In this document: positions 1 to 64,000 of the stretch, one piece after another
Layout: each line of letters opens with the position of its first letter
Position numbering within the stretch: position 1 is the first letter of the stretch
NCBI GenBank assembly: GCA_018816945.1
Contig: JAHIVC010000070.1
Coordinates: 1 to 64,000 of the forward strand
Origin: Bacteroidota bacterium
GTDB lineage: Bacteria; Bacteroidota; Bacteroidia; Bacteroidales; GCA-2711565
DNA: 64,000 bases
Direction: 5' to 3'
Translations under genes and position numbers: made by a program
The notes under the pieces: generated by a model
Told to the model about the DNA's origin: nothing
What the model saw: the letters and a program-made list of their open reading frames with translations, nothing else
Database searches by the model: none

Positions 1-44
1 TGATTTCTAAACAATTTTTCATACCCTAAATAAGTCATTAAAAA

Positions 45-75
45 AAAGCCATCGCATTTGCATGTGGTGGCTTTT
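45..75 (+). terminator. Terminator-like hairpin at the window edge
   Basis: AAAGCCATCGCAT and ATGTGGTGGCTTT form an imperfect stem (G-T pairs allowed) over a 4-nt loop, with an A-run before it and TTTT after it. It probably ends a gene lying to the left of the window, or works in both directions. No coding sequence is visible in bases 1-298. Confidence 0.5.
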
Positions 76-248
76 AATTACTAACCTTATTTTAATCTAT
101 GAAACTAACGGAAATGCGATTAAGCTGTACTCGTCTATGTTTTAAAATCAAATTCTATATATAAGACAAGCAAGTATTCAAAAAGGGTGATTATTATCTG
201 ATTATTTTATAAAAATGGATTGTATGTGCTTGCTTACTTTTAAATAAA

Positions 249-277
249 AAAGCCCTCATCCGATGGAAAAGGGCTTT
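249..277 (-). terminator. Intrinsic terminator of korAB
   Basis: AAAGCCC pairs with GGGCTTT around a 15-nt loop, 22 bases beyond the korB stop. Read on the minus strand it is followed by TTTTTATTTA. This fits a rho-independent terminator for the korA-korB transcript. Confidence 0.7.
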
Positions 278-298
278 AAATATTTTGAAAAAGAACGT

Positions 299-1336
299 TT
301 AAATTTCCCAGGTACTTCCACTCTTCAATAGGTCATCAACACATTTGATGTGCGAATTTTGCTTTGCATAACTGATTGATTTAGTCATCAAATCCTCGTA
401 AGTATCAGTTTCTACTGCTCTAATAATGCCTAATGCAACAGGGAATTCAGGGACTTGCATCTTTGAAAGCATGACATGGATTCCCGGATCGGGGTTGTAT
501 GGATCATGGACCAACAAATCTAATTCAGTAATTCCATTTTCTCCGATCACAACCGTTTCAAGTCGGGTTCCTTTCAATACAATTCCTTTATTTCGATCAG
601 CACCATAAATCATTGGTTTTCCTGCTTCCAAAATTAACTGATTATCGTCTTTTGTCTCCTTTGCAGTAATCAAATTATGGACTTTATTATTGAAAATAAC
701 ACAATTTTGCAGGATTTCAACAACCGAAGTTCCTTTATGTTTGGCTGATTCAACCAAAATATCGGTCATCATCTTTGGATTGGTATCAACTACACGGGCA
801 AAAAACTTACCTTGAGCACCAATGATCAATTCGCCAGGATTAAATGGTTCTTCAAATGATCCCTGAGGTGAAGTTTTAGTGATACTACCTTTAGGAGTTG
901 TTGGTGAATACTGACCTTTGGTAAGGCCATAAATTTTATTGTTAAACAAAAGAATGTTTATATCTATATTTCGTCGAACCACATGAATAAAGTGATTTCC
1001 TCCAATCGCCATGCTATCACCATCACCGGTGATCATCCAAACCGATAGGTTCGGATTGGCGATTTTAACTCCAGAAGCAATGGCAGCAGCCCGTCCATGA
1101 ATACCATGAATACCATAAGTATTCATGTAATATGGAAAACGAGAGGAACAACCAATTCCTGAAACAACCACAAAATCTTCTTTTCGAACTCCCATTTGGG
1201 GGAATACTTTTTCCATTGATTTCAAAATGGCATGATCGCCACAACCAGGGCACCACTTAACCATTTGATCACTAACAAAATCCTCTCTTGTTAATTGAGG
1301 AATGTTTTGAATGTCTATATGTTGATCTGCCGTCAT
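299..1336 (-). CDS. korB: 2-oxoglutarate:ferredoxin oxidoreductase, beta subunit
   Basis: Thiamine-diphosphate subunit of a cytoplasmic 2-oxoacid:ferredoxin oxidoreductase. With the alpha/gamma subunit it oxidatively decarboxylates 2-oxoglutarate to succinyl-CoA and reduces ferredoxin. The 345-residue protein has CPGCG at residues 29-33 and Cys63, expected ligands of a [4Fe-4S] cluster in two-subunit enzymes, and the ThDP/Mg motif starting GDGDS at 104 and ending near Asn133. The start ATG overlaps the korA stop by 4 bases (ATGA), so the two are translationally coupled. Substrate preference is inferred from the close fit to the KorB type and from sucA and sucB next door; another 2-oxoacid is possible. 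Confidence 0.93.
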   Translation of the reverse strand: MTADQHIDIQNIPQLTREDFVSDQMVKWCPGCGDHAILKSMEKVFPQMGVRKEDFVVVSGIGCSSRFPYYMNTYGIHGIHGRAAAIASGVKIANPNLSVWMITGDGDSMAIGGNHFIHVVRRNIDINILLFNNKIYGLTKGQYSPTTPKGSITKTSPQGSFEEPFNPGELIIGAQGKFFARVVDTNPKMMTDILVESAKHKGTSVVEILQNCVIFNNKVHNLITAKETKDDNQLILEAGKPMIYGADRNKGIVLKGTRLETVVIGENGITELDLLVHDPYNPDPGIHVMLSKMQVPEFPVALGIIRAVETDTYEDLMTKSISYAKQNSHIKCVDDLLKSGSTWEI

Positions 1337-3195
1337 GATTTTTGATCATTTAAGATGGAGATAAATTTTTCTTCTAATTCGGAAACCATAAAAGGCAATC
1401 CCTGAATTTTATTATACTGCTGGTAATTGTATGCCGGGAATTTCATTCTTAAATAATTTACAAATTGACCATTGTTCAATTCGCAAACCAGAATCTTTTT
1501 GAATCTTTTTAGTATATCTTCGGTATTCTTAGGCAAAGGATGGATATACTTGAAATGTGCCATACTGATTGTATGTCCATCTGCCAGCATTTTCTCAACT
1601 GCTGTGAGCATCACTCCATATGTTCCGCCCCAGCTGACAACTAAAACATCGCCTTCCTCAGCACCAATAATTTTCTGCTCAGGAATAAAATTAGCAACCC
1701 GTTGTACTTTTTCATCCCTGATCTGGGTCATGATTTGGTGATTCATCGGATCGTGAGATACGTTGCCTGAGCCATTTTCTTTTTCCAGACCACCAATTCT
1801 GTGACGTAAACCCTCGGTTCCGGGTACGGCCCATTGGCGACTTAGCTTGTCTGTATTTCTTAAATAAGGTTTATATACAGGATCATTTGCTTTTGCAAGA
1901 GGAGGAGTTATCTTAGGCATCTGTGCCATTTTAGGAATACGAAATACTTCTGATCCGTTAGCCAAAGCACCATCCGTAAGCAGGATTACCGGAGTCATGT
2001 GCTCAACAGCTAATTTAGAAGCTTCAAAAGCTGAATAAAAACAATCTTCAGAAGTAATCGCGGCAATAACAATTACCGGTGCTTCCCCATTTCGTCCAAA
2101 CAAAGCCTGATACAAATCGGATTGTTCAGATTTAGTCGGCAGACCTGTAGATGGTCCGCCTCTTTGTACATCAACAATAACAATCGGCAGTTCGGTCATT
2201 ACTGCTAGGCCGATGGCCTCACTTTTTAATGAAAGTCCCGGACCTGAAGTGGTTGTAAGTGCAAGCGAACCTGTATAACTGGCCCCGATAGAAGAACAAA
2301 TACCTGCAATTTCGTCCTCAGCTTGAAAAGCTTTGGCCCCTAATTGTTTATGTTTGGTGAGTTCTTGCAGGATTTCAGTTGCAGGAGTAATAGGATAAGA
2401 ACCCAGAAAAAGTTGTAATCCTGATTTTTCAGCAGCTGCTAAAAAGCCCCAAGCTGTAGCAACGTTTCCGGTAATATTTCTGTAAGTTCCCTTTTCAAGA
2501 ACAGCGGGTTGTACATTATAAGTTTGGCTAATTGCTTCAATATTCTCGGCAAAATTAAAACCAGCCCGAAGTACTCTTTTATTAGCCTCAACGATAATTG
2601 GGTTTTTCTTAAACTTTCGTTCAAAAAATTCATTGGTTTTTTCAAGCTCCCTATTAAAAAGATAAAGAACGATTCCCAACGCGAACATATTTTTACTCTT
2701 AAGAGCCACCTTGTTATCAAGATCCAGTTCCTCAACCGCTTTTTTGGTCAACATTGAAATTGGAGCCTTAATTACATTAAAGCCATCCAATGAATTGTCT
2801 TCAAGCGGATTTCTTAAATAACCGGCTTTCTCGAACCCTTTATCAATAAAGGTATCAGAATCAACAATAATTGTAGCACTTGGTTTGGTCCACTTCAAAG
2901 TAGCTTTCAAAGAAGCAGGGTTCATGGCTACCAATACATCGGCTAAATCGCCTGAAGTATGTATATTGGTATGCCCAAAATGAATTTGAAATCCTGATAC
3001 CCCGGCAACAGTTCCTTGAGGTGCCCTAATTTCGGCCGGATAGTCGGGAAAGGTAGCGAAATCGTTACCTGCAAATGCGGCGGAATCTGAAAACAAAGCT
3101 CCCGTCAATTGCATCCCATCGCCAGAGTCACCAGCGAATCTTAATACTACATTGTCTAATTCAACAATCGGATTCTTTTTCGTATTATCCATCAT
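1333..3195 (-). CDS. korA: 2-oxoglutarate:ferredoxin oxidoreductase, fused gamma-alpha subunit
   Basis: Partner of KorB in ferredoxin-dependent 2-oxoglutarate oxidation. An N-terminal gamma domain (GDSGDGMQLTG near residue 25) is fused to the alpha domain, which carries SYPITPATEI and RGGPSTGLPTK, the pyrimidine-binding part of the ThDP site. About 620 residues is normal for the fused type. The frame stays open to a GTG at 3213. The ATG at 3195 (MMDNTKK) was chosen because the extra six residues come from a T/A-rich stretch without a ribosome site. It is transcribed divergently from the ferredoxin gene, its likely electron acceptor. Confidence 0.93.
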   Translation of the reverse strand: MMDNTKKNPIVELDNVVLRFAGDSGDGMQLTGALFSDSAAFAGNDFATFPDYPAEIRAPQGTVAGVSGFQIHFGHTNIHTSGDLADVLVAMNPASLKATLKWTKPSATIIVDSDTFIDKGFEKAGYLRNPLEDNSLDGFNVIKAPISMLTKKAVEELDLDNKVALKSKNMFALGIVLYLFNRELEKTNEFFERKFKKNPIIVEANKRVLRAGFNFAENIEAISQTYNVQPAVLEKGTYRNITGNVATAWGFLAAAEKSGLQLFLGSYPITPATEILQELTKHKQLGAKAFQAEDEIAGICSSIGASYTGSLALTTTSGPGLSLKSEAIGLAVMTELPIVIVDVQRGGPSTGLPTKSEQSDLYQALFGRNGEAPVIVIAAITSEDCFYSAFEASKLAVEHMTPVILLTDGALANGSEVFRIPKMAQMPKITPPLAKANDPVYKPYLRNTDKLSRQWAVPGTEGLRHRIGGLEKENGSGNVSHDPMNHQIMTQIRDEKVQRVANFIPEQKIIGAEEGDVLVVSWGGTYGVMLTAVEKMLADGHTISMAHFKYIHPLPKNTEDILKRFKKILVCELNNGQFVNYLRMKFPAYNYQQYNKIQGLPFMVSELEEKFISILNDQKS

Positions 3196-3213
3196 TTGAT
3201 GTTTAAAAAACAC

Positions 3214-3556
3214 GGCAAAGTTAAAGCATTTATTTCTGTTGCATCAAAGTAAAGCTGAATTTTTTCAATAGACTGTTATTTTTTTCACAATAAATAAACT
3301 ACCATCTTACTACCTGATCTTGTATTACTTACATTTGTTAAAATATAAACAATTCAACCCATCGCAATTTTGTATAAATAATAAATTAGACATAAATGCT
3401 ACCGAAGTATTTAATTATCAATAAGAACCGATGGCTTAACTCCTTAAATTTCTGTTATTTAGAATGCATATAAATTAATTATGCACTCTTTGATTGGCAG
3501 AAACTCATTATATTTGCATAAAATATTTTTCTATTATTAACATAAAATAAAAGATC
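3214..3556. other. Divergent control region between korA and the ferredoxin gene
   Basis: These 343 bases hold no gene. TTGTTAA-AATA-TAAACAA at 3335-3352 is a near-dyad differing by one base from the operator form TTGTTAA-N4-TTAACAA found before acs and the ADP-forming acyl-CoA synthetase gene. A candidate ferredoxin promoter lies at its right end. No clear promoter for korA was found. Confidence 0.4.
3489..3516 (+). promoter_or_regulatory. Bacteroidota-type promoter of the ferredoxin gene
   Basis: TTTG (3489-3492), a 16-base spacer and TATATTTG (3509-3516) match the TTTG/TAnnTTTG promoter form of the phylum, with a spacer slightly on the short side. The predicted start of transcription is near 3523, about 34 bases before the ATG. 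Confidence 0.55.
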
Positions 3557-3724
3557 ATGGCTTATAAAATAAGTGACGATTGTACCGCTTGTGGTACTTG
3601 TATTGACGAATGTCCTGTTGATGCAATTTCTGAAGGTGACATCTATGTAATTGACCCGGACGTATGTACAGACTGTGGTTCATGCGCAGACGTTTGCCCA
3701 GTTGAAGCAATTTCACCTGAATAA
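3557..3724 (+). CDS. 2[4Fe-4S] ferredoxin, 55 residues
   Basis: Small cytoplasmic electron carrier of the bacterial (clostridial) type. Two CxxCxxCxxxCP motifs are present: Cys9/12/15/19 and Cys37/40/43/47. The N-terminal MAYKISDDC and the near-perfect internal duplication (CPVDAIS / CPVEAIS) are standard for 55-residue ferredoxins. It lies divergent to korA and just before sucA and is the natural acceptor for KorAB electrons. It has its own promoter and terminator, so it is probably a single-gene transcript. It is shorter than many gene-calling cut-offs. Confidence 0.95.
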   Translation: MAYKISDDCTACGTCIDECPVDAISEGDIYVIDPDVCTDCGSCADVCPVEAISPE

Positions 3725-3751
3725 AATAAAAGCTATTACGAAGAATTGCAC

Positions 3752-3783
3752 AAAAGTTCATCCATAGGATGGACTTTTTTTTT
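3752..3783 (+). terminator. Terminator of the ferredoxin gene
   Basis: AAAGTTCATCC pairs with GGATGGACTTT around ATA, followed by a run of nine T (3775-3783). This is a strong rho-independent form. Confidence 0.8.
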
Positions 3784-3840
3784 GAACATTTGTGAAACTA
3801 TTAACTGTAAGTCTAAGTAAACAAGCTGATTAATTATTAT

Positions 3841-3848
3841 TACTTTTG
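3841..3848 (+). promoter_or_regulatory. -7 element before sucA
   Basis: TACTTTTG fits TAnnTTTG and lies 22 bases before the sucA ATG. No good -33 TTTG was seen at the matching distance. AAGG directly abuts the start codon and is too close to be a normal ribosome site. Confidence 0.4.
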
Positions 3849-3870
3849 CAATTAAATTAGCTTAATAAGG

Positions 3871-6717
3871 ATGGATAAGTTTTCTTATTTAAACAATATT
3901 GACCCGGATGTAATTGAAAATCTTTACCAGAATTTTAAAGAAAATCCTGGTTCGGTTGATGAAAGTTGGAGGATGTTTTTTGAAGGATATGAATTTTCAA
4001 GAACCAACTACGCCCAAACAGAAAACAATATCAGGGTTTATCCCGATGAATTTAAAGTTATCAATTTAATAAATGCCTATCGCCAACGAGGACACTTATT
4101 TACTAAAACTAACCCTGTTCGGGCACGCCGAAAATATAGCCCAACGCTTGATATTGAAAATTTCGATCTGACAAAATCTGATCTGGAAAGAAATTTTCAG
4201 GCAGGAAATGAAATTGGAATAGGAAGAGCTACACTTCAACAAATCATTGATCATCTTAACGCGACCTATTGTCAATCAATCGGAGCTGAATACACGTATA
4301 TCCGAAACATTGGAATACTTCAATGGCTTCGTGATAAAATGGAATCAACCAAAAATTCACAAACGCTTGAACTAAAACAAAAGTCACATCTTCTGGAAAA
4401 GTTGGCCCAAGCGGTAAATTTTGAAAAATTTATTCATAAAAGATTTCCCGGACAAAAAAGATTTTCGTTAGAAGGTGCAGAATCACTCATCCCTGCAATG
4501 GATGCAATTATTGAAAAGGGAGCTGAGGCAGGAAATGAAGAATTTGTAATAGGATTGGCACATCGGGGCAGGCTTAATATTCTGGCAAATATTTTAAAGA
4601 AACCTATCAGGGAGATTTTTAGTGAATTTGAGGGAAAAGAATACGATGATGAAACTTTGCTTGGCGATGTAAAATATCATCTTGGATACACTTCTAAACA
4701 AAAAACTGCCGGAGGAAAGGATATTCAACTGACACTTTCGCCAAACCCATCTCACCTTGAAGCCGTTAATCCGGTGGTTGAAGGGATCGTCAGGGCCAAG
4801 ATTGATCATGATTATAACGGTGACACAAATAAAATAACCCCAATCCTGATCCATGGTGATGCATCCATTGCCGGACAAGGAATAGTTTACGAAGTTATTC
4901 AGATGGCAGGTTTATCAGGTTATAAAACCGGAGGAACCATACACCTGGTTATTAATAACCAAATTGGTTTTACCACCAATTATCTCGATGCACGTACGAG
5001 TACCTATTGCACGGATATAGCCAAAACAATACAATCACCTGTTTTTCACGTGAATGGTGATGATGTTGAGGCAGTCGTTTACGCGGTTGAATTGGCCATT
5101 GAATTCCGTACAAAATTTGGTAAAGATGTGTTTATTGACCTGCTTTGTTATCGTAAATATGGACATAATGAAGGCGACGAACCACGTTTTACACAACCCT
5201 TACTCTACAAGATAATTGAAAAGCATCCTAATCCACACGAGATTTACAAGAAAAAACTTCTTGAAAAAGGAGACATCACTGAACAGGAATGCGAAAAAAT
5301 AGAATCCCGAATTTCAGGATCGCTCGAACAAAGTTTTGAAGATTCTAAAAAAATTAAAAAATCACATATAACTTTCTTTTTAGAAGAAACCTGGAAGAAT
5401 ATCCGAAAAGCCAAGGTTGGTGATTTTTACTTATCACCGGATTCGAGTGTTTCAAAAGAGTTATTGATTGAGATTGGTACTCAAATTTCATCCATCCCCG
5501 ATCATATAAATCTCTTCCGAAAAACAGTTAAATTACAGCAGGATAGGCTTAATATGATTGAAGATGGTCAGGCCCTTGATTGGGCCATGGGCGAATTACT
5601 TGCTTACGGCAGTTTATTGATGGAAGGAATCCCTATCCGCTTGAGCGGGCAGGATGTGGCTCGTGGCACATTTAGTCATCGGCATGCGGTTTTACGATTA
5701 GAAGATTCGGAAGAAGAATACCTCCCTTTAAACCATATCAAAAATAAAAAAGCTTCGATTGAAATTTTCAATTCTCCCTTATCAGAATATGGAGTACTGG
5801 GATTTGAATATGGTTATTCACTAACCTCACCTCATAGTCTTACAATTTGGGAAGCTCAATTTGGTGATTTCAACAATGGTGCCCAAATTATTATCGATCA
5901 GTTTTTAAGTAGTGCCGAAGACAAATGGAACGTAATGAATGATTTGGTTTTGTTACTTCCACATGGTTATGAAGGACAGGGTCCCGAACATTCCAGTGCA
6001 CGATTGGAACGATTTCTGATTTTATGTGCTGAGAATAATATGCAGATCGTAAATTGTACAACCCCTGCCAATTTTTTTCATGTTTTACGTCGCCAATTCA
6101 AAAGGGATTTCCGAAAACCTTTGATCATCTTCACTCCAAAAAGTTTGCTTCGACACCCAAAATGCGTTTCTCCTTTAGCAGATTTTACGGTAAACGGATT
6201 TAAAGAAGTATTAGATGATCATAGTGCAGATCCGGATCAGATAACAAAAGTTGTATTTTGTAGTGGTAAAATTTATTACGATTTACTTGCAGAAAAACAC
6301 AAACTGAATAATACGACTATTGCGCTTGTGCGGCTCGAACAAATTTATCCATTGCCAATTAAGCAACTCCGATTAATCATTAAGAAATACAAAAACAGTA
6401 AAAACTGGATTTGGGTACAGGAAGAACCCGTAAACATGGGAGCATGGACATTTTTACATCATAATTTTAATGATGTTCCGTTAAAGAACATTGCCCGACC
6501 TGCAAGCGGTTCACCTGCAACTGGTTCTTCTAAATTTCATGCAATCAGGCAACAAAAAATTATTGATAAAACGTTCGAAGAATGTAATTGCCCGAATTTA
6601 TTGAAAGAATGTGAAATGGTTTGTATTGGGAATAAATGGCGTACCTTTGAGAAAGAGATAAAAATTGATCCTAAAATGAGTGACAGCAGTTCTTTTTCAG
6701 CCCTAAAAAAGCTCTAA
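3871..6717 (+). CDS. sucA: 2-oxoglutarate dehydrogenase E1 component
   Basis: ThDP-dependent decarboxylase of the 2-oxoglutarate dehydrogenase complex, passing the succinyl group to the lipoyl arm of SucB in the TCA cycle. It has 948 residues, the full E1o length. Visible are the N-terminal E2-binding segment (NLYQNFKENPGSVDESW), HRGRLN from residue 231, the ThDP site starting GDASIAGQG near 329, INNQIGFTT, YRKYGHNEGDEPRFTQP and the C-terminal transketolase-like part with SGQDVARGTFSHRHAVL. It is followed by sucB at 93 bases. No lipoamide dehydrogenase gene occurs in the window, so E3 must be encoded elsewhere. Confidence 0.96.
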   Translation: MDKFSYLNNIDPDVIENLYQNFKENPGSVDESWRMFFEGYEFSRTNYAQTENNIRVYPDEFKVINLINAYRQRGHLFTKTNPVRARRKYSPTLDIENFDLTKSDLERNFQAGNEIGIGRATLQQIIDHLNATYCQSIGAEYTYIRNIGILQWLRDKMESTKNSQTLELKQKSHLLEKLAQAVNFEKFIHKRFPGQKRFSLEGAESLIPAMDAIIEKGAEAGNEEFVIGLAHRGRLNILANILKKPIREIFSEFEGKEYDDETLLGDVKYHLGYTSKQKTAGGKDIQLTLSPNPSHLEAVNPVVEGIVRAKIDHDYNGDTNKITPILIHGDASIAGQGIVYEVIQMAGLSGYKTGGTIHLVINNQIGFTTNYLDARTSTYCTDIAKTIQSPVFHVNGDDVEAVVYAVELAIEFRTKFGKDVFIDLLCYRKYGHNEGDEPRFTQPLLYKIIEKHPNPHEIYKKKLLEKGDITEQECEKIESRISGSLEQSFEDSKKIKKSHITFFLEETWKNIRKAKVGDFYLSPDSSVSKELLIEIGTQISSIPDHINLFRKTVKLQQDRLNMIEDGQALDWAMGELLAYGSLLMEGIPIRLSGQDVARGTFSHRHAVLRLEDSEEEYLPLNHIKNKKASIEIFNSPLSEYGVLGFEYGYSLTSPHSLTIWEAQFGDFNNGAQIIIDQFLSSAEDKWNVMNDLVLLLPHGYEGQGPEHSSARLERFLILCAENNMQIVNCTTPANFFHVLRRQFKRDFRKPLIIFTPKSLLRHPKCVSPLADFTVNGFKEVLDDHSADPDQITKVVFCSGKIYYDLLAEKHKLNNTTIALVRLEQIYPLPIKQLRLIIKKYKNSKNWIWVQEEPVNMGAWTFLHHNFNDVPLKNIARPASGSPATGSSKFHAIRQQKIIDKTFEECNCPNLLKECEMVCIGNKWRTFEKEIKIDPKMSDSSSFSALKKL

Positions 6718-6810
6718 TTTATATGAAATGCACATAAGACTTGTGTCATACAAACCGAGGATGATTATATGGGCATTCCATGTGGCAAGAAAGAAATAAA
6801 TTATAAACAC

Positions 6811-8079
6811 ATGAAAATTGAAATAAAAGTTCCCAGTCCGGGTGAATCAATCTCCGAAGTTCAATTGGCCAAATGGTTGGTTGAAAACGGTGATTTTGTT
6901 CAAAAAAATCAGGAAATTGCCGAAGTTGATTCGGATAAAGCAACCTTAAGCATTGCTGCCGAAGATGCAGGCACCATCGAGATAATGGTGGAAGCAGGTG
7001 AAACGATCGCTGTTGGAACCATTATTGCAGCTATCAATACGTCTGCAAAAGCCCCGGGAAAAACAGCTTCTGAGCTTCCAAAATCAATTGTTCATGATAT
7101 AATTCCGGAGAAAAAACCAGAACCAATTAAAATTGAATCGGAGAAAGGAATAAATAAAGTAACCTCCGAGATAGGTTTTGCGCACATTTCACCTTTGGCT
7201 CAAAAACTAATGAGCGAACATCACATTGATGAAGCACAACTCATTCATTTTTTCAGGAATCAAAGGTTATCCAAAAAGGATGTTGAATTTTATTTAAGCA
7301 GCAAAGAAAAAAACACTGATCATAAAACCATTGCAAATACTGTAACAAGCCGAGATGTTGAAAAAGTAAAAATGTCGACCCTTCGATTAAAGCTTGCAAA
7401 AAGATTGGTTTCTGTAAAGAATGAAACTGCGATGCTCACTACTTTTAACGAGGTGAATATGGGTCCGGTAATGGAAATTCGGCAACAATATAAGGATGTC
7501 TTCAAAGAAACTCACGGTGTCGGACTTGGGTTCATGTCATTCTTTACAAAAGCTGTGGCTGAAGCATTAATCTTATTTCCACAAATTAATGCCCAAATTG
7601 ACGGTGAAGAGATCGTTCATTTCAAATATGCTGACATCGGTATTGCAGTTAGTGCCCCTAAAGGATTAATGGTTCCGGTGTTGCGCAATGCAGAAGGAAT
7701 GAGCCTGGCCGAAATTGAACTTAAAATAAAAGAACTGGCAACCAAAGCCAGGGATAATAAAATTACACTTGATGACATGACAGGAGGTACCTTTACGATC
7801 ACCAATGGTGGTGTTTTCGGGTCAATGCTCTCCACTCCTATTATCAATCCTCCACAAAGTGCAATTTTGGGCATGCACAATATTGTGGATCGCCCTGTTG
7901 CAGTGAACGGCAAGGTTGAAATTCAGCCAATCATGTACCTTGCTTTATCTTACGATCATCGCATTGTTGACGGAAAAGATTCGGTAAGTTTTTTGGTAAA
8001 AATCAAAGAATTAATCGAAGATCCTTCCAAATTGTTATTTGGTGGACAAGATCCTATAAAATCCCTTTTAGGTATATAG
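6811..8079 (+). CDS. sucB: 2-oxoglutarate dehydrogenase E2, dihydrolipoyl succinyltransferase
   Basis: Core of the 2-oxoglutarate dehydrogenase complex. One N-terminal lipoyl domain carries DSDKA with the lipoylated lysine at residue 43. A peripheral-subunit-binding segment follows (about 117-160, [14 protein letters not shown]), then the catalytic domain with SYDHRIVDG, active His383 and Asp387. The frame stays open to an upstream ATG at 6769, but ATG 6811 ([13 protein letters not shown]) matches the family's usual start, giving 422 residues. The subunit-binding segment lacks the usual GTG-x-GR-I stretch ([14 protein letters not shown] instead), so E3 binding may be unusual. It lies in one direction with sucA and probably in one operon. 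Confidence 0.94.
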
Positions 8080-8108
8080 TTTAATTTGAATTTTGAATTG
8101 TATTAGTC

Positions 8109-9674
8109 ATGCGTAAAAAATTTGATTTTTTGGTTATTGGCTCCGGGATTGCCGGTTTGAGTTTTGCACTTAAAGTAGCTGAGTATGGTACCGTTTGTAT
8201 TATCAGTAAAGAAAAAGCCGAAGAAACAGCAACTAGATATGCCCAGGGCGGGATCGCAGCCGTAATGTATTCGCCCGATACCTATGAAAAACATATTCGT
8301 GATACCATGGTTGCAGGTGATGAACTAAGCAATCCCGACATTGTTAGGTTAACCATTACAGAATCAACCGAACGAGTCAAGGAACTTATAGAATGGGGTA
8401 CGAAATTCGACCTGAAAGATTCAGGTAAATACGATTTGGCAAGAGAAGGGGGCCACTCAGAGTATCGCGTTCTTCATCATAAGGACAGCACCGGACAGGA
8501 AATTCAACGAGCACTGCTTAGTCAAATTCAAAACCATCCAAATATCGAACTGCTTGAAAATCATTTTAGTCTGGATTTGATTACCCAACATCACCTAAAA
8601 ATGGAGGTAAATAAACAGACGAAAGATGTTAAATGTTTTGGATCTTATGTTTTAAATATCAAAACGAATAAAATCCATACAATACTTTCAAGAATTACTC
8701 TGCTTGCAACCGGAGGATTGGGAAATTCCTACAGTACCACAACCAATCCCAAATTAGCCACCGGTGATGGTGTAGCTATGGTTTACCGTGCTAAAGGAGT
8801 TATTGAGAATATGGAATTTATTCAATTTCATCCAACCTCACTTTACAATCCTGGCGAAACCCCATCTTTTCTGATAACAGAAGCCATGCGAGGGTTTGGA
8901 GGAATTCTAAAGACCCAAAAAGGTGAAAAATTCATGAATAAATATGACGAAAGGGGTTCATTGGCCCCTCGTGATATTGTAGCTCGTGCCATCGATTCGG
9001 AATTGAAACAAAGCGGCGACGATCATGTTTATTTGGATTGTACCCATTTAGATAAAAACAAACTGATCGTCGAGTTCCCAACAATCTATGCTAAGTGCTT
9101 AAGCATTGGAATTGATCTTACCAAAGAAATGATTCCCGTAGTTCCGGCTGCACATTATTCATGCGGAGGCATTAAAGTTGATGAATATTCAAGAAGTTCC
9201 ATCCAAAATTTATATGCTTCGGGCGAATGTGCTTCAACCGGTTTACACGGGGCCAATCGACTGGCTTCAAACTCACTGCTTGAGGCGGCCGTTTTTTCGC
9301 ACCGGGCAAGTGTAGATGCAATAAAGGTTTTTAAAAATATTAATTTTTGCAACGAAGTTCCCGATTGGGATTCATCAGGTACTGTGCTGAATGAAGAACT
9401 TGTTTTGATCACTCAAACATACAGAGAACTTCAATTGATTATGACAAACTATGTTGGTATTGTTCGCTCAAATTTAAGACTTCAAAGAGCCTTGACACGT
9501 CTCAAACTTATTTATAAAGAAACAGAAGATCTATTTGACAAATCGATACTTACCATTCAAATTTGTGAATTAAGAAACCTTATAAATGTTGCCTACCTGA
9601 TCACGAAAATGGCAATGAACCGGAAAGAAAGCAGGGGCCTGCATTATTCAATTGATTATCCAAAAGATAAATAA
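8109..9674 (+). CDS. nadB: L-aspartate oxidase
   Basis: FAD enzyme that oxidises L-aspartate to iminoaspartate, the first step of de novo NAD synthesis. It has 521 residues, the family's length. Seen are the N-terminal dinucleotide fold GSGIAGLSFAL, TRYAQGGIAAV, the substrate-loop stretch REGGHSEYRVLHHKD, IQFHPTSLY, and the C-terminal ASGECASTGLHGANRLASN that closes the FAD site. A close relative is fumarate reductase/succinate dehydrogenase flavoprotein, but the GGHSxxR form and helical C-terminus fit NadB. nadA and nadC are not in the window. It starts 29 bases after sucB. Confidence 0.93.
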   Translation: MRKKFDFLVIGSGIAGLSFALKVAEYGTVCIISKEKAEETATRYAQGGIAAVMYSPDTYEKHIRDTMVAGDELSNPDIVRLTITESTERVKELIEWGTKFDLKDSGKYDLAREGGHSEYRVLHHKDSTGQEIQRALLSQIQNHPNIELLENHFSLDLITQHHLKMEVNKQTKDVKCFGSYVLNIKTNKIHTILSRITLLATGGLGNSYSTTTNPKLATGDGVAMVYRAKGVIENMEFIQFHPTSLYNPGETPSFLITEAMRGFGGILKTQKGEKFMNKYDERGSLAPRDIVARAIDSELKQSGDDHVYLDCTHLDKNKLIVEFPTIYAKCLSIGIDLTKEMIPVVPAAHYSCGGIKVDEYSRSSIQNLYASGECASTGLHGANRLASNSLLEAAVFSHRASVDAIKVFKNINFCNEVPDWDSSGTVLNEELVLITQTYRELQLIMTNYVGIVRSNLRLQRALTRLKLIYKETEDLFDKSILTIQICELRNLINVAYLITKMAMNRKESRGLHYSIDYPKDK

Positions 9675-9689
9675 AACATTAACCCTTAA

Positions 9690-10205
9690 ATGGCACTCAT
9701 AAAAGAAGTTAATGGTTTTCTTCCCCAGATCGGCACTGATTGTTTTATTGCCGAAAATTCGACCATTATTGGGGATGTCATTATAGGCAATAAATGCAGT
9801 ATTTGGTTTAATGCTATCATAAGGGGCGATGTACATTATATCAGAATTGGGAATAATGTTAACATTCAGGATGGCACAATCATCCATTGCACTTATCAGA
9901 AATCACCTGTTAATATTGGCAATAATGTTTCAATTGCCCATGGTGCAATTATTCATGGGTGTACAATTAAAGATAATGTGTTAATTGGGATGGGTGCTAT
10001 TATTATGGATGATGCGGTAATTGAAAGTAATTCGATAATCGCAGCCGGGGCAGTAGTATCAAAAAACACCCATGTTACCTCAGGAAGCGTTTATGGTGGC
10101 ATTCCTGCAAAAAAAATAAAAGAAATTGATAAAAACTTGGTTGAAGGTGAAATTGAACGTATTGCAAATAGTTATTCACTTTATGCAAGTTGGTATAAAA
10201 AATAG
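9690..10205 (+). CDS. Gamma-class carbonic anhydrase-like hexapeptide protein
   Basis: Left-handed beta-helix protein of 171 residues with repeated hexapeptides (such as IGNNVNIQDG, IGNNVSIAHG, IGMGAI). Metal-ligand histidines at 66, 84 and 89 have the spacing of gamma-carbonic anhydrases, and Arg45, Asp47, Gln60 and Asp61 match the usual polar set. It may interconvert CO2 and bicarbonate, but many YrdA/PaaY-type relatives have little or other activity. It starts 15 bases after nadB and ends before a bidirectional terminator. Confidence 0.85.
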   Translation: MALIKEVNGFLPQIGTDCFIAENSTIIGDVIIGNKCSIWFNAIIRGDVHYIRIGNNVNIQDGTIIHCTYQKSPVNIGNNVSIAHGAIIHGCTIKDNVLIGMGAIIMDDAVIESNSIIAAGAVVSKNTHVTSGSVYGGIPAKKIKEIDKNLVEGEIERIANSYSLYASWYKK

Positions 10206-10262
10206 AGAACAAATTCTTTTATCAGAAGATTTTTAACCATTAAGATAGTAATCACACAAAAA

Positions 10263-10293
10263 AAGCCGAATCCTGCAGATCCGGCTTTTTAAT
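10263..10293. terminator. Bidirectional terminator between carbonic anhydrase and ompH
   Basis: AAAGCCG pairs with CGGCTTT, with an A-run before and a T-run after, between two convergent genes. Confidence 0.75.
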
Positions 10294-10306
10294 AGATTTT
10301 AATTGC

Positions 10307-10819
10307 TTACTTGATGCCTAATTTAGCTTTTACTAAAGGTAAAATGTTTTCCCCTTTTTCAAAATAAATTACTGCACCAACGCTAAGATCAAAAATATAA
10401 GTATAACCATTTTCTTTGGCTACTGCATTGATCGCTTCTTTTGCACGATTGGTAACCGGAGCAAAGAGCTGAGCTTGTTTAGCCTGAAGGTCAGAGTCAG
10501 CTGATTGCTGAAATTGTTCAATTCTACTTTGCAAATCATTCAGTTCTCTTTCTTTAGTTTGTTTAATGATTTGTGACATGGTAGCCAAGTTGCCTTGGTA
10601 CTCTTGTACTTTACTCTGATATTCCTGGTACATTACCTGCATTGTTTGCTCTAATGAGCTTCTATATTCTGTTATTCTTGCTTCAACGGTATCTTTACCT
10701 GGCATAACTTGCATTAATTCAGCAGAATTAATGTATCCCAATTTTGCATTAGTTTGTGCAAACAAACAAGAAACACTTCCTAATAACACCAAGCTTATAA
10801 CAACTACAATTTTTTTCAT
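10307..10819 (-). CDS. OmpH/Skp family periplasmic chaperone (second copy)
   Basis: Periplasmic holdase for unfolded outer-membrane proteins on their way to BamA. The 170 residues begin with a signal peptide (MKKIVVVISLVLLGSVSCLFAQ), then KLGYINSAELMQVMPG, a long charged coiled-coil part (about 45-125) and a C-terminal beta segment (YTYIFDLSVGAVIYF), the Skp layout. It is the last gene of the uppS-bamA-ompH-ompH block. A 115-base gap separates it from the first ompH copy, so it may also have its own promoter. Confidence 0.9.
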   Translation of the reverse strand: MKKIVVVISLVLLGSVSCLFAQTNAKLGYINSAELMQVMPGKDTVEARITEYRSSLEQTMQVMYQEYQSKVQEYQGNLATMSQIIKQTKERELNDLQSRIEQFQQSADSDLQAKQAQLFAPVTNRAKEAINAVAKENGYTYIFDLSVGAVIYFEKGENILPLVKAKLGIK

Positions 10820-10934
10820 TTTTTAAGATTAAAGTTCATAACCAGATTAAGTCGCAAATTTATACAAATAAATCAAAATTCGTAAATTTAATTTATTAAT
10901 AAATCTTAAAATTCACATCAAAATATACAAAAAG

Positions 10935-11480
10935 CTATCTTTTACGATCCTCGCGCCTAACAGTTTGTATTAAGGTCCCAACCACATCTAAAACATCATC
11001 GCTAATGTCGAGGCTTGGATCAGTATAAAGAATGGAAAGTCCTGCGGCCTTGTCAAAAACAAAGCCATAATTTTTCTCTACCGCAATTTTTGAAATTGCA
11101 TTATACACTTTCTCCTGTATTGGCTGTATTAGTTCTTTTCGCTTTTGGTCAAGTTCACCTTCCGAACCAAATTTCCTTTGTTGAAGTTCATGGATTTGTT
11201 GTTCTTTTGAAACAATTTCAGCCTCTCTCTTTTTTCTTAATTCCTGTGGCAATAAAACTGCTTCATTTTGGAAATTCTCATATAAACGTGATATTTCGGC
11301 AAACTTTGCTTCAATTTCCGATTGCCAGGTAACTGACAAATCGTTTAAATAATCTTGAGCATCTTTATATTCAGGAATATTTGAAAGAATGTATTCCGAA
11401 TCGACATAGGCATATCTTTGAGCATTTGCTCCTATCACCATCAACAAAATAATGATTAATGTTAAAGTTATCTTTTTCAT
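10935..11480 (-). CDS. OmpH/Skp family periplasmic chaperone (first copy)
   Basis: A second Skp-type chaperone, 181 residues: signal peptide MKKITLTLIIILLMVIGANAQ, RYAYVDSEYILSNIPEY, a glutamine/glutamate-rich coiled coil, and the C-terminal KNYGFVFDKAAGLSILY. The open frame extends upstream to 11633, but ATG 11480 is chosen because AGGAG lies 7 bases before it and a signal peptide follows directly. The two copies differ clearly in sequence, as is common in Bacteroidota, which suggests distinct clients. It follows bamA by 73 bases. Confidence 0.91.
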   Translation of the reverse strand: MKKITLTLIIILLMVIGANAQRYAYVDSEYILSNIPEYKDAQDYLNDLSVTWQSEIEAKFAEISRLYENFQNEAVLLPQELRKKREAEIVSKEQQIHELQQRKFGSEGELDQKRKELIQPIQEKVYNAISKIAVEKNYGFVFDKAAGLSILYTDPSLDISDDVLDVVGTLIQTVRREDRKR

Positions 11481-11553
11481 ATTTTTTCTCCTATTATTTA
11501 TGTTTAATAAACTAATGATTAGTTGCCAATGCAGAGCAAAAAGCTTGCCAATC

Positions 11554-14208
11554 CTAATCGATAGATTGATTAATTGAGAAATGGAATTGTGAACCACTTG
11601 CATCAGGAAGTCCTGGGATTTTATCAAATCCATAACCCCAATCCAAACCTAGCAAACCAAACATTGGCATAAAGAACCTGATTCCAAAACCTGCCGAGCG
11701 CCTAACATCGAACGGATCAAACTTTTTGAAATTTTCCCACGAATTTCCTGCCTCAAGAAATGCTAATGCATAAATGGTAGCACTTGGATTAAGCGATAAA
11801 GGATACCTCAACTCTAAAGTGTATTTCGAATAAATGGTACCTCCTATATTTTTATCTTTGTAATATTGTGGTGTAACAGATTCATTGGTATAACCTCGCA
11901 TTGCGATAATTTCCCGACCATCTAAATTATATTGATTTGACAGCCCGTCGCCACCTAAATAAAAGCGGCCAAACGGAGATATTTCGAGCTCGGATTTATT
12001 ATAGGTTTCAAGAAACCCGAATTTAACTCTTGTACTCAATATAAGTTTGTCGAAAATTTCGATATACCAGCTCGAATTAAACTTCCACTTATAATATTCA
12101 ATCCACTTAAATCTCAGATCTTCATCAAGTGCAGCGTAATCCTTATTATTCAGCAAAGAATAAGGAGGGGTAAGTTCGAGGCTTAAAGAAATATCAGAAC
12201 CTCCTCGTGGATAGATTGGTGAGTAAACAGAGTTTCTACCAAAAGTTATACTGTAATTAAAATTGTGAAAATTTCCATTACCTGTGCCAAATTTAAATAT
12301 GCTTCCGTAGTTATCGAGCTTATACAGCTGCATGCTTACTGCTTGCATAAGTGTGAAAGAGTCGTCGGGCCATGATAATCGCTTGCCCATTCCTACGGAA
12401 AAACCATCAGTTGCAAATGAAGACCTGAGTTCATCCCCTTTTGACAATCCATTTGAATACATTGAATGATGATACGAAACGGATAATGAAACAGGCTTTT
12501 TACCACCAAACCAAGGCTCGGTAAAAGAAGCACTATAATTGAAATACCCTTTCCCATAGGTTTGAAATTTTAAGGAAAGTTTTTGACCATCACCTGTTGG
12601 TACTGGTCGCCATGCCCCTTTTTTAAATGCATTTCTGATCGAGAAATTATTAAAACTCAATCCAAATGTTCCAATGATACGCCCATAACCCCATCCACCT
12701 GATAACTCAAACTGGTCGGAGGAAGTTTCATCAACTTGGTAATCAATATCGACTGTGTTATCACTTGCATTCGGTTGTACATCGGGAGATAAGGTTTCCG
12801 GATCGAAATACCGCAATTGTGCCAGTTCCCGCTGGGTCCTGATGAGTAACTCTCTATTGAATAATTGACCAGGCCTTGTTCGGATTTCACGCATGGCCAC
12901 ATGATCATTTGTTCGTGTATTACCCGTGACCGTTACATTTTTTATACGTGCTTGTTTACCTTCTCTTATTCTTATCTCAATATCGATCGAATCATTATCG
13001 ATCTTAACTTCAACAGGCTCAGCCTGAAAAAACAAATAACCATTATCCATGAATAAGGCACTAACGTCAGTTCCATTTGGGTTATAAGACAGGTTTTTCT
13101 CGAGTAATTCCTTATTATAAACATCTCCTTTACTGATATTTAAAATAGCACTTAAAAACTCAGATGGGTATATCGTATTTCCACTCCAGGTAATATTGCG
13201 GAAATAATATTGCCGTCCTTCTTCAACAGTGATATCAATATTGATAGTCTTATCGTCATGAACATAAATAGAGTCTTTTATAATTTTAGCATCACGATAT
13301 CCAAGTGCATTGTATTTTTCTATGAGGGCCAGTTTATCGTCAGAATACTTCTCTTTAATAAATTTAGAAGATTTAAAAATATGAAGCCTGAGATTATTAT
13401 CAGCATAAACACTCATACTATCAATCATACCGGCAAAGTCAAATCGGATTGCGGTTGTTATTACGTCAAACAATAAATCTTCGATATTGCCTAAAGGATT
13501 GAAATTACCTAATTCCTTTGTCTCCTTTAGAGCGCGTTTTGCTTTTTTATCCGAAAAATTTTCGTTTCCAATAATGTTGATATTATAAATTTTGATTTTT
13601 TCGGCCTTATCGACCAAAATTTGAAGAGTGATTGCATTCTGAAGGCTTGTATCTTGAACTTTTTTAAAATCAACTTTTGTATTTAAAAAGCCCTTTTCAA
13701 TATAATGTTTAATAATGGTATTTTTTACTCTTGAAAGCAAATAGTCGGTTACAACGGCCCCACGTTGAATATTTATTTTTTCATTTATTGCATCCGTTTC
13801 GCCTTTTCTTATTCCGATATACTTAAAATCAGCTATGCGTGGTTTTTCAGTAAGTTCGAAACTCAAACTTATATTCCCGTCTTTTAAATCGGTAATTTTA
13901 ACTTTTATATCTTCGGCTAATCCTTGTTTCCAGAGTTTTTTGATTGCAGTTGCTAAATCATCCCCGGGAATTTGAATCTCATCCCCGATATTCAGCCCTG
14001 ACAGCATCATCAAAACATTACTTTCGAGATAATTAATCCCGGAAAATGTCATCTCACTTATTTTGTAAAATTTAGGATTATTATAATCAATCTTTAGGTT
14101 TGAAAGTTCGCTAGAAACCTGAGCTCTAGAGTAGATCGAGAAACTTAACATCATTACAATAATGACGAACTTTAACAGGCGCTTATGTAATGCTTCCTTT
14201 TTTATCAT
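11554..14208 (-). CDS. bamA: Outer-membrane protein assembly factor BamA
   Basis: Omp85 protein that folds beta-barrel proteins into the outer membrane. The 884 residues contain a signal peptide ending near SRAQ (residue 30), a series of POTRA domains (about 45-470; for example [36 protein letters not shown]) and a C-terminal 16-strand barrel with [12 protein letters not shown] near the end. The C-terminus ends SINQSID rather than with a terminal aromatic residue. The start overlaps the uppS stop by 4 bases (ATGA). Placing it with UppS and two OmpH chaperones joins envelope lipid carrier and outer-membrane protein supply in one operon. Confidence 0.95.
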
Positions 14209-14960
14209 TCTTCCGTATTCTTTAAAATTTGTTCACTTGTCTTTCCAAACCGTCGTTCTCGATTTTGGTAATCTATAATGGCATCATATAAGTCCTCTTT
14301 TTTAAAGTCGGGCCATAACTTTGGAGTAAAATATAACTCTGAATATGCAATCTGCCACAAAAGGAAATTACTTATTCGCAGTTCTCCGCTTGTCCTGATC
14401 AACAATTCCGGATCAGGCATTGATGATGTATTTAAATAAGAGGAGATAAGCTGTTGATCAATATCATCAATGTTTAACTCCTTATTTTTTATTTTAGATG
14501 AAATTATTTTTACGGTTTCCGTAATTTCCCATCTCGAACTATAACTCAGGGCCAGTGTTAAAGTCATCCGATCGTTGCCGGCAGTTTCTTTAATGGTTTT
14601 CAACAATTGATTATAACTCTCTTCGGGCAGGCTCTTAATATCTCCGATGGCATTGAGCCTGATATTGTTTTTGTTGAGGGTAGGTGTTTCCTTGTCGATA
14701 GATTCGACCAACAGCTGCATTAGCGCATCAATTTCATATTTTGGCCGGTTCCAGTTTTCGGTTGAAAAAGCATATAGAGTCAAATAACGAACTCCAAGTT
14801 CAGCTGCCGATTCTGAAGCTTCTCTTACGGCATTCACTCCATTTTGATGACCAAAAGTACGCTGCTTACCTTGCTGCTTAGCCCAACGCCCATTCCCATC
14901 CATAATGATGGCAATATGCTGGGGTAATCTGTCAAGGTTAATTTGGTCCTTTAAATTCAT
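14205..14960 (-). CDS. uppS: Isoprenyl transferase (undecaprenyl diphosphate synthase)
   Basis: cis-Prenyltransferase making the C55 carrier lipid for peptidoglycan and O-antigen from FPP and IPP. The 251 residues show [12 protein letters not shown] with catalytic Asp21, [22 protein letters not shown] and the C-terminal [15 protein letters not shown] and ELYF. This is the standard cytoplasmic UppS set and length. It is coupled to bamA by a 4-base overlap and starts 9 bases after the DUF6089 gene. Confidence 0.95.
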
Positions 14961-14969
14961 GCTTATATA

Positions 14970-15803
14970 TTATTTTCTGTATCCATCCGTAAAATCAACA
15001 CAGGTAGTTTTGTTAAAAATATCAAATTCAACCGTAATCGAAATCCCAATAAAATTGAACCAATCCATGGTTTTTGAATTACCGCGCTGTTCACCTGCAT
15101 TACGCTCAAAAGTTGGATCAATTACTAATTTCGGATCCGAATATTGATGGCTTGGATTGTTAAGATCAAAATCGCTTGTATTTATGTAATAGTTGGTACT
15201 GATATCATCAATATAATCGGTAAAAGTTTTTCGCATGCCCCATTCAAAACCTAAACCAATGTTTTGGCTGACACTATATTTTACACCTATTCCAAAAGGG
15301 ATTGCTAATCCATGCCGGTTATATTTCAAGTTTTCGGTTCCGTAGTAGGTACGTAACGGATCAGTTTCATCAACAAGTTCGGCTAACTTTATTCCATCTA
15401 CCTGAGGATTAAACCAAAACATTGAAGCCCCACCAAAAATATAGGGCGTAAAATAATTATACGCACTGCCATTCACATACGGAAAAAAATTAAACTCTAC
15501 CACTGTGGCTATTTCAGTTATTGGTGATTCAAACACTAAATTTCTATTTAAAACTTTTTTACTTATGAAGTCTGAACCGGCAACCTTTCCCGTTAAAGCA
15601 CTCAATCTTAACGACCATCTTGTGTCATGGTTATATCTTGCAATAATACCACCTGCCGGTTTGATTTGCTGAAAATGCATCCCAGGATTTATATCACCAA
15701 GATAGTATGATCCACCACCAAATAATCCAACCTCCATCGTTTGAGCATAGATTTTCGCTTGAAAAAGCAAAATAACTGTTATTAGAACCGCTGTTTTCTT
15801 CAT
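14970..15803 (-). CDS. DUF6089-type outer-membrane beta-barrel protein
   Basis: Secreted 277-residue protein with signal peptide MKKTAVLITVILLFQAKIYAQ and alternating hydrophobic strands typical of small porin-like barrels (MEVGLFGGGSYYLGDINPG, YFTPYIFGGASMFWF, IGLGFEWGMRKTFTDYID). Its position next to uppS and bamA is characteristic of the DUF6089 family in Bacteroidota; the role is unknown, probably in the outer membrane. The open frame begins at 15854, but ATG 15803 starts the signal peptide and is preferred. The DUF6089 name is from pattern and context, not a search. Confidence 0.8.
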   Translation of the reverse strand: MKKTAVLITVILLFQAKIYAQTMEVGLFGGGSYYLGDINPGMHFQQIKPAGGIIARYNHDTRWSLRLSALTGKVAGSDFISKKVLNRNLVFESPITEIATVVEFNFFPYVNGSAYNYFTPYIFGGASMFWFNPQVDGIKLAELVDETDPLRTYYGTENLKYNRHGLAIPFGIGVKYSVSQNIGLGFEWGMRKTFTDYIDDISTNYYINTSDFDLNNPSHQYSDPKLVIDPTFERNAGEQRGNSKTMDWFNFIGISITVEFDIFNKTTCVDFTDGYRK

Positions 15804-15859
15804 AAAATTTGAGCCTGCAAAATTACATTTTTTTTTGAAAATCAGGCTATCCACTTGTA

Positions 15860-16738
15860 TTAATTTCTAATATCCAATCCCCATTTTAGCTTATCCCTGA
15901 TTGTGGAGAAAAAGTTTTTGTTGGACATTTGGATCAGATTAATGTTAAAAGTTTCTTTTTCGATATTCAACACGAGTGGCTTGTCAATCGATTCAGTTCT
16001 GGAATCGAGACTAACGAGAAACTGTTCATTACGCCCTTCAAGTTCTATCCTGATTTTGCTGTCGTCGGGTATAACGAAAGGCCGTACGGTTAAATTGTGT
16101 GTTGCAATAGGGGTAATCACGAAGTTTTTGGACCCCGGTGTAAGTATTGGACCCCCGCAACTCAACGAATAAGCAGTTGACCCTGTAGGTGTTGCAATAA
16201 TTAATCCATCAGCCCAATAAGAATTTAGCATTTCACCATCAACATATACGTGCAGTACCATTAATGAAGAGGAATCCCTTCTTCTGATGGAAACTTCATT
16301 GAGCCCATAATTCAAATCCCCAAATAATCCTTCTTTTGTGATGAGTTTTACCAATATTCGGGGGACCAGTTTGAAATCTTTATTGACCAAGGCATTTACC
16401 GCGGCAGATATTTCATCCTTCGAAATACTGGATAAAAAACCCAGACGCCCCATATTAATGCCCAGAACAGGTACCCCTGAATCCCTGATCAATCTTACAG
16501 TATCCAAAAAGGTTCCGTCGCCCCCGATTGAGAGCAAATAATCAACATTATCCAATAATTCCTTGTGCGTGTTAAATAGCTGATATGGCGCATCGAAAGT
16601 TATTTTAGATTCCAGTTTTTCAAAATATGGCCCATAAACCAAAATACCGCAATTAACCTCTTCCAGTTTTCTGATCAACTGCTGGATATAAGGCATGGAA
16701 GCTTGATCGGGCAACATTCCAAAAAGGGCAACTTTCAT
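15860..16738 (-). CDS. nadK: NAD kinase
   Basis: Phosphorylates NAD to NADP. The 292 residues have the diagnostic GGDGTFL (72-78, Asp74 catalytic), VLGINMGRLGFLSS, LNEVSIRR (the NE segment), and TPTGSTAYSLSCGGPIL in the C-terminal domain. Cytoplasmic. It is the first gene of the minus-strand run leading to uppS-bamA, about 550 bases downstream of the CBS-domain gene. Placing nadK before the UppS-BamA block is a gene order I know from Bacteroidota. Confidence 0.95.
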   Translation of the reverse strand: MKVALFGMLPDQASMPYIQQLIRKLEEVNCGILVYGPYFEKLESKITFDAPYQLFNTHKELLDNVDYLLSIGGDGTFLDTVRLIRDSGVPVLGINMGRLGFLSSISKDEISAAVNALVNKDFKLVPRILVKLITKEGLFGDLNYGLNEVSIRRRDSSSLMVLHVYVDGEMLNSYWADGLIIATPTGSTAYSLSCGGPILTPGSKNFVITPIATHNLTVRPFVIPDDSKIRIELEGRNEQFLVSLDSRTESIDKPLVLNIEKETFNINLIQMSNKNFFSTIRDKLKWGLDIRN

Positions 16739-17286
16739 TTCGTGCTATGTCAATTTAATTATTTACAAGGATACGAAATTAATGGTTTAAGCTTCTCAAA
16801 TTTTAACAAATATTAATAATTATAGGAGATACAGAAGCAATGAACTACCTCGCAGCAAGCTGTAGGGGTATCAATTTGGAATTTTTTTATTGACGATGCA
16901 AGCATCGGAGTATTAATCTCATTTATCCCGATACGCTGAGCTATCGGGATTAGTTCATCTTACAGATTTCAATTCACTACGTTTTTGAAATCTGAGTTTC
17001 ACGAATAAAACTGATGCAATGCTAAATTTTATCCAAATCAAAAATCCAATGCTTGAATGGTGTTAAATTATAAAAAAATTCTTAAAGTTGATTATCCCAG
17101 TGGCAAGCCAAGGATTACTTGCCTGCGGCGGGCAGGTTTTGCCAACTTTATTTCTGCAAGCTGAAAATCGAATTTTTTTATTAACCCCTCTGCCTTCGGC
17201 ATCCCTGCCTGCGGCAAGGCAGGTCCCCTATAAATAGGGGAGAAAATTTGGAAACCCCGAAGCAGAGCTTCGGGGAATTATTTTTA
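16739..17286. repeat. Repeat-rich intergenic stretch with many palindromes
   Basis: This holds no gene. The left half contains copy A of the dispersed structured repeat (see 16843-17009). The right half (17100-17275) is a run of further hairpins: CCTGC/GCAGG at about 17121-17136, a TGCC/GGCA hairpin ending near 17223, CCCCT/AGGGG (17224-17240) and a perfect CCCCGAAG/CTTCGGGG stem at 17255-17275. The last one lies 12 bases beyond the CBS gene stop and could end that transcript, though it lacks a good T-run. Confidence 0.6.
16843..17009 (+). repeat. Dispersed structured repeat, copy A
   Basis: The element contains successive stems: an imperfect one near 16845-16866, CGATGC/GCATCG (16893-16908), TCCCGATA-N8-TATCGGGA (16926-16949), CAGATTTCAA/TTGAAATCTG (16963-16994), and it ends AGTTTCACGAATAAA. 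The third stem and the tail recur at 33686-33853 and 51648-51842. The other stems recur at the same places but with different, still paired, arms. Strand is nominal. Confidence 0.75.
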
Positions 17287-17949
17287 TTAAATATTTAGAT
17301 AGTTCATGAAGGAATCATAACGCTCCTTTAGGTCATCAAAGTCATCGCTTTCGGTAAAAGAAGCTTTCACAATATAATTGTAGCGGTTAAAAGTTTGTAA
17401 TAACCCGCTGATCTCAATTTTATTAATCTTAATTGTAATTTCAAGTTTTGTCGAGTCGGGGCTTGACACTATACAAAGGCTCAGTACCTTCGCATCATTT
17501 GCTTCAACAATCCGTGCTATTTCACTCAACATGTAGTCATTTTGACTGACCTCTAAAACAATAACTCCTCCCGGATTCTCAAATGCTGCAATTTTTGAAA
17601 AATTTTCTATTAATTGGCGCATGGTTATGCAGCCCAGATATTTATTTTTCGAATCAAGAACAGGAACAAGCGTTAATTTTAGATCAACAAATTGCCTAAT
17701 CACATCAAAAATATGCTGATTTTCTGTTAGATGTGCCGTTAATATTGAGAGTTGATAAGCACCTAGTGCTTCATCAAAATCATTCATCGCATAAATATCC
17801 TCATCTGAAATCAATCCTAAAAATTCCTCATTATTCACAATCGGGAGATGGGACAATTTGTAATCATCCATGCGACTAAGTGCATCGGCACCAGTATCAG
17901 ATGTTTTTAACGGGATTACCGAATCTGTAATTAGATGTTTGGCCAACAT
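17287..17949 (-). CDS. CBS-pair and ACT-domain protein
   Basis: A 220-residue cytoplasmic protein. Residues about 1-125 form two CBS motifs (LSHLPIVNNEEFLGLISDED; LTLVPVLDSKNKYLGCITMR), which bind adenosyl nucleotides. Residues about 138-205 look like an ACT-type fold (GGVIVLEVSQNDYMLSEIAR). It resembles AcuB-like sensors. The target is not evident. It lies 12 bases downstream of rsgA and may be co-transcribed with it. In related genomes this family is found beside nadK, as here, but regulation of NadK is only a guess. Confidence 0.85.
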   Translation of the reverse strand: MLAKHLITDSVIPLKTSDTGADALSRMDDYKLSHLPIVNNEEFLGLISDEDIYAMNDFDEALGAYQLSILTAHLTENQHIFDVIRQFVDLKLTLVPVLDSKNKYLGCITMRQLIENFSKIAAFENPGGVIVLEVSQNDYMLSEIARIVEANDAKVLSLCIVSSPDSTKLEITIKINKIEISGLLQTFNRYNYIVKASFTESDDFDDLKERYDSFMNYLNI

Positions 17950-17961
17950 AATTTTTATTCT

Positions 17962-18891
17962 TTAGTATTGCTTTTTGCTAAAATAATCATCGTTAATGAT
18001 ATTCAGGTAGTTTTCGTACCTAGAAATACTAATATTTCCATTTTTTAAGGCATTGATTACGGCACACCCAGGTTCATGCACATGGGTGCAATTATTAAAC
18101 TTGCAATTATGCATATATTTTCGCATCTCAGGAAATCGCTCAGCTACCTCCGCACTATTAAAATCAATTAATCCAAATTCTTTGATCCCGGGTGTATCAA
18201 CAATAAATCCACCTGCCGATAATTCATGCATTTCGGCATAAGTTGTGGTATGCTTTCCCTTATGATGGTAGTCCGAAATAATTCCTGTTTTAATATCCAG
18301 CCCGGATTCGATCTTATTAATCAATGCAGATTTACCAACTCCCGAATGTCCCGCGAATAAACTTACTTTACCCTTTAATAAAGTTTCAACCCGATCAATA
18401 TTAATGCTTTCCTTAACTGAAATCTCGGTACAAGGATATCCTAGCCTTTCATAAACATCTTTGATTTGCTTGTGAGTAACCCATGACTCCTCATCATATA
18501 AATCTATTTTATTAAAAATAATTTGTGCCGGAATGTGATATGCTTCAGCGGTTACCAAAAATCTGTCAATAAAACCTGTAGAAGTTCTGGGGCTTGCTAA
18601 TGTTATAATAATAATTGCCTGATCAAGGTTAGCTGCGATGATGTGAGAGAATTTCGATAAATTGGTTGCTTTCCGAATAATGTAGTTAGTCCGTTCATAA
18701 ATATGGTCAATCACGCCTACTTTTTCTTTCTCCTGAAGCTGAAACCTAACCCGGTCGCCTATTGCAATTGGATTGGTCGTTTTTATGTCCATCATCCTGA
18801 AATGACCCTTTATTTTGCAATCAAAATAATGGCCCTGATCATCACGCACTGTATACCAGCTTCCGGTCGATTTAATTACTATTCCGTCCAA
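17962..18891 (-). CDS. rsgA: Ribosome small-subunit GTPase RsgA
   Basis: Circularly permuted GTPase that checks late 30S subunit assembly. The 309 residues have an N-terminal OB fold, then G4 (NKID, 127-130) before G1 (GHSGVGKS, 181-188) and G3 (DTPG, 232-235), the order that defines the permutation. A C-terminal zinc knuckle has Cys263, Cys268, His270 and Cys276. The length and order of motifs are normal. It is cytoplasmic and ribosome-associated. It starts a short minus-strand unit with the CBS-ACT gene. Confidence 0.95.
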   Translation of the reverse strand: MDGIVIKSTGSWYTVRDDQGHYFDCKIKGHFRMMDIKTTNPIAIGDRVRFQLQEKEKVGVIDHIYERTNYIIRKATNLSKFSHIIAANLDQAIIIITLASPRTSTGFIDRFLVTAEAYHIPAQIIFNKIDLYDEESWVTHKQIKDVYERLGYPCTEISVKESINIDRVETLLKGKVSLFAGHSGVGKSALINKIESGLDIKTGIISDYHHKGKHTTTYAEMHELSAGGFIVDTPGIKEFGLIDFNSAEVAERFPEMRKYMHNCKFNNCTHVHEPGCAVINALKNGNISISRYENYLNIINDDYFSKKQY

Positions 18892-19067
18892 TCATTGAAT
18901 TTTTAATTTGTACAATACTCATTTCGTATTTAGTTGTAAAGCTACTAACAATAAGTGTAAATGAACATATCATCAGCTAAGATACAATTTTAGGATCAGA
19001 TAAACTTGCAGGTCGGCACCTTAATCTTAAAACAAGAATTTTGAAATTAATCTGGTTATATTGATCA

Positions 19068-20159
19068 CTAAAGTAATTTAAAGACTTTTCCCGGGAGGCA
19101 TTCAACCATTCCTTCAAATTCTAAATTTAATAAGGCAGAAGCTACCTTACTGCTTGGCATTTGTGCAAGTATGCATATACGGTCTATCCCGATTTTTTGA
19201 TTTTCTTCAAGTATCCGGATCAACTTTTTATCGGTATCGGAGAGATTCACAAACAGTTTTTTTTGAATAAGTTTAGGTTTTTGGGTCGCGTCCCATCCCA
19301 TGCAATATTTGATGTCATCGGCATTATTAACAAGTACCGCACGATTGGTTTTAATTAAATAATTACATCCTTCCGAGTATATATCATCAACCCGACCCGG
19401 CACGGCAAATACATCCCTGTTGTATGAGTTTGCAATATCGGCCGTAATTAAAGCACCCCCTTTTTTCGCTGATTCGATGACCAAAACAGCGTCAGACAAT
19501 CCTGCAACGATGCGGTTTCTCTTTGGAAAATTTTCACGATCGGGATTGGTTTGACTGATAAAATCTGTAAGCAAACCCCCTTGATCCAACATTTTTTTTG
19601 CCAGTAAACGGTTTGAGGACGGATAAATCCGATCAAGACCATGAGCCAAAACTCCTATGGTTTTTAATCCCTGAGCTAAAGATTGCTTATGTGACATGGT
19701 ATCAATACCATATGCCAATCCACTTACCACCAATATATCCAAATCTTTTAATCCTTCGATAATTGATTTACAAATACTGATCCCATAGTTCGATGCCTTT
19801 CTTGTTCCAACGATTCCAATAATTTTTTTAGCATCTAAATTTGCATTCCCTTTATAATACAACATGATTGGACCATCAAGACAATGCTTTAATCGTTCAG
19901 GATAGTCATCATCCAAAAAATAAAAGGTTTTTATTTTATTCTTTTGAATAAACTCGACTTCCAAATCAGCACGCTTCAATACTTCGGTATTGAGAATTTT
20001 GTTGGCGGTTGCTACTCCCAAACCGGGTATTTTTAGCAGATTTGATTTCTTTTCTTTAAAAACGGCTTCGGCCCCACCGCAATAAGCAATGAGCTTTTTA
20101 CCATTGATGTCACTAATTCCGGAAATCAGGTTGATGCCTATTTGGTATTGCAGATTCAT
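19068..20159 (-). CDS. dprA: DNA-processing protein DprA
   Basis: Protects incoming single-stranded DNA and loads RecA during natural transformation. The 363 residues show an N-terminal helix-hairpin-helix part (LLKIPGLGVATANKIL), the Rossmann-like core with GIVGTRKASNYG, VVSGLAYGIDTMSHKQSL, GVLAHGLDRIYP, RNRIVAGLSDAVLVIES and GGALITA, and a C-terminal winged-helix domain (about 300-363). It is complete. It stands alone, divergent to lgt. Confidence 0.94.
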   Translation of the reverse strand: MNLQYQIGINLISGISDINGKKLIAYCGGAEAVFKEKKSNLLKIPGLGVATANKILNTEVLKRADLEVEFIQKNKIKTFYFLDDDYPERLKHCLDGPIMLYYKGNANLDAKKIIGIVGTRKASNYGISICKSIIEGLKDLDILVVSGLAYGIDTMSHKQSLAQGLKTIGVLAHGLDRIYPSSNRLLAKKMLDQGGLLTDFISQTNPDRENFPKRNRIVAGLSDAVLVIESAKKGGALITADIANSYNRDVFAVPGRVDDIYSEGCNYLIKTNRAVLVNNADDIKYCMGWDATQKPKLIQKKLFVNLSDTDKKLIRILEENQKIGIDRICILAQMPSSKVASALLNLEFEGMVECLPGKVFKLL

Positions 20160-20238
20160 TTAAACGGATTGACAATCAAAGTTAAAAAATTTAATTAATC
20201 TTTTCTGTGTTCGAAAGATCAAACACCTAAAATATTTT

Positions 20239-20246
20239 TACATTTG
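20239..20246 (+). promoter_or_regulatory. -7 element before lgt
   Basis: TACATTTG matches TAnnTTTG and lies 19 bases before the lgt ATG. No clear TTTG was seen upstream at the expected spacing. Confidence 0.4.
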
Positions 20247-20265
20247 TTAAATAATAAAAGCAGTC

Positions 20266-21075
20266 ATGGTTTTACAATATATTACTTGGGATATCGATCC
20301 CGTTTTATTCAACTTGGGCCCATTATCGATCAGATGGTATGGTGCATTATTTTCAGGTTCGTTTTTAATCAGTTATATCTGGCTTATAAAACTTTTTAAA
20401 CAAGAAAAAATACCCGTAAAAATATTGGACGGGCTTACAACAACGATGATCGTTGCTACCATTATCGGTGCACGACTAGGACATTGTTTGTTTTATGAAC
20501 CTGAAATTTATCTTAATAACCCAATCCTGATTTTAAAAATACGGGATGGTGGTTTGGCCAGTCATGGTGCGGCAATAGCGATTGTTATAGGACTTTATCT
20601 TTATGCGCGAAGAACAAAAATCCCAATTCTGTGGTATCTCGACCGTGTTGTAATTTTTACGGCCCTAGCCGGTGCGTTTATTCGCTTTGGAAACCTGATG
20701 AACTCAGAAATATTTGGGACAATAACCAACTTACCATGGGGCTTTTACTTCGTTAAATATTATGATCCTCAAATGGGCTTGGATCCCCGTCATCCAGCAC
20801 AATTATACGAATCAATATCCTATTTATTAATTTTTATCTTCTTATTTAATTACTACAAAAAACGCTTGGGTAAATTTGAAAACGGTCAGCTTTTTGGACT
20901 TTTTTTGATCATGGTTTTTGGAGTACGTTTTTTAATTGAATTCATAAAAATACCGCAAGTCGGGTTTGAAGAGGGAATGGCACTAAACATGGGTCAGCTT
21001 TTAAGTATCCCATTTGTTTTTTTAGGGATTGCTGTAATTGCATTTATCAACAGAAAAACTGTTTCAAAAAAATAG
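20266..21075 (+). CDS. lgt: Prolipoprotein diacylglyceryl transferase
   Basis: Inner-membrane enzyme that transfers diacylglycerol from phosphatidylglycerol to the lipobox cysteine, the first step of lipoprotein maturation. The 269 residues hold about seven membrane helices. Diagnostic segments are SIRWYGALFSGSFL, GGLASHGAA, the Lgt signature FIRFGNLMNSEIFG and HPAQLYESI. It is complete. It is monocistronic, between its own -7 element and a terminator, convergent with the GT117-like gene. Confidence 0.96.
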   Translation: MVLQYITWDIDPVLFNLGPLSIRWYGALFSGSFLISYIWLIKLFKQEKIPVKILDGLTTTMIVATIIGARLGHCLFYEPEIYLNNPILILKIRDGGLASHGAAIAIVIGLYLYARRTKIPILWYLDRVVIFTALAGAFIRFGNLMNSEIFGTITNLPWGFYFVKYYDPQMGLDPRHPAQLYESISYLLIFIFLFNYYKKRLGKFENGQLFGLFLIMVFGVRFLIEFIKIPQVGFEEGMALNMGQLLSIPFVFLGIAVIAFINRKTVSKK

Positions 21076-21097
21076 CCCCTTTTTAGAGGGGCCTATT
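21075..21097. terminator. Bidirectional terminator, lgt / GT117-like gene
   Basis: GCCCCT pairs with AGGGGC around TTTTAG. The stem begins inside the lgt stop codon and ends 8 bases before the convergent gene's stop. A short T-rich tail (TATTCTTTT) follows. Confidence 0.65.
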
Positions 21098-21100
21098 CTT

Positions 21101-24100
21101 TTACAGACGATTTACTCTCTGTTCAAAAACAGCTTCTATTTCCTTAGCATAATCTGCTTGCTTATATTGGGTCGCTATTTGGCTTAATCCCCTTATAAGT
21201 CCCAAAGATTGTTTAATTGCCTCATCGTAGATTACAACACCATTTGGCAGAGAAGTATAATAATCAAATTCCTGAGCAAGCCGATTCACGAGATTTTGCG
21301 ACAGTAATTTAGCTTTCTCAAATTCCCCTCCCAGATAATAGGCATCCAAAAATGAATAAGCACTAAAATCCTGTGGGAATTTACTCATTGGAAATTGTTC
21401 ATAGTATCGATCGATAAGCTTTATAGCCATATCAATTTTGTTCTGAATAACCAGTTCTCTTGTAAGACGTATAAAACTGTTTGTTACGATCCCAGAATTT
21501 CTGGCACTTTCCCGATCTACTGTTACACCCGGTTTATTTAAATTACCCCACTTTGAACCATTCATCAGTTTATCGTAGGTTTTGTCCACCAAAATACCTC
21601 CTAAACTTGGGTTTGGCCTTTCGGCTTTTATCGGCATAAATTTATAAACAACACCATCCTGATGTATGTAATCAGTAGCATTAAAAACATCCTTAACAAC
21701 CATAGGATTTGCAAAATAAACTGATCGTTTCCAATTATTGTTTGCCAGAAAATCTAAAAAGGCCAGATCATTTTTATACAAAGTATTCGAATTAATTTCC
21801 CATTTAATCTCTTTAACAATTAAATGAGCAAGTTCTCTGGGCACGATCCCGTTATCAACACAAGCTGCTGAATCGACCGTTATTTTAACTTTTTTGGTCG
21901 GGAAGAAGTTAACCTTCTCTCTTCCATACATTATTTTTGTCCGCTCATTATCACTTGCAATAAATCTAATTACTTCACTCAGCTCCTGATATTCTTCAAG
22001 TTTCACATCAACATAAGGAACAAAGTCATTGGTTCCTTTCTGGTACTTATCCTTTGTAAGCAACATAGGCAATGGATCAGCTCCATATATTTTTCGTTGC
22101 ATTTGTTCTACATACCAATAACCGGATGAAAGCATATAATTCACTGTCCTCACATCAGTTCTGACGCCTTCTACCTCTTGCGCGTACCAGAGAGGGAATG
22201 TATCATTATCTCCTATGGTATAAAGCACAGCGTTTTTATCACAATGATTCAAATAATTTGAAGCGAAATCGTGTGCTGCATATTTACCCGATCGATCATG
22301 ATCGTCCCATCCTTCACTTGCCATAATTACAGGTACAAGAAGTAAACATAAAGCCGTAACAATAAGCGAATTCATTTTGGCATTTTTAATGAGAACAGCA
22401 GTTTTTTCAACAATCGCCATCACCCCCAAACCAATCCAAATAGCGAATGCATAAAATGAACCCGCGTAGGCGTAATCCCTTTCACGAGGCTGGTGAGGGT
22501 ACTGATTAAGGAAAATAACAATTGCCAAACCAGTCATTAAAAACAGTAAAAACACGACCCATGCATCCTTACTATCACGCTTCACATGGTATATTATCCC
22601 AAAGAAACCAAGAATCAATGGCAGGAAATAAAATTTATTGGTTGCGTCATTTTTAAAAGCATCAGGCAACAATTTCTGGCTGCCAATCCTCAAAGAATCA
22701 ATAAAAGGAATTCCACTGATCCAATTACCCATACGCGAGTCGCCCTGACTTTCCAAATCATTCTGCCGCCCAACAAAATTCCACATAAAGTATCTGATAT
22801 ACATATGCCCAATCTGATATGAAACAAGGTAGTTCAGATTATCGGTAAAAGTTGGCTTTATGATCGTTTTATCATTGACTTTGATCGGTTCACCTTTTAT
22901 GTACTCCTCATATTTTTGAGCATGTTCAGGTTCACGGTTACTCCAAATACGAGGGAAAATAGTTGTGAACCTTGGGTCATAGACGAATTTAAATTTATTT
23001 TTTGCAACAATGTACTTACCGGACTTATCATCCCTGATATAATCTTTCCCGGTCTCCTCAGAGGAAATGACAGGCGCATTGTAGTATGCCCCGTAAAAGA
23101 TGGGCCATTCACCATATTGCTCCCTGTTTAAATATGAAAGCAAACTAATTGCATCTTTAGGGCTATTCTCGTTTATGGGTGTATCCGCATTGGCCCTCAC
23201 TACCAGCATAAAAAATGAAGAATAACCAATCAAGATGAAGGTAAAACCGAGTATCACCGTATTTAGTACATGTTTCTTTTTTCGGATGGTATAATTTATA
23301 CCATAAATTAAAAGTGAAATCACAACAACAAAATAAATGATCGTCCCCGAATTAAATGGCAATCCAATCGAATTCACAAAAAACAATTCGAAAGATGAGG
23401 ATAAACTAACAATCCCGGGAACAATCACATACATAATAGTTGCTAAAATGAGCAGTGAAGCGATTCCGGTAAGAATAAATCCTTTTCGTGTCGATTCAAA
23501 TTTCTTATAATAAAAAACAAAAGCGATGGCAGGAATTGCCAACAAGTTAAGTAAATGGACACCTACAGACAGGCCCATCAGATAAGCAATCAGAATCAAC
23601 CAGCGGTTACTTGACCTAGTTGCCCCATCCTCTTCCCACTTCAAAATGGCCCAGAATACCAAGGCTGTAAAGAAAGAAGACATGGCATAAACCTCACCTT
23701 CAACGGCAGAAAACCAAAATGAATCACTAAAAGTATAAGCCAAGGCACCAACTGCTGCACTTCCTAATATCATATACATTTTGCCTTCGGTCATTTCACC
23801 TTTCTGCAGGGCAATTTTTTTTGCCAGCATAGAGATGCTCCAAAACAGGAATAAAATGGTGAAACTGCTGCTCAACGCCGACATGATATTGATCATCAAT
23901 GCAACCTTGCTTACATCACCAAAAGCGAAAAGGGAGAAAAACCGACCTAGTAACTGAAATAAGGGAGCTCCAGGAGGGTGACCAACTTGTAATTTAAACG
24001 CAGTTGCAATATATTCACCACAATCCCACCAACTAGCTGTTGGTTCAACGGTTAACATATATACGAGTGTTGCAATAGCAAATATCGCCCACCCGGTTAT

Positions 24101-24127
24101 GTTATTGATTTTACGGTAGCTTATCAT
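21101..24127 (-). CDS. DUF2723 (GT117-like) membrane glycosyltransferase
   Basis: Large polytopic inner-membrane protein of 1008 residues. The N-terminal half has about a dozen helices with the family's acidic loop (EPTASWWDCGEYIATAFKLQ), followed by GHPPGAPLFQLLGR. QYPHQPRERDYAYAGSFYAF and YTIGDNDTFPLWYAQ fall in the middle, then a soluble C-terminal part with helical repeats (about 850-1000). DUF2723 proteins resemble protein O-mannosyltransferases and are tied to protein O-glycosylation in Bacteroidota; donor and acceptor are unknown here. It is single-gene, convergent with lgt. Confidence 0.85.
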   Translation of the reverse strand: MISYRKINNITGWAIFAIATLVYMLTVEPTASWWDCGEYIATAFKLQVGHPPGAPLFQLLGRFFSLFAFGDVSKVALMINIMSALSSSFTILFLFWSISMLAKKIALQKGEMTEGKMYMILGSAAVGALAYTFSDSFWFSAVEGEVYAMSSFFTALVFWAILKWEEDGATRSSNRWLILIAYLMGLSVGVHLLNLLAIPAIAFVFYYKKFESTRKGFILTGIASLLILATIMYVIVPGIVSLSSSFELFFVNSIGLPFNSGTIIYFVVVISLLIYGINYTIRKKKHVLNTVILGFTFILIGYSSFFMLVVRANADTPINENSPKDAISLLSYLNREQYGEWPIFYGAYYNAPVISSEETGKDYIRDDKSGKYIVAKNKFKFVYDPRFTTIFPRIWSNREPEHAQKYEEYIKGEPIKVNDKTIIKPTFTDNLNYLVSYQIGHMYIRYFMWNFVGRQNDLESQGDSRMGNWISGIPFIDSLRIGSQKLLPDAFKNDATNKFYFLPLILGFFGIIYHVKRDSKDAWVVFLLFLMTGLAIVIFLNQYPHQPRERDYAYAGSFYAFAIWIGLGVMAIVEKTAVLIKNAKMNSLIVTALCLLLVPVIMASEGWDDHDRSGKYAAHDFASNYLNHCDKNAVLYTIGDNDTFPLWYAQEVEGVRTDVRTVNYMLSSGYWYVEQMQRKIYGADPLPMLLTKDKYQKGTNDFVPYVDVKLEEYQELSEVIRFIASDNERTKIMYGREKVNFFPTKKVKITVDSAACVDNGIVPRELAHLIVKEIKWEINSNTLYKNDLAFLDFLANNNWKRSVYFANPMVVKDVFNATDYIHQDGVVYKFMPIKAERPNPSLGGILVDKTYDKLMNGSKWGNLNKPGVTVDRESARNSGIVTNSFIRLTRELVIQNKIDMAIKLIDRYYEQFPMSKFPQDFSAYSFLDAYYLGGEFEKAKLLSQNLVNRLAQEFDYYTSLPNGVVIYDEAIKQSLGLIRGLSQIATQYKQADYAKEIEAVFEQRVNRL

Positions 24128-24293
24128 CGGTCAAATATTAAAGGTTGATTGATTTTTTATTTAAGCGAAAGTAGGAATTTTGGTTCATACTATAATTCTT
24201 TAATTAACAATAATTAACTTTTTTGTTGATAATCATACGTTAAACACACCAAACTCAGCAAATAAAGTAGGGTTCAAATTTTTAAAAAAAACA

Positions 24294-24323
24294 TTTGTAA
24301 TAATAAAATATTTTCTAATTTTG
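24294..24323 (+). promoter_or_regulatory. Promoter of tRNA-Gln
   Basis: TTTG (24294-24297), an 18-base spacer and TAATTTTG (24316-24323) are a close match to the phylum's promoter form. Transcription would start about 20 bases before the tRNA. Confidence 0.65.
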
Positions 24324-24350
24324 CAGCCTTATTGAATCACATATATAGTT

Positions 24351-24423
24351 TGTCCGATGGTGTAACTGGCAACACGTCTGATTTTGGTTCAGAAGAGTCC
24401 AGGTTCGAGCCCTGGTCGGACAA
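24351..24423 (+). tRNA. tRNA-Gln (anticodon TTG)
   Basis: A complete cloverleaf: acceptor TGTCCGA/TCGGACA, D arm GTGT/ACAC, anticodon stem TCTGA/TCAGA with loop TTTTGGT (anticodon TTG at 24384-24386), T arm CCAGG/CCTGG with loop TTCGAGC. The discriminator is A and the CCA end is not encoded. It reads CAA and, by wobble, CAG codons. Confidence 0.97.
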
Positions 24424-24577
24424 CAAAATTAAGGCCCATAATTCATTTTGTGGGCTTTGTTTTTTAAAAAAATTGAGGGCGAGAAGTCTATCCCGAAGAG
24501 CAAAGCGATGTCGGGAAGCCCTGGTCGGACAACAAAATTAAGGCCCATAATTCATTTTGTGGGCCTTGTTTTTTAAA
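24408..24577 (+). repeat. Duplicated tRNA 3' end plus terminator (two 61-bp copies)
   Basis: Bases 24408-24468 (last 16 bases of the tRNA, tail and terminator hairpin) recur at 24517-24577 with one change (T to C). The 48 bases between them contain TCCCGA...TCGGGA, like the third stem of the dispersed repeat. The second copy is not a functional tRNA because it lacks the first 57 bases. Confidence 0.9.
24432..24465 (+). terminator. Terminator of tRNA-Gln
   Basis: GGCCCA pairs with TGGGCT around an AT-rich loop, followed by TTGTTTTTT. A second copy of the same hairpin lies at 24541-24574. Between that and the rimP promoter (24578-24742) no gene or clear signal was seen. Confidence 0.75.
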
Positions 24578-24742
24578 GATTTATATGTTTACCGTGAGAA
24601 GTTTTCCGATCAGATCAGAAATGGAGGGGATCGTGAGTTGGTCAACACGACTAAAAAACCGTTCATAAACCATAGAATTTTATTTTTACGGAAATATCAT
24701 GACTGTTATTCTAGAATAATTGAATTTCAAAAAAAGCAAATG

Positions 24743-24772
24743 TTGAATTTATAATATATTTTTGTATCTTTG
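24743..24772 (+). promoter_or_regulatory. Promoter of rimP-nusA-infB
   Basis: TTG (24743-24745), a 19-base spacer and TATCTTTG (24765-24772). The predicted start is near 24778, giving a leader of about 57 bases. Confidence 0.65.
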
Positions 24773-24801
24773 CCCCGGAATTAAAGACAAGATTTGATAA
24801 T

Positions 24802-24826
24802 GAGGGGGCAAATGTCCCCTCTTTTT
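24802..24826 (+). promoter_or_regulatory. Terminator-like hairpin in the rimP leader
   Basis: GAGGGG pairs with CCCCTC around an 8-nt loop (GCAAATGT) and is followed at once by TTTTT, only 8 bases before the rimP ATG. It has the form of a rho-independent terminator inside the leader of the operon that encodes NusA. It could act as an attenuator or as a translational control structure. Confidence 0.6.
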
Positions 24827-24834
24827 ATACAAAA

Positions 24835-25287
24835 ATGATCGATAAACAATTAATAATTAAACTGGCTGAAAGCGAGCTGAAAGGAACAGATAAATTTCTG
24901 GTTAACGTTGCTGTTAATCCCGGAAATAAAATTTTTGTGATTTTGGATGGCGATTCCTCGATTAGTATCGATGATTGTATTGAAGTTAGCAGGTTTATCG
25001 AATCTAGTCTGGACCGTGAAGTTGAAGACTTTGAGCTTAGTGTATCATCGGCAGGGCTTGATCAACCGCTTAAGCTGATCCGTCAATATAAAAAGTACAC
25101 GAACAAAGAAATATCAGTGTTAACAGGGGAAGGGGTTAAATATCAAGGTATTCTGACCGGAATACTTGATGATCGAATTCAACTGTATATCCCTGAAAAT
25201 AAAAAGAAAAAAACCAAAGAACAAAATATTGAGATTTTATTTAGTGACATCAAAGAAACTAAAGCAATTATTTCATTTAAAAAGTAA
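24835..25287 (+). CDS. rimP: Ribosome maturation factor RimP
   Basis: Assists 30S subunit maturation. The 150 residues show the N-terminal alpha/beta domain (LLIKLAESELKGTDKFLV-like start, FVILDGDSSISIDDCIEVSR, FELSVSSAGLDQPLK) and the C-terminal SH3-like domain (YQGILTGILDDRIQLYIP). It is cytoplasmic. It is the first gene of the classical rimP-nusA-infB operon, 17 bases before nusA, behind a leader hairpin. Confidence 0.93.
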   Translation: MIDKQLIIKLAESELKGTDKFLVNVAVNPGNKIFVILDGDSSISIDDCIEVSRFIESSLDREVEDFELSVSSAGLDQPLKLIRQYKKYTNKEISVLTGEGVKYQGILTGILDDRIQLYIPENKKKKTKEQNIEILFSDIKETKAIISFKK

Positions 25288-25304
25288 TGCAATAAATTAG
25301 AGCA

Positions 25305-26540
25305 ATGGAACACATTAATTTAGTTGAAACTTTTTCGGAGTTTAAGGAATTTAAGAATATCGATCGTGAAACCATGATGCGTATCATTGAGGATATTTTT
25401 AGGCATATGCTGGCCAAACGATTTGGCAGTGATGAAAATTTCGATATTATCGTAAATATCGATAAAGGAGATTTGGAAATCTGGAGAAACCGGGAAATTG
25501 TTGAAGATAATGACGTAGAGGATGAGAACACTCAAATTGCACTCTCCGACGCTATAAAAATTGAACCCGATTTTGAAGTTGGAGAAGAAGTTTCGGAAGA
25601 GATGAAACTTGCGGACTTTGGAAGAAGAGAAATCCTAACCATTCGACAAAACCTGATCTCAAAAATTCAGGAGTACGAAAAAGACAATATATACAGGATT
25701 TATAAAGATAAAATTGGTGAAATTGTTACCGGTGAAGTATATCAGGTTTGGAAGAAAGAAGTCTTGATACTGGATGATGAATATATTGAATTGCTTTTAC
25801 CTAAATCAGAACAAATTCCTTCCGATTTTTATCGTAAGGGCGACAATATTCGTGCGGTAGTTTCAAGAGTTGAAATGAAGAATAACAGTCCGGTTATTAT
25901 TTTATCACGGACTTCTCCAATATTTTTGGAGCGACTTTTTGAAGCTGAAGTACCTGAAGTATTTGACGGATTAATTACCATCAAAAAAATTGTTCGTGTA
26001 CCCGGCGAAAGAGCTAAGATTGCCGTTGAATCTTATGACGACAGAATAGATCCCGTTGGAGCTTGCGTAGGAATGAAAGGTTCACGTATTCATGGAATTG
26101 TAAGGGAACTAAAAAATGAAAACATCGATGTTATCAATTTCACCAACAATCCCAGTTTATACATTACCCGAGCTTTAAGTCCTGCCAAAATGACCTCAAT
26201 AAAAATTGATGAGGCAAATAAACGCGCCGAAGTCTACATGAAACCCGATCAGGTTTCTCTAGCCATTGGGAAAGGCGGGTTTAATATAAAATTAGCCGGT
26301 AAACTCACCGGTTATGAAATTGATGTTTATCGCGACACTGATACTGACAATGAAGATGTTGATATTCAAGAATTTTCTGATGAAATCGATCAGTGGATTA
26401 TCGATGAATTAAAAAGCATTGGATGTGATACGGCAAAAAGTGTTTTGGACATCTCAGTTGAAGATCTGGTAACAAGAACAGATTTAGAAATCGAAACCAT
26501 TAATGAAGTGGTTCGCATAATAAGAGCTGAATTTGAATAA
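25305..26540 (+). CDS. nusA: Transcription termination/antitermination factor NusA
   Basis: RNA polymerase-associated factor controlling pausing, termination and antitermination. The 411 residues run: N-terminal RNAP-binding domain (about 1-125), S1 domain (about 130-200, GEIVTGEVYQVWKKEVLI), and two KH domains (GACVGMKGSRIHGIVRELKNE and SLAIGKGGFNIKLAGKLTG). A short acidic C-terminal part follows, without the long repeats seen in proteobacteria. It is complete. In the best-studied bacteria NusA feeds back on its own operon, which fits with the hairpin before rimP. Confidence 0.95.
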   Translation: MEHINLVETFSEFKEFKNIDRETMMRIIEDIFRHMLAKRFGSDENFDIIVNIDKGDLEIWRNREIVEDNDVEDENTQIALSDAIKIEPDFEVGEEVSEEMKLADFGRREILTIRQNLISKIQEYEKDNIYRIYKDKIGEIVTGEVYQVWKKEVLILDDEYIELLLPKSEQIPSDFYRKGDNIRAVVSRVEMKNNSPVIILSRTSPIFLERLFEAEVPEVFDGLITIKKIVRVPGERAKIAVESYDDRIDPVGACVGMKGSRIHGIVRELKNENIDVINFTNNPSLYITRALSPAKMTSIKIDEANKRAEVYMKPDQVSLAIGKGGFNIKLAGKLTGYEIDVYRDTDTDNEDVDIQEFSDEIDQWIIDELKSIGCDTAKSVLDISVEDLVTRTDLEIETINEVVRIIRAEFE

Positions 26541-26603
26541 AAATATTAAATTTATTGACTTTTTCAACATTCAAAATCAGAGAAATACCAATTAGTAAGG
26601 AGT

Positions 26604-29600
26604 ATGGAAGAGAATATAATGACAACAAGATTAAGTAAAGCAGCAAGAGAATTTAACGTTGGGATTTCTACCATCGTGGATTTTCTTTCTAAAAAGGGCC
26701 ATGAAGTTGATGCCAATCCAAACACGAAGATTTCGGCTGAAGCTTATGCTATTCTTGTTCAGGAATTCCAATCAGAAAAGCATGTAAAGGAAGAATCCAA
26801 AAAAATTGGACTAGAATATACTCAACATGAAACGATTACGATTGAAAACAAAAAAGCTCCGGTTGTTGCAGATGTCGATGAAGAGGATGAAGAAGAAAAA
26901 ATAATTATTAAAACGACAATGTTACCTCATGTTGAGCCTATAAAAGAAAAAATAGTCTCTCCTCCTCCTGTTGTTGAAAAAGAAATCCCTCTTGTTAAAC
27001 CTATAGAGCCTATTACTGAAGAAAAAGTAAAAAAAGAAGAACCAAAAAAAGAAGAACCAACAATTACAGAAGCTAAAGTTGAGGTAAAAATTGAACCTGA
27101 AATTGAACAGGATGAAACCGGTGAGAATGAATTGAAAATTCTTGGTCGAATTGATTTGGATTCCATAAATTCAAGAACAAAGCCCAGAAGAAAAACCAAA
27201 GAAGAAAAAGCAAAAGAGTCTGAAGAAAAAACCTTGGCCCGCGAAAAAGCGAAAGTTGGGTCGAAAGTAAAAAGGGACGAAGACAAGAAAGAAAAACAAG
27301 AATTAGTTGCGCCTAAAGTACAAGAACCTCTTGAAAATAAGAAGACCGTAATTGAACCTATTGTTAAAAAAGAAGAAAAACATAAAGAGCCTGTTATTGA
27401 GAAAGATGCTCCGATTGATAATTTTTTGCCGACTGAATTCTCAAAATTGGTTGGTCCGAAAATATTAGATAAAATCATATTACCTGATGTTAAAAAACCT
27501 GTTGCTTCATCAAAACAGGCCAAAATAGAGCCAAAAAAGAAAAGAAAGAGAATAAAAAAACAAGCTCCTTATAATCCTGCGGATAAAGATAAGGATCATG
27601 ATAAAACATCTGGTCCACAAAGACCTTACGGTGGTGGTCAAGCGGGGCAAACTAGTCAATCAGGGCAAAAACCCGGACATGCCGGATCACAAAAAAATCA
27701 AAAAAGTGGAGGGTTCAAACCGAATATCAAACATGAACCTACACCCGAAGAAATTGAAAAACAAATAAAAGATACCTTGGCGCGCTTAAGTTCGCCCGGT
27801 AAATCGAAGGCTTCGAAACATCGACGACAAAAACGGGATACCTTTAGCCAACACCTTCAGGATCAATTAAAACAACAGGAAGATGATAAGAAGATTATCA
27901 AGGTAACCGAGTTTGTAACAGCAAATGAATTAGGGACCATGATGAATGTTCCTGTCAATAACATCATTTCTACTTGTATGTCACTTGGTATTTTTCTTTC
28001 AATTAACCAAAGATTAGATGCTGAAACATTATCGCTTGTAGCTGAAGAATTTGGTTATGATGTTGAATTTGTGAGTGTTGACGTACAGGAAGCCATTCAT
28101 GATTCGGAAGAAGAGGATGATCCTGCCAGCCTGGTTGACAGATCGCCTATCGTTACGGTAATGGGCCATGTTGACCATGGAAAAACACTTTTACTTGATT
28201 ATATCCGAAAAGCCAACGTAATTGCCGGGGAAGCCGGGGGAATCACCCAACATATTGGTGCTTATGAAGTAACCCTTGAAAATGGGAAAAATATTACATT
28301 TTTGGATACACCCGGTCATGAAGCGTTTACTGCAATGCGTGCCCGTGGAGCAAAAGTAACTGATGTCGCAATTGTAATAATTGCAGCTGATGATAATGTA
28401 ATGCCTCAAACAAAGGAAGCCATAAACCATGCCCTTGCTGCCGGTGTTCCGATTGTTTTTGCCATCAATAAGATTGACAAACCTACTGCCAATCCGGAAA
28501 AGATTAAAGAAGAGTTATCTCAAATGAACATTCTTGTTGAAGATTGGGGTGGCAAATATCAGTGTCAGGAAATATCTGCAAAACAAGGAATAAATATTGA
28601 TCAGTTACTTGAAAAAGTATTATTGGAAGCCGAATTGCTTGAGCTTAAAGGGAATCCCAACAAGGGAGCCGTTGGAACCGTAATCGAATCATCGCTTGAT
28701 AAGGGCCGAGGTTATGTAGCCAAAATATTAATACAAAACGGAACCATAAAAATTGGGGATTACATTCTAGCCGGAGGAACATCAGGTAAAGTTAAAGCGA
28801 TGTACAATGAAAGAAACCAATTGGTAAAATCAGCCGGTCCATCTGTACCTGTACTTTTACTCGGTTTAAGTGGGGCACCTCAAGCCGGAGATGGTTTTAA
28901 TGTGATGAGGGATGAAAAAGAAGCTAAAGCCATTGCCAATAAACGAACTCAATTACAGAGAGAACAGGGCATCCGTACACAAAAACACATCACACTCGAT
29001 GAAATTGGCCGACGAATTGCCATTGGTGATTTCAAGGAATTAAATGTTATTGTTAAAGGTGATGTTGACGGATCTGTTGAAGCATTGTCCGACTCATTAA
29101 TAAAACTTGGAACTGAAGAAGTTCAGGTAAATATCATTCATAAATCGGTAGGCGCAATTACCGAATCAGATGTTCTGCTTGCATCGGCCTCCGATGCCGT
29201 AATTATCGGGTTCCAGGTTCGACCTTCAATGAGTGCCAGAAAACTTGCCGAAGCTGAACAAATTGACATCAGACTTTATTCAATCATATACCAGGCTATC
29301 GATGAGCTTAAATCAGCTATCGAAGGGATGCTATCGCCGGATATTGAAGAAAAAATTGTTTGCAATATCGAAGTACGCGATGTATTCAAGGTTACAAAAG
29401 TTGGTACAGTTGCAGGTTGTCTGGTTCTGGATGGCAAGGTAAACAGAAACACTCAGGTTCGGGTCATTCGTGATGGGATAGTAGTATATACAGGAGGATT
29501 GGGATCACTGAAACGATTTAAAGATGATGTGAAAGAAGTTCAATCGGGATATGAATGCGGACTGAACATCGATAATTTCAATGATATTAAAATTGGGGAT

Positions 29601-29645
29601 ATTATCGAAGGTTACGAGCAAATAGAAGTAAAGAGGAAATTATAA
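26604..29645 (+). CDS. infB: Translation initiation factor IF-2
   Basis: GTPase that places initiator tRNA on the 30S subunit. The 1013 residues have an N-terminal IF2N-like start ([20 protein letters not shown]), a long low-complexity Lys/Glu/Pro-rich linker (about 70-400), a second IF2N (near 440), the G domain with GHVDHGKT near 520, DTPGHE and NKID, and domains II-IV to the C-terminus. ATG 26604 has AAGGAG only one base upstream. The family start more often matches Met6 (ATG 26619, MTTRLSK), which would put the site 16 bases away, so the start is uncertain by five residues. Its terminator lies in the repeat that follows. Confidence 0.96.
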
Positions 29646-29646
29646 A

Positions 29647-29839
29647 ATCTATAAATATTTGATGCCTCCGGCATCCTTTTTAATACATTTGTTTTCAATA
29701 TTATACTTTATTATTAATGCGCAGTTTCATTAATTCTTTTGATAATATTGGCTACGGGTTGAAGAAACCAAAATCCTGTTCAGTATCGGGTTATCTTTCT
29801 CCTTTAGCCAATCGTAAATTTTTTATGTGAAATCCCGTT
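29647..29839 (+). repeat. 193-bp direct repeat, left copy (contains the infB terminator)
   Basis: It begins one base after the infB stop and is about 94% identical to 30423-30614. It opens with GATGCC-TCC-GGCATC followed by CTTTTT, a terminator for infB, and carries a 37-codon open frame (29717-29830). Strand is nominal. Confidence 0.9.
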
Positions 29840-29840
29840 T

Positions 29841-30305
29841 TCAATCATCAATCCATTCGAATAAATATTCATTTTTAAAATCGATCTCATAAGCTTTTAG
29901 AAAATCTAAATACTCATCCCTAAAAGACTTTTTTTTGTGATGTTCTTTTTGCTTATCAATATATTTAATAACATCCGTAAGCTGTGAATGGCTATAGGAA
30001 AATGCGCCAAAACCTTCTTGCCATTGAAATTTATAAGGGGTGAATTTCTTTTCTTTTATGAAAGCATTTGACGATTTCTTTATTTCCCGAACCAAATCGG
30101 ACAAACAACAGGTAGGTTTCATGCCGATAAAAAAATGGATATGGGTTGATATACCGTTTATAGCCAACATCTTTTGCCCTTTGTTTTGCACAATGCCGGT
30201 AATATATTTGTAAAGTTCTTCTTCCCAGGTAGATTGAATGAGAGCGTTGCGGTTTTGAACAGCAAAAACAGTTTGGATATAAATTTGAGAATAGGTATCA
30301 GCCAT
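29841..30305 (-). CDS. tnpA: IS200/REP-associated Y1 (HUH) transposase
   Basis: Single-strand DNA transposase of the Y1_Tnp family, 154 residues. The HUH motif is His55-x-His57 (STHIHFFIG) and the catalytic tyrosine is Tyr115 in VIKYIDKQKEHH. It is full length with an intact frame, so it could be active. It lacks a TnpB neighbour. Two perfect short palindromes lie within 100 bases of its start, which resembles REP-associated tyrosine transposases that act on palindromes. It may instead be an ordinary IS200 relative. Confidence 0.9.
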   Translation of the reverse strand: MADTYSQIYIQTVFAVQNRNALIQSTWEEELYKYITGIVQNKGQKMLAINGISTHIHFFIGMKPTCCLSDLVREIKKSSNAFIKEKKFTPYKFQWQEGFGAFSYSHSQLTDVIKYIDKQKEHHKKKSFRDEYLDFLKAYEIDFKNEYLFEWIDD

Positions 30306-30331
30306 AAAATTAAGTTTGATAGTTTGATTTT

Positions 30332-30400
30332 AATCCCGGAGGGATTGCATGTTTATAGAAAGGGTTAATAATAGAAAAGATACGACCCCTGCCGGGGTCG
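30332..30400. repeat. REP-like palindromes beside tnpA
   Basis: AATCCC-GGA-GGGATT (30332-30346) and CGACCCC-TGCC-GGGGTCG (30383-30400) are perfect hairpins in the region before the tnpA start. They are candidates for sites recognised by the transposase. The rest of 30306-30422 shows nothing else. Confidence 0.65.
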
Positions 30401-30422
30401 CATTAATCCCGAACATTTGATC

Positions 30423-30614
30423 ATCTATAAATATTTGATGCCTCCGGCATCCTTTTTATACATTTGTTTTCAATATTATATTTTATTATTAATGCGTTGC
30501 TTCATTAATTCTTTTAATAATATTGGCTTCGGGTTGAAGAAACCAAAATCCTGTTCCGTATCGGGTTATCTTTCTCCTTTAGCCATTCGTAAATTTTTTG
30601 TGTGACATCCCGTT
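30423..30614 (+). repeat. 193-bp direct repeat, right copy
   Basis: Second copy of 29647-29839 with about a dozen differences, including one missing base. It again contains the GATGCC/GGCATC hairpin with its T-run and a 37-codon frame (30492-30605). Bases 30615-30736 hold no gene or other signal that I can see. Confidence 0.9.
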
Positions 30615-30736
30615 ATTATTCAATGGTTTCATCTTTGAAATTTCAGGGTGATCAGAAAACTACAATACATCTATCTCCTTTTCTTTCATGTGTTCCTCAA
30701 TGTATATCTCCAAACGACAATACTTGTTCTTAATGA

Positions 30737-30764
30737 GGTTGTGCAACGGTTACGTTTGTTAGCA
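30737..30764. repeat. Module-boundary motif
   Basis: GGTTGTGCAACGGTTAC followed after a few bases by GTTAGCA. The same 28-base sequence, with two changes, is at 34592-34620. Both lie just beyond the stop of a minus-strand gene. Confidence 0.7.
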
Positions 30765-30790
30765 AACAATAATTATTTTTTAGTTTTAGA

Positions 30791-31501
30791 TTACTTGTTC
30801 AAATTCTTTTTGAGAAAATCCAACGGATTATCAAAGTACTCCCTTAATTCCTCCTGACTCATACATAACCAGCTCGCACAACAATAATCATCTATTCTCT
30901 TTTTAATTTCAAAATGCAGATGATCATAATCTCCGTTATACCTCTTTGCCTCAGCTTTAGTATATAATACTCCAATTTTTGTATTATAATCGAGCTCATC
31001 ACCATTTTTAACATAAATATCTTTAAGATGTGTGTAGGAGCTATAAATAAAAGAACCATCATCAAGTTTATGCCTAATAATTACAACCTTATTCGGTGCT
31101 ATCGGGCGAATTAAACATACTACTCCTTTATTAACCGGATATACAAATACAGTATCCTGTTTTTCTGAAGGTATTATATCGATCCCTGAATGTTTATGAC
31201 CTTTTGCATGACCAGAACGATAAGTTCCAAATCCACTTATTATTTGAATCATATTTAAATCTGATCGATTTTTTAGGTTAAAAGGAAGTACCCATTTTTC
31301 TGCAATTTCTGAAGGTTCTATATTAATATAAAACTTCTTCATCTTTTCACTGTACTTTTTAATGCTGTCAGATTGGATAAGAGCATATTCTATTGTATCC
31401 TTAACTTGAATAGGATCCTTTTTTAGTACTTCATTGTTTTTTTTATTATAATTTGAACAACAACATAGTACAGCAATTATTAAAATTGGGAAATACCTCA
31501 T
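30791..31501 (-). CDS. M23-family metallopeptidase lipoprotein
   Basis: Probable peptidoglycan or peptide endopeptidase anchored in a membrane. The 236 residues start with a lipoprotein signal ending in a Cys-rich lipobox (LIIAVLCCCS, about 8-16). The LytM-type domain (about 85-205) retains all zinc/catalytic residues: His104 and Asp108 in GHKHSGIDI, His158, and His194/His196 in DHLHFEI. No SH3 or LysM part is seen. It lies in the accessory region with a boundary motif just past its stop. The substrate is unknown. Confidence 0.85.
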   Translation of the reverse strand: MRYFPILIIAVLCCCSNYNKKNNEVLKKDPIQVKDTIEYALIQSDSIKKYSEKMKKFYINIEPSEIAEKWVLPFNLKNRSDLNMIQIISGFGTYRSGHAKGHKHSGIDIIPSEKQDTVFVYPVNKGVVCLIRPIAPNKVVIIRHKLDDGSFIYSSYTHLKDIYVKNGDELDYNTKIGVLYTKAEAKRYNGDYDHLHFEIKKRIDDYCCASWLCMSQEELREYFDNPLDFLKKNLNK

Positions 31502-31572
31502 TTTTTAATTTTTCAAAATTTGTAGTTAAGCAATCAAATCACCACGAAGTTCAGTAATATAACCGTTAACGC

Positions 31573-32844
31573 TTAGCGGTTGTTTGTATTATTTTTAATT
31601 ACTACCCCATTTTTCATAACAAATAAAACCTTTTTCAATGTCATGATGTTTTCAAGTGGATTGTCTTCCGTTGCAATCAAATCACAATACATTCCTTTTG
31701 CTAAAGTACCTCTTACTTTTTCAATTCCAAGAAGCTGAGCCGCATTAATGGTCATGATCTTTAATATATCCGATGCCGGAATTCCTGCCTCAACAAAACT
31801 ATCAATATAGCTTAATGCCACAGATCCTCTCGTTTCATTATCAATATCAACCATTATATCACTACCGAAGGCTATTTTAACACCTCCATCATAGGCTCTT
31901 TTAAGTCGTTTAATTAACTTGGCATGAAAGGCTTTTGCATTTTCCTCATCACTACCAAATGCCTGAAGAACTTTAGCAGGAAAATCAGTGCTTACCAAAA
32001 CAATTTCTTTTTGTTTCATTAGGAATATTAAGCTGTCGGGTATTGTCCAGCCATGTTCTACCGAAGCCACACCACCTGATACTGCTGAATATAGTCCATC
32101 TATAGTTTGACAATGTGCCATCACTTTAAGCCCTGCCATTTTAGCTTCGTTTACAATGAACTTTATATCTTCTGTTGAATATTTATATTGTTTTGAATCG
32201 ACCACAATTTTAATCACATCCACTCCATAAAATATATTTTCTCGTATTGCCTTTTTTAACTCATCATGCGTATCAGCATAGAAATACTCGTTGTTTACGA
32301 TGAATTGTTTGTCGGCTTTGGTTCTAAACTGTCCTCCAAAAGGCGCTATGATTCTACCTGCGGTTAAAATGTTCGGACCCCCGATTAATCCCTCATTGAT
32401 AGCTCGTTTTATATCAACATCTACATATTTCCCTGAATTCCCTGCTTCCCTAATAGTCGTAAATCCGACATCAAGGATCTCTTTTGCATAAACAGCCCCC
32501 TGAATGGCCCTATATCCATCCGGGTTGAGCAATACCATGTCAAGAAAATCAATGCCTAGCTTATCGGCAAATTTGCTGGTAGTTGCACAAATGTGTGTAT
32601 GAGAATCGATAAGTCCCGGCGTTACAGTTGATTTTGAAAGATCAATGATTTCGGCACCTTTAGGTATTTCTATACTAGTACCCAGCTCTTTAATTTTACC
32701 GTTTTCAACGAGTATAATTTGATTATAAGAAACTGCGCCTGTTGAAGGGTCGATCATTTTTCCTGCCTTTATTGCAATTATTTGAGCATGGGCTAATCCA
32801 AGATTCAATGAAATAAGAATAGTTAAGAATGTTCTAAATATCAT
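31573..32844 (-). CDS. Secreted amidohydrolase family protein
   Basis: Metal-dependent hydrolase of 423 residues with a signal peptide (MIFRTFLTILISLNLGLAHAQ), so periplasmic or extracellular. Seen are VTPGLIDSHTHI (metal-binding HxH of strand 1), the VIKIVVD region with a candidate carbamylated lysine, VMAHCQ and SVEHGW histidines, and AFGSDIMVD with the catalytic Asp. This is the imidazolonepropionase/prolidase-like branch. The substrate (dipeptide or amide) cannot be told. It stands alone between 70- and 190-base gaps containing palindromic sequence. Confidence 0.85.
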   Translation of the reverse strand: MIFRTFLTILISLNLGLAHAQIIAIKAGKMIDPSTGAVSYNQIILVENGKIKELGTSIEIPKGAEIIDLSKSTVTPGLIDSHTHICATTSKFADKLGIDFLDMVLLNPDGYRAIQGAVYAKEILDVGFTTIREAGNSGKYVDVDIKRAINEGLIGGPNILTAGRIIAPFGGQFRTKADKQFIVNNEYFYADTHDELKKAIRENIFYGVDVIKIVVDSKQYKYSTEDIKFIVNEAKMAGLKVMAHCQTIDGLYSAVSGGVASVEHGWTIPDSLIFLMKQKEIVLVSTDFPAKVLQAFGSDEENAKAFHAKLIKRLKRAYDGGVKIAFGSDIMVDIDNETRGSVALSYIDSFVEAGIPASDILKIMTINAAQLLGIEKVRGTLAKGMYCDLIATEDNPLENIMTLKKVLFVMKNGVVIKNNTNNR

Positions 32845-33038
32845 TTTTGTTAATTATTAGTATGGTTTATGAATTCTGTTTTGGTCTGTAAAATAATCGC
32901 TAACGTGCAGCTGCTATTAAAAGCTGCCGATTGCGGGCTACTATCCTATCAAGTTACACCGAACTTAATGCGTGGCAGAAAATCCGAATAACCACTTAAC
33001 CCCCCAATATTTTATATATGATGTTGGTCGTATGTGCT

Positions 33039-33515
33039 TTATTTAATCATTTCATGCTTTTCAATCGAATCAATCACAAAATCAATCGGCATATTTGTAA
33101 TCATAGATATTTGCTCAAACGATAAATCTTCATTTCTTAGTCTAAAAGACAAATGCTCCAAAGTCTCGCCAATTTCTATTATGTTTTTATCAGGGTCGTA
33201 GAATCTTACGACTTTCTGTCGCCACGGTTGCTCTCGCAATTCATGAACAAATAAAATATTATTTTTCTTTAATTTCTCAACTATCAACTCAATCGTATCA
33301 GACTCGAAATATAACTCAAAATTATTTCCACCAGATTTTATTTCTCTATTATCAATCAGGTTTTTATAATGAACTTGCAAATGAATTGCAAAATCTCCAT
33401 GAAAAGTAACACTTTCACCAAAGTCATATTTTACCTTTTGGTCTAATAAATTCTCGTAAAAGTCACGAGACAGTTTCATGTCAGATACTGTAATTAATGG
33501 ACAAACATATTTCAT
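33039..33515 (-). CDS. VOC-superfamily (glyoxalase-like) protein
   Basis: Small cytoplasmic protein of 158 residues with the paired beta-alpha-beta-beta-beta units of the vicinal oxygen chelate fold (VSDMKLSRDFYENLLDQKVKYDF; NNFELYFESDTIELIVEKL; VVRFYDPDKNIIEIGE, where the final Glu is the usual metal ligand). A C-terminal tail of about 30 residues (LSFEQISMITNMPIDFV) is extra. Such proteins include dioxygenases, glyoxalases and resistance proteins; none can be chosen. It is a single gene in the accessory region. Confidence 0.8.
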   Translation of the reverse strand: MKYVCPLITVSDMKLSRDFYENLLDQKVKYDFGESVTFHGDFAIHLQVHYKNLIDNREIKSGGNNFELYFESDTIELIVEKLKKNNILFVHELREQPWRQKVVRFYDPDKNIIEIGETLEHLSFRLRNEDLSFEQISMITNMPIDFVIDSIEKHEMIK

Positions 33516-33863
33516 AATTCAGTCAATTTATTTTGTTATCTCTACGTAATCCTATGTGAAGCTAGGTTGTTAGCATTACGCCCATCGGTTTGGCTATGTA
33601 ACATGGCAGGGTTTTTCGTGCTGCTTTTCTGGCCCAGAACAGAAAAGCTTGAGAAGAAAGCCCACGTTTCTACCGAGTACGAACCCCTACCTGCGCAAGC
33701 AGGTTAAACTCATTTATCCCGATACGCTGCGCTATCGGGATTCCTGCCTGTACTGCATTTTGGCAGGCAGGCGTTCATCGTACAGATTTCAATTCACTAT
33801 CCCGCATAAACTGCGGGACGAGCTGTTTTTGAAATCTGAGTTTCACGAATAAAGGATTCAACT
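33516..33863. repeat. Hairpin-rich intergenic stretch with repeat copy B
   Basis: This holds no gene. Its left end has AGGTTGTTAGCATTACG, related to the module-boundary motif. Then come TTTTCTG/CAGAAAA (about 33627-33648) and the dispersed repeat copy B to 33853. Confidence 0.6.
33686..33853 (+). repeat. Dispersed structured repeat, copy B
   Basis: Stems in order: ACCTGC-GCAA-GCAGGT, TCCCGATA-N8-TATCGGGA, CCTGCC/GGCAGG, and CAGATTTCAA/TTGAAATCTG (33783-33838). The last encloses an extra TCCCGC/GCGGGA stem. The tail AGTTTCACGAATAAA ends at 33853. It is 5'-divergent from copies A and C. Strand is nominal. Confidence 0.75.
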
Positions 33864-34169
33864 TTATTCATTAATTTTATTCTCTACATCCATTTTTTGG
33901 TGAAGAATTCTAATGACTTCCACTATATTATTTTGTCCCATTCTATAGAAAATCAAATGAGATTTAACTATGGAAGCCCTGTATCCTTTTCTAATGTGAT
34001 CCATTGCTTTACCGGTATTAAAATTCGTTGCAATGAATTCAATTTCATTGATTATTAAATTGTAATACCTGTCAGCTTGTTCGGGCGACCACTTTTCAAA
34101 AGTATAAATCCAAATATTCCCTAAATCCTCAACTGCTTTTTCACTAATGCGATAATTCTGATTTCTCAT
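33864..34169 (-). CDS. parE: RelE/ParE-family toxin
   Basis: Toxin of a type II toxin-antitoxin pair, 101 residues. The pattern YRISEKAVEDLGNIWIYTFE, WSPEQADRYYNLI, KGYRASIVKSHLIFYRM and VIRILHQKMD fits the ParE/RelE fold, closest to ParE (gyrase-directed) rather than RelE (ribosome-directed). The biochemical target is inferred only. Its ATG overlaps the antitoxin stop by 4 bases, so synthesis follows antitoxin translation. Confidence 0.9.
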   Translation of the reverse strand: MRNQNYRISEKAVEDLGNIWIYTFEKWSPEQADRYYNLIINEIEFIATNFNTGKAMDHIRKGYRASIVKSHLIFYRMGQNNIVEVIRILHQKMDVENKINE

Positions 34170-34408
34170 AAATGTTTCTTATGCAGTTCTTGTAAGTATT
34201 CATTTGGGTTAAAGTCATTTATAAGATTGCTGTTTTCTCCAAGATCAAGAGCCTTTCTTAATTCTATTGTCTTCTGTTCTTCTGTTTCAAGCAATCGTAG
34301 AGCAGTTCTGATAACCTCGCTTGCTGAATTGTATCTGCCGGTTGAAATTACAGAATTTATGAATTTTTCAAAATGGCTTCCTAATAATATTGAAGTGTTT
34401 TTTCCCAT
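34166..34408 (-). CDS. parD: ParD-family antitoxin (ribbon-helix-helix)
   Basis: Antitoxin and autorepressor of the pair. An N-terminal ribbon-helix-helix (MGKNTSILLGSHFEKFINSVI, RYNSASEVIRTALRLLE) is followed by a flexible C-terminal tail that wraps the toxin. ATG 34408 gives 80 residues with the typical start; an in-frame ATG at 34417 adds three. A 17-base perfect palindrome overlaps its promoter. Confidence 0.9.
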   Translation of the reverse strand: MGKNTSILLGSHFEKFINSVISTGRYNSASEVIRTALRLLETEEQKTIELRKALDLGENSNLINDFNPNEYLQELHKKHL

Positions 34409-34425
34409 AGTTATCATATTTTTCT

Positions 34426-34456
34426 CAAATATACCAATAATTGGTATTTTTTCAAA
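34426..34456 (-). promoter_or_regulatory. parDE promoter with palindromic operator
   Basis: On the minus strand TTTG (34456-34453), a 19-base spacer and TATATTTG (34433-34426) form a near-ideal promoter. The spacer contains ATACCAAT-A-ATTGGTAT (34431-34447), a perfect dyad touching the -7 box. It fits a site where ParD or ParDE represses its own transcription. Confidence 0.7.
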
Positions 34457-34520
34457 ATGCTGCTAATGATTTGATTTGTGATCGATGTAAAACTTAACAA
34501 TTGCAAATTTGACACAAAAA

Positions 34521-34546
34521 GAAAAAGCCCACAGGTGGGCTTTTTT
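34521..34546. terminator. Bidirectional terminator upstream of parDE
   Basis: GCCCAC pairs with GTGGGC, with an A-run before and TTTTTT after. Read on the minus strand it would end the 35.5-34.6 kb two-gene unit and isolate parDE. Confidence 0.75.
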
Positions 34547-34591
34547 CAACTCAAATATTTTAAGTAAACCAGATAATGCTAGTTATTTATT

Positions 34592-34620
34592 GGGTTGTGC
34601 AACGGTTACTGTTGTTAGCA
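34592..34620. repeat. Module-boundary motif
   Basis: GGGTTGTGCAACGGTTAC, then GTTGTTAGCA, matching 30737-30764. It runs straight into the left 10-bp inverted repeat of the following module. Confidence 0.7.
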
Positions 34621-34633
34621 CCAGTTTTTTATT

Positions 34634-35128
34634 TTATGCGTTTCCATTTATTGATAATTCAAATAGTTCTTCTGTTTCAAGATTGACCTTTATTGACCAA
34701 TAGTAACTACCTCCATCCAAAACAAAGATCATCTGTTTGTCCCAATTATCTAAATGTCTTTTATTTGGCCAAAAACAATTTATAAATAATAGTTTGCTTT
34801 TGTTTTTGTCAATATACCCGAAATATTGTCGTTTATATTTTTTTAGTTTCTCGTGAATTATAGGACTTTGATCTGAGCCATTTTGGTTTAATAAAGAAGC
34901 ATTTATATTTTTCAAACCTTCATTAAGCAATTTTTCAGCTTTTTGAATTTCTATTCTAGTTGGGGTGAATCTTTCGCCCCCAATTAATTCATTAGAAGTT
35001 GCTGGAAAAATTATACAGTCAAAAGTTTTAGTCTTATAGTGATCGGTTGCTACTGATTGTCCAATTGCCACTGAACTTATTGTGAAGACCAGAATAATGG
35101 TAATTAGTATGTTTTGGTTCTTTGTCAT
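34634..35128 (-). CDS. Secreted protein of unknown function
   Basis: I do not recognise this 164-residue protein. It has a signal peptide (MTKNQNILITIILVFTISSVAIGQ) and a soluble domain with KTFDCIIFPATSNELIGGERFTP at its start, a helical middle rich in lysine, and two C-terminal beta segments (KLLFINCFWP, MIFVLDGGSYYWSIKVNLE). An upstream TTG at 35143 would overlap the previous gene; ATG 35128 starts at the signal peptide and lies 4 bases after the DUF4160 stop, so the two are probably co-transcribed. Confidence 0.65.
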   Translation of the reverse strand: MTKNQNILITIILVFTISSVAIGQSVATDHYKTKTFDCIIFPATSNELIGGERFTPTRIEIQKAEKLLNEGLKNINASLLNQNGSDQSPIIHEKLKKYKRQYFGYIDKNKSKLLFINCFWPNKRHLDNWDKQMIFVLDGGSYYWSIKVNLETEELFELSINGNA

Positions 35129-35132
35129 TTTC

Positions 35133-35483
35133 TTATGTGTCAATTTTTATTATACCTACAGGGCAATTAGTTGGTCTAAGTTTATTCCATGTTTCAATTA
35201 ATAAATCAATTGATTCCTTGTGAAAACGCTCAATTCTCCTTCTGTCTTTAGAATTAATTTCACCTTTCAAAAATTTACAGTCGATTATTCCAAAAGAGGC
35301 ATTTATTTCATCTGATTTAACATGAAAGTGCGGTGGTGGATGCTCATTAGGTCGTATTTCAATTCTTAGATTATTGACAGATGCAACGAGAAATCTTCTT
35401 TCAACAACAGTCCCATCTGATAACACTTCGGTCATGTTGAGAAAATATTCAAGTCTTGATTTTAATCTGTCTAGATTATCCAT
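35133..35483 (-). CDS. DUF4160-like protein
   Basis: A cytoplasmic protein of 116 residues. The stretch RIEIRPNEHPPPHFHVKSDE followed by ASFGIIDCKFLKGEI and RRIERFHKESIDLLIETWN has the NExxPPHxHV signature and helical tail of DUF4160. Members are often paired with small partners (such as DUF2442) and are suspected to be toxin-antitoxin-like; no such partner lies here. The following gene is a secreted protein. No function can be assigned. Confidence 0.7.
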   Translation of the reverse strand: MDNLDRLKSRLEYFLNMTEVLSDGTVVERRFLVASVNNLRIEIRPNEHPPPHFHVKSDEINASFGIIDCKFLKGEINSKDRRRIERFHKESIDLLIETWNKLRPTNCPVGIIKIDT

Positions 35484-35660
35484 TTTTTAAAATTGGTGCT
35501 AACGGATGGCAATATGAAACGGTTGGGTTTTCGAAGCGCGTCTGTATCCATCGAGGAAAATGCTGGCGCGAGAACCAAAGCATCGCAAACCACTGAACCC
35601 CAACTGTTTTATATTGTGTGTTGTGCGGTCGTGCATTTTACTTTATATGATAACAAAAAA
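35484..35660. repeat. Long imperfect palindrome between modules
   Basis: AAACGGTTGGGT (35517-35528) pairs with ACCCCAACTGTTT (35597-35609), with inner GCGCG/CGCGA matches, giving a hairpin of about 93 bases. It is followed by TTGTGTGTTGTGCGGTCGTGC, a variant of the boundary motif. A 78-codon plus-strand open frame across it is judged spurious. Confidence 0.55.
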
Positions 35661-36215
35661 TTACAATTTAATAATCCTTGGCACTTGTCTACAATAATCT
35701 TTATATTCTTCTTTATATTTTTGGTATAGAAACTCTTCTTCAGATTTAACCATAAAATATGCGGTTATTAAATAATTTAAAAACCAAAAAAGCATCGTGT
35801 ATGAAAAATATATTATTGTAAAAGAAGCCAAAATAAATCCATAGCCAACCAATTGTGGGTTTCTGGAATATTTGTACATGCCCTTGGTTTGCAGTTTGCT
35901 TTTATCTATACCAATGGTTACTTTGGCGCCGAGTTTTAGCCATGAAAGTAAAAGAATAATTATCCCAACGCCAAGCATAACTCTAAATATATTTACAGTA
36001 ACTGTATTTTCTGGCATCTGTGGAAGGTAGGGCCATTTAGTTGGCAAAATTAAATAAACTGAATTCGCGTGTACAGCAAATACAAGAATTGCAAGAATAG
36101 TAGAAAACATTGAAAATCTTTGGATATTTTTGTAATCCCTTTTAATCTTTACTCTAAATACAATAAAAGAGAAAAAGATAAAAACTACTGAAAAAAGTAA
36201 GTAATTAATATTCAT
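35661..36215 (-). CDS. Isoprenylcysteine methyltransferase-like membrane protein
   Basis: Integral membrane protein of 184 residues with about five helices. The C-terminal half has the ICMT/PEMT signature: LQTKGMYKYSRNPQLVGYGF, then VKSEEEFLYQKYKEEYKDYC. In this family SAM binds at the RNP and EE segments. Substrates may be isoprenylcysteine, phospholipid or small thiols; bacterial members are mostly uncharacterised. It is the first of four membrane or methyl-transfer genes here that share strand and AT-rich style. Confidence 0.8.
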   Translation of the reverse strand: MNINYLLFSVVFIFFSFIVFRVKIKRDYKNIQRFSMFSTILAILVFAVHANSVYLILPTKWPYLPQMPENTVTVNIFRVMLGVGIIILLLSWLKLGAKVTIGIDKSKLQTKGMYKYSRNPQLVGYGFILASFTIIYFSYTMLFWFLNYLITAYFMVKSEEEFLYQKYKEEYKDYCRQVPRIIKL

Positions 36216-36283
36216 ATCAGTTCGGTTTTATGTTAATATTAGTTTTAACTTTTAGGTATAACTCCAAAACGGTTAATCATTAA

Positions 36284-37033
36284 TTAAATTTTCATATTTG
36301 ACCAGTATCTTTTTGCTTGTAATAATACACTTAATCCTGTAAGAATAATCGAAATTATTACTATCTCAATCGAACCCAAATATAAATTAAATCTTTCATG
36401 TTCTTGTACTCGCAAATTAGTTTGCATATCAATATGCATGCTGCCAAACATAATTGCCATCCAACCAAAATGAAGTGCCCAGGAATATGCAATGTGCCTG
36501 GTTTGAAGAATTAAGTTATTTCTAACAAATCCAATTAGGAAAAGTGAAATTAATGTAGTAATCCCAATTAATCCTTTATCATCAAAAAACCACTTGTAAA
36601 ATATAAAATGTATTAGTGCAAAAACAACGGCCAATCCAATTGAAGCTATTATTGGCTTAATCTTATAATTGTTAACCAAGGCGAATAATGAAATAGATCC
36701 TATAACAATCTCTTCATTAATAATATAAAAAATATCGTGATAATAATTGCCCCAATTTGAAAACGAAATTTGTATATTATGTTTATTGGCGATGTATTTC
36801 ATTAATAGCAAAGAGCAAATTAAAACCAATCCTGCTAAAATTAGGGCTTTTACTATTGTTTTTAAATCTAATTTTAGACCAATCTGTTTTAGGAAGTCTT
36901 TATTCCAAATTAAGTAGCTAAAGAGTAGAATTAATAACGTACCAACTGATGAATTCCACCATCCCCCAAATAAGTAGTATGTAAATAACCCATACGATAA
37001 TCCTAACAGTATAAAAAAAAGTTTTATTTTCAT
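36284..37033 (-). CDS. Divergent CPBP/Abi-like membrane protein
   Basis: Polytopic protein of 249 residues with about seven helices. The arrangement NEEIVIGSISLF, later ALIHFIFYKW, and HFGWMAIMF resembles the three CPBP (Rce1-like) metalloprotease motifs. The first has the two glutamates but no following Arg, so the active site is not canonical. It may be a non-proteolytic relative. It begins 57 bases downstream of the methyltransferase gene. Confidence 0.6.
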   Translation of the reverse strand: MKIKLFFILLGLSYGLFTYYLFGGWWNSSVGTLLILLFSYLIWNKDFLKQIGLKLDLKTIVKALILAGLVLICSLLLMKYIANKHNIQISFSNWGNYYHDIFYIINEEIVIGSISLFALVNNYKIKPIIASIGLAVVFALIHFIFYKWFFDDKGLIGITTLISLFLIGFVRNNLILQTRHIAYSWALHFGWMAIMFGSMHIDMQTNLRVQEHERFNLYLGSIEIVIISIILTGLSVLLQAKRYWSNMKI

Positions 37034-37089
37034 CTTAATTATAACTTTAGTAACACGATATAATTATTAATTTTTAAGATACACACAAT

Positions 37090-37989
37090 TTAACCTTTCA
37101 ATTTGGCATAAACATGTCCCGCAAAACCATACATATTGCCTAAAGTATTTCTACCAGCTCTTCTTAAAAATTTCTTTTCAAATTCTTGTGGTGTGTAATG
37201 ATTTATAAGGATGAAACCATTTTCTTTAAGAAATTCATCAACCAGCCCTTCTTCAATCCCAAATTTGAATTCTTCACCTATTTTTCTAGCTGACTCACTA
37301 AGTTCCTTAGCACCAAAGGAGTCAGAAGTTCCTTTAATAACGGAATCATAGAAGTAATCAAAAGCAATCATGCTACTATATCCGGAGTTGTCTTTGATAA
37401 AAGAAAGTGTTTTTTTTACTGATTCATTAGTAATGTACATGGTTACACCTTCCCATATAAACAGACTCCTTTTTTGGGGCAAATAGCCGTGTGATAATAG
37501 TGTTTGCTTTAAATTATCTTTGTTGAAATTAATGGGTACATAAACAATATTTTCAGGAAGGTGGATTTTACTTTTTTTTAGATAATTTATTTTTACATTT
37601 TGAGTTGTTGATGTATCAAGTTCAAAAATTATCGAGCCAGAAGTTAAGTGCTGAAACCTAATTGCTCTTGTATCAAATCCAGCCCCCAAAAAGACTATCT
37701 GGTCAATACTTGATTTTGCTGCACTAATAAATATTTCGTCAAAAAAATTAGTTCTCGCAGTAATATATTCATATGAACCAGGAACTTTTTTTTGCAGTTT
37801 TTTAGTGATTACTGTTCTGAAAAATGCAAACCTTAAAAAAAACCTTGCTTTGGGTGGTAAGAAAACAAATGCTAAATTATCGGGTCCTTTATCTTTAATC
37901 CTGTTATCGTAAGTTGCAAGAAATCTATGAATAACAGCCATTAAAGCGGTATGTGATGCTTTGTTTTCTATTCGATTATTTTCATTCAT
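37090..37989 (-). CDS. SAM-dependent methyltransferase, LCMT-like
   Basis: Cytoplasmic class I methyltransferase of 299 residues. Motif I is QIVFLGAGFDTRAIRF and the acidic motif after strand 2 is IFELDTS. SLFIWEGVTMYIT is the signature of the leucine carboxyl methyltransferase/TIGR00027 group (PPM1-like), whose bacterial members methylate unknown carboxyl groups or small molecules. It lies between two CPBP-like genes. Confidence 0.85.
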   Translation of the reverse strand: MNENNRIENKASHTALMAVIHRFLATYDNRIKDKGPDNLAFVFLPPKARFFLRFAFFRTVITKKLQKKVPGSYEYITARTNFFDEIFISAAKSSIDQIVFLGAGFDTRAIRFQHLTSGSIIFELDTSTTQNVKINYLKKSKIHLPENIVYVPINFNKDNLKQTLLSHGYLPQKRSLFIWEGVTMYITNESVKKTLSFIKDNSGYSSMIAFDYFYDSVIKGTSDSFGAKELSESARKIGEEFKFGIEEGLVDEFLKENGFILINHYTPQEFEKKFLRRAGRNTLGNMYGFAGHVYAKLKG

Positions 37990-38065
37990 ATTTTTTCTAG
38001 GTTATATGTAAAGTATTTTCTTAATGTCTCAAAATATGGGTGTTGTATCAGTATATTAACAAATT

Positions 38066-38842
38066 TCAACCAACTCCTGTTATTCCTGATAAAATTAAAA
38101 TCCATAGAATTGTATTTGGTATTCCATGTATCATTAAAGCAACCCATGTGTTTTTAGTTTTCTGAGCAATAAATGGAGTAATTAGCATGCTTGGTAGAAA
38201 AGCTATAAAATTCCAAGGCATAACTAAATGAACTAAATATGCCCAAAGTAAACCATTTACCAACCAAGCATAATTGCCATACTTTACTTCTTGTCTTGGA
38301 AGAATATATCCACGCCACATAAATTCTTCGGCTATCATTGCTGTTGAATGTAGCATAATTGTAGCAATTAAAAATATCCAATTGCCACGCAAGTTTACTC
38401 CCAGAAATTCGGATAAAGGGAATTTAATTTCTTTTAATGGGTGTAATAGTAACGGAAAATGGTCTGGAGCTGAAAAAAAAGCTTTTGAAGCCATCCATTT
38501 CGCAACAGGTTCCATTAGAATTTCGAAGACAAACACAAATATGATACCACTAATTGTCCATAACCAGTCATTTTTGGTAATTGTTTTCAATCTGAATCTT
38601 TCAGATATTTTTAGTTTGGGGTTATCCTTTTTTTCCTTTTTGAATAATAGAATTGAAATTGGGAGTAATGGAATTATTGGGATCCAAAGAAAGAATGGGA
38701 AAAGAAAAACAATTTTAAGTCCAATTTTTTGAAAATATGGAGCCCCATATACTAATCCTACATAGATTAATAATCCGGGAATCCCAAATAGTATTATGCT
38801 TTTCCAAATACTAATTGGTTTTAATTTATTGTTTTTTTCCAT
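38066..38842 (-). CDS. CPBP-family intramembrane metalloprotease
   Basis: Polytopic membrane protein of 258 residues. It has the canonical first motif AEEFMWRGYILPRQ (EExxxR), then LLWAYLVHLVMPWNF with the second-motif histidine, and LMIHGIPNTI with the third. CPBP proteins include the eukaryotic CaaX protease Rce1 and bacterial bacteriocin-maturation or immunity proteases. The target is unknown. It is the first gene of the minus-strand group of membrane and methyl-transfer genes. Confidence 0.85.
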   Translation of the reverse strand: MEKNNKLKPISIWKSIILFGIPGLLIYVGLVYGAPYFQKIGLKIVFLFPFFLWIPIIPLLPISILLFKKEKKDNPKLKISERFRLKTITKNDWLWTISGIIFVFVFEILMEPVAKWMASKAFFSAPDHFPLLLHPLKEIKFPLSEFLGVNLRGNWIFLIATIMLHSTAMIAEEFMWRGYILPRQEVKYGNYAWLVNGLLWAYLVHLVMPWNFIAFLPSMLITPFIAQKTKNTWVALMIHGIPNTILWILILSGITGVG

Positions 38843-39657
38843 TGTTTTCTTTTAGCATGCCGCACAACTTGTATATATGTTCAACTTTATTGCATATATC
38901 CACCCATATTAGCGTGTATTGTGCAGGTTTTGTTAACTTATATATTTTATCGATTCGTCAAAATCGATTTAATTTCAATACTTGTGAGGGAGCTCAAATT
39001 CTTTGATCAACAATCATTATCCGGCAGGAAAGAATTTCGGGAATAAATATATTAAAAAAATCGTTAGATTTTTTTAATAATTATAAATTATGAGTTATAA
39101 GTTATAAACGAGAATAGAAAAGTTGATCACAATGTATTACTATTGAATGTCGAAGAGTTCAGAGGTTCAAAGGCTCAGAGGGTCAGAGGTTCAGAAGTTC
39201 AAATGATTAACTGTTTGTGTGCTTCTGACTTTGTTCACAATGTATTGCAATGTATTACAATGTATTACTATTGAATGTCAACCGAATGTCGAAGAGTTCA
39301 AAGGCTCAGAGGTTCAGAAGTTCAAATGATTAACTGTTTGAGTAAAGTGAGAAATCCTTTTGAGTAAAGTGAGAAAACTTTTTGAGTAAATTGGAAAAAC
39401 CTTTTGAGTAAAATAGAAATGTTACTTGTGTATAGAAATTATTTGACTTCTCAAACGTTCAAATTTGACTTCTCGAAATTTTTTTTTGACTTCTCAAATT
39501 TATATATCTGAGAAGTCCTATTTGGAAACGATCGAAGTGTAATGTCACGGAATGAGGAAAATTCAAGATATAAGAATCTAGTCAAAGGAGGACTTTTTCT
39601 GACATCTAACATCTAACGTCTAATATCTTAATGGAATTTGTTTTTATGCGCTATATC
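38843..39657. repeat. 815-base repeat-dense gap downstream of purA
   Basis: This holds no gene. From left: a boundary-like sequence near 38859-38880 (TGCCGCACAACTTGT). Next, a direct repeat of about 85 bases (39129-39216 and 39258-39340) built of TTCAGAGG/TTCAAAGG words, and three 10-base units CAATGTATTR (39238-39267). Then four 22-base units (39337-39420) and three units starting TTTGACTTCTC (39442-39505) with an inverted AGAAGTC after them. Last is a CTAAC-rich tail (39601-39631) related to 52728-52750. The same TTCAGAAG words occur downstream of lepA (48149-48185). Confidence 0.8.
39337..39420 (+). repeat. Four 22-bp tandem repeats
   Basis: Units start at 39337, 39359, 39381 and 39403 (period exactly 22). 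Each begins TTTGAGTAAA and goes on with a G/A-rich half; the last is 18 bases. They are contiguous, without spacers. Confidence 0.9.
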
Positions 39658-40950
<1,293 letters not shown>

Positions 40951-41181
40951 TTAAATATTTTTTTATTTTTTGTTTTGAACTTTAAAATCATCCTGACCCT
41001 CTGGAAAATCAGATTAACCAGTAAAACAGCTTAAGAAGTTCATTCTATCTTTTCACTAAAAGCCACGCTTAAAAACAAAGGACTTTATGTATGCAATTTT
41101 ACAAACATTAAGCCCATTATAAAATATTTTTTATGACTTTTTATAAACAATGGAACCGTTCCGGACAATGCAATCTAAAGA

Positions 41182-41637
41182 TTAATTCTTCTTGTCATCA
41201 ATGCAAGTTCCATAAAATGTCAGGGAATGATGGGATATTTTAACATTCAATAATTTTTCAACGGATAACTGAATTTCCTGCAATCTGGGATCACAAAACT
41301 CAAGGACTTTTCCGGTATCAATACTAATAAAATGATCATGTTGCTTGAATTTGAACGAACGCTCAAATTGTGCACAATTATTACCAAATTGATGCTTGGT
41401 AACCAGACTGCAATCCAAAAGCAGTTCTATGGTATTGTACAAAGTGGCTCTGCTAACCCTATATTTATTATTTTTCATTCGAATATACAGGGTTTCTATA
41501 TCAAAATGTCCATCAGTGGCATAAATCTCTTTGAGAATAGTATATCTTTCGGGAGTTTTTCGATGACCTCTTTTCTCCAAATATTCGGTAAATATCTGTT
41601 TTACAGTTTCAAAAGTATCCTTATCATTTTCTTTCAT
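41182..41637 (-). CDS. Fur-family transcriptional regulator
   Basis: Metal-responsive repressor type, 151 residues. The winged-helix N-terminal half ([45 protein letters not shown]) and the dimer/metal half ([17 protein letters not shown]) fit Fur. The structural-zinc CxxC pairs are missing: the stretch usually holding Cys-x2-Cys reads SIDTG. Metal specificity (Fe, Mn, peroxide) cannot be told. A 9-bp inverted repeat upstream is a candidate autoregulatory site. It lies 118 bases after spoT. Confidence 0.88.
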
Positions 41638-41676
41638 AAACGCAACATTTAATCAAGGCATAAAAATACGGAAAAT

Positions 41677-41703
41677 TTATTTATATCTATTTGGTATAAA
41701 TAA
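41677..41703. promoter_or_regulatory. Inverted repeat before the fur-like gene
   Basis: TTATTTATA and TATAAATAA flank a 9-base spacer, 40 bases before the start codon. AT-richness raises the chance of coincidence. It is a plausible Fur/PerR-type operator. Confidence 0.4.
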
Positions 41704-41755
41704 GAATAATTAATTGTTTTTCTCAATCAGCTTATTATCTGATGTTTAAGGAATG

Positions 41756-43999
41756 CTATTTTGTTTTAGAAAATCGATTTATCCGGCTAATCATCTTAAT
41801 TTCCTTGATTTTTTTCAGTTCATCAATCAAATCCTGAAGATTTTTTAAGTCATTTACGTAGAGCGTGATCATAGCTTCTGTAATCCCTTCAGATGTTTCA
41901 AGCGTAAATGAACGAATATTCAAATGGTATTCATTTGAAATTACGCCTGTGATATGATTTATCAACCCTATACTATCAATGCTTTTTATTTTGAGTCCGG
42001 CCAAAAATGATATTGATTCTTTCTTATTCCATTTCGCTTTTACAATTCTGTTCCCGAATTTTGACATTTCCTGAATTGCGGTTGGACAATTTATCCGATG
42101 GATCCGAATCATGTCATCCTTCGAAATCAATCCAATTACATCGTCTCCGGGAATTGGGTTACAACAAGGAAGTATGGTATAATTCAGATCATTGACCGCA
42201 CCCCCAATAATCATGGCTTCAGGCTCAGTACGAATACTTTCCCTGATTTTTTTAGACAAAGTTTCGGGTTCTACATTTTTTGAACGAAGGAATGGGATGC
42301 TGATGTATCTCATCCAATTTCCCTTTTCATTATCATGAAAGGCATTTTTAACATCTTTAAGTTCTATTTTTCCTTTCGCAACAAAATAGTACAGATCAAT
42401 GACCCCTGAATATGAAGTTTTGCTCTGCAATATTCCAATATTATTAGGTGTAAATTCAATATTAAGTTGTTCAAAAAAACCTTTTAAAATTTCCGTTCCT
42501 TTTTCCTTAAATGATTTTCTGTCCTCTTTGATCGCTTGCTTAATTCGTGCTTTAGCACGGGCTGTAACTACCAATCGTAACCATGAAACTCTTGGTTTTT
42601 GTTTATCTGAGGTAATCATCTCAATCTGATCACCATTTTTAACCCGATAATTCAATGGCACCAATTTTCGATTAACTTTGGCTCCAATACTTGTATTACC
42701 TACCTGAGAGTGAATACTGTATGCAAAATCAAGGACTGTTGATCCAAAAGGTAAATTTTTCAATTCCCCTTTGGGGGTAAATACAGAAACCTCATCGGAA
42801 AAAAGATTCATCTTAAAATCACTTAAAAAATCCAGGGCATTTTCCTCACTGCTCTGAAGCAGCTCACTTATTCTTTTCAGCCAATTTTCTAATCCGCTAT
42901 TTGTTGCTTCCGTTGATTTGTATTTAAGGTGAGCGGCGTATCCTTTCATCCCGATATCATACATTCGGGTAGTTTGAATTTGAACCTCCACCCAACGCCC
43001 TGTATGGCTCATAATGGTTGTGTGCAATGCTTCATAACCATTTGCTTTGGGGATCGAAATCCGGTCGCGAAGATGATCCATCTTCGGCCGATAATAATCG
43101 GTTATGATCGAATATACCTTCCAACAGTCTATTTTTTCTTGTTTTTTTGGTGAATCTATAATTATTTTAACAGCAAACGCATCATGAACTTCTTCGAAAG
43201 GAATTTCTCTTTCGCGCATTTTTTCCCAAATGGAATTAACTGATTTTTCACTGGCAAAAATTTGATATTCTATCTCCTGTTCATTTAAGGCTTTTTTTAA
43301 TGGCCCCACCAATTTTCTGACAAATTTATTTCGCTCAAACTTACTATCAATCAGTTTCTGTGAAATTGAATTATAAATATTAGGTTCAAGGTATTTTAAA
43401 GCAAGATCTTCAAGTTCCCCTTTAATCATGTACAATCCCAATCGGTGGGCAAGCGGTGCATATATATAATGTGTTTCTGAAGCAATCTTTACTTGCTTTT
43501 CCTTGGACATTGCATCAAGGGTACGCATATTGTGCAATCGATCGGCAAGCTTAATTAATATAACCCTTACATCTTCTGATAATGTAAGCAGCATTTTTCT
43601 AAAATTTTCAGCTTGTATCGATGAGGTTTGGTCATCAAAAAGTTCATCAATTTTCGTTAAGCCATCAACTATATGAGCTACGTTGCTTCCAAAGAGTTTT
43701 TGAATATCCTTTAAAGTATATTTTGTATCCTCTACAACATCATGTATAAGTGCACAAACAATTGAAGTAGTGCCTAAACCAATTTCCTCAGCAGCAATAC
43801 GTGCCACATCGAGTGGATGGTAAACATAGGGTTCTCCGGTTTTTCGTCGATCATTCACATGTGCCTTGACTGCCAAGTTAAAAGCCTTACGAACCAGCTT
43901 TTTATCTGCAGGGGTTTTACGTGTGTACCATACCCTTAAGAGATTTCTATATCTCCTAACGATCTCCTTATTTTCCGATTCCTCATCGGGTATATACAT
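41756..43999 (-). CDS. spoT: Bifunctional (p)ppGpp synthetase/hydrolase
   Basis: RelA/SpoT homologue, 747 residues, controlling the stringent response. An HD hydrolase domain (HDVVEDT, RLHNMRTLDAM; about 45-200) is followed by the synthetase domain (DRISIPKANGYEALHTTI), a TGS domain (VFTPKGELKNLPFGSTVLDFAY) and C-terminal helical, zinc-finger-like (LPCCNPIPGDDVIGL) and ACT domains. The HD residues are intact, so both activities are likely. Cytoplasmic. It is the head of the spoT-fur-purA group. Confidence 0.95.
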   Translation of the reverse strand: MYIPDEESENKEIVRRYRNLLRVWYTRKTPADKKLVRKAFNLAVKAHVNDRRKTGEPYVYHPLDVARIAAEEIGLGTTSIVCALIHDVVEDTKYTLKDIQKLFGSNVAHIVDGLTKIDELFDDQTSSIQAENFRKMLLTLSEDVRVILIKLADRLHNMRTLDAMSKEKQVKIASETHYIYAPLAHRLGLYMIKGELEDLALKYLEPNIYNSISQKLIDSKFERNKFVRKLVGPLKKALNEQEIEYQIFASEKSVNSIWEKMREREIPFEEVHDAFAVKIIIDSPKKQEKIDCWKVYSIITDYYRPKMDHLRDRISIPKANGYEALHTTIMSHTGRWVEVQIQTTRMYDIGMKGYAAHLKYKSTEATNSGLENWLKRISELLQSSEENALDFLSDFKMNLFSDEVSVFTPKGELKNLPFGSTVLDFAYSIHSQVGNTSIGAKVNRKLVPLNYRVKNGDQIEMITSDKQKPRVSWLRLVVTARAKARIKQAIKEDRKSFKEKGTEILKGFFEQLNIEFTPNNIGILQSKTSYSGVIDLYYFVAKGKIELKDVKNAFHDNEKGNWMRYISIPFLRSKNVEPETLSKKIRESIRTEPEAMIIGGAVNDLNYTILPCCNPIPGDDVIGLISKDDMIRIHRINCPTAIQEMSKFGNRIVKAKWNKKESISFLAGLKIKSIDSIGLINHITGVISNEYHLNIRSFTLETSEGITEAMITLYVNDLKNLQDLIDELKKIKEIKMISRINRFSKTK

Positions 44000-44045
44000 A
44001 AACTTAAATTTATAATTATGTTAAAACAAAAATAAACAAATTGAG

Positions 44046-44158
44046 ATGATTCAGAAATGAATCATAAAGAATAATATTGCCAGCCTATAAATTCCGGCAA
44101 TAAATATTTCAAGTAAGGCCAATACTTCAATTTAAATGACAACATGCATTGAAGTATT
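44046..44158. terminator. Cluster of stem-loops after the gap operon
   Basis: Three inverted repeats lie between the gapA stop and spoT: ATGATTCA/TGAATCAT (44046-44065), TATTGCC/GGCAATA near 44075-44101 and AATACTTCAAT/ATTGAAGTATT (44121-44158). None has a good T-run on the minus strand, so termination is uncertain; the last could also protect the mRNA end. Confidence 0.4.
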
Positions 44159-44172
44159 TATATTTAGTATAT

Positions 44173-45174
44173 TTATTTAAAGTTCATAAGTAAACCTATG
44201 AGATCAACCACTCTGTTTGAGTAACCCCACTCATTGTCATACCACATAAGTGTCTTGACGATTCGCTTACCCAAAACCCGGGTATATTCCGGGTCATAAA
44301 TGCTGGAATACAAATTACCAACAATATCGGATGATACATATTTTTCTTCACCATAAAACAAAACATTTTTCATCTCTTTTGTTTTTGAGGCAGCAAGCAC
44401 GGCCGCATTCACTTCTTCCACGGTTACATCTCTTTCAACTTCGAACACAAAGTCAACGATAGAACCATCAGGGACCGGAACACGACATGCCATCCCATCC
44501 AATCTTCCCTTAAGTTCAGGAATCACTTTGCCAACAGCTTTTGCAGCACCGGTTGTAGTTGGAATAATATTTTCTGCAGCAGCCCTACCACGACGCCAGT
44601 CGGCATGAGGAACATCAGCCAATCGTTGATCATTTGTATAAGCGTGCGTTGTGGTCATGATCCCTTCAACAATGCCAAATGCTTCGTGCATGACTTTTGC
44701 CATTGGTGCCAAACAGTTTGTTGTGCAACTGGCATTTGAAATGATGCGATGCTCAGGTTTTAGCCCTCCATCGTTTACCCCAATTACAATCGTATAATCA
44801 ATTTCATCTTTGGCAGGCACTGTAAGAATTACTCTTTTGGCTCCTGCATTTATGTGAGGCATCAATTTTTCACGGGTCCTAAAAATTCCGGTAGCTTCGA
44901 TCACAACATCTATTTTTAACTCGGCCCATGGTAATTGATTTGGGTCTTTAATACTCAGCATCCTTACCTTTTCATTCGGTGTGATCAAATAGTCATCTTC
45001 TAACCTGATATCCTGTCCGAAACCCATCATCACCGTATCATATTTCAATAAATAGGCCAGCACCTCATTATCGTACAAATCATTAATAGCAACAACATCA
45101 ATATCATCACGACTATTAATTATCCTGAAAACAGATCTTCCGATTCTGCCAAAACCGTTTATCGCAACTCTCAT
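44173..45174 (-). CDS. gapA: Type I glyceraldehyde-3-phosphate dehydrogenase
   Basis: Glycolytic and gluconeogenic enzyme, cytoplasmic tetramer. The 333 residues have the NAD motif INGFGRIGRSVFR, SNASCTTNC with catalytic Cys150, TTTHAYTNDQ with His177, the phosphate site TTTGAAKAVG, and RVPVPDGSIVD. All catalytic residues are present. The start overlaps the stop of the upstream paralogue by 4 bases (ATGA), so both are made from one mRNA. Confidence 0.96.
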   Translation of the reverse strand: MRVAINGFGRIGRSVFRIINSRDDIDVVAINDLYDNEVLAYLLKYDTVMMGFGQDIRLEDDYLITPNEKVRMLSIKDPNQLPWAELKIDVVIEATGIFRTREKLMPHINAGAKRVILTVPAKDEIDYTIVIGVNDGGLKPEHRIISNASCTTNCLAPMAKVMHEAFGIVEGIMTTTHAYTNDQRLADVPHADWRRGRAAAENIIPTTTGAAKAVGKVIPELKGRLDGMACRVPVPDGSIVDFVFEVERDVTVEEVNAAVLAASKTKEMKNVLFYGEEKYVSSDIVGNLYSSIYDPEYTRVLGKRIVKTLMWYDNEWGYSNRVVDLIGLLMNFK

Positions 45175-46187
45175 AATGCACCTCCTTCTGAATTTAATTT
45201 ATCGTAAGCTATGATTAAATCAATAATCCTCGCCGACATTGCCTTAGCTGCATGATACCAGGTAAGCGTTTTTATCATCCTACCTGAAGATTTAATGCTT
45301 GCATCCCGATCAAATACGACAGAATGTGCATTACCGATAACATCGGTACTAACGATGGGATCATGCATCATCTCCACAATTTCAGGATGTTGATCCGCAT
45401 ATTTTTGAACAGCAATATTGATCATCTCAATGGTGATATCTTTCGATTTAAAAATAGCAGTCAAATCTAATAATGAACCACTAGGTACAGGCACATTTAA
45501 AGCCGAGCCCTCTATCCTACCCTTAAATTCGGGCATGATTTTCTGAATCCATTCGGGCGAAGGTGTTTCATTAGGAATTATATTTTCAGCAGCTGACCGG
45601 CTTCGCCTAAAATCTGTACCTGCTTTATCACGTAAGGGCTGATCAGAAGTGTACGAATGAACTGTTGTGAGCATGGCATAATCAACCCCAAATTCATCGT
45701 TGAAGATTTTAAGAAGAATTGCTGCAGCATTGGTGGTTGCAGAACCTGCCGAAATTAATTTATCGGTATTTTGAATGGTGTTTTCATTTACCCCAATCAC
45801 AACAACGCGATCAATTTCATTTGTTGGCAAATTTGATAAGATTACACGTTTGGCCCCGGCCTGATGATGCTTTTCCATAAATTCGCGTGATTTATACTTG
45901 CCAGTCCCGTCAACGACTACATCAACATTAAAAATATCCCATGGAATATCCCCCGGCTCTCCTCCCATTACAATTCTGGCCCTTCCGTTTTTTGAAACAA
46001 GGAAATTTCCATCCAACTTCACATCAATCCCGCCTTTGGTTTCAGCTACCAATAAATAATGCAGTATTTCGGCACGACCAATATCAGCGATCGCGACAAT
46101 TTCAATATCATTTCGGTTAAGACATAATCGATAGATATGCCTTGGGATTTCCCCGAATCCCATTAACCCAACCCGTATTTTAGTCAT
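45171..46187 (-). CDS. GAPDH-like protein lacking the catalytic cysteine
   Basis: A full-length GAPDH paralogue of 338 residues that aligns without gaps to GapA over the active site. The catalytic position reads SAGSATTNA, with Ala at 150 where GapA has Cys150; His177 is kept (VHSYTSDQ). The dinucleotide loop is GFGEIP instead of GFGRIG. The phosphate-site TGAAK reads TPSPE, and the CRVPV arginine is replaced (LNVPV). The frame is intact, so this is not simple decay. It may be a regulatory or tetramer-partner subunit of GapA, or bind another ligand. It precedes gapA in the same operon. Confidence 0.85.
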   Translation of the reverse strand: MTKIRVGLMGFGEIPRHIYRLCLNRNDIEIVAIADIGRAEILHYLLVAETKGGIDVKLDGNFLVSKNGRARIVMGGEPGDIPWDIFNVDVVVDGTGKYKSREFMEKHHQAGAKRVILSNLPTNEIDRVVVIGVNENTIQNTDKLISAGSATTNAAAILLKIFNDEFGVDYAMLTTVHSYTSDQPLRDKAGTDFRRSRSAAENIIPNETPSPEWIQKIMPEFKGRIEGSALNVPVPSGSLLDLTAIFKSKDITIEMINIAVQKYADQHPEIVEMMHDPIVSTDVIGNAHSVVFDRDASIKSSGRMIKTLTWYHAAKAMSARIIDLIIAYDKLNSEGGAL

Positions 46188-46303
46188 ATAAATCCTCTTT
46201 TAAGTTTCTTCCAAACAAAAAAAACACCCTGAAACATTAATTGATAATAATTTAGATGGGTGAACTATTTTCAGAATGTGGATTAAAGTTACAATAAATC
46301 TGA

Positions 46304-46333
46304 TTGAGAATATTAATTTTAGTCTTATTTTTG
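46304..46333 (+). promoter_or_regulatory. Promoter of lepA
   Basis: TTG (46304-46306), a 19-base spacer and TATTTTTG (46326-46333). The predicted start of transcription falls at or within a base or two of the ATG at 46340, so the mRNA may have no leader. Confidence 0.55.
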
Positions 46334-46339
46334 CATTTA

Positions 46340-48127
46340 ATGAAAAACACCAGAAACTTCTGTATCATAGCTCATATCGATCATGGCAAAAGTACGATTG
46401 CTGATCGCTTACTTCAATTTACCGGAACAATTTCCGACCGTGACCAACAAGCTCAGGTATTGGACGACATGGATCTGGAACGCGAAAGGGGAATAACCAT
46501 TAAAAGTCATGCCATAAAAATGGCTTATAAAACAGAGGATGGAGTTTATAACCTCAACCTGATCGACACTCCCGGACACGTTGATTTTTCATATGAAGTA
46601 TCACGCTCAATAGCAGCATGTGAAGGAGCTTTGCTTATAGTTGATGCAACACAAGGAATACAAGCACAAACCATCTCAAATTTATACTTGGCTTTAGAAC
46701 ACGATTTGGAAATCATTCCGGTCCTGAATAAAATGGATTTAGACAACGCCATGCCTGAAGATGTAAAAGATCAAATTGTGGACCTGATTGGCTGTTCGCG
46801 CGAAAGTATTATCGAAGCGAGTGGTAAAACAGGTTTTGGAATTGACAAAGTTTTAGAACGAATCATCACCGACGTGCCTCCTCCAAAAGGAGATCCGGAC
46901 GCACCATTAGAAGCACTTATCTTCGATTCTGTTTTTAATAACTTCCGTGGGATTATTGCTTATTTCAAAATTATGAATGGCACCTTAAAAAAAGGTGATT
47001 TCGTAAAATTTGTTAATACGGGCAAGGAATACCACGCTGATGAAATTGGTGCATTGGTTATGGAACGCCAACCATATAAAGTGCTCTACGCCGGAGATGT
47101 TGGATATATTATTTCAGGAATAAAAGCTTCCAAAGAAGTAAAAGTTGGGGATACAATTACTCATGTAGAACGCCCTTGTGCGAAAGCAATTGAAGGATTT
47201 GAAGACGTTAAGCCTATGGTTTTCGCAGGCATCTATCCTGTTGATGCCGACGAATATGAGGAATTGAGAGCTGCCATGGAAAAGCTTCAGTTGAACGATG
47301 CCTCTCTAACCTATGAGCCCGAGTCTTCAGTAGCCCTGGGATTTGGATTCAGGTGCGGATTTTTGGGTTTATTGCACATGGAGATTATTCAGGAAAGACT
47401 GGATCGTGAATTCGACATGAATGTGATCACTACAGTTCCTAACGTTTCGTATAAAGTTGTGACAAATAAAAAAGAGATTATTGAGGTTCACAATCCATCG
47501 GGACTTCCCGATCAAAAATACATCGACCATATTGAAGAGCCTTATATAACGGCTTCGATCATTTCCAAATCTACCTATGTTGGAGCTGTAATGAACCTGT
47601 GTATTGATAAGCGCGGGACCTTAAAAAACCAGGTTTATTTGACCAGCGATCGTGTTGAAGTTACTTTTGAGATGCCATTGGGTGAAATCGTATTTGATTT
47701 TTACGACAAACTAAAAAGTATTTCGAAAGGATATGCTTCTTTTGATTATTACCAATCGAGCTATAAACCTGCCAATTTGGTCAAACTAGATATCCTTTTA
47801 AATGGGGAGTCGGTTGATGCTTTGTCTACCTTAATTCATCGCGATAATGCTTATGATTTTGGAAAACGGATGTGCAGCAAACTGAAAGAATTAATTCCAC
47901 GTCAGCAATTTGACATTGCCATTCAGGCAGCGATTGGCGTAAAAATCATTTCGCGTGAAACCATTAAAGCTGTTCGAAAAGATGTAACCGCCAAATGTTA
48001 TGGAGGTGATATTACCCGTAAGCGTAAACTTTTAGAAAAACAGAAAAAAGGAAAAAAACGGATGCGTCAGGTTGGAAATGTTGAAGTCCCACAGCAAGCG
48101 TTCCTGGCAGTGCTGAAGCTAGACTGA
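46340..48127 (+). CDS. lepA: Elongation factor 4 (LepA)
   Basis: Ribosome-associated translational GTPase. ATG 46340 ([19 protein letters not shown]) gives 595 residues, the family norm; the frame is open 12 codons further up through the promoter. Seen are G1 AHIDHGKST, the switch segment [25 protein letters not shown], the domain III-V run, and the LepA-specific C-terminus with [19 protein letters not shown]. The downstream gap has TTCAGAAG-type repeat words. Confidence 0.96.
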
Positions 48128-48270
48128 AACATTCATGGTGTTAATATGTTCAGAAGTTCAGAAGTTTAAATGCTCAAAGGTTTAATTTTTATATTTTTCA
48201 CATAAACACCCAAACACGTAAACACATTAACAACTTTTTTTTAACTTCACACTCAAATTATTGCTATCGA

Positions 48271-48301
48271 CTGTAACAAATGGGATAGCATCTTCGTCAT
48301 A
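48271..48301 (+). promoter_or_regulatory. ECF-type promoter before the sigma gene
   Basis: CTGTAACAAAT (48271-48281), 13 bases, CGTCATA (48295-48301). GTAAC and CGTC are the -35/-10 cores typical of ECF sigma factors. The identical arrangement occurs at 49942-49972, so the sigma factor probably transcribes its own gene. Confidence 0.8.
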
Positions 48302-48327
48302 TCATTGAGAAATACAAAACCAATTGG

Positions 48328-48813
48328 ATGACGGTATCTGAGTACAATACTTGTGTGGACAAACATTCGGATGGTGTTTATCGTTTTATTCTTAAAAATA
48401 TTAAGGATAGCGATAAAGCAAAGGATATTGTGCAGGAATCGTTTGTACGCTTATGGGACAGAGTTTCGGAAGTAAAATTTGAAAAAGCGAAATCCTACTT
48501 ATTTACCATCGCTTATCATTGTTTTATCGATACAATTCGTAAAGATAAACGTACTGTATCAATGGAGGATGCAATTGTTAATAATCATTCTGAAATGAAT
48601 GCTTTTTCTGATCATAAGGAAGTCATCAATGAAGCCGTGGAAAAGCTTCCTGAAATTCAGAAATCTGTTATTCTTTTAAGGGATTATGAAGGTTACTCCT
48701 ATAAAGAAATAGGTGAAATAACCGAATTAAGTGAAGCTCAGGTTAAGGTATATATTTATCGCGCACGCTTATTCTTAAAGAATTACCTGGTAAGTTTGGA
48801 TGTTGTAATTTAG
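48328..48813 (+). CDS. ECF-family RNA polymerase sigma factor
   Basis: Group 4 sigma factor of 161 residues. Region 2 is visible as KAKDIVQESFVRLWDRV and KSYLFTIAYHCFIDTIRKD, region 4 as LPEIQKSVILLRDYEGYSYKEIGEI with the recognition helix SEAQVKVYIYRARLFLKNYL. It lies 7 bases before the gene of a membrane protein with an anti-sigma-like layout, and behind a promoter identical to that of the GIN/barrel gene two positions down. The inducing signal is unknown, probably at the envelope. Confidence 0.92.
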   Translation: MTVSEYNTCVDKHSDGVYRFILKNIKDSDKAKDIVQESFVRLWDRVSEVKFEKAKSYLFTIAYHCFIDTIRKDKRTVSMEDAIVNNHSEMNAFSDHKEVINEAVEKLPEIQKSVILLRDYEGYSYKEIGEITELSEAQVKVYIYRARLFLKNYLVSLDVVI

Positions 48814-48820
48814 AATTAAG

Positions 48821-49933
48821 ATGAAGATCGACCGAAACAATTACGAACAATATTTTATCGACCATTTCGACGGACGATTAGATGCTTCATTATTAAAAGA
48901 GCTTAAGGAATTTTTACTTAAAAATCCGGATCTGAACGAAGAATTTGAAAGCTTTGAGATGATCAACATTAATGTTGGAGATCAGTATAATTATGCTGAC
49001 AAAGCATCATTGAAGAAACCAATTATTCATTCAACAAATCAAATTAATTCTGAAAATTACGACGATTACTTTATTGCAGGCAATGAGGGCGATTTAACAT
49101 CAGCTGAAATGGCAGAAGTAGCATCTTTCATCCACCTAAATCCATCACTTGAAACGGAGTTTAAGATTTATGGTTATGCACGTGTAAGCCCTGATCAATC
49201 GATCGTTTTTGCAAATAAGTCCGGCTTAAAAAAATATCCATTCTTATCTATAAAAACGTGGTATAAACCCATCGGAATTGCAGCAAGTATTATTTTATTG
49301 ATCGGTATTTTCAATATATTAAGGCCTACTCAAGTGAAAACACCGTCTTTTGAAAGGGCTGAAGTTCCTTCCTTAATGAAAAGCAATGGAATTCAATCAA
49401 TTCAACAAGATTATCAGTATCCTTCAATAACTAAAAGAGAATACCAAATAGCTGTTACTCATTTTGAAGAAGTAATCCCGACAGAAATTCTATTAAAAAT
49501 TCCTGTATCGGGTATTCCTATAGCAACTTATTTTGCTTCATTGGGCAATCCCATAAAGCCAGCCGAAAAGTTATCCTTTAAATACGAATATGATTATTTG
49601 GTAAAAGAATTGATGATTAAAGAAGAACTCTTATTGGCATCATTTGGCGAAACCAACCCATCCTCAGCAAAAAAGGTCAAAAAATCACTATGGGCCAACA
49701 CTTTTGGAAAACTGCATCGAAAAAATTCGCGATCAGAAGATGTTGGAGATGAAACTAAAAAATCAAAAATAAATTTGTGGACAATTGCCAGTATTGGAAT
49801 CGAGAGTTTCAATGAAATGACCGGATCGAACGTAAATATTGAACGAAAACTCAATAAAGAAGGTGAAAAAAACAAATACATCCTTGTAAATGCGAATGCT
49901 AACATTACAACTACCGATAATCAAAATCATTAA
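48821..49933 (+). CDS. Putative membrane-bound anti-sigma factor
   Basis: A protein of 370 residues with one membrane helix (about 149-167). The cytoplasmic part is an internal duplication: residues 7-67 and 79-139 share NYxxYFI, a helix, FLLKNPDL / FIHLNPSL, and DKASLKKP / NKSGLKKYP at a constant 72-residue offset. The part beyond the membrane (about 170-370) is unrecognised. Position directly after an ECF sigma gene and single-pass topology suggest it holds the sigma factor at the membrane. No zinc motif is seen. The function is inferred from context. Confidence 0.65.
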   Translation: MKIDRNNYEQYFIDHFDGRLDASLLKELKEFLLKNPDLNEEFESFEMININVGDQYNYADKASLKKPIIHSTNQINSENYDDYFIAGNEGDLTSAEMAEVASFIHLNPSLETEFKIYGYARVSPDQSIVFANKSGLKKYPFLSIKTWYKPIGIAASIILLIGIFNILRPTQVKTPSFERAEVPSLMKSNGIQSIQQDYQYPSITKREYQIAVTHFEEVIPTEILLKIPVSGIPIATYFASLGNPIKPAEKLSFKYEYDYLVKELMIKEELLLASFGETNPSSAKKVKKSLWANTFGKLHRKNSRSEDVGDETKKSKINLWTIASIGIESFNEMTGSNVNIERKLNKEGEKNKYILVNANANITTTDNQNH

Positions 49934-49941
49934 TTTGTTAC

Positions 49942-49972
49942 CTGTAACAAATCCGGGCATGGTTCCGTCATA
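49942..49972 (+). promoter_or_regulatory. ECF-type promoter before the GIN/barrel gene
   Basis: CTGTAACAAAT (49942-49952), 13 bases, CGTCATA (49966-49972), identical in both boxes and in spacing to the site before the sigma gene. Confidence 0.8.
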
Positions 49973-50004
49973 CTGAAAAAGTTTGATAATTAATCTACAA
50001 TACG

Positions 50005-51567
50005 ATGAAAACGCAAAATATTTTAAAAGTCACCTTCAGCATATTAATGATAGCTGGTTTGATATCCCCTGCTTCTGCACAGCAAATAAGAAATGTAGAA
50101 ACGGTGAAAGAAAACAGAATAACTGAATCCTTCAACAAAATTGAGGTAGAAAATAACATTAATGTTTTTCTTGAACAAGGAGAAGAAATAAAAGTGGTTA
50201 TTGAAACAAGCCGTGAGTTCCAAAATGCAGTTCAAGCCAATGTCGTAAATGGCATATTGACATTGAGCACAAATTCGACACAAAAAGTGAATATATTAAA
50301 TGCCTATATCACTACTCCTAAAATTCAGGAAATTACACTAAACGGCAATGCAAACCTGAAATCAAAAGGAATCATTGAGCAATATAAATTGGTATTGATA
50401 ACTTATGGAACATCAATGATTTCAATGGATATCGAAGTTGAAGACTTAACTACTGAATTACACGGTGCATCCGAAATTATTTTAAATGGGAAAGCTGTTA
50501 ACCACGAGGCTTTATTGCAAGGTGCCTCAATTTTAATTACCAGTAAAATGCTGAATGAGAACACAAGCATCGAAACGAATGGGAGTTCGAAAGCATTCGT
50601 TAATACTGCTAATAAGCTCGACATCACTTCGAATGCAAGCAGTAAAGTTGAGTACGAAAATATACCAAATAACGTAAGCCGCCAAAATACGGACCGAGTT
50701 TATAAAGAATACTCCCTGGATGTTGATAATCGTAATAACACAAAAATTAACTTAGGTAATCTGGACATGCGTTTTAGCGACTCTCGCGATTCAACCTATG
50801 TGAGGTTGGGACGTCATTCGTTTATTGTAGATGAATATGGAAATGCCCGTTATCGCAGAGCTTACCGTGACCGATTCAACAGTAATTGGGCCGGTCTTTT
50901 AATGGGAATCAATGGATATCTTACTCCGGATCATGATTTAAATTTCCCACCAGAATATGACTATTTAGAACTTAATCTTGCAAAATCAATTCGATTCGAC
51001 ATTAATATTTTTGAACAAAATGTTCCACTCACAAGAAACAATCATCTTGGAATGGCCACCGGATTAGGATTTGAAATTCGAAGTTATCAATTTGAAAAAA
51101 ATGTAAGTCTTATTGCTGAAGAACCGCAAATTGCAGGATTTTACAATGAAGGTGTTTATGTGAGCAAGAGTAAATTAGCCGTCACCTATTTAAATCTCCC
51201 AATTATTTTGGAATATCAAACCAATGGCTATAGCAATAGAAATAGTTTTCATATTTCTGCCGGGATGGTTTTTGGTTTAAGAATAGGATCGCACACCAAA
51301 ATAAAATTTGAAGAAAAAAACAAAGAGTATTCTTTGATTGATCCGGTAAGTGGCGAGGTTTACGATGAAAGAACTTCTCCTAACCGATCACGTATTAAAG
51401 AATTTGGTGCATTCCATTTAAATCCATTTAAAGTTGATGCAATGTTTACTATAGGTTGGGGTTGGGTAAATCTTTATGCAACTTATTCGCTCACTACCTT
51501 ATTTAAAGAAGGACAGGGTCCTGAACTTTACCCGGTTTCAATTGGTATTTCTCTGCTGAAGTGGTAA
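50005..51567 (+). CDS. GIN-domain (DUF2807-like) protein fused to an outer-membrane barrel
   Basis: Secreted protein of 520 residues. The signal peptide ends near ISPASAQ (26). Residues about 30-230 form a parallel beta-solenoid of the DUF2807/GIN type (FNKIEVENNINVFLEQGEE, ITLNGNANLKSKGI, ELHGASEIILNGKA). Residues about 320-520 alternate like a small outer-membrane barrel (FHISAGMVFGLRIGSH, FKVDAMFTIGWGWVNLYATY) and end in LLKW. GIN domains and barrels are usually separate; the fusion may be a surface sensor or adhesin. It is the likely main target of the adjacent ECF sigma factor. Confidence 0.75.
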   Translation: MKTQNILKVTFSILMIAGLISPASAQQIRNVETVKENRITESFNKIEVENNINVFLEQGEEIKVVIETSREFQNAVQANVVNGILTLSTNSTQKVNILNAYITTPKIQEITLNGNANLKSKGIIEQYKLVLITYGTSMISMDIEVEDLTTELHGASEIILNGKAVNHEALLQGASILITSKMLNENTSIETNGSSKAFVNTANKLDITSNASSKVEYENIPNNVSRQNTDRVYKEYSLDVDNRNNTKINLGNLDMRFSDSRDSTYVRLGRHSFIVDEYGNARYRRAYRDRFNSNWAGLLMGINGYLTPDHDLNFPPEYDYLELNLAKSIRFDINIFEQNVPLTRNNHLGMATGLGFEIRSYQFEKNVSLIAEEPQIAGFYNEGVYVSKSKLAVTYLNLPIILEYQTNGYSNRNSFHISAGMVFGLRIGSHTKIKFEEKNKEYSLIDPVSGEVYDERTSPNRSRIKEFGAFHLNPFKVDAMFTIGWGWVNLYATYSLTTLFKEGQGPELYPVSIGISLLKW

Positions 51568-51585
51568 AGTTTAACAATGATCATT

Positions 51586-51616
51586 GGAAAGCTTCTCTTT
51601 ACGGGGAAGCTTTTTT
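51586..51616 (+). terminator. Terminator of the ECF operon
   Basis: AAAGCTTC pairs with GGAAGCTTT around a short loop, followed by TTTTTT; it lies 20 bases after the stop codon. Confidence 0.8.
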
Positions 51617-51647
51617 ATTTCTACCCATTCAGTTTCCGATATTCAAT

Positions 51648-51842
51648 AATGAAGCTCCCCACCGCAGAGCTGCGGGGTATCAATTGGGTTGGTATTTAAT
51701 TTATTCGCCACAAGCCCGCCTGCGACCGGCAGGTGGCGGAGTATTGGTCTCATTTATCCCGATACGCTTCGCTATCGGGATTCGTTCAGCTTAGAATTTT
51801 TATTTCGCTAACACTTATAAAAATTTAGTTTCACGAATAAAA
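51648..51842 (+). repeat. Dispersed structured repeat, copy C
   Basis: Stems: CCGCAG-AG-CTGCGG (51660-51673), CGCCAC/GTGGCG enclosing CCTGC/GCAGG (51706-51739), TCCCGATA-N8-TATCGGGA (51757-51780), AATTTTTAT/ATAAAAATT (51795-51825), tail AGTTTCACGAATAAA. Together with the preceding terminator it fills the 350-base gap before yebC. Strand is nominal. Confidence 0.8.
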
Positions 51843-51917
51843 TCATGGTATTTGAAATAAAGATTTTTCGTAATTTCGCGATTACTTAAATTCTACAAAT
51901 AACCTAAATATTGAAAT

Positions 51918-52658
51918 ATGTCAGGTCATAGTAAATGGTCAACAATCAAACGTAAAAAAGGTGCTATTGACGCAAAACGTTCGAAAGTTTTTTCGAAAAT
52001 TATCAAAGAAATTACGGTTGCGGTAAAAGAAGGGGGTGAAGATCCTGACGGTAATCCAAGATTAAGACTGGCCATCTCCAATGCCAAAGGAGCAAGCATG
52101 CCAAAAGATACCATGCAAAGGGCTATCAATAAAGGTTCGGATAAAAATGCTGCTAACTTTTTTGATCAGACCTTTGAAGGATATTTAGCACACGGTATTG
52201 CCGTAATCATTGAATGTACCACCGATAATCAGCAGCGTACCGTAAGTAATATTCGTGCCATCTTCAATAAATTTAGCGGGAACCTCGGAACCAATGGATC
52301 ATTGAGTTTTATTTTTGACAGAAAAGGAATTTTCGTGATCCCCAGAGGTGATTTGAACCAGGATGATTTTGAAATGGAGATGATTGATGCAGGAGCAGAA
52401 GATATTGTATTGGAAGATGACTTTTTTACCGTCACTACTTCTTTGGAAGATTTTGGTGCCATGATGAAAAAACTCGAAGCTTTAAATATTGAACCAGAAA
52501 ATGCCGAACTTCAAAGAATCCCCAAAAAAACCATTACCTTAGAATTGGAAGATGCTCTTAAAATCATGAAGGTAATTGACATTTTTGAAGAAGATGACGA
52601 TGTTAAAAGTGTTTACCATACCATGGAAATTACAGAAGAGTTGATGAACGCTATGTAA
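51918..52658 (+). CDS. yebC: YebC/PmpR-family protein
   Basis: Conserved protein of 246 residues, MSGHSKWSTIKRKKGAIDAKR at the N-terminus, ARLxxxI-like segment PRLRLAISNAKGASMPKDTM, and GYLAHGIAVIIECTTDNQQRT. Members have been described as transcription regulators and, more recently, as ribosome-associated factors relieving stalling. It is complete, cytoplasmic, and monocistronic with a terminator 240 bases downstream. Confidence 0.94.
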   Translation: MSGHSKWSTIKRKKGAIDAKRSKVFSKIIKEITVAVKEGGEDPDGNPRLRLAISNAKGASMPKDTMQRAINKGSDKNAANFFDQTFEGYLAHGIAVIIECTTDNQQRTVSNIRAIFNKFSGNLGTNGSLSFIFDRKGIFVIPRGDLNQDDFEMEMIDAGAEDIVLEDDFFTVTTSLEDFGAMMKKLEALNIEPENAELQRIPKKTITLELEDALKIMKVIDIFEEDDDVKSVYHTMEITEELMNAM

Positions 52659-52727
52659 TTGACGTGAGCTCGATAAAAGAAATCAGTATAATACAGACTT
52701 CCTTTGCCTTAAGCGTTTTAATAAATT

Positions 52728-52810
52728 AAGATATAAGACGTTAGACTTTAAACAAAACAGTAGAAAGTAGGCAGTAGTTAGTAGACAGTAGAATCTAAAG
52801 TCTAACGTCT
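52728..52810. repeat. Stem-loop with 7-base AGTAG repeats in its loop
   Basis: Arms AGACGTTAGACTTTA (52736-52750) and TAAAGTCTAACGTCT (52796-52810) are perfect inverted copies. In the loop AGTAG occurs five times at exactly 7-base steps (52759, 52766, 52773, 52780, 52787). The left arm and its flank TTAAGATAT recur inverted at 39601-39631. Confidence 0.85.
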
Positions 52811-52895
52811 CATTTAGCTCAATTCAGACATCTGAATCAATTTCACGAGAAATGCTTAGATCGAACTGAGGTTAATTAGCATAGATCGTTGATTA

Positions 52896-52941
52896 AAACA
52901 AGAGGCGCAATTTAAAAAAAAATTGCGCCCCTTGTTTTTTT
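52896..52941. terminator. Bidirectional terminator, yebC / ackA
   Basis: A long stem pairs ACAAGAGGCGCAATTT with AAATTGCGCCCCTTGT (one bulge), with a run of T after it. It separates convergent genes. Confidence 0.85.
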
Positions 52942-52954
52942 ATAAAATTTCATT

Positions 52955-54160
52955 TTATAATCTGGCAGCTACGATAATATAAGTATCTCTGGCAATCACC
53001 AACTCTTCATTCGTTGGAATCACTAAAGCTTTAACTTTTGAGTTTAACGCAGAAATTTCCATTTCCACTCCTCTTTTTCCATGATTTAATACGGTGTCAA
53101 ACTCCAAACCAAGAAATTCAAAGTCTTTACATATTTCTGCTCTGGTTTCGGTTCCATTCTCACCAATACCTCCTGTAAATACAATGATATCGACGCCACC
53201 CATTGCAGCAGCATAAGCTCCTATATATTTTTTGACCCGATAATGATACATATCAAGTGCAAGTTCTGCTCTTTTATTTCCTTTGGCATGGGCTTCTTCA
53301 ACTTCTCTCATATCTGATGAAACGCCGGAAACACCAAGTACTCCACTTTTTTTATTTACCAAATCGCTTGCTTCAGCAATACCCAATTTTTCTTTATCCA
53401 TGATGTAAAAAAGAGCACCCAGATCAAGATCACCAACACGGGTTCCCATCATTAATCCTTCAATTGGGGTTAAACCCATCGAAGTATCGATCGATTTACC
53501 ATTCATAACAGCGGCTATTGAAGCCCCATTCCCCAAATGACAGGTTATAATCTTCTGTTTCTCATAATCTCTACCTAAAAACTCACAGGCCCTTTTCGAC
53601 ACATAACGATGACTTGTCCCGTGGAAGCCATAACGTCGGATACCATATTTAGTGTATAATTCGTAAGGAATCGGATAAGTATATGCTTTGGCCGGCATTG
53701 TTTGATGAAAAGCGGTATCAAAAACACCCACTTGAGGTACAGAGGGCAGTAAAGCCTTCATCGCATAAATACCGGTTAAATTAGGCGGATTATGCAGAGG
53801 AGCTAAATCAATACATTCTTCCATCTTCTGAATTACCTCATCCGTGATTAAAACGCTTGAATTAAATTTTTCGCCACCATGAACAACACGATGCCCGACA
53901 GCTGTAATTTCATTTATATCCTTTAAACTTCCATTTTCTTTACTGGTCAACAGTTCTAATACCTTTTCGATCCCAGTTTGGTGATTAGGAATGTTAAGCT
54001 CGAGCTTAATCTTATAACCATCACTTTTTTCATATTTTACAATTGAATTTTCCAATCCAATTTTTTCAATGATCCCTTTTACCAACAATTCTTCATTCTC
54101 AATATTAAATAATTGATATTTAATAGATGAGCTCCCACAATTCAATACTAAAATTTTCAT
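52955..54160 (-). CDS. ackA: Acetate kinase
   Basis: Interconverts acetyl phosphate + ADP and acetate + ATP. The 401 residues begin MKILVLNCGSSSIKYQLF, followed by AVGHRVVHGGEKF, RYGFHGTSHRYVS, DTSMGLTPIEGLMMGTRVGD and FTGGIGENGTETR, all standard. The frame is open to 54193 but ATG 54160 is the family start. No pta gene is adjacent, so phosphotransacetylase must lie elsewhere. It is divergent from acs across a 479-base control region. Confidence 0.96.
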   Translation of the reverse strand: MKILVLNCGSSSIKYQLFNIENEELLVKGIIEKIGLENSIVKYEKSDGYKIKLELNIPNHQTGIEKVLELLTSKENGSLKDINEITAVGHRVVHGGEKFNSSVLITDEVIQKMEECIDLAPLHNPPNLTGIYAMKALLPSVPQVGVFDTAFHQTMPAKAYTYPIPYELYTKYGIRRYGFHGTSHRYVSKRACEFLGRDYEKQKIITCHLGNGASIAAVMNGKSIDTSMGLTPIEGLMMGTRVGDLDLGALFYIMDKEKLGIAEASDLVNKKSGVLGVSGVSSDMREVEEAHAKGNKRAELALDMYHYRVKKYIGAYAAAMGGVDIIVFTGGIGENGTETRAEICKDFEFLGLEFDTVLNHGKRGVEMEISALNSKVKALVIPTNEELVIARDTYIIVAARL

Positions 54161-54639
54161 TCTTAAAAGTTTAAAAAATATTCTGTTTAACATCTAACAA
54201 TCGAACTTATAATGAGTAAAGAAAATCAATTTTCACTCAAATATTGCATTCCAAATTGAGAGGTGCAAAATTACATATTATTAGTACAACAAAATGCACA
54301 TTGTATTGTTATATTTCAGACGGTATCACAAAATATAATGACTCTAAATAATTTCGGCTGGGCTAAAAACGCACTTGTATTATTCTGATTTACTATCTTT
54401 TACCTATTATAGAAATATGTTGGCTCAAAGGAGAAATTAATAGGCTTAGCAATGGGTTCTATTTAGAGTGAATATAGCTAAAATTTAAAAAAAATTATAC
54501 TATATTTGGATTTTTAAAAAAAGAGAAAGGAAAAAAGATAATTTTTTTTATACGTATTGTTAATATTTTAACAATTGCATATTAATGAAACCCAATATAT
54601 TACATATATAATCATTACTTAATTAAACAAACTTGCATT
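54161..54639. other. Divergent control region between ackA and acs
   Basis: This holds no gene. TATATTTG at 54501-54508 is a possible -7 element toward acs. An 18-base dyad at 54557-54574 is described separately. No clear ackA promoter was found. The stretch is very AT-rich. Confidence 0.5.
54557..54574. promoter_or_regulatory. Dyad operator candidate before acs
   Basis: TTGTTAA-TATT-TTAACAA, 66 bases before the acs ATG. The same 7-base arms and 4-base spacer occur before the ADP-forming acyl-CoA synthetase gene. The layout fits a Crp/Fnr-family site (TTGTnA-N6-TnACAA). Confidence 0.55.
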
Positions 54640-56553
54640 ATGACAAACAAAATTACATCCTTAAGTGAATATTTACAGGCATACAAGGAAAGTGTAGCGG
54701 ACCCAGAAGGATTCTGGGCAAAAATTGCAGAAGATTACTATTGGCACAAAAAATGGGACAAGGTTCTCGAGTGGGATTTTATTGGACCTAATGTTAAATG
54801 GTTCATTAATGGGAAATTAAATATTACCGAAAACATTTTCGAAAGAAATCTATTTACAAGAAAAGATCAGGCTGCCATTATTTGGGAACCAAACGATCCT
54901 AAAGAAGATAAAGTTGTTTTAACATACAAAGAACTTTTTGATAAAGTCAGCCAATTTGCTAATGCATTAAAAGCACAAGGTGCCAAAAAAGGTGATCGCA
55001 TCACTTTGTACTTGCCCATGATTCCTGAACTTGCCATCGCAATGCTGGCTTGTGCAAGAATTGGAGCTATTCATTCCATCGTCTTCGCAGGATTTTCTGC
55101 AAACGCTTTAGCTGATCGTATTATTGATGGTACCTCTAATATTGTTGTTACCTCTGATGGTGCATATCGTGGCGCAAAAAGCATTCCTTTAAAATCAATC
55201 GTTGATGAAGCTCTAGAAAACTGTCCAACTGTTGAAAGGGTTATCGTTTTCAAACGTACCGGCGACGAAGTTAACATGAAAGCTGGTCGTGATATTTGGT
55301 GGGATGACGCAATTGCAGGTATTTCAATAGATTGCAAAGCCGAAGTTATGGATTCTGAAGATACCCTTTTCATCCTTTATACTTCCGGATCAACAGGAAA
55401 ACCAAAAGGCGTGCAACATAGCATTGCCGGATATATGGCATGGGCCGAATATACCTTTAAAAATGTATTCCAATATAGCGATGGCGATATTTGGTGGTGT
55501 ACTGCCGATATTGGCTGGGTAACCGGTCACTCCTACATTGTTTATGGACCATTATTGACAGGTGCAACATCTATCATGTTCGAAGGTGTTCCAACATGGC
55601 CGGATGCAGGACGTTTCTGGGAAGTTGTTGAAAAATATAAAGTAACACAATTCTATACTGCACCTACTGCTATCCGATCTTTGGTTGCTCAAGGAAACGA
55701 GTGGGTTACAAAACACGACCTGAGTTCCCTAAAAACACTTGGAACTGTTGGAGAACCAATTAACGAAGAAGCTTGGCGATGGTATCACGATATTGTAGGT
55801 GGTGGAAAATGTCCAATTGTTGACACATGGTGGCAAACCGAAACCGGAGGAATTATGATTACTCCGCTTTCAGGAATCACACCAACAAAACCATCCTTTG
55901 CAACACTTCCATTACCGGGAGTTCAGCCGATTTTGGTTGACCAGGAAGGAAATGAACTGAAAGGAAATAGTGTTGAAGGTAACCTTTGTATTAAATTCCC
56001 TTGGCCAGGAATGATCCGTTCTACTTATGGCGATCATGACAGATGCCGTCAAACTTATTTCTCAACCTATAAAGGTTTATATTTCACAGGTGACGGAGCA
56101 AAACGCGACGAAGAAGGTTACTACAGAATTATGGGTCGTGTTGACGATGTTATCAACGTATCCGGACACCGAATTGGTACTGCCGAAGTTGAAGATGCAA
56201 TCAACCAACATCCAAAGGTTAACGAATCAGCAGTTGTTGGATATCCACATGCCATTAAAGGTTCAGGTATTTACGCTTATGTAACCTGTGAAGAATTAAC
56301 AGATGCCGAATTGTTAACTATTGAAGCTGAAATCAGGGCAACTGTTACCAAATTTATTGGACCTATAGCAAAACCTGATGTAATTCAATTGGTTACAGGA
56401 TTACCAAAAACCAGGTCAGGAAAAATCATGCGCAGGATTTTACGTAAAATTGGAGAAGGAGATGCTTCAAACCTTGGAGATACCTCTACCCTGCTTGACC
56501 CAGGTGTTGTAGAAGACATCATCAATGGTGCAAAAGTTGACGTAAAACGATGA
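54640..56553 (+). CDS. acs: AMP-forming acetyl-CoA synthetase
   Basis: Activates acetate to acetyl-CoA with ATP to AMP. The 637 residues have the adenylate motif YTSGSTGKPKGVQH, WWCTADIGWVTGHSYIVYGP, DTWWQTETGG, GRVDDVINVSGHRIGTAEVE and the catalytic-lysine motif PKTRSGKIMRR with Lys595. In well-studied Acs enzymes this lysine is acetylated by Pat-type GNATs and freed by CobB sirtuins; candidates for both lie within 7.5 kb. It is monocistronic with its own terminator. Confidence 0.97.
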   Translation: MTNKITSLSEYLQAYKESVADPEGFWAKIAEDYYWHKKWDKVLEWDFIGPNVKWFINGKLNITENIFERNLFTRKDQAAIIWEPNDPKEDKVVLTYKELFDKVSQFANALKAQGAKKGDRITLYLPMIPELAIAMLACARIGAIHSIVFAGFSANALADRIIDGTSNIVVTSDGAYRGAKSIPLKSIVDEALENCPTVERVIVFKRTGDEVNMKAGRDIWWDDAIAGISIDCKAEVMDSEDTLFILYTSGSTGKPKGVQHSIAGYMAWAEYTFKNVFQYSDGDIWWCTADIGWVTGHSYIVYGPLLTGATSIMFEGVPTWPDAGRFWEVVEKYKVTQFYTAPTAIRSLVAQGNEWVTKHDLSSLKTLGTVGEPINEEAWRWYHDIVGGGKCPIVDTWWQTETGGIMITPLSGITPTKPSFATLPLPGVQPILVDQEGNELKGNSVEGNLCIKFPWPGMIRSTYGDHDRCRQTYFSTYKGLYFTGDGAKRDEEGYYRIMGRVDDVINVSGHRIGTAEVEDAINQHPKVNESAVVGYPHAIKGSGIYAYVTCEELTDAELLTIEAEIRATVTKFIGPIAKPDVIQLVTGLPKTRSGKIMRRILRKIGEGDASNLGDTSTLLDPGVVEDIINGAKVDVKR

Positions 56554-56572
56554 TGAATTTCTTTTAAAATAA

Positions 56573-56613
56573 ACAAAGGCATTTCGGAATCTTTTCGAAG
56601 TGCCTTGTTTTTT
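56573..56613 (+). terminator. Terminator of acs
   Basis: GGCATTTCG pairs with CGAAGTGCC (one G-T pair), followed by TTGTTTTTTT. Confidence 0.75.
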
Positions 56614-56642
56614 TATCAAGAAGACAGAACTCAGAAGTCAGA

Positions 56643-56975
56643 ATGAACACAGCTAAAACATTTCAGGATTTAGAAGTTTGGAAAAAGGCACATAAAATGG
56701 TTCTAAATATTTATAAAACATCAAAACTCTTCCCAAAAGAAGAAGCCTTTGGAATTACTTCTCAAATCAGAAGAGCATCAATTTCAATTCCTGCAAATAT
56801 TGCTGAAGGATTTAAACGAAAAGGGTTAAATGATAAAGCAAGGTTTTACAATATTGCTCAATCTTCCTTGGAAGAGGTTCGATATTATTTAATCCTCGCC
56901 GAAGACCTCCAATACATGAAATCCGATGTCTCATTATCTAATATTGATGAAATTGCACGAATGCTAGATTCCTAA
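56643..56975 (+). CDS. Four-helix-bundle (23S rRNA IVP-like) protein
   Basis: Small cytoplasmic protein of 110 residues: FQDLEVWKKAHKMVLNIYK, FPKEEAFGITSQIRRASISI, PANIAEGFKRKG, FYNIAQSSLEEVRYYLILAED. This is the signature of the TIGR02436/S23 family, first seen in intervening sequences of 23S rRNA genes but mostly free-standing, as here. The role is unknown. It is a solitary gene between acs and the MFS carrier; a short CAGAACTCAGAAGTCAGA repeat-like sequence precedes it. Confidence 0.88.
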   Translation: MNTAKTFQDLEVWKKAHKMVLNIYKTSKLFPKEEAFGITSQIRRASISIPANIAEGFKRKGLNDKARFYNIAQSSLEEVRYYLILAEDLQYMKSDVSLSNIDEIARMLDS

Positions 56976-57071
56976 ATAAGGAAAATTAAAACTGAATAGT
57001 ATTCTGAATACTAACTCTTGTATACTGTCTTCTTTTTTATTAAATTATTAACCTAAAAAAATCTAAATAAA

Positions 57072-58319
57072 ATGGAAAAAAAAGTAATGAACCGGAATTT
57101 CGTCATTCTGGGCGCAGTGCTCATTCAACTTGCATTAGGAGCAATTTATGCCTGGTCAGAATTTACAAAACCACTTGTTGAAGCAGGATGGTCGAAAGCA
57201 GACACCCAATGGATTTTTTCTATCGGATTAGCCTCCTTTGCTATTTTTATGGTCTTGTCAGGAAAAAAACTACCAAGTATTGGTCCTCAAAAACTTGCGA
57301 TTATAGGAGGTACTCTTCTTGGGCTGGGATATGCTTTAGGTGGACTATTTGGAGGAACAAACTTTTGGCCAATTCTAATATTTATTGGACTATTAGGAGG
57401 TGCAGGGATTGGCATTGCTTATGTAGTTCCAATTGCAGTAGGTATGCGATGGTTTCCTGATAAAAAAGGGATGATCACTGGATTAGCAGTAGCTGGCTTT
57501 GGTTTTGGTGCCCTTTTGTGGATAAAACTTGCAGGGTCGTGGGGCCATTTAATGGATAGCATGGGCTTATCCAACGTATTTACAATTTACGGATTCGCTT
57601 TTGCTGCCATGGTAATCTTAGGTGGTATGTGGATGAAATTCCCTCCTGTAGGATGGTCACCAAAAGGTTACGAAGCAAAGCAAACTGCATCAAACGGAGG
57701 TTCTGATAAAATTGAATTTTCAAATAAAGAAATGCTGGGTAAAGTTCAATTTTATTTGATCTTTTTCACTTTTGTTTTCAGTGCAGGTGCTGGTTTAATG
57801 TCAATTGGCCTGATGAAATTATATCCGATGGAGGCACTTCAGGCAGCCGGTCTCACCACAGTTGAGGCTAGTGCAATTGCTGGTACTGCAATGGCGATAT
57901 TCTTTAGCTTAGCTAATGGGCTTGGTCGAATAATATGGGGCTTGATCAGTGATAAACTAGGTCGAAAAAAATCAATCATAATTATGACAGCTATCCAAGG
58001 TATTACGGTAATATTATTCACTTTCATGGCTGGAAACGAATACCTACTTTATTTAGGAGCAACTCTGATTGGATTTAATTTCGGCGGTAACTTTGCCCTA
58101 TTCCCTACTATGACAGCAGATACTTTTGGTGTTAAAAATGTTGGCCAGAATTATCCATTTGTATTCCTGGCTTATGGTGTTGGCGGAATTGCTGGGCCAA
58201 TTCTTGGAGGTATGATGGGCGATCTTGGTAACTTTGCCTTAGCATTTACAATCACAGGGGTTGCCGTTCTTATTGGAACAGTTCTGACAATTCTTGTAAA
58301 AGCACCAAAAAAAGCATAA
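57072..58319 (+). CDS. OFA-family MFS transporter
   Basis: Twelve-helix inner-membrane carrier of 415 residues. The family pattern LGAIYAWSEFTKPL at the start, MRWFPDKKGMITGLAVAGFGFGA in the middle, and GRIIWGLISDKLGRKK for the second A-motif fit the oxalate/formate antiporter-like (OFA) group. OFA members carry small monocarboxylates or dicarboxylates such as oxalate, formate, lactate or pyruvate. Its position between acs and the ADP-forming synthetase suggests acetate or a similar acid, which is inference only. Confidence 0.88.
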   Translation: MEKKVMNRNFVILGAVLIQLALGAIYAWSEFTKPLVEAGWSKADTQWIFSIGLASFAIFMVLSGKKLPSIGPQKLAIIGGTLLGLGYALGGLFGGTNFWPILIFIGLLGGAGIGIAYVVPIAVGMRWFPDKKGMITGLAVAGFGFGALLWIKLAGSWGHLMDSMGLSNVFTIYGFAFAAMVILGGMWMKFPPVGWSPKGYEAKQTASNGGSDKIEFSNKEMLGKVQFYLIFFTFVFSAGAGLMSIGLMKLYPMEALQAAGLTTVEASAIAGTAMAIFFSLANGLGRIIWGLISDKLGRKKSIIIMTAIQGITVILFTFMAGNEYLLYLGATLIGFNFGGNFALFPTMTADTFGVKNVGQNYPFVFLAYGVGGIAGPILGGMMGDLGNFALAFTITGVAVLIGTVLTILVKAPKKA

Positions 58320-58377
58320 CCTATTACAACCCAATCTTATCAATAATTATTGATAACCCTAACCTAATGTAATGAAA

Positions 58378-58402
58378 ACCCTGATTTGATATCAGGGTTT
58401 TT
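58378..58402 (+). terminator. Terminator of the MFS gene
   Basis: ACCCTGAT pairs with ATCAGGGT around TTGAT, followed by a T-run. Confidence 0.8.
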
Positions 58403-58492
58403 TATTTTAACAAAATTAATTAGAAAGGATATTTTTAACTTAATATTACAAAATTTAGATTTTGCTTAAGAAATATTTAAACATTAGTTTTG

Positions 58493-58515
58493 TATTTTTG
58501 TTAAATATTTAACAA
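58493..58515 (+). promoter_or_regulatory. -7 element overlapped by a dyad operator candidate
   Basis: TATTTTTG (58493-58500) is a -7 element. TTGTTAAATATTTAACAA (58498-58515) is a perfect 18-base palindrome overlapping it and covering the likely start of transcription. Arms and spacing equal those before acs. A bound protein here would be expected to repress, or the promoter lies elsewhere. Confidence 0.6.
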
Positions 58516-58537
58516 CAAATGCCTTATTGATTAAGCT

Positions 58538-61222
58538 ATGAGCATACAAAAATTATACAATATATTCAAACCTAAAAGAATAGCCATTGTCGGTATTTCA
58601 GCTGATCCCAGAAGTGTTGGGGGTACAACATTGAGCAATTTGGTGAGTGGTGGTTTTGGTGGTGTCGTTTATCCGGTAAATCCGAAATATGAAGCCGTGA
58701 TGGGAATCCCATGTTATCCGAATGTTAAGAGTTTGCCAAAAATACCGGATATAGCAGTAATAACAACCGGCTCCAAAATGGTTGCCCAACTTGTTGAAGA
58801 ATGTGGAGAAGCAGGAATCAACGGTATTATTATCATGACCGCCGGATTTGAAGAGATTGGAGAAAAAGGGAAATTGTTGCAGGAAGAGATCAGAACTATT
58901 GTTAGCAAATATCCTGACATGAGGGTGATTGGGCCCAACTGTATGGGTATCATTGTACCCGGGCTAAACATGAATTTAAGTTTTGCACGAAATATGCCCA
59001 AAAAAGGTCACGTCGCATTCATTTCACAATCCGGTGCCTTGGGAGCTGCATTACTTGATTGGGCAGATACCGAAAATATTGGATTTTCATACTTCGTTTC
59101 AATAGGTAATGCCATGGATTTAAGTTTCGACGAATTAATTGATTTCTTTGGTCAGGATGCAAATACTAAAACCATTGTTCTTTATGTTGAATCAATAAAG
59201 AACGTGCGAAAATTTATGACTGCAGCTCGTGCATTTGCAAGGAAAAAGCCCATAATTGTGTATAAAGCCGGAAGATATCCCGAGTCGGCACAAGCAGCGT
59301 TTTCTCACACCGGAGCTGCAGCGTCAGAGGATGCTGTTTATGATGCTGTTTTTCGAAGAGCCGGTATGGCAAGGGTTTATAACATTGGCAATATTTTCAA
59401 TTTCACTGATTTAGTTGGGAGAAAACACATCCCTAAAGGGGCAAATTTAGCCATTGTTACCAATGCAGGCGGCCCGGGGGTAATGGCAACAGACAATTTA
59501 ATTAGCAAAAGAGGATCCTTAGCTCAATTATCTGACGAAACAATTCAAAAATTAAATGCAATCTTACCCCCCTTCTGGACACATGGGAATCCTGTTGATG
59601 TAATTGGAGATGCTGATGCGGCTCGATTTTCTCAAGCTACACATATAGTGCTGGATGACCCCAATGTTGACGCTGTATTGGTAATTCTTACCCCACAGGG
59701 GATGACACAACCTACCGAAACTGCCGAACAAATTGTAAAGATTGCCGAACAGCATTCAAAACCGATTATGGCAGCATGGATGGGTGGAAAGAGCATAAAA
59801 GAAGGCATCGCCATTTTTAATAAATCGGGTATTGCCACTTTTGAATCGCCTGAACATGCCATCGAAGCATTTATGACTATGGTAAGATATTCTCGCAATT
59901 TAAGTGCATTATTCGAAACACCTAAAGATATTCCCGTCCACTTTACTTATGATCGTCAAAAACTACGTGAAGAATTCCATCATCAAATGCTTTCAAAAGG
60001 AAATATTTTAACTGAAAGTGATTCAAAGAATTTTCTGGAAACCTATGGAATAAAAACTGCAAGCCCTCTTATTGCTTTAAATGAAAGAGAAGCAATTTCA
60101 AATGCAGAAAAAATTGGATATCCAATTGTAATGAAAGTTTTATCTGCCGACATTGAACACAAAGAAAAAGCCGGTGGAGTAATTCTTAATATTGGAAGTG
60201 AAAAGGATGTAAAAATTTCGTTTCGCACCATTATGCGCAACATTTCTGATTATAATCCGGAAGCAATAATCGAAGGAGTGACAGTACAAGCCATGGAAAA
60301 CTCAAAAGGTGGCATTGAAATGATGCTTGGGCTAAAAAAAGATCAAGTTTTTGGAACTGTAATAAAAGTAGGAATGGGTGGCGTTGGTTCTGAATTATAC
60401 AAAGATATCTCTTTAGGGTTTCCCCCCTTAAATGAACGACTGGCACGCATACACTTAGAAAATCTAATAATTTATCCTTTATTGAAAGGATATAAGGGTT
60501 CAAAACCAAAGGATATAGACAAACTAATTGAAACCATGATCAGGCTGTCATACCTAGGTGCCGACTATCCTGAAATTGAAGAATTAACCATCAACCCTTT
60601 ACTGGTTTCTGAGAATGAAGTGATTGCATTAGATGCACGGGTAGTTATTGATAAAACTTTAATAGGTAAACCAATCCCAAAATATTCTCATCTTGTATTG
60701 CATCCTTATCCCGAAAAATATGTGTCTTCTCACAAGTTAAAAGATGGAACTCAAATTATACTGCGGCCAATCAAACCTGAAGATGAACCTTTATGGCTTG
60801 AACTTTTAGAAGGTTGTTCGAAAGATACTATTTATTCAAGATTCAGGTATAACTTCCACTATGATTCTCATGAAATCGCAACTCAGTTCTGCTTTATTGA
60901 TTATGCCAGAGAAATTGCGATTGTTGTTGAAATTATGCATGAAGGGAAACGCCAGCTTATTGGCGTTGGACGTTTAATAGCCGATCCCGATCATCAATCG
61001 GCAGAATATGCAGTTTTGATCACCGATAACTGGCAACGCAAGGAATTGGGAGTTATGTTAACCGAATATTGTCTTGAAATTGCCAAAAACTGGGGACTTA
61101 AACAGTTTTTAGCACAAACAACAAAAGATAATCAAGCAATGATATCTGTGTTCAGAAAACTGAAATTCAAGATAAAATTTAATGCTGATTCAACAGTTGA
61201 CGTTTCAAGAGATTTAATATAA
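58538..61222 (+). CDS. ADP-forming acyl-CoA synthetase fused to a GNAT acetyltransferase
   Basis: A protein of 894 residues. Order: CoA-binding domain (about 5-130), succinyl-CoA-ligase-like domain with SHTGA and the phosphohistidine position His257, ATP-grasp domain (about 480-700; EHKEKAGGVIL) and a C-terminal GNAT domain (about 735-894; ILRPIKPEDE, then WQRKELGVMLTEY). Both catalytic histidines of ADP-forming acetyl-CoA synthetases are kept, so acetyl-CoA/acetate conversion with ATP is possible. The same architecture is that of Pat, which acetylates Acs; the first Gly of the GNAT acetyl-CoA loop is Glu here. Either role or both may hold. Confidence 0.88.
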   Translation: MSIQKLYNIFKPKRIAIVGISADPRSVGGTTLSNLVSGGFGGVVYPVNPKYEAVMGIPCYPNVKSLPKIPDIAVITTGSKMVAQLVEECGEAGINGIIIMTAGFEEIGEKGKLLQEEIRTIVSKYPDMRVIGPNCMGIIVPGLNMNLSFARNMPKKGHVAFISQSGALGAALLDWADTENIGFSYFVSIGNAMDLSFDELIDFFGQDANTKTIVLYVESIKNVRKFMTAARAFARKKPIIVYKAGRYPESAQAAFSHTGAAASEDAVYDAVFRRAGMARVYNIGNIFNFTDLVGRKHIPKGANLAIVTNAGGPGVMATDNLISKRGSLAQLSDETIQKLNAILPPFWTHGNPVDVIGDADAARFSQATHIVLDDPNVDAVLVILTPQGMTQPTETAEQIVKIAEQHSKPIMAAWMGGKSIKEGIAIFNKSGIATFESPEHAIEAFMTMVRYSRNLSALFETPKDIPVHFTYDRQKLREEFHHQMLSKGNILTESDSKNFLETYGIKTASPLIALNEREAISNAEKIGYPIVMKVLSADIEHKEKAGGVILNIGSEKDVKISFRTIMRNISDYNPEAIIEGVTVQAMENSKGGIEMMLGLKKDQVFGTVIKVGMGGVGSELYKDISLGFPPLNERLARIHLENLIIYPLLKGYKGSKPKDIDKLIETMIRLSYLGADYPEIEELTINPLLVSENEVIALDARVVIDKTLIGKPIPKYSHLVLHPYPEKYVSSHKLKDGTQIILRPIKPEDEPLWLELLEGCSKDTIYSRFRYNFHYDSHEIATQFCFIDYAREIAIVVEIMHEGKRQLIGVGRLIADPDHQSAEYAVLITDNWQRKELGVMLTEYCLEIAKNWGLKQFLAQTTKDNQAMISVFRKLKFKIKFNADSTVDVSRDLI

Positions 61223-61290
61223 AGCACATTTCTAAAACTACCGGACAAAACAAGCCTTGACGCTGATACTATTATGGCACTAACCAGAAT

Positions 61291-62037
61291 ATGCTTGAAT
61301 TAGAAAAAATAAATGAAGCTGCCGAAATAATCCGAAAGGCCAGATATGCAGTTGCATTTACAGGGGCAGGAATTTCAGTAGAAAGCGGAATTCCTCCTTT
61401 TAGAGGCGAAAATGGTTTGTGGAACAAACACGATCCAATTTTTGTAGAAATAGAATATTTCCATAAAAAGCCAAAGCAGTCATGGGAGAAGATAAAAAAT
61501 GTATTCTACGACATGTTTAATGCGGCAGAGCCAAATATGGCTCATATAGTACTTTCAAAAATGGAAAAGAGGGGCTTTTTGGAATCGATTATTACACAAA
61601 ACATAGACAATCTCCATCAAAAAGCAGGTTCAAAATATGTTTATGAAATACATGGTACCAGCCGAACCCTTTCTTGCATAGAGTGTTCTACCGAATATGA
61701 ATTGAATTTAATAGATTTGAATTTCCTGCCACCTACCTGTTATATTTGTAAAGGGATTCTTAAACCCGATATTGTTTTCTTCAATGAAAAAATTCCTCCC
61801 TTTGCTTTAAAAAAATCTAAAGAAGAAAGCCTTAAAGCAGACGTACTAATCATCATTGGAACCAATGCAGAGGTTTTGCCAGCTGCAGATATTCCTGTTA
61901 AAGCAAAAGAAAATGGGGCTACAATTATTGAAATCAACATTCAAGAATCACATTTTACAAACACCATTACCGACATCTTTCTGCAAGGAAAAGCTTCGGA
62001 AGTAATGTCGAAAATTGGAGATCATTTGTATTTATAA
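61291..62037 (+). CDS. NAD-dependent protein deacylase (sirtuin, CobB-like)
   Basis: Sir2-family enzyme of 248 residues. Seen are GAGIS (25-29), GIPPFRGENGLW, TQNIDNLHQKAG (102-113), catalytic His121, and the zinc cysteines 129, 132, 150 and 153. The C-terminal GTN motif stands where GTS is usual. It removes acetyl groups from protein lysines, forming O-acetyl-ADP-ribose and nicotinamide. It follows the GNAT fusion by 68 bases on the same strand, so they may be co-transcribed. Acs Lys595 is the expected substrate by analogy. Confidence 0.93.
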   Translation: MLELEKINEAAEIIRKARYAVAFTGAGISVESGIPPFRGENGLWNKHDPIFVEIEYFHKKPKQSWEKIKNVFYDMFNAAEPNMAHIVLSKMEKRGFLESIITQNIDNLHQKAGSKYVYEIHGTSRTLSCIECSTEYELNLIDLNFLPPTCYICKGILKPDIVFFNEKIPPFALKKSKEESLKADVLIIIGTNAEVLPAADIPVKAKENGATIIEINIQESHFTNTITDIFLQGKASEVMSKIGDHLYL

Positions 62038-62075
62038 ATTAATTTATATTTTCACGTCAATTTAAAATTTGAAGA

Positions 62076-62573
62076 ATGAACAAATTTACGAAAGCCCTAA
62101 TTATTATTATTTTCATTTTAATTAATCTGAATTGTATGCACGCACAAACAACACAATCAAATCTCGACCAAGTTGAGCTAATGAAAAAGTTTATCGGAAC
62201 CTGGAAGGGAGAATTTGGAGACAACTCAATTTTTTTCAGCGAAAATGAAGCTTTTGGAAGTGGAATGATCTCTAAAAGTAAAGTTATTGTTAATGGGGAA
62301 ATTATCGAATCGGTGGCACAAATTCATGGTTACGACAGTAAAGCCGATAAGTTTATCATTGCTGAACTTAAAACATCATCTGAAGTTATTGAAATTTGCT
62401 CTTCTTGGTTTACTTCAGAAAATACCGGAGAGATCATAATTACTAACCCCGATAAGGCTCCTTATCGTTTTAAATTTGAGTTCAAAAACCCCAATCTTAT
62501 TTTACAAACAGCAATACAAGGTGATAAAGTTGTAAATGAAATTTTACTTAAACGATCAGAAATTGAAAAATAA
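62076..62573 (+). CDS. Secreted lipocalin/DUF1579-like protein of unknown function
   Basis: A 165-residue protein with an N-terminal signal peptide (about 1-23, ending MHAQ). The mature part has a FIGTWKGEFGDN start and successive beta strands (SIFFSENEAFGSGMISKS, KFIIAELKTSSEVIEIC, PYRFKFEFKNPNLILQTA) like a small lipocalin-type barrel. I cannot name the family surely. It lies 38 bases after the sirtuin gene; co-transcription is possible. Confidence 0.65.
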   Translation: MNKFTKALIIIIFILINLNCMHAQTTQSNLDQVELMKKFIGTWKGEFGDNSIFFSENEAFGSGMISKSKVIVNGEIIESVAQIHGYDSKADKFIIAELKTSSEVIEICSSWFTSENTGEIIITNPDKAPYRFKFEFKNPNLILQTAIQGDKVVNEILLKRSEIEK

Positions 62574-62636
62574 TCGGCGACTGTAAAAGCTTAGAAAACT
62601 GCGATAAAAAACTAGAATTACTGTAATCTTAAAAAA

Positions 62637-62668
62637 AGCGTTTTAATGAGCAAGCTCATCAAAACGCT
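62637..62668 (-). terminator. Terminator of adk
   Basis: AGCGTTTTAATGAGC pairs with GCTCATCAAAACGCT around AA, with a run of T after it on the minus strand. The plus side has no T-run, so it serves adk. Confidence 0.85.
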
Positions 62669-62707
62669 AAATAACATCAATAAAAACCTTAAAACGTTTC
62701 TTTAGGC

Positions 62708-63271
62708 TTAACTAATTTTTGAGCAAATTACTTTAAAAATATCTTCTACCGAACCTTCACCAACAACCTTGTTGAGTTTGTTTTGCTTTTCGTAATAATC
62801 GAGCAAAGGAGCGGTTTGGCTTTTGTAAACATTTAAACGGTTATTGATTGTTTCGGCATTATCATCTTTTCTTCCTTCAATTTCAGCTCTTTTAAGCAAG
62901 CGTTTTACAACTTCGTCATCCTCAACTTCAAGTGAAATAACATTGTTAATGCTTACATTCATCTTAACCATTAACTGATCAAGCGCTTTTGCCTGAACAG
63001 TCGTTCTTGGAAAACCGTCAAATATAAATCCTTTTGCATTCTTATTATTTTCCATTACGGTATGTAAAATTTCTATGAGCAATTCATCAGGAACTAATTC
63101 TCCGGCATTCATGATTGCTTTAGCCTTGATTCCAAGTACGGTTTGATTTTTTACTTCACTACGAAGAATATCGCCTGTTGATACATGTTTTAACATGTAT
63201 TTTTCAGCTAATTTTATTGACTGAGTTCCTTTACCGGAACCAGGAGGCCCAAAAAGAATTAAATTAAACAT
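62708..63271 (-). CDS. adk: Adenylate kinase (short form)
   Basis: Interconverts ATP + AMP and two ADP. The 187 residues have GPPGSGKGT (8-16), HVSTGDILRSEVK, GFIFDGFPRTTVQA and a RAEIEGRKDDNAETINNR lid. The lid is short and has no zinc cysteines, the AK1-like form. The cytoplasmic protein is complete. It also returns AMP made by Acs to the ADP pool. It is divergent from the DUF4271 gene. Confidence 0.95.
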   Translation of the reverse strand: MFNLILFGPPGSGKGTQSIKLAEKYMLKHVSTGDILRSEVKNQTVLGIKAKAIMNAGELVPDELLIEILHTVMENNKNAKGFIFDGFPRTTVQAKALDQLMVKMNVSINNVISLEVEDDEVVKRLLKRAEIEGRKDDNAETINNRLNVYKSQTAPLLDYYEKQNKLNKVVGEGSVEDIFKVICSKIS

Positions 63272-63426
63272 ATTTAGCTAAATTAGGATTTAAAAAATAT
63301 TTATGATGGCAACTTTATATTGTTAACCAAAACAAATATAAGCATATCACATACATGGTTATAGCAAATTAATGATTAATTTTGAAGATTAGAATTTTTA
63401 TAAATAAACAAAACTAACTGAGGTTG

Positions 63427-64000
63427 ATGAACTCCGATTCTATTCAAAATCCATTTAGGTATTCTGAGCTAATACAGAACATCTTAGTACCACAACAAGC
63501 TGATTCATTAACCATTATATCAAACAGTATTCTTTCAAATTCTGATAATACAACTTTCATTGGGCAATTTATTACTGAGAATGATATTGTTACTTATATC
63601 CCAACAGATTACTCAAAGACCATGTTTCCAGAGTGGATAACATATCTGATTCTAGGAGGGTTTATTCTGATTGCCATGCTTAATTTTTTACATAGAAAAA
63701 AACTGGTGCAATTTTTTAATGCAACGTTTTCAAGCAGCCAGGCTAATCTTGTAATAAGAGAAGGAAACCCATTTCGCAAACAAATTACTTTGATTTTAAC
63801 ATTGGTCTACATTATAGCAGTGCCGCTGCTCTTTTATTCGTTTATTGTATTTTATGTTGGGTCAGATGATCAGAATGATAACGGAATTATTTTTTATTTA
63901 GGATTAGTACTCCTATTTTTAGGTTTGTTCCTATACAAGGTAATATTTATACAGGTTACAGCCAATATATTTCAAACCGAAAAGGCTTCCTATGAGTTAT
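63427..64000 (+). CDS. DUF4271 membrane protein (cut by the window end)
   Basis: An open frame from ATG 63427 runs off the window after 191 codons. A polar N-terminal part of about 65 residues is followed by helices (WITYLILGGFILIAMLNFL, ITLILTLVYIIAVPLLFYS, IIFYLGLVLLFLGLFLYK). The spacing NATFSSSQANLVIREGNPF and the helix pattern fit DUF4271, a Bacteroidota membrane family that commonly precedes a uroporphyrinogen-III synthase gene. The function is unknown. Confidence 0.75.
   Translation, partial: MNSDSIQNPFRYSELIQNILVPQQADSLTIISNSILSNSDNTTFIGQFITENDIVTYIPTDYSKTMFPEWITYLILGGFILIAMLNFLHRKKLVQFFNATFSSSQANLVIREGNPFRKQITLILTLVYIIAVPLLFYSFIVFYVGSDDQNDNGIIFYLGLVLLFLGLFLYKVIFIQVTANIFQTEKASYEL

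Follow-up and report, generated by a model that had tools for sequence, protein, structure and literature searches.

The window, by which we mean the whole stretch of 64,000 nucleotides that was analysed, comes from a Bacteroidota bacterium and carries two short sites with the same boxes and the same spacing, one in front of an ECF sigma factor gene and the other in front of a gene for a GIN-domain protein with an outer-membrane barrel. Two questions follow: (i) whether the sites are promoters read by the local sigma factor, in which case it would promote its own synthesis; and (ii) whether the pattern leads to further genes of the same regulon.

Both sites lie on the + strand and match CTGTAACAAAT-N13-CGTCATA exactly; the first, at 48271-48301, reads CTGTAACAAATGGGATAGCATCTTCGTCATA and the second, at 49942-49972, reads CTGTAACAAATCCGGGCATGGTTCCGTCATA. 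An 11-base box and a 7-base box are identical between them, and the 13-base spacer is unconserved. The first-pass annotation had reported these identical boxes at identical spacing before the sigma and GIN/barrel genes, and its coordinates, strand and boxes are all correct. Allowing three mismatches brings up no other match in the window, and in the 4.14-Mb assembly the exact core is found in these two places only. Dinucleotide shuffles give a chance expectation of 0.03 for the pattern in the window, and two sites were present in 0 of 100 shuffles. A chance repeat without function would have to accommodate that figure as well as the conservation in genus and order described below, by which it is already refuted, and its probability is negligible. 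Because the spacer and flanks differ between the sites, the flanking sequences being unlike outside the boxes, the boxes cannot be put down to a (recent) duplication.

ECF promoters are laid out with AAC in the -35 element and CGT in the -10 element. For Flavobacterium, CGT is documented in PMC9723704, and the SigP motif suggested elsewhere (PMC4800418) differs from the TGTAAC/CGTC motif. The predicted ECF promoter of the sigma gene (P1, 48271-48301) has TGTAAC at 48272-48277 and CGTCATA at 48295-48301, with 26 bases between the end of the 3′ box and the ATG at 48328. Its predicted counterpart for the GIN/barrel gene (P2, 49942-49972) has TGTAAC at 49943-49948 and CGTCATA at 49966-49972, starts 8 bases past the stop codon of the intervening gene 2, and has its 3′ box end 32 bases before the GIN/barrel ATG at 50005.

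The genes themselves are all on the + strand. The sigma gene (48328-48813, 161 amino acids) is followed by gene 2 (48821-49933, 370 amino acids), the product of which is a probable anti-sigma factor as judged from alignments and a structural model, and then by the gene for the 520-residue GIN-domain (DUF2807) protein with a C-terminal outer-membrane barrel (50005-51567). A terminator-like hairpin lies after the barrel gene at 51586-51615; alone it is weak, since two such sites were found in the stretch against 2.3 expected in shuffles. The same scan of the window found no terminator-like site between the operon genes, and a scan for sigma-70-type promoters, with fewer matches than in shuffles, was uninformative. 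That the barrel protein is made in excess of the operon is plausible, and fits a layout in which its gene has its own promoter and no terminator-like site separates the genes. Many loci share the gene order sigma, gene 2, barrel, yebC. Elsewhere in the window, at 44173-46187, two adjoining minus-strand genes (333 and 338 amino acids) both encode glyceraldehyde-3-phosphate dehydrogenase-like proteins, the second without the usual SCTTN motif.

The sigma factor is of the ECF sigma-70 kind: it is short, has regions 2 and 4 and no further regions, and scores over the curated Pfam and NCBIfam cut-offs (PF04542, 42.9 against 24; PF08281, 61.9 against 25.7; TIGR02937, 86.8 against 42.9). It aligns over its full length with the equivalog model NF058625 (the GFO_1088/PG0214 family) at 113.6 bits, below the cut-off of 130, and is thus a relative and not a member by the curated rule; all 20 orthologues scanned match that model at E <= 1e-20. 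A relative in the family is Porphyromonas gingivalis PG0214, apparently PGN_0319, one of the ECF genes that have been disrupted in that species (PMC4324044).

The arrangement is conserved well beyond this genome. Both sites are at the same places in all four sigma-bearing genomes of the genus, that is, the window genome and three others. The site pairs of the three others, each 27 bases from TGTAAC through CGTC, are TGTAACAAAT/TGTAACAAAT, TGTAACAAAA/TGTAACAAAA and TGTAACATTT/TGTAACATTT, and in genome G004 of the genus both sites have ATTT and both have CGTCCTA. Bases beyond TGTAAC and CGTC are common to the two sites in the window species and mostly in its genus. Outside the genus, across 38 loci, the two sites of a locus were no more alike in those bases than shuffled pairs (p = 0.37), so likeness within a genome was given no weight and was discarded as evidence of a common reader. 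Identity over all 18 bases is therefore a local feature, and order-wide only TGTAAC and CGTC-N-TA hold. The consensus across the order is TGTAAC-WWWW-N12/13-CGTC-N-TA, with an unconserved spacer and with a T-rich stretch after TGTAAC that is commoner at the sigma gene.

At E <= 1e-30 the sigma factor has orthologues in 176 of the 295 genomes sampled from the order, or about 60%. Among 81 loci, 74 have TGTAAC-N16/17-CGT no more than 120 bases upstream of the sigma start codon, the site ending 12 to 42 bases from it, whereas reverse-complement windows and windows at -520 to -400 gave 0 and shuffles averaged 0.03. Such a promoter, kept ahead of the sigma gene from one orthologue to the next, is one mark of an autoregulated ECF operon. 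In six of the remaining seven loci the expected position holds a slightly altered site, and the seventh (L243) has a site 189 bases upstream. In a second set of named records, which partly overlaps the first in genomes, the site is present in 46 of 47 loci; Marinifilum and Carboxylicivirga are examples of cultured relatives that have the locus. The gene after gene 2 is preceded by a site in 43 of 65 loci, and in 24 of 26 where that gene encodes 450-565 amino acids, the size of the GIN/barrel protein; the 22 without a site are mostly cases where the next gene encodes another protein. In three genomes (G099, G091 and G055) the barrel gene lies away from the sigma operon, and a GIN/barrel gene elsewhere carries the site. 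This conservation strongly supports the earlier proposal that the sigma factor would be positively autoregulated and would share its promoter type with the barrel gene.

An alternative is that TGTAAC and CGTC together form the binding site of some other DNA-binding regulator and do not make up a sigma promoter. An inverted repeat, ATTTGTTAC-CT-GTAACAAAT, does overlap the second -35 box (49933-49952) and is nearly kept in the nearest species, yet it is missing at the same site in genomes G003 and G004 and in other families, and was rejected as an operator. A constant spacing across a spacer of variable sequence, together with a constant distance from the ATG, is in keeping with a promoter, and a separate regulator is very improbable.

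A second alternative, which we regard as unlikely, accepts the sites as ECF promoters but assigns them mainly to another ECF sigma factor, or to several with overlapping specificity, in which case the regulon that they define would not belong to the local sigma factor alone. The window genome has 17 sigma genes over the ECF model cut-off, and four of them (L039, L041, L043 and L046) share the TGTAAC -35; similar sites also occur in genomes that lack the local sigma factor, before other ECF genes and ABC/FtsX genes. Against this, the site tracks the local sigma gene throughout the order, CGTCVTA sites fall to the reversed-control rate in genomes without that gene, and the other ECF genes of the window genome have different -10 sequences: the local sigma gene alone among the 17 has TGTAAC with CGTC close upstream, and in the four named genes TGTAAC is followed by other sequences. 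Such a pattern would be expected from a general -35 element combined with a more specific -10 element. Roughly 40 bases upstream of its ATG, the gene for a longer, primary-type sigma factor of the same genome (L035, G000 C52:89655) carries TGTAAC-N16-CGTA. The local sigma factor does not have the motif to itself, because at least two other sigma genes of related genomes (L195 and L260, TGTAAC-N16/17-CGTC) carry it too, as do ABC/FtsX genes in genomes without the local sigma factor. At two loci of sigma-less genomes (L264 and L265) the motif stands before a gene for a small exported protein, with the gene of another ECF sigma factor next in line; nearly the same promoter, TGTAAC-N16-CGTCTTA, may serve a second ECF group.

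With recognition by the local sigma factor as the preferred reading, we turn to the reach of the regulon. The first-pass annotation had offered the pattern as ready for genome searches, and this needs amendment. In its literal form the pattern retrieves only the two sites themselves, and with two mismatches it gives 35 matches in the genome against 51 for the reversed control; because these matches are below the control and fall mostly inside genes, it was dropped in favour of a relaxed core derived from relatives, which retrieves more sites. In the four genomes of the genus, TGTAACWWWN13-14CGTCNTA finds 16 sites against 0 in the reversed control, and the same pattern without the final NTA finds 41 against 13; nearly all of the latter sites that were examined are intergenic, each a short way 5′ of a gene with the same orientation. 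The pattern usable for searching is TGTAACWWW-N13/14-CGTCVTA. Sites of the CGTCTTA type, and some sites at ABC/FtsX genes, are equally frequent in sigma-less genomes.

Sites away from the operon are denser where the sigma factor is present. In a first set of genomes, unlinked sites numbered 34 in 85.8 Mb of sigma-bearing and 13 in 63.6 Mb of sigma-less sequence (p = 0.026); divided by the base after CGTC, a post hoc split made once the data had been seen, the counts were 26 versus 5 for A, C or G and 8 versus 8 for T. With CGTCVTA fixed beforehand, new genomes gave 18 sites in 132.9 Mb against 4 in 96.5 Mb (p = 0.017), a threefold higher density in sigma-bearing genomes, in a comparison where the genomes are non-independent, sigma-less means no match at E <= 1e-30, and contig fragmentation may have led a few sites of the operon itself to be counted as "unlinked". 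The rate in sigma-less genomes equals that of the reversed control.

In the window genome (G000), TGTAAC-N16/17-CGTC sites at C71:77129, C101:107157, C101:112385 and C99:336328 (loci L212, L217 and L215) stand before genes for MacB/FtsX permeases, a MacB-type ATPase and a TolC-HlyD pair, and further sites stand before genes for a DUF4097 protein, a DUF5686 protein and a beta-lactamase-fold protein. The TolC site is present in all four sigma-bearing genomes of the genus. A gene for a 415-residue exported protein without a family lies behind a site in the window genome and in G002, G003, G103 and G274; this family-less protein of 412-415 residues (IYGKVTTIDGDxYxGxIRWGTEEVFWFDxFN) recurs behind the motif in different families (L211, L237, L238 and the G002/G003 counterparts). 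Not all of the MacB/FtsX/ABC sites could be kept as targets of the local sigma factor, as ABC/FtsX genes have them in sigma-less genomes too (L259 and L366), and those genes may therefore answer to another ECF sigma factor. Outside the operon in sigma-bearing genomes, sites precede genes for DUF2807 proteins in eight Pfam-confirmed cases, and also genes for further barrels. At least one of the eight, L359, may represent the barrel gene of the operon itself, separated from it by a contig break. None of the sites examined in sigma-less genomes precedes a DUF2807 protein or a barrel. The regulon thus probably reaches unlinked GIN-domain and barrel genes. The description of the two sites as a regulon core holds for the operon and barrel gene and, to judge from site density, probably extends to the other GIN genes.

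Gene 2 very probably encodes the anti-sigma factor, with a duplicated, putatively sigma-binding domain. The protein begins with two three-helix repeats (about residues 8-46 and 80-120) of the form NYExxFxDYxDGxLxxxExxELxxFLxxNPxLxxEF, followed by a single membrane helix at about 145-167 and a variable C-terminal part; the orthologue L087 has a third copy of the repeat. A model built with 43 sequences has a mean pLDDT of 70.9, with the repeats mostly above 80 and three helices in each, and only three strands in the C-terminal part. The protein contains no cysteine and so no Hx3Cx2C zinc motif. It had no match in a Pfam search, to a barrel or otherwise, and zf-HC2 was matched by 4 of 40 orthologues (best E 4.9e-5). 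Sequence search found no solved relatives; in structure comparisons of the model, Foldseek found none at E <= 0.001, and the best VIA-align Z was 4.6, to unrelated chains, so that these comparisons were uninformative. Class I anti-sigma domains are three-helix bundles with a fourth helix and may be zinc-free, and ASDI proteins likewise have an N-terminal three-helix bundle, a single membrane helix and a gene adjoining the ECF gene (PMC7406223). Gene 2 differs from them in its duplicated (in L087 triplicated) domain, the lack of cysteine and the lack of a family match.

The 520-residue protein belongs to the GIN/Toastrack group, with a DUF2807 (PF10988) score of 110.4 bits against a cut-off of 24.2, and matches OMP_b-brl_2 at 43.8 bits against 27. 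DUF2807 and DUF4097 have been unified as Toastrack and tied to membrane or envelope stress (PMC11237479), so envelope stress is the most likely signal here. Toastrack proteins (DUF2807/DUF4097/DUF2154) of the Lia and PSP systems are under LiaRS control or occur with PspA; here, DUF2807 and DUF4097 proteins are also found behind the site, but with an ECF-type promoter, and are barrel-fused or exported. EcfO-Reo and Das-Dma (ECF21) of Bacteroides also combine an ECF sigma factor adjoining a membrane anti-sigma factor with an outer-membrane barrel, and their proposed signal is envelope stress (PMC13088901, PMC13114119). In Reo and Dma, however, the anti-sigma factor itself carries the barrel, as its C-terminal domain, whereas here the barrel is encoded by a separate gene with its own promoter and comes with a GIN domain. 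Gene 2, at 370 residues and without a barrel match, is not a dual-membrane anti-sigma factor of the Dma/Reo type, and no fusion of gene 2 to a barrel was seen in the loci examined. Sigma factor, anti-sigma factor and barrel are all present as separate genes, which would work in the manner of a standard autoregulated ECF operon.

We consider it highly probable that both sites are promoters of an autoregulated circuit of the local sigma factor, with gene 2 as control and the GIN/barrel protein as output. At rest, the membrane-anchored gene 2 product would hold the sigma factor through its N-terminal helical repeats, and an envelope signal would relieve this hold. RNA polymerase with the freed sigma factor would then read P1 and P2: transcription of its own operon from P1 would give positive feedback and raise the anti-sigma factor too, and the GIN/barrel protein would be made both by read-through and from P2. 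The same sigma factor probably drives other GIN/Toastrack and barrel genes elsewhere in the genome. A more elaborate scenario is a split Reo/Dma-type sensor, in which the duplicated-domain anti-sigma factor and the separate GIN/barrel protein signal jointly across the envelope, and the sigma factor re-silences itself by over-producing the barrel from P2 (homeostatic feedback); we hold this to be rather doubtful.

Finally, the pairing of the two sites persists throughout an order of Bacteroidota, which makes a genuine self-reinforcing circuit, ordinary in type, very likely. The system is real and well conserved, an ordinary autoregulated ECF operon in a conserved and poorly characterised group, and the first-pass annotation was right about its main lines. 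It also gives a measure of the trust that a two-site motif from a single genome deserves: its core is upheld, and the extra identical bases fail. For the GIN/Toastrack outer-membrane proteins, the sites provide a concrete regulon hypothesis. Known ECF promoter motifs are few in Bacteroidota: for B. fragilis a study from 2020 cited one, that of EcfO, and for B. thetaiotaomicron it cited no motif of any ECF sigma factor (PMC7366714). The motif TGTAAC-WWWW-N12/13-CGTC-N-TA belongs to a sigma group that is widespread in the order.
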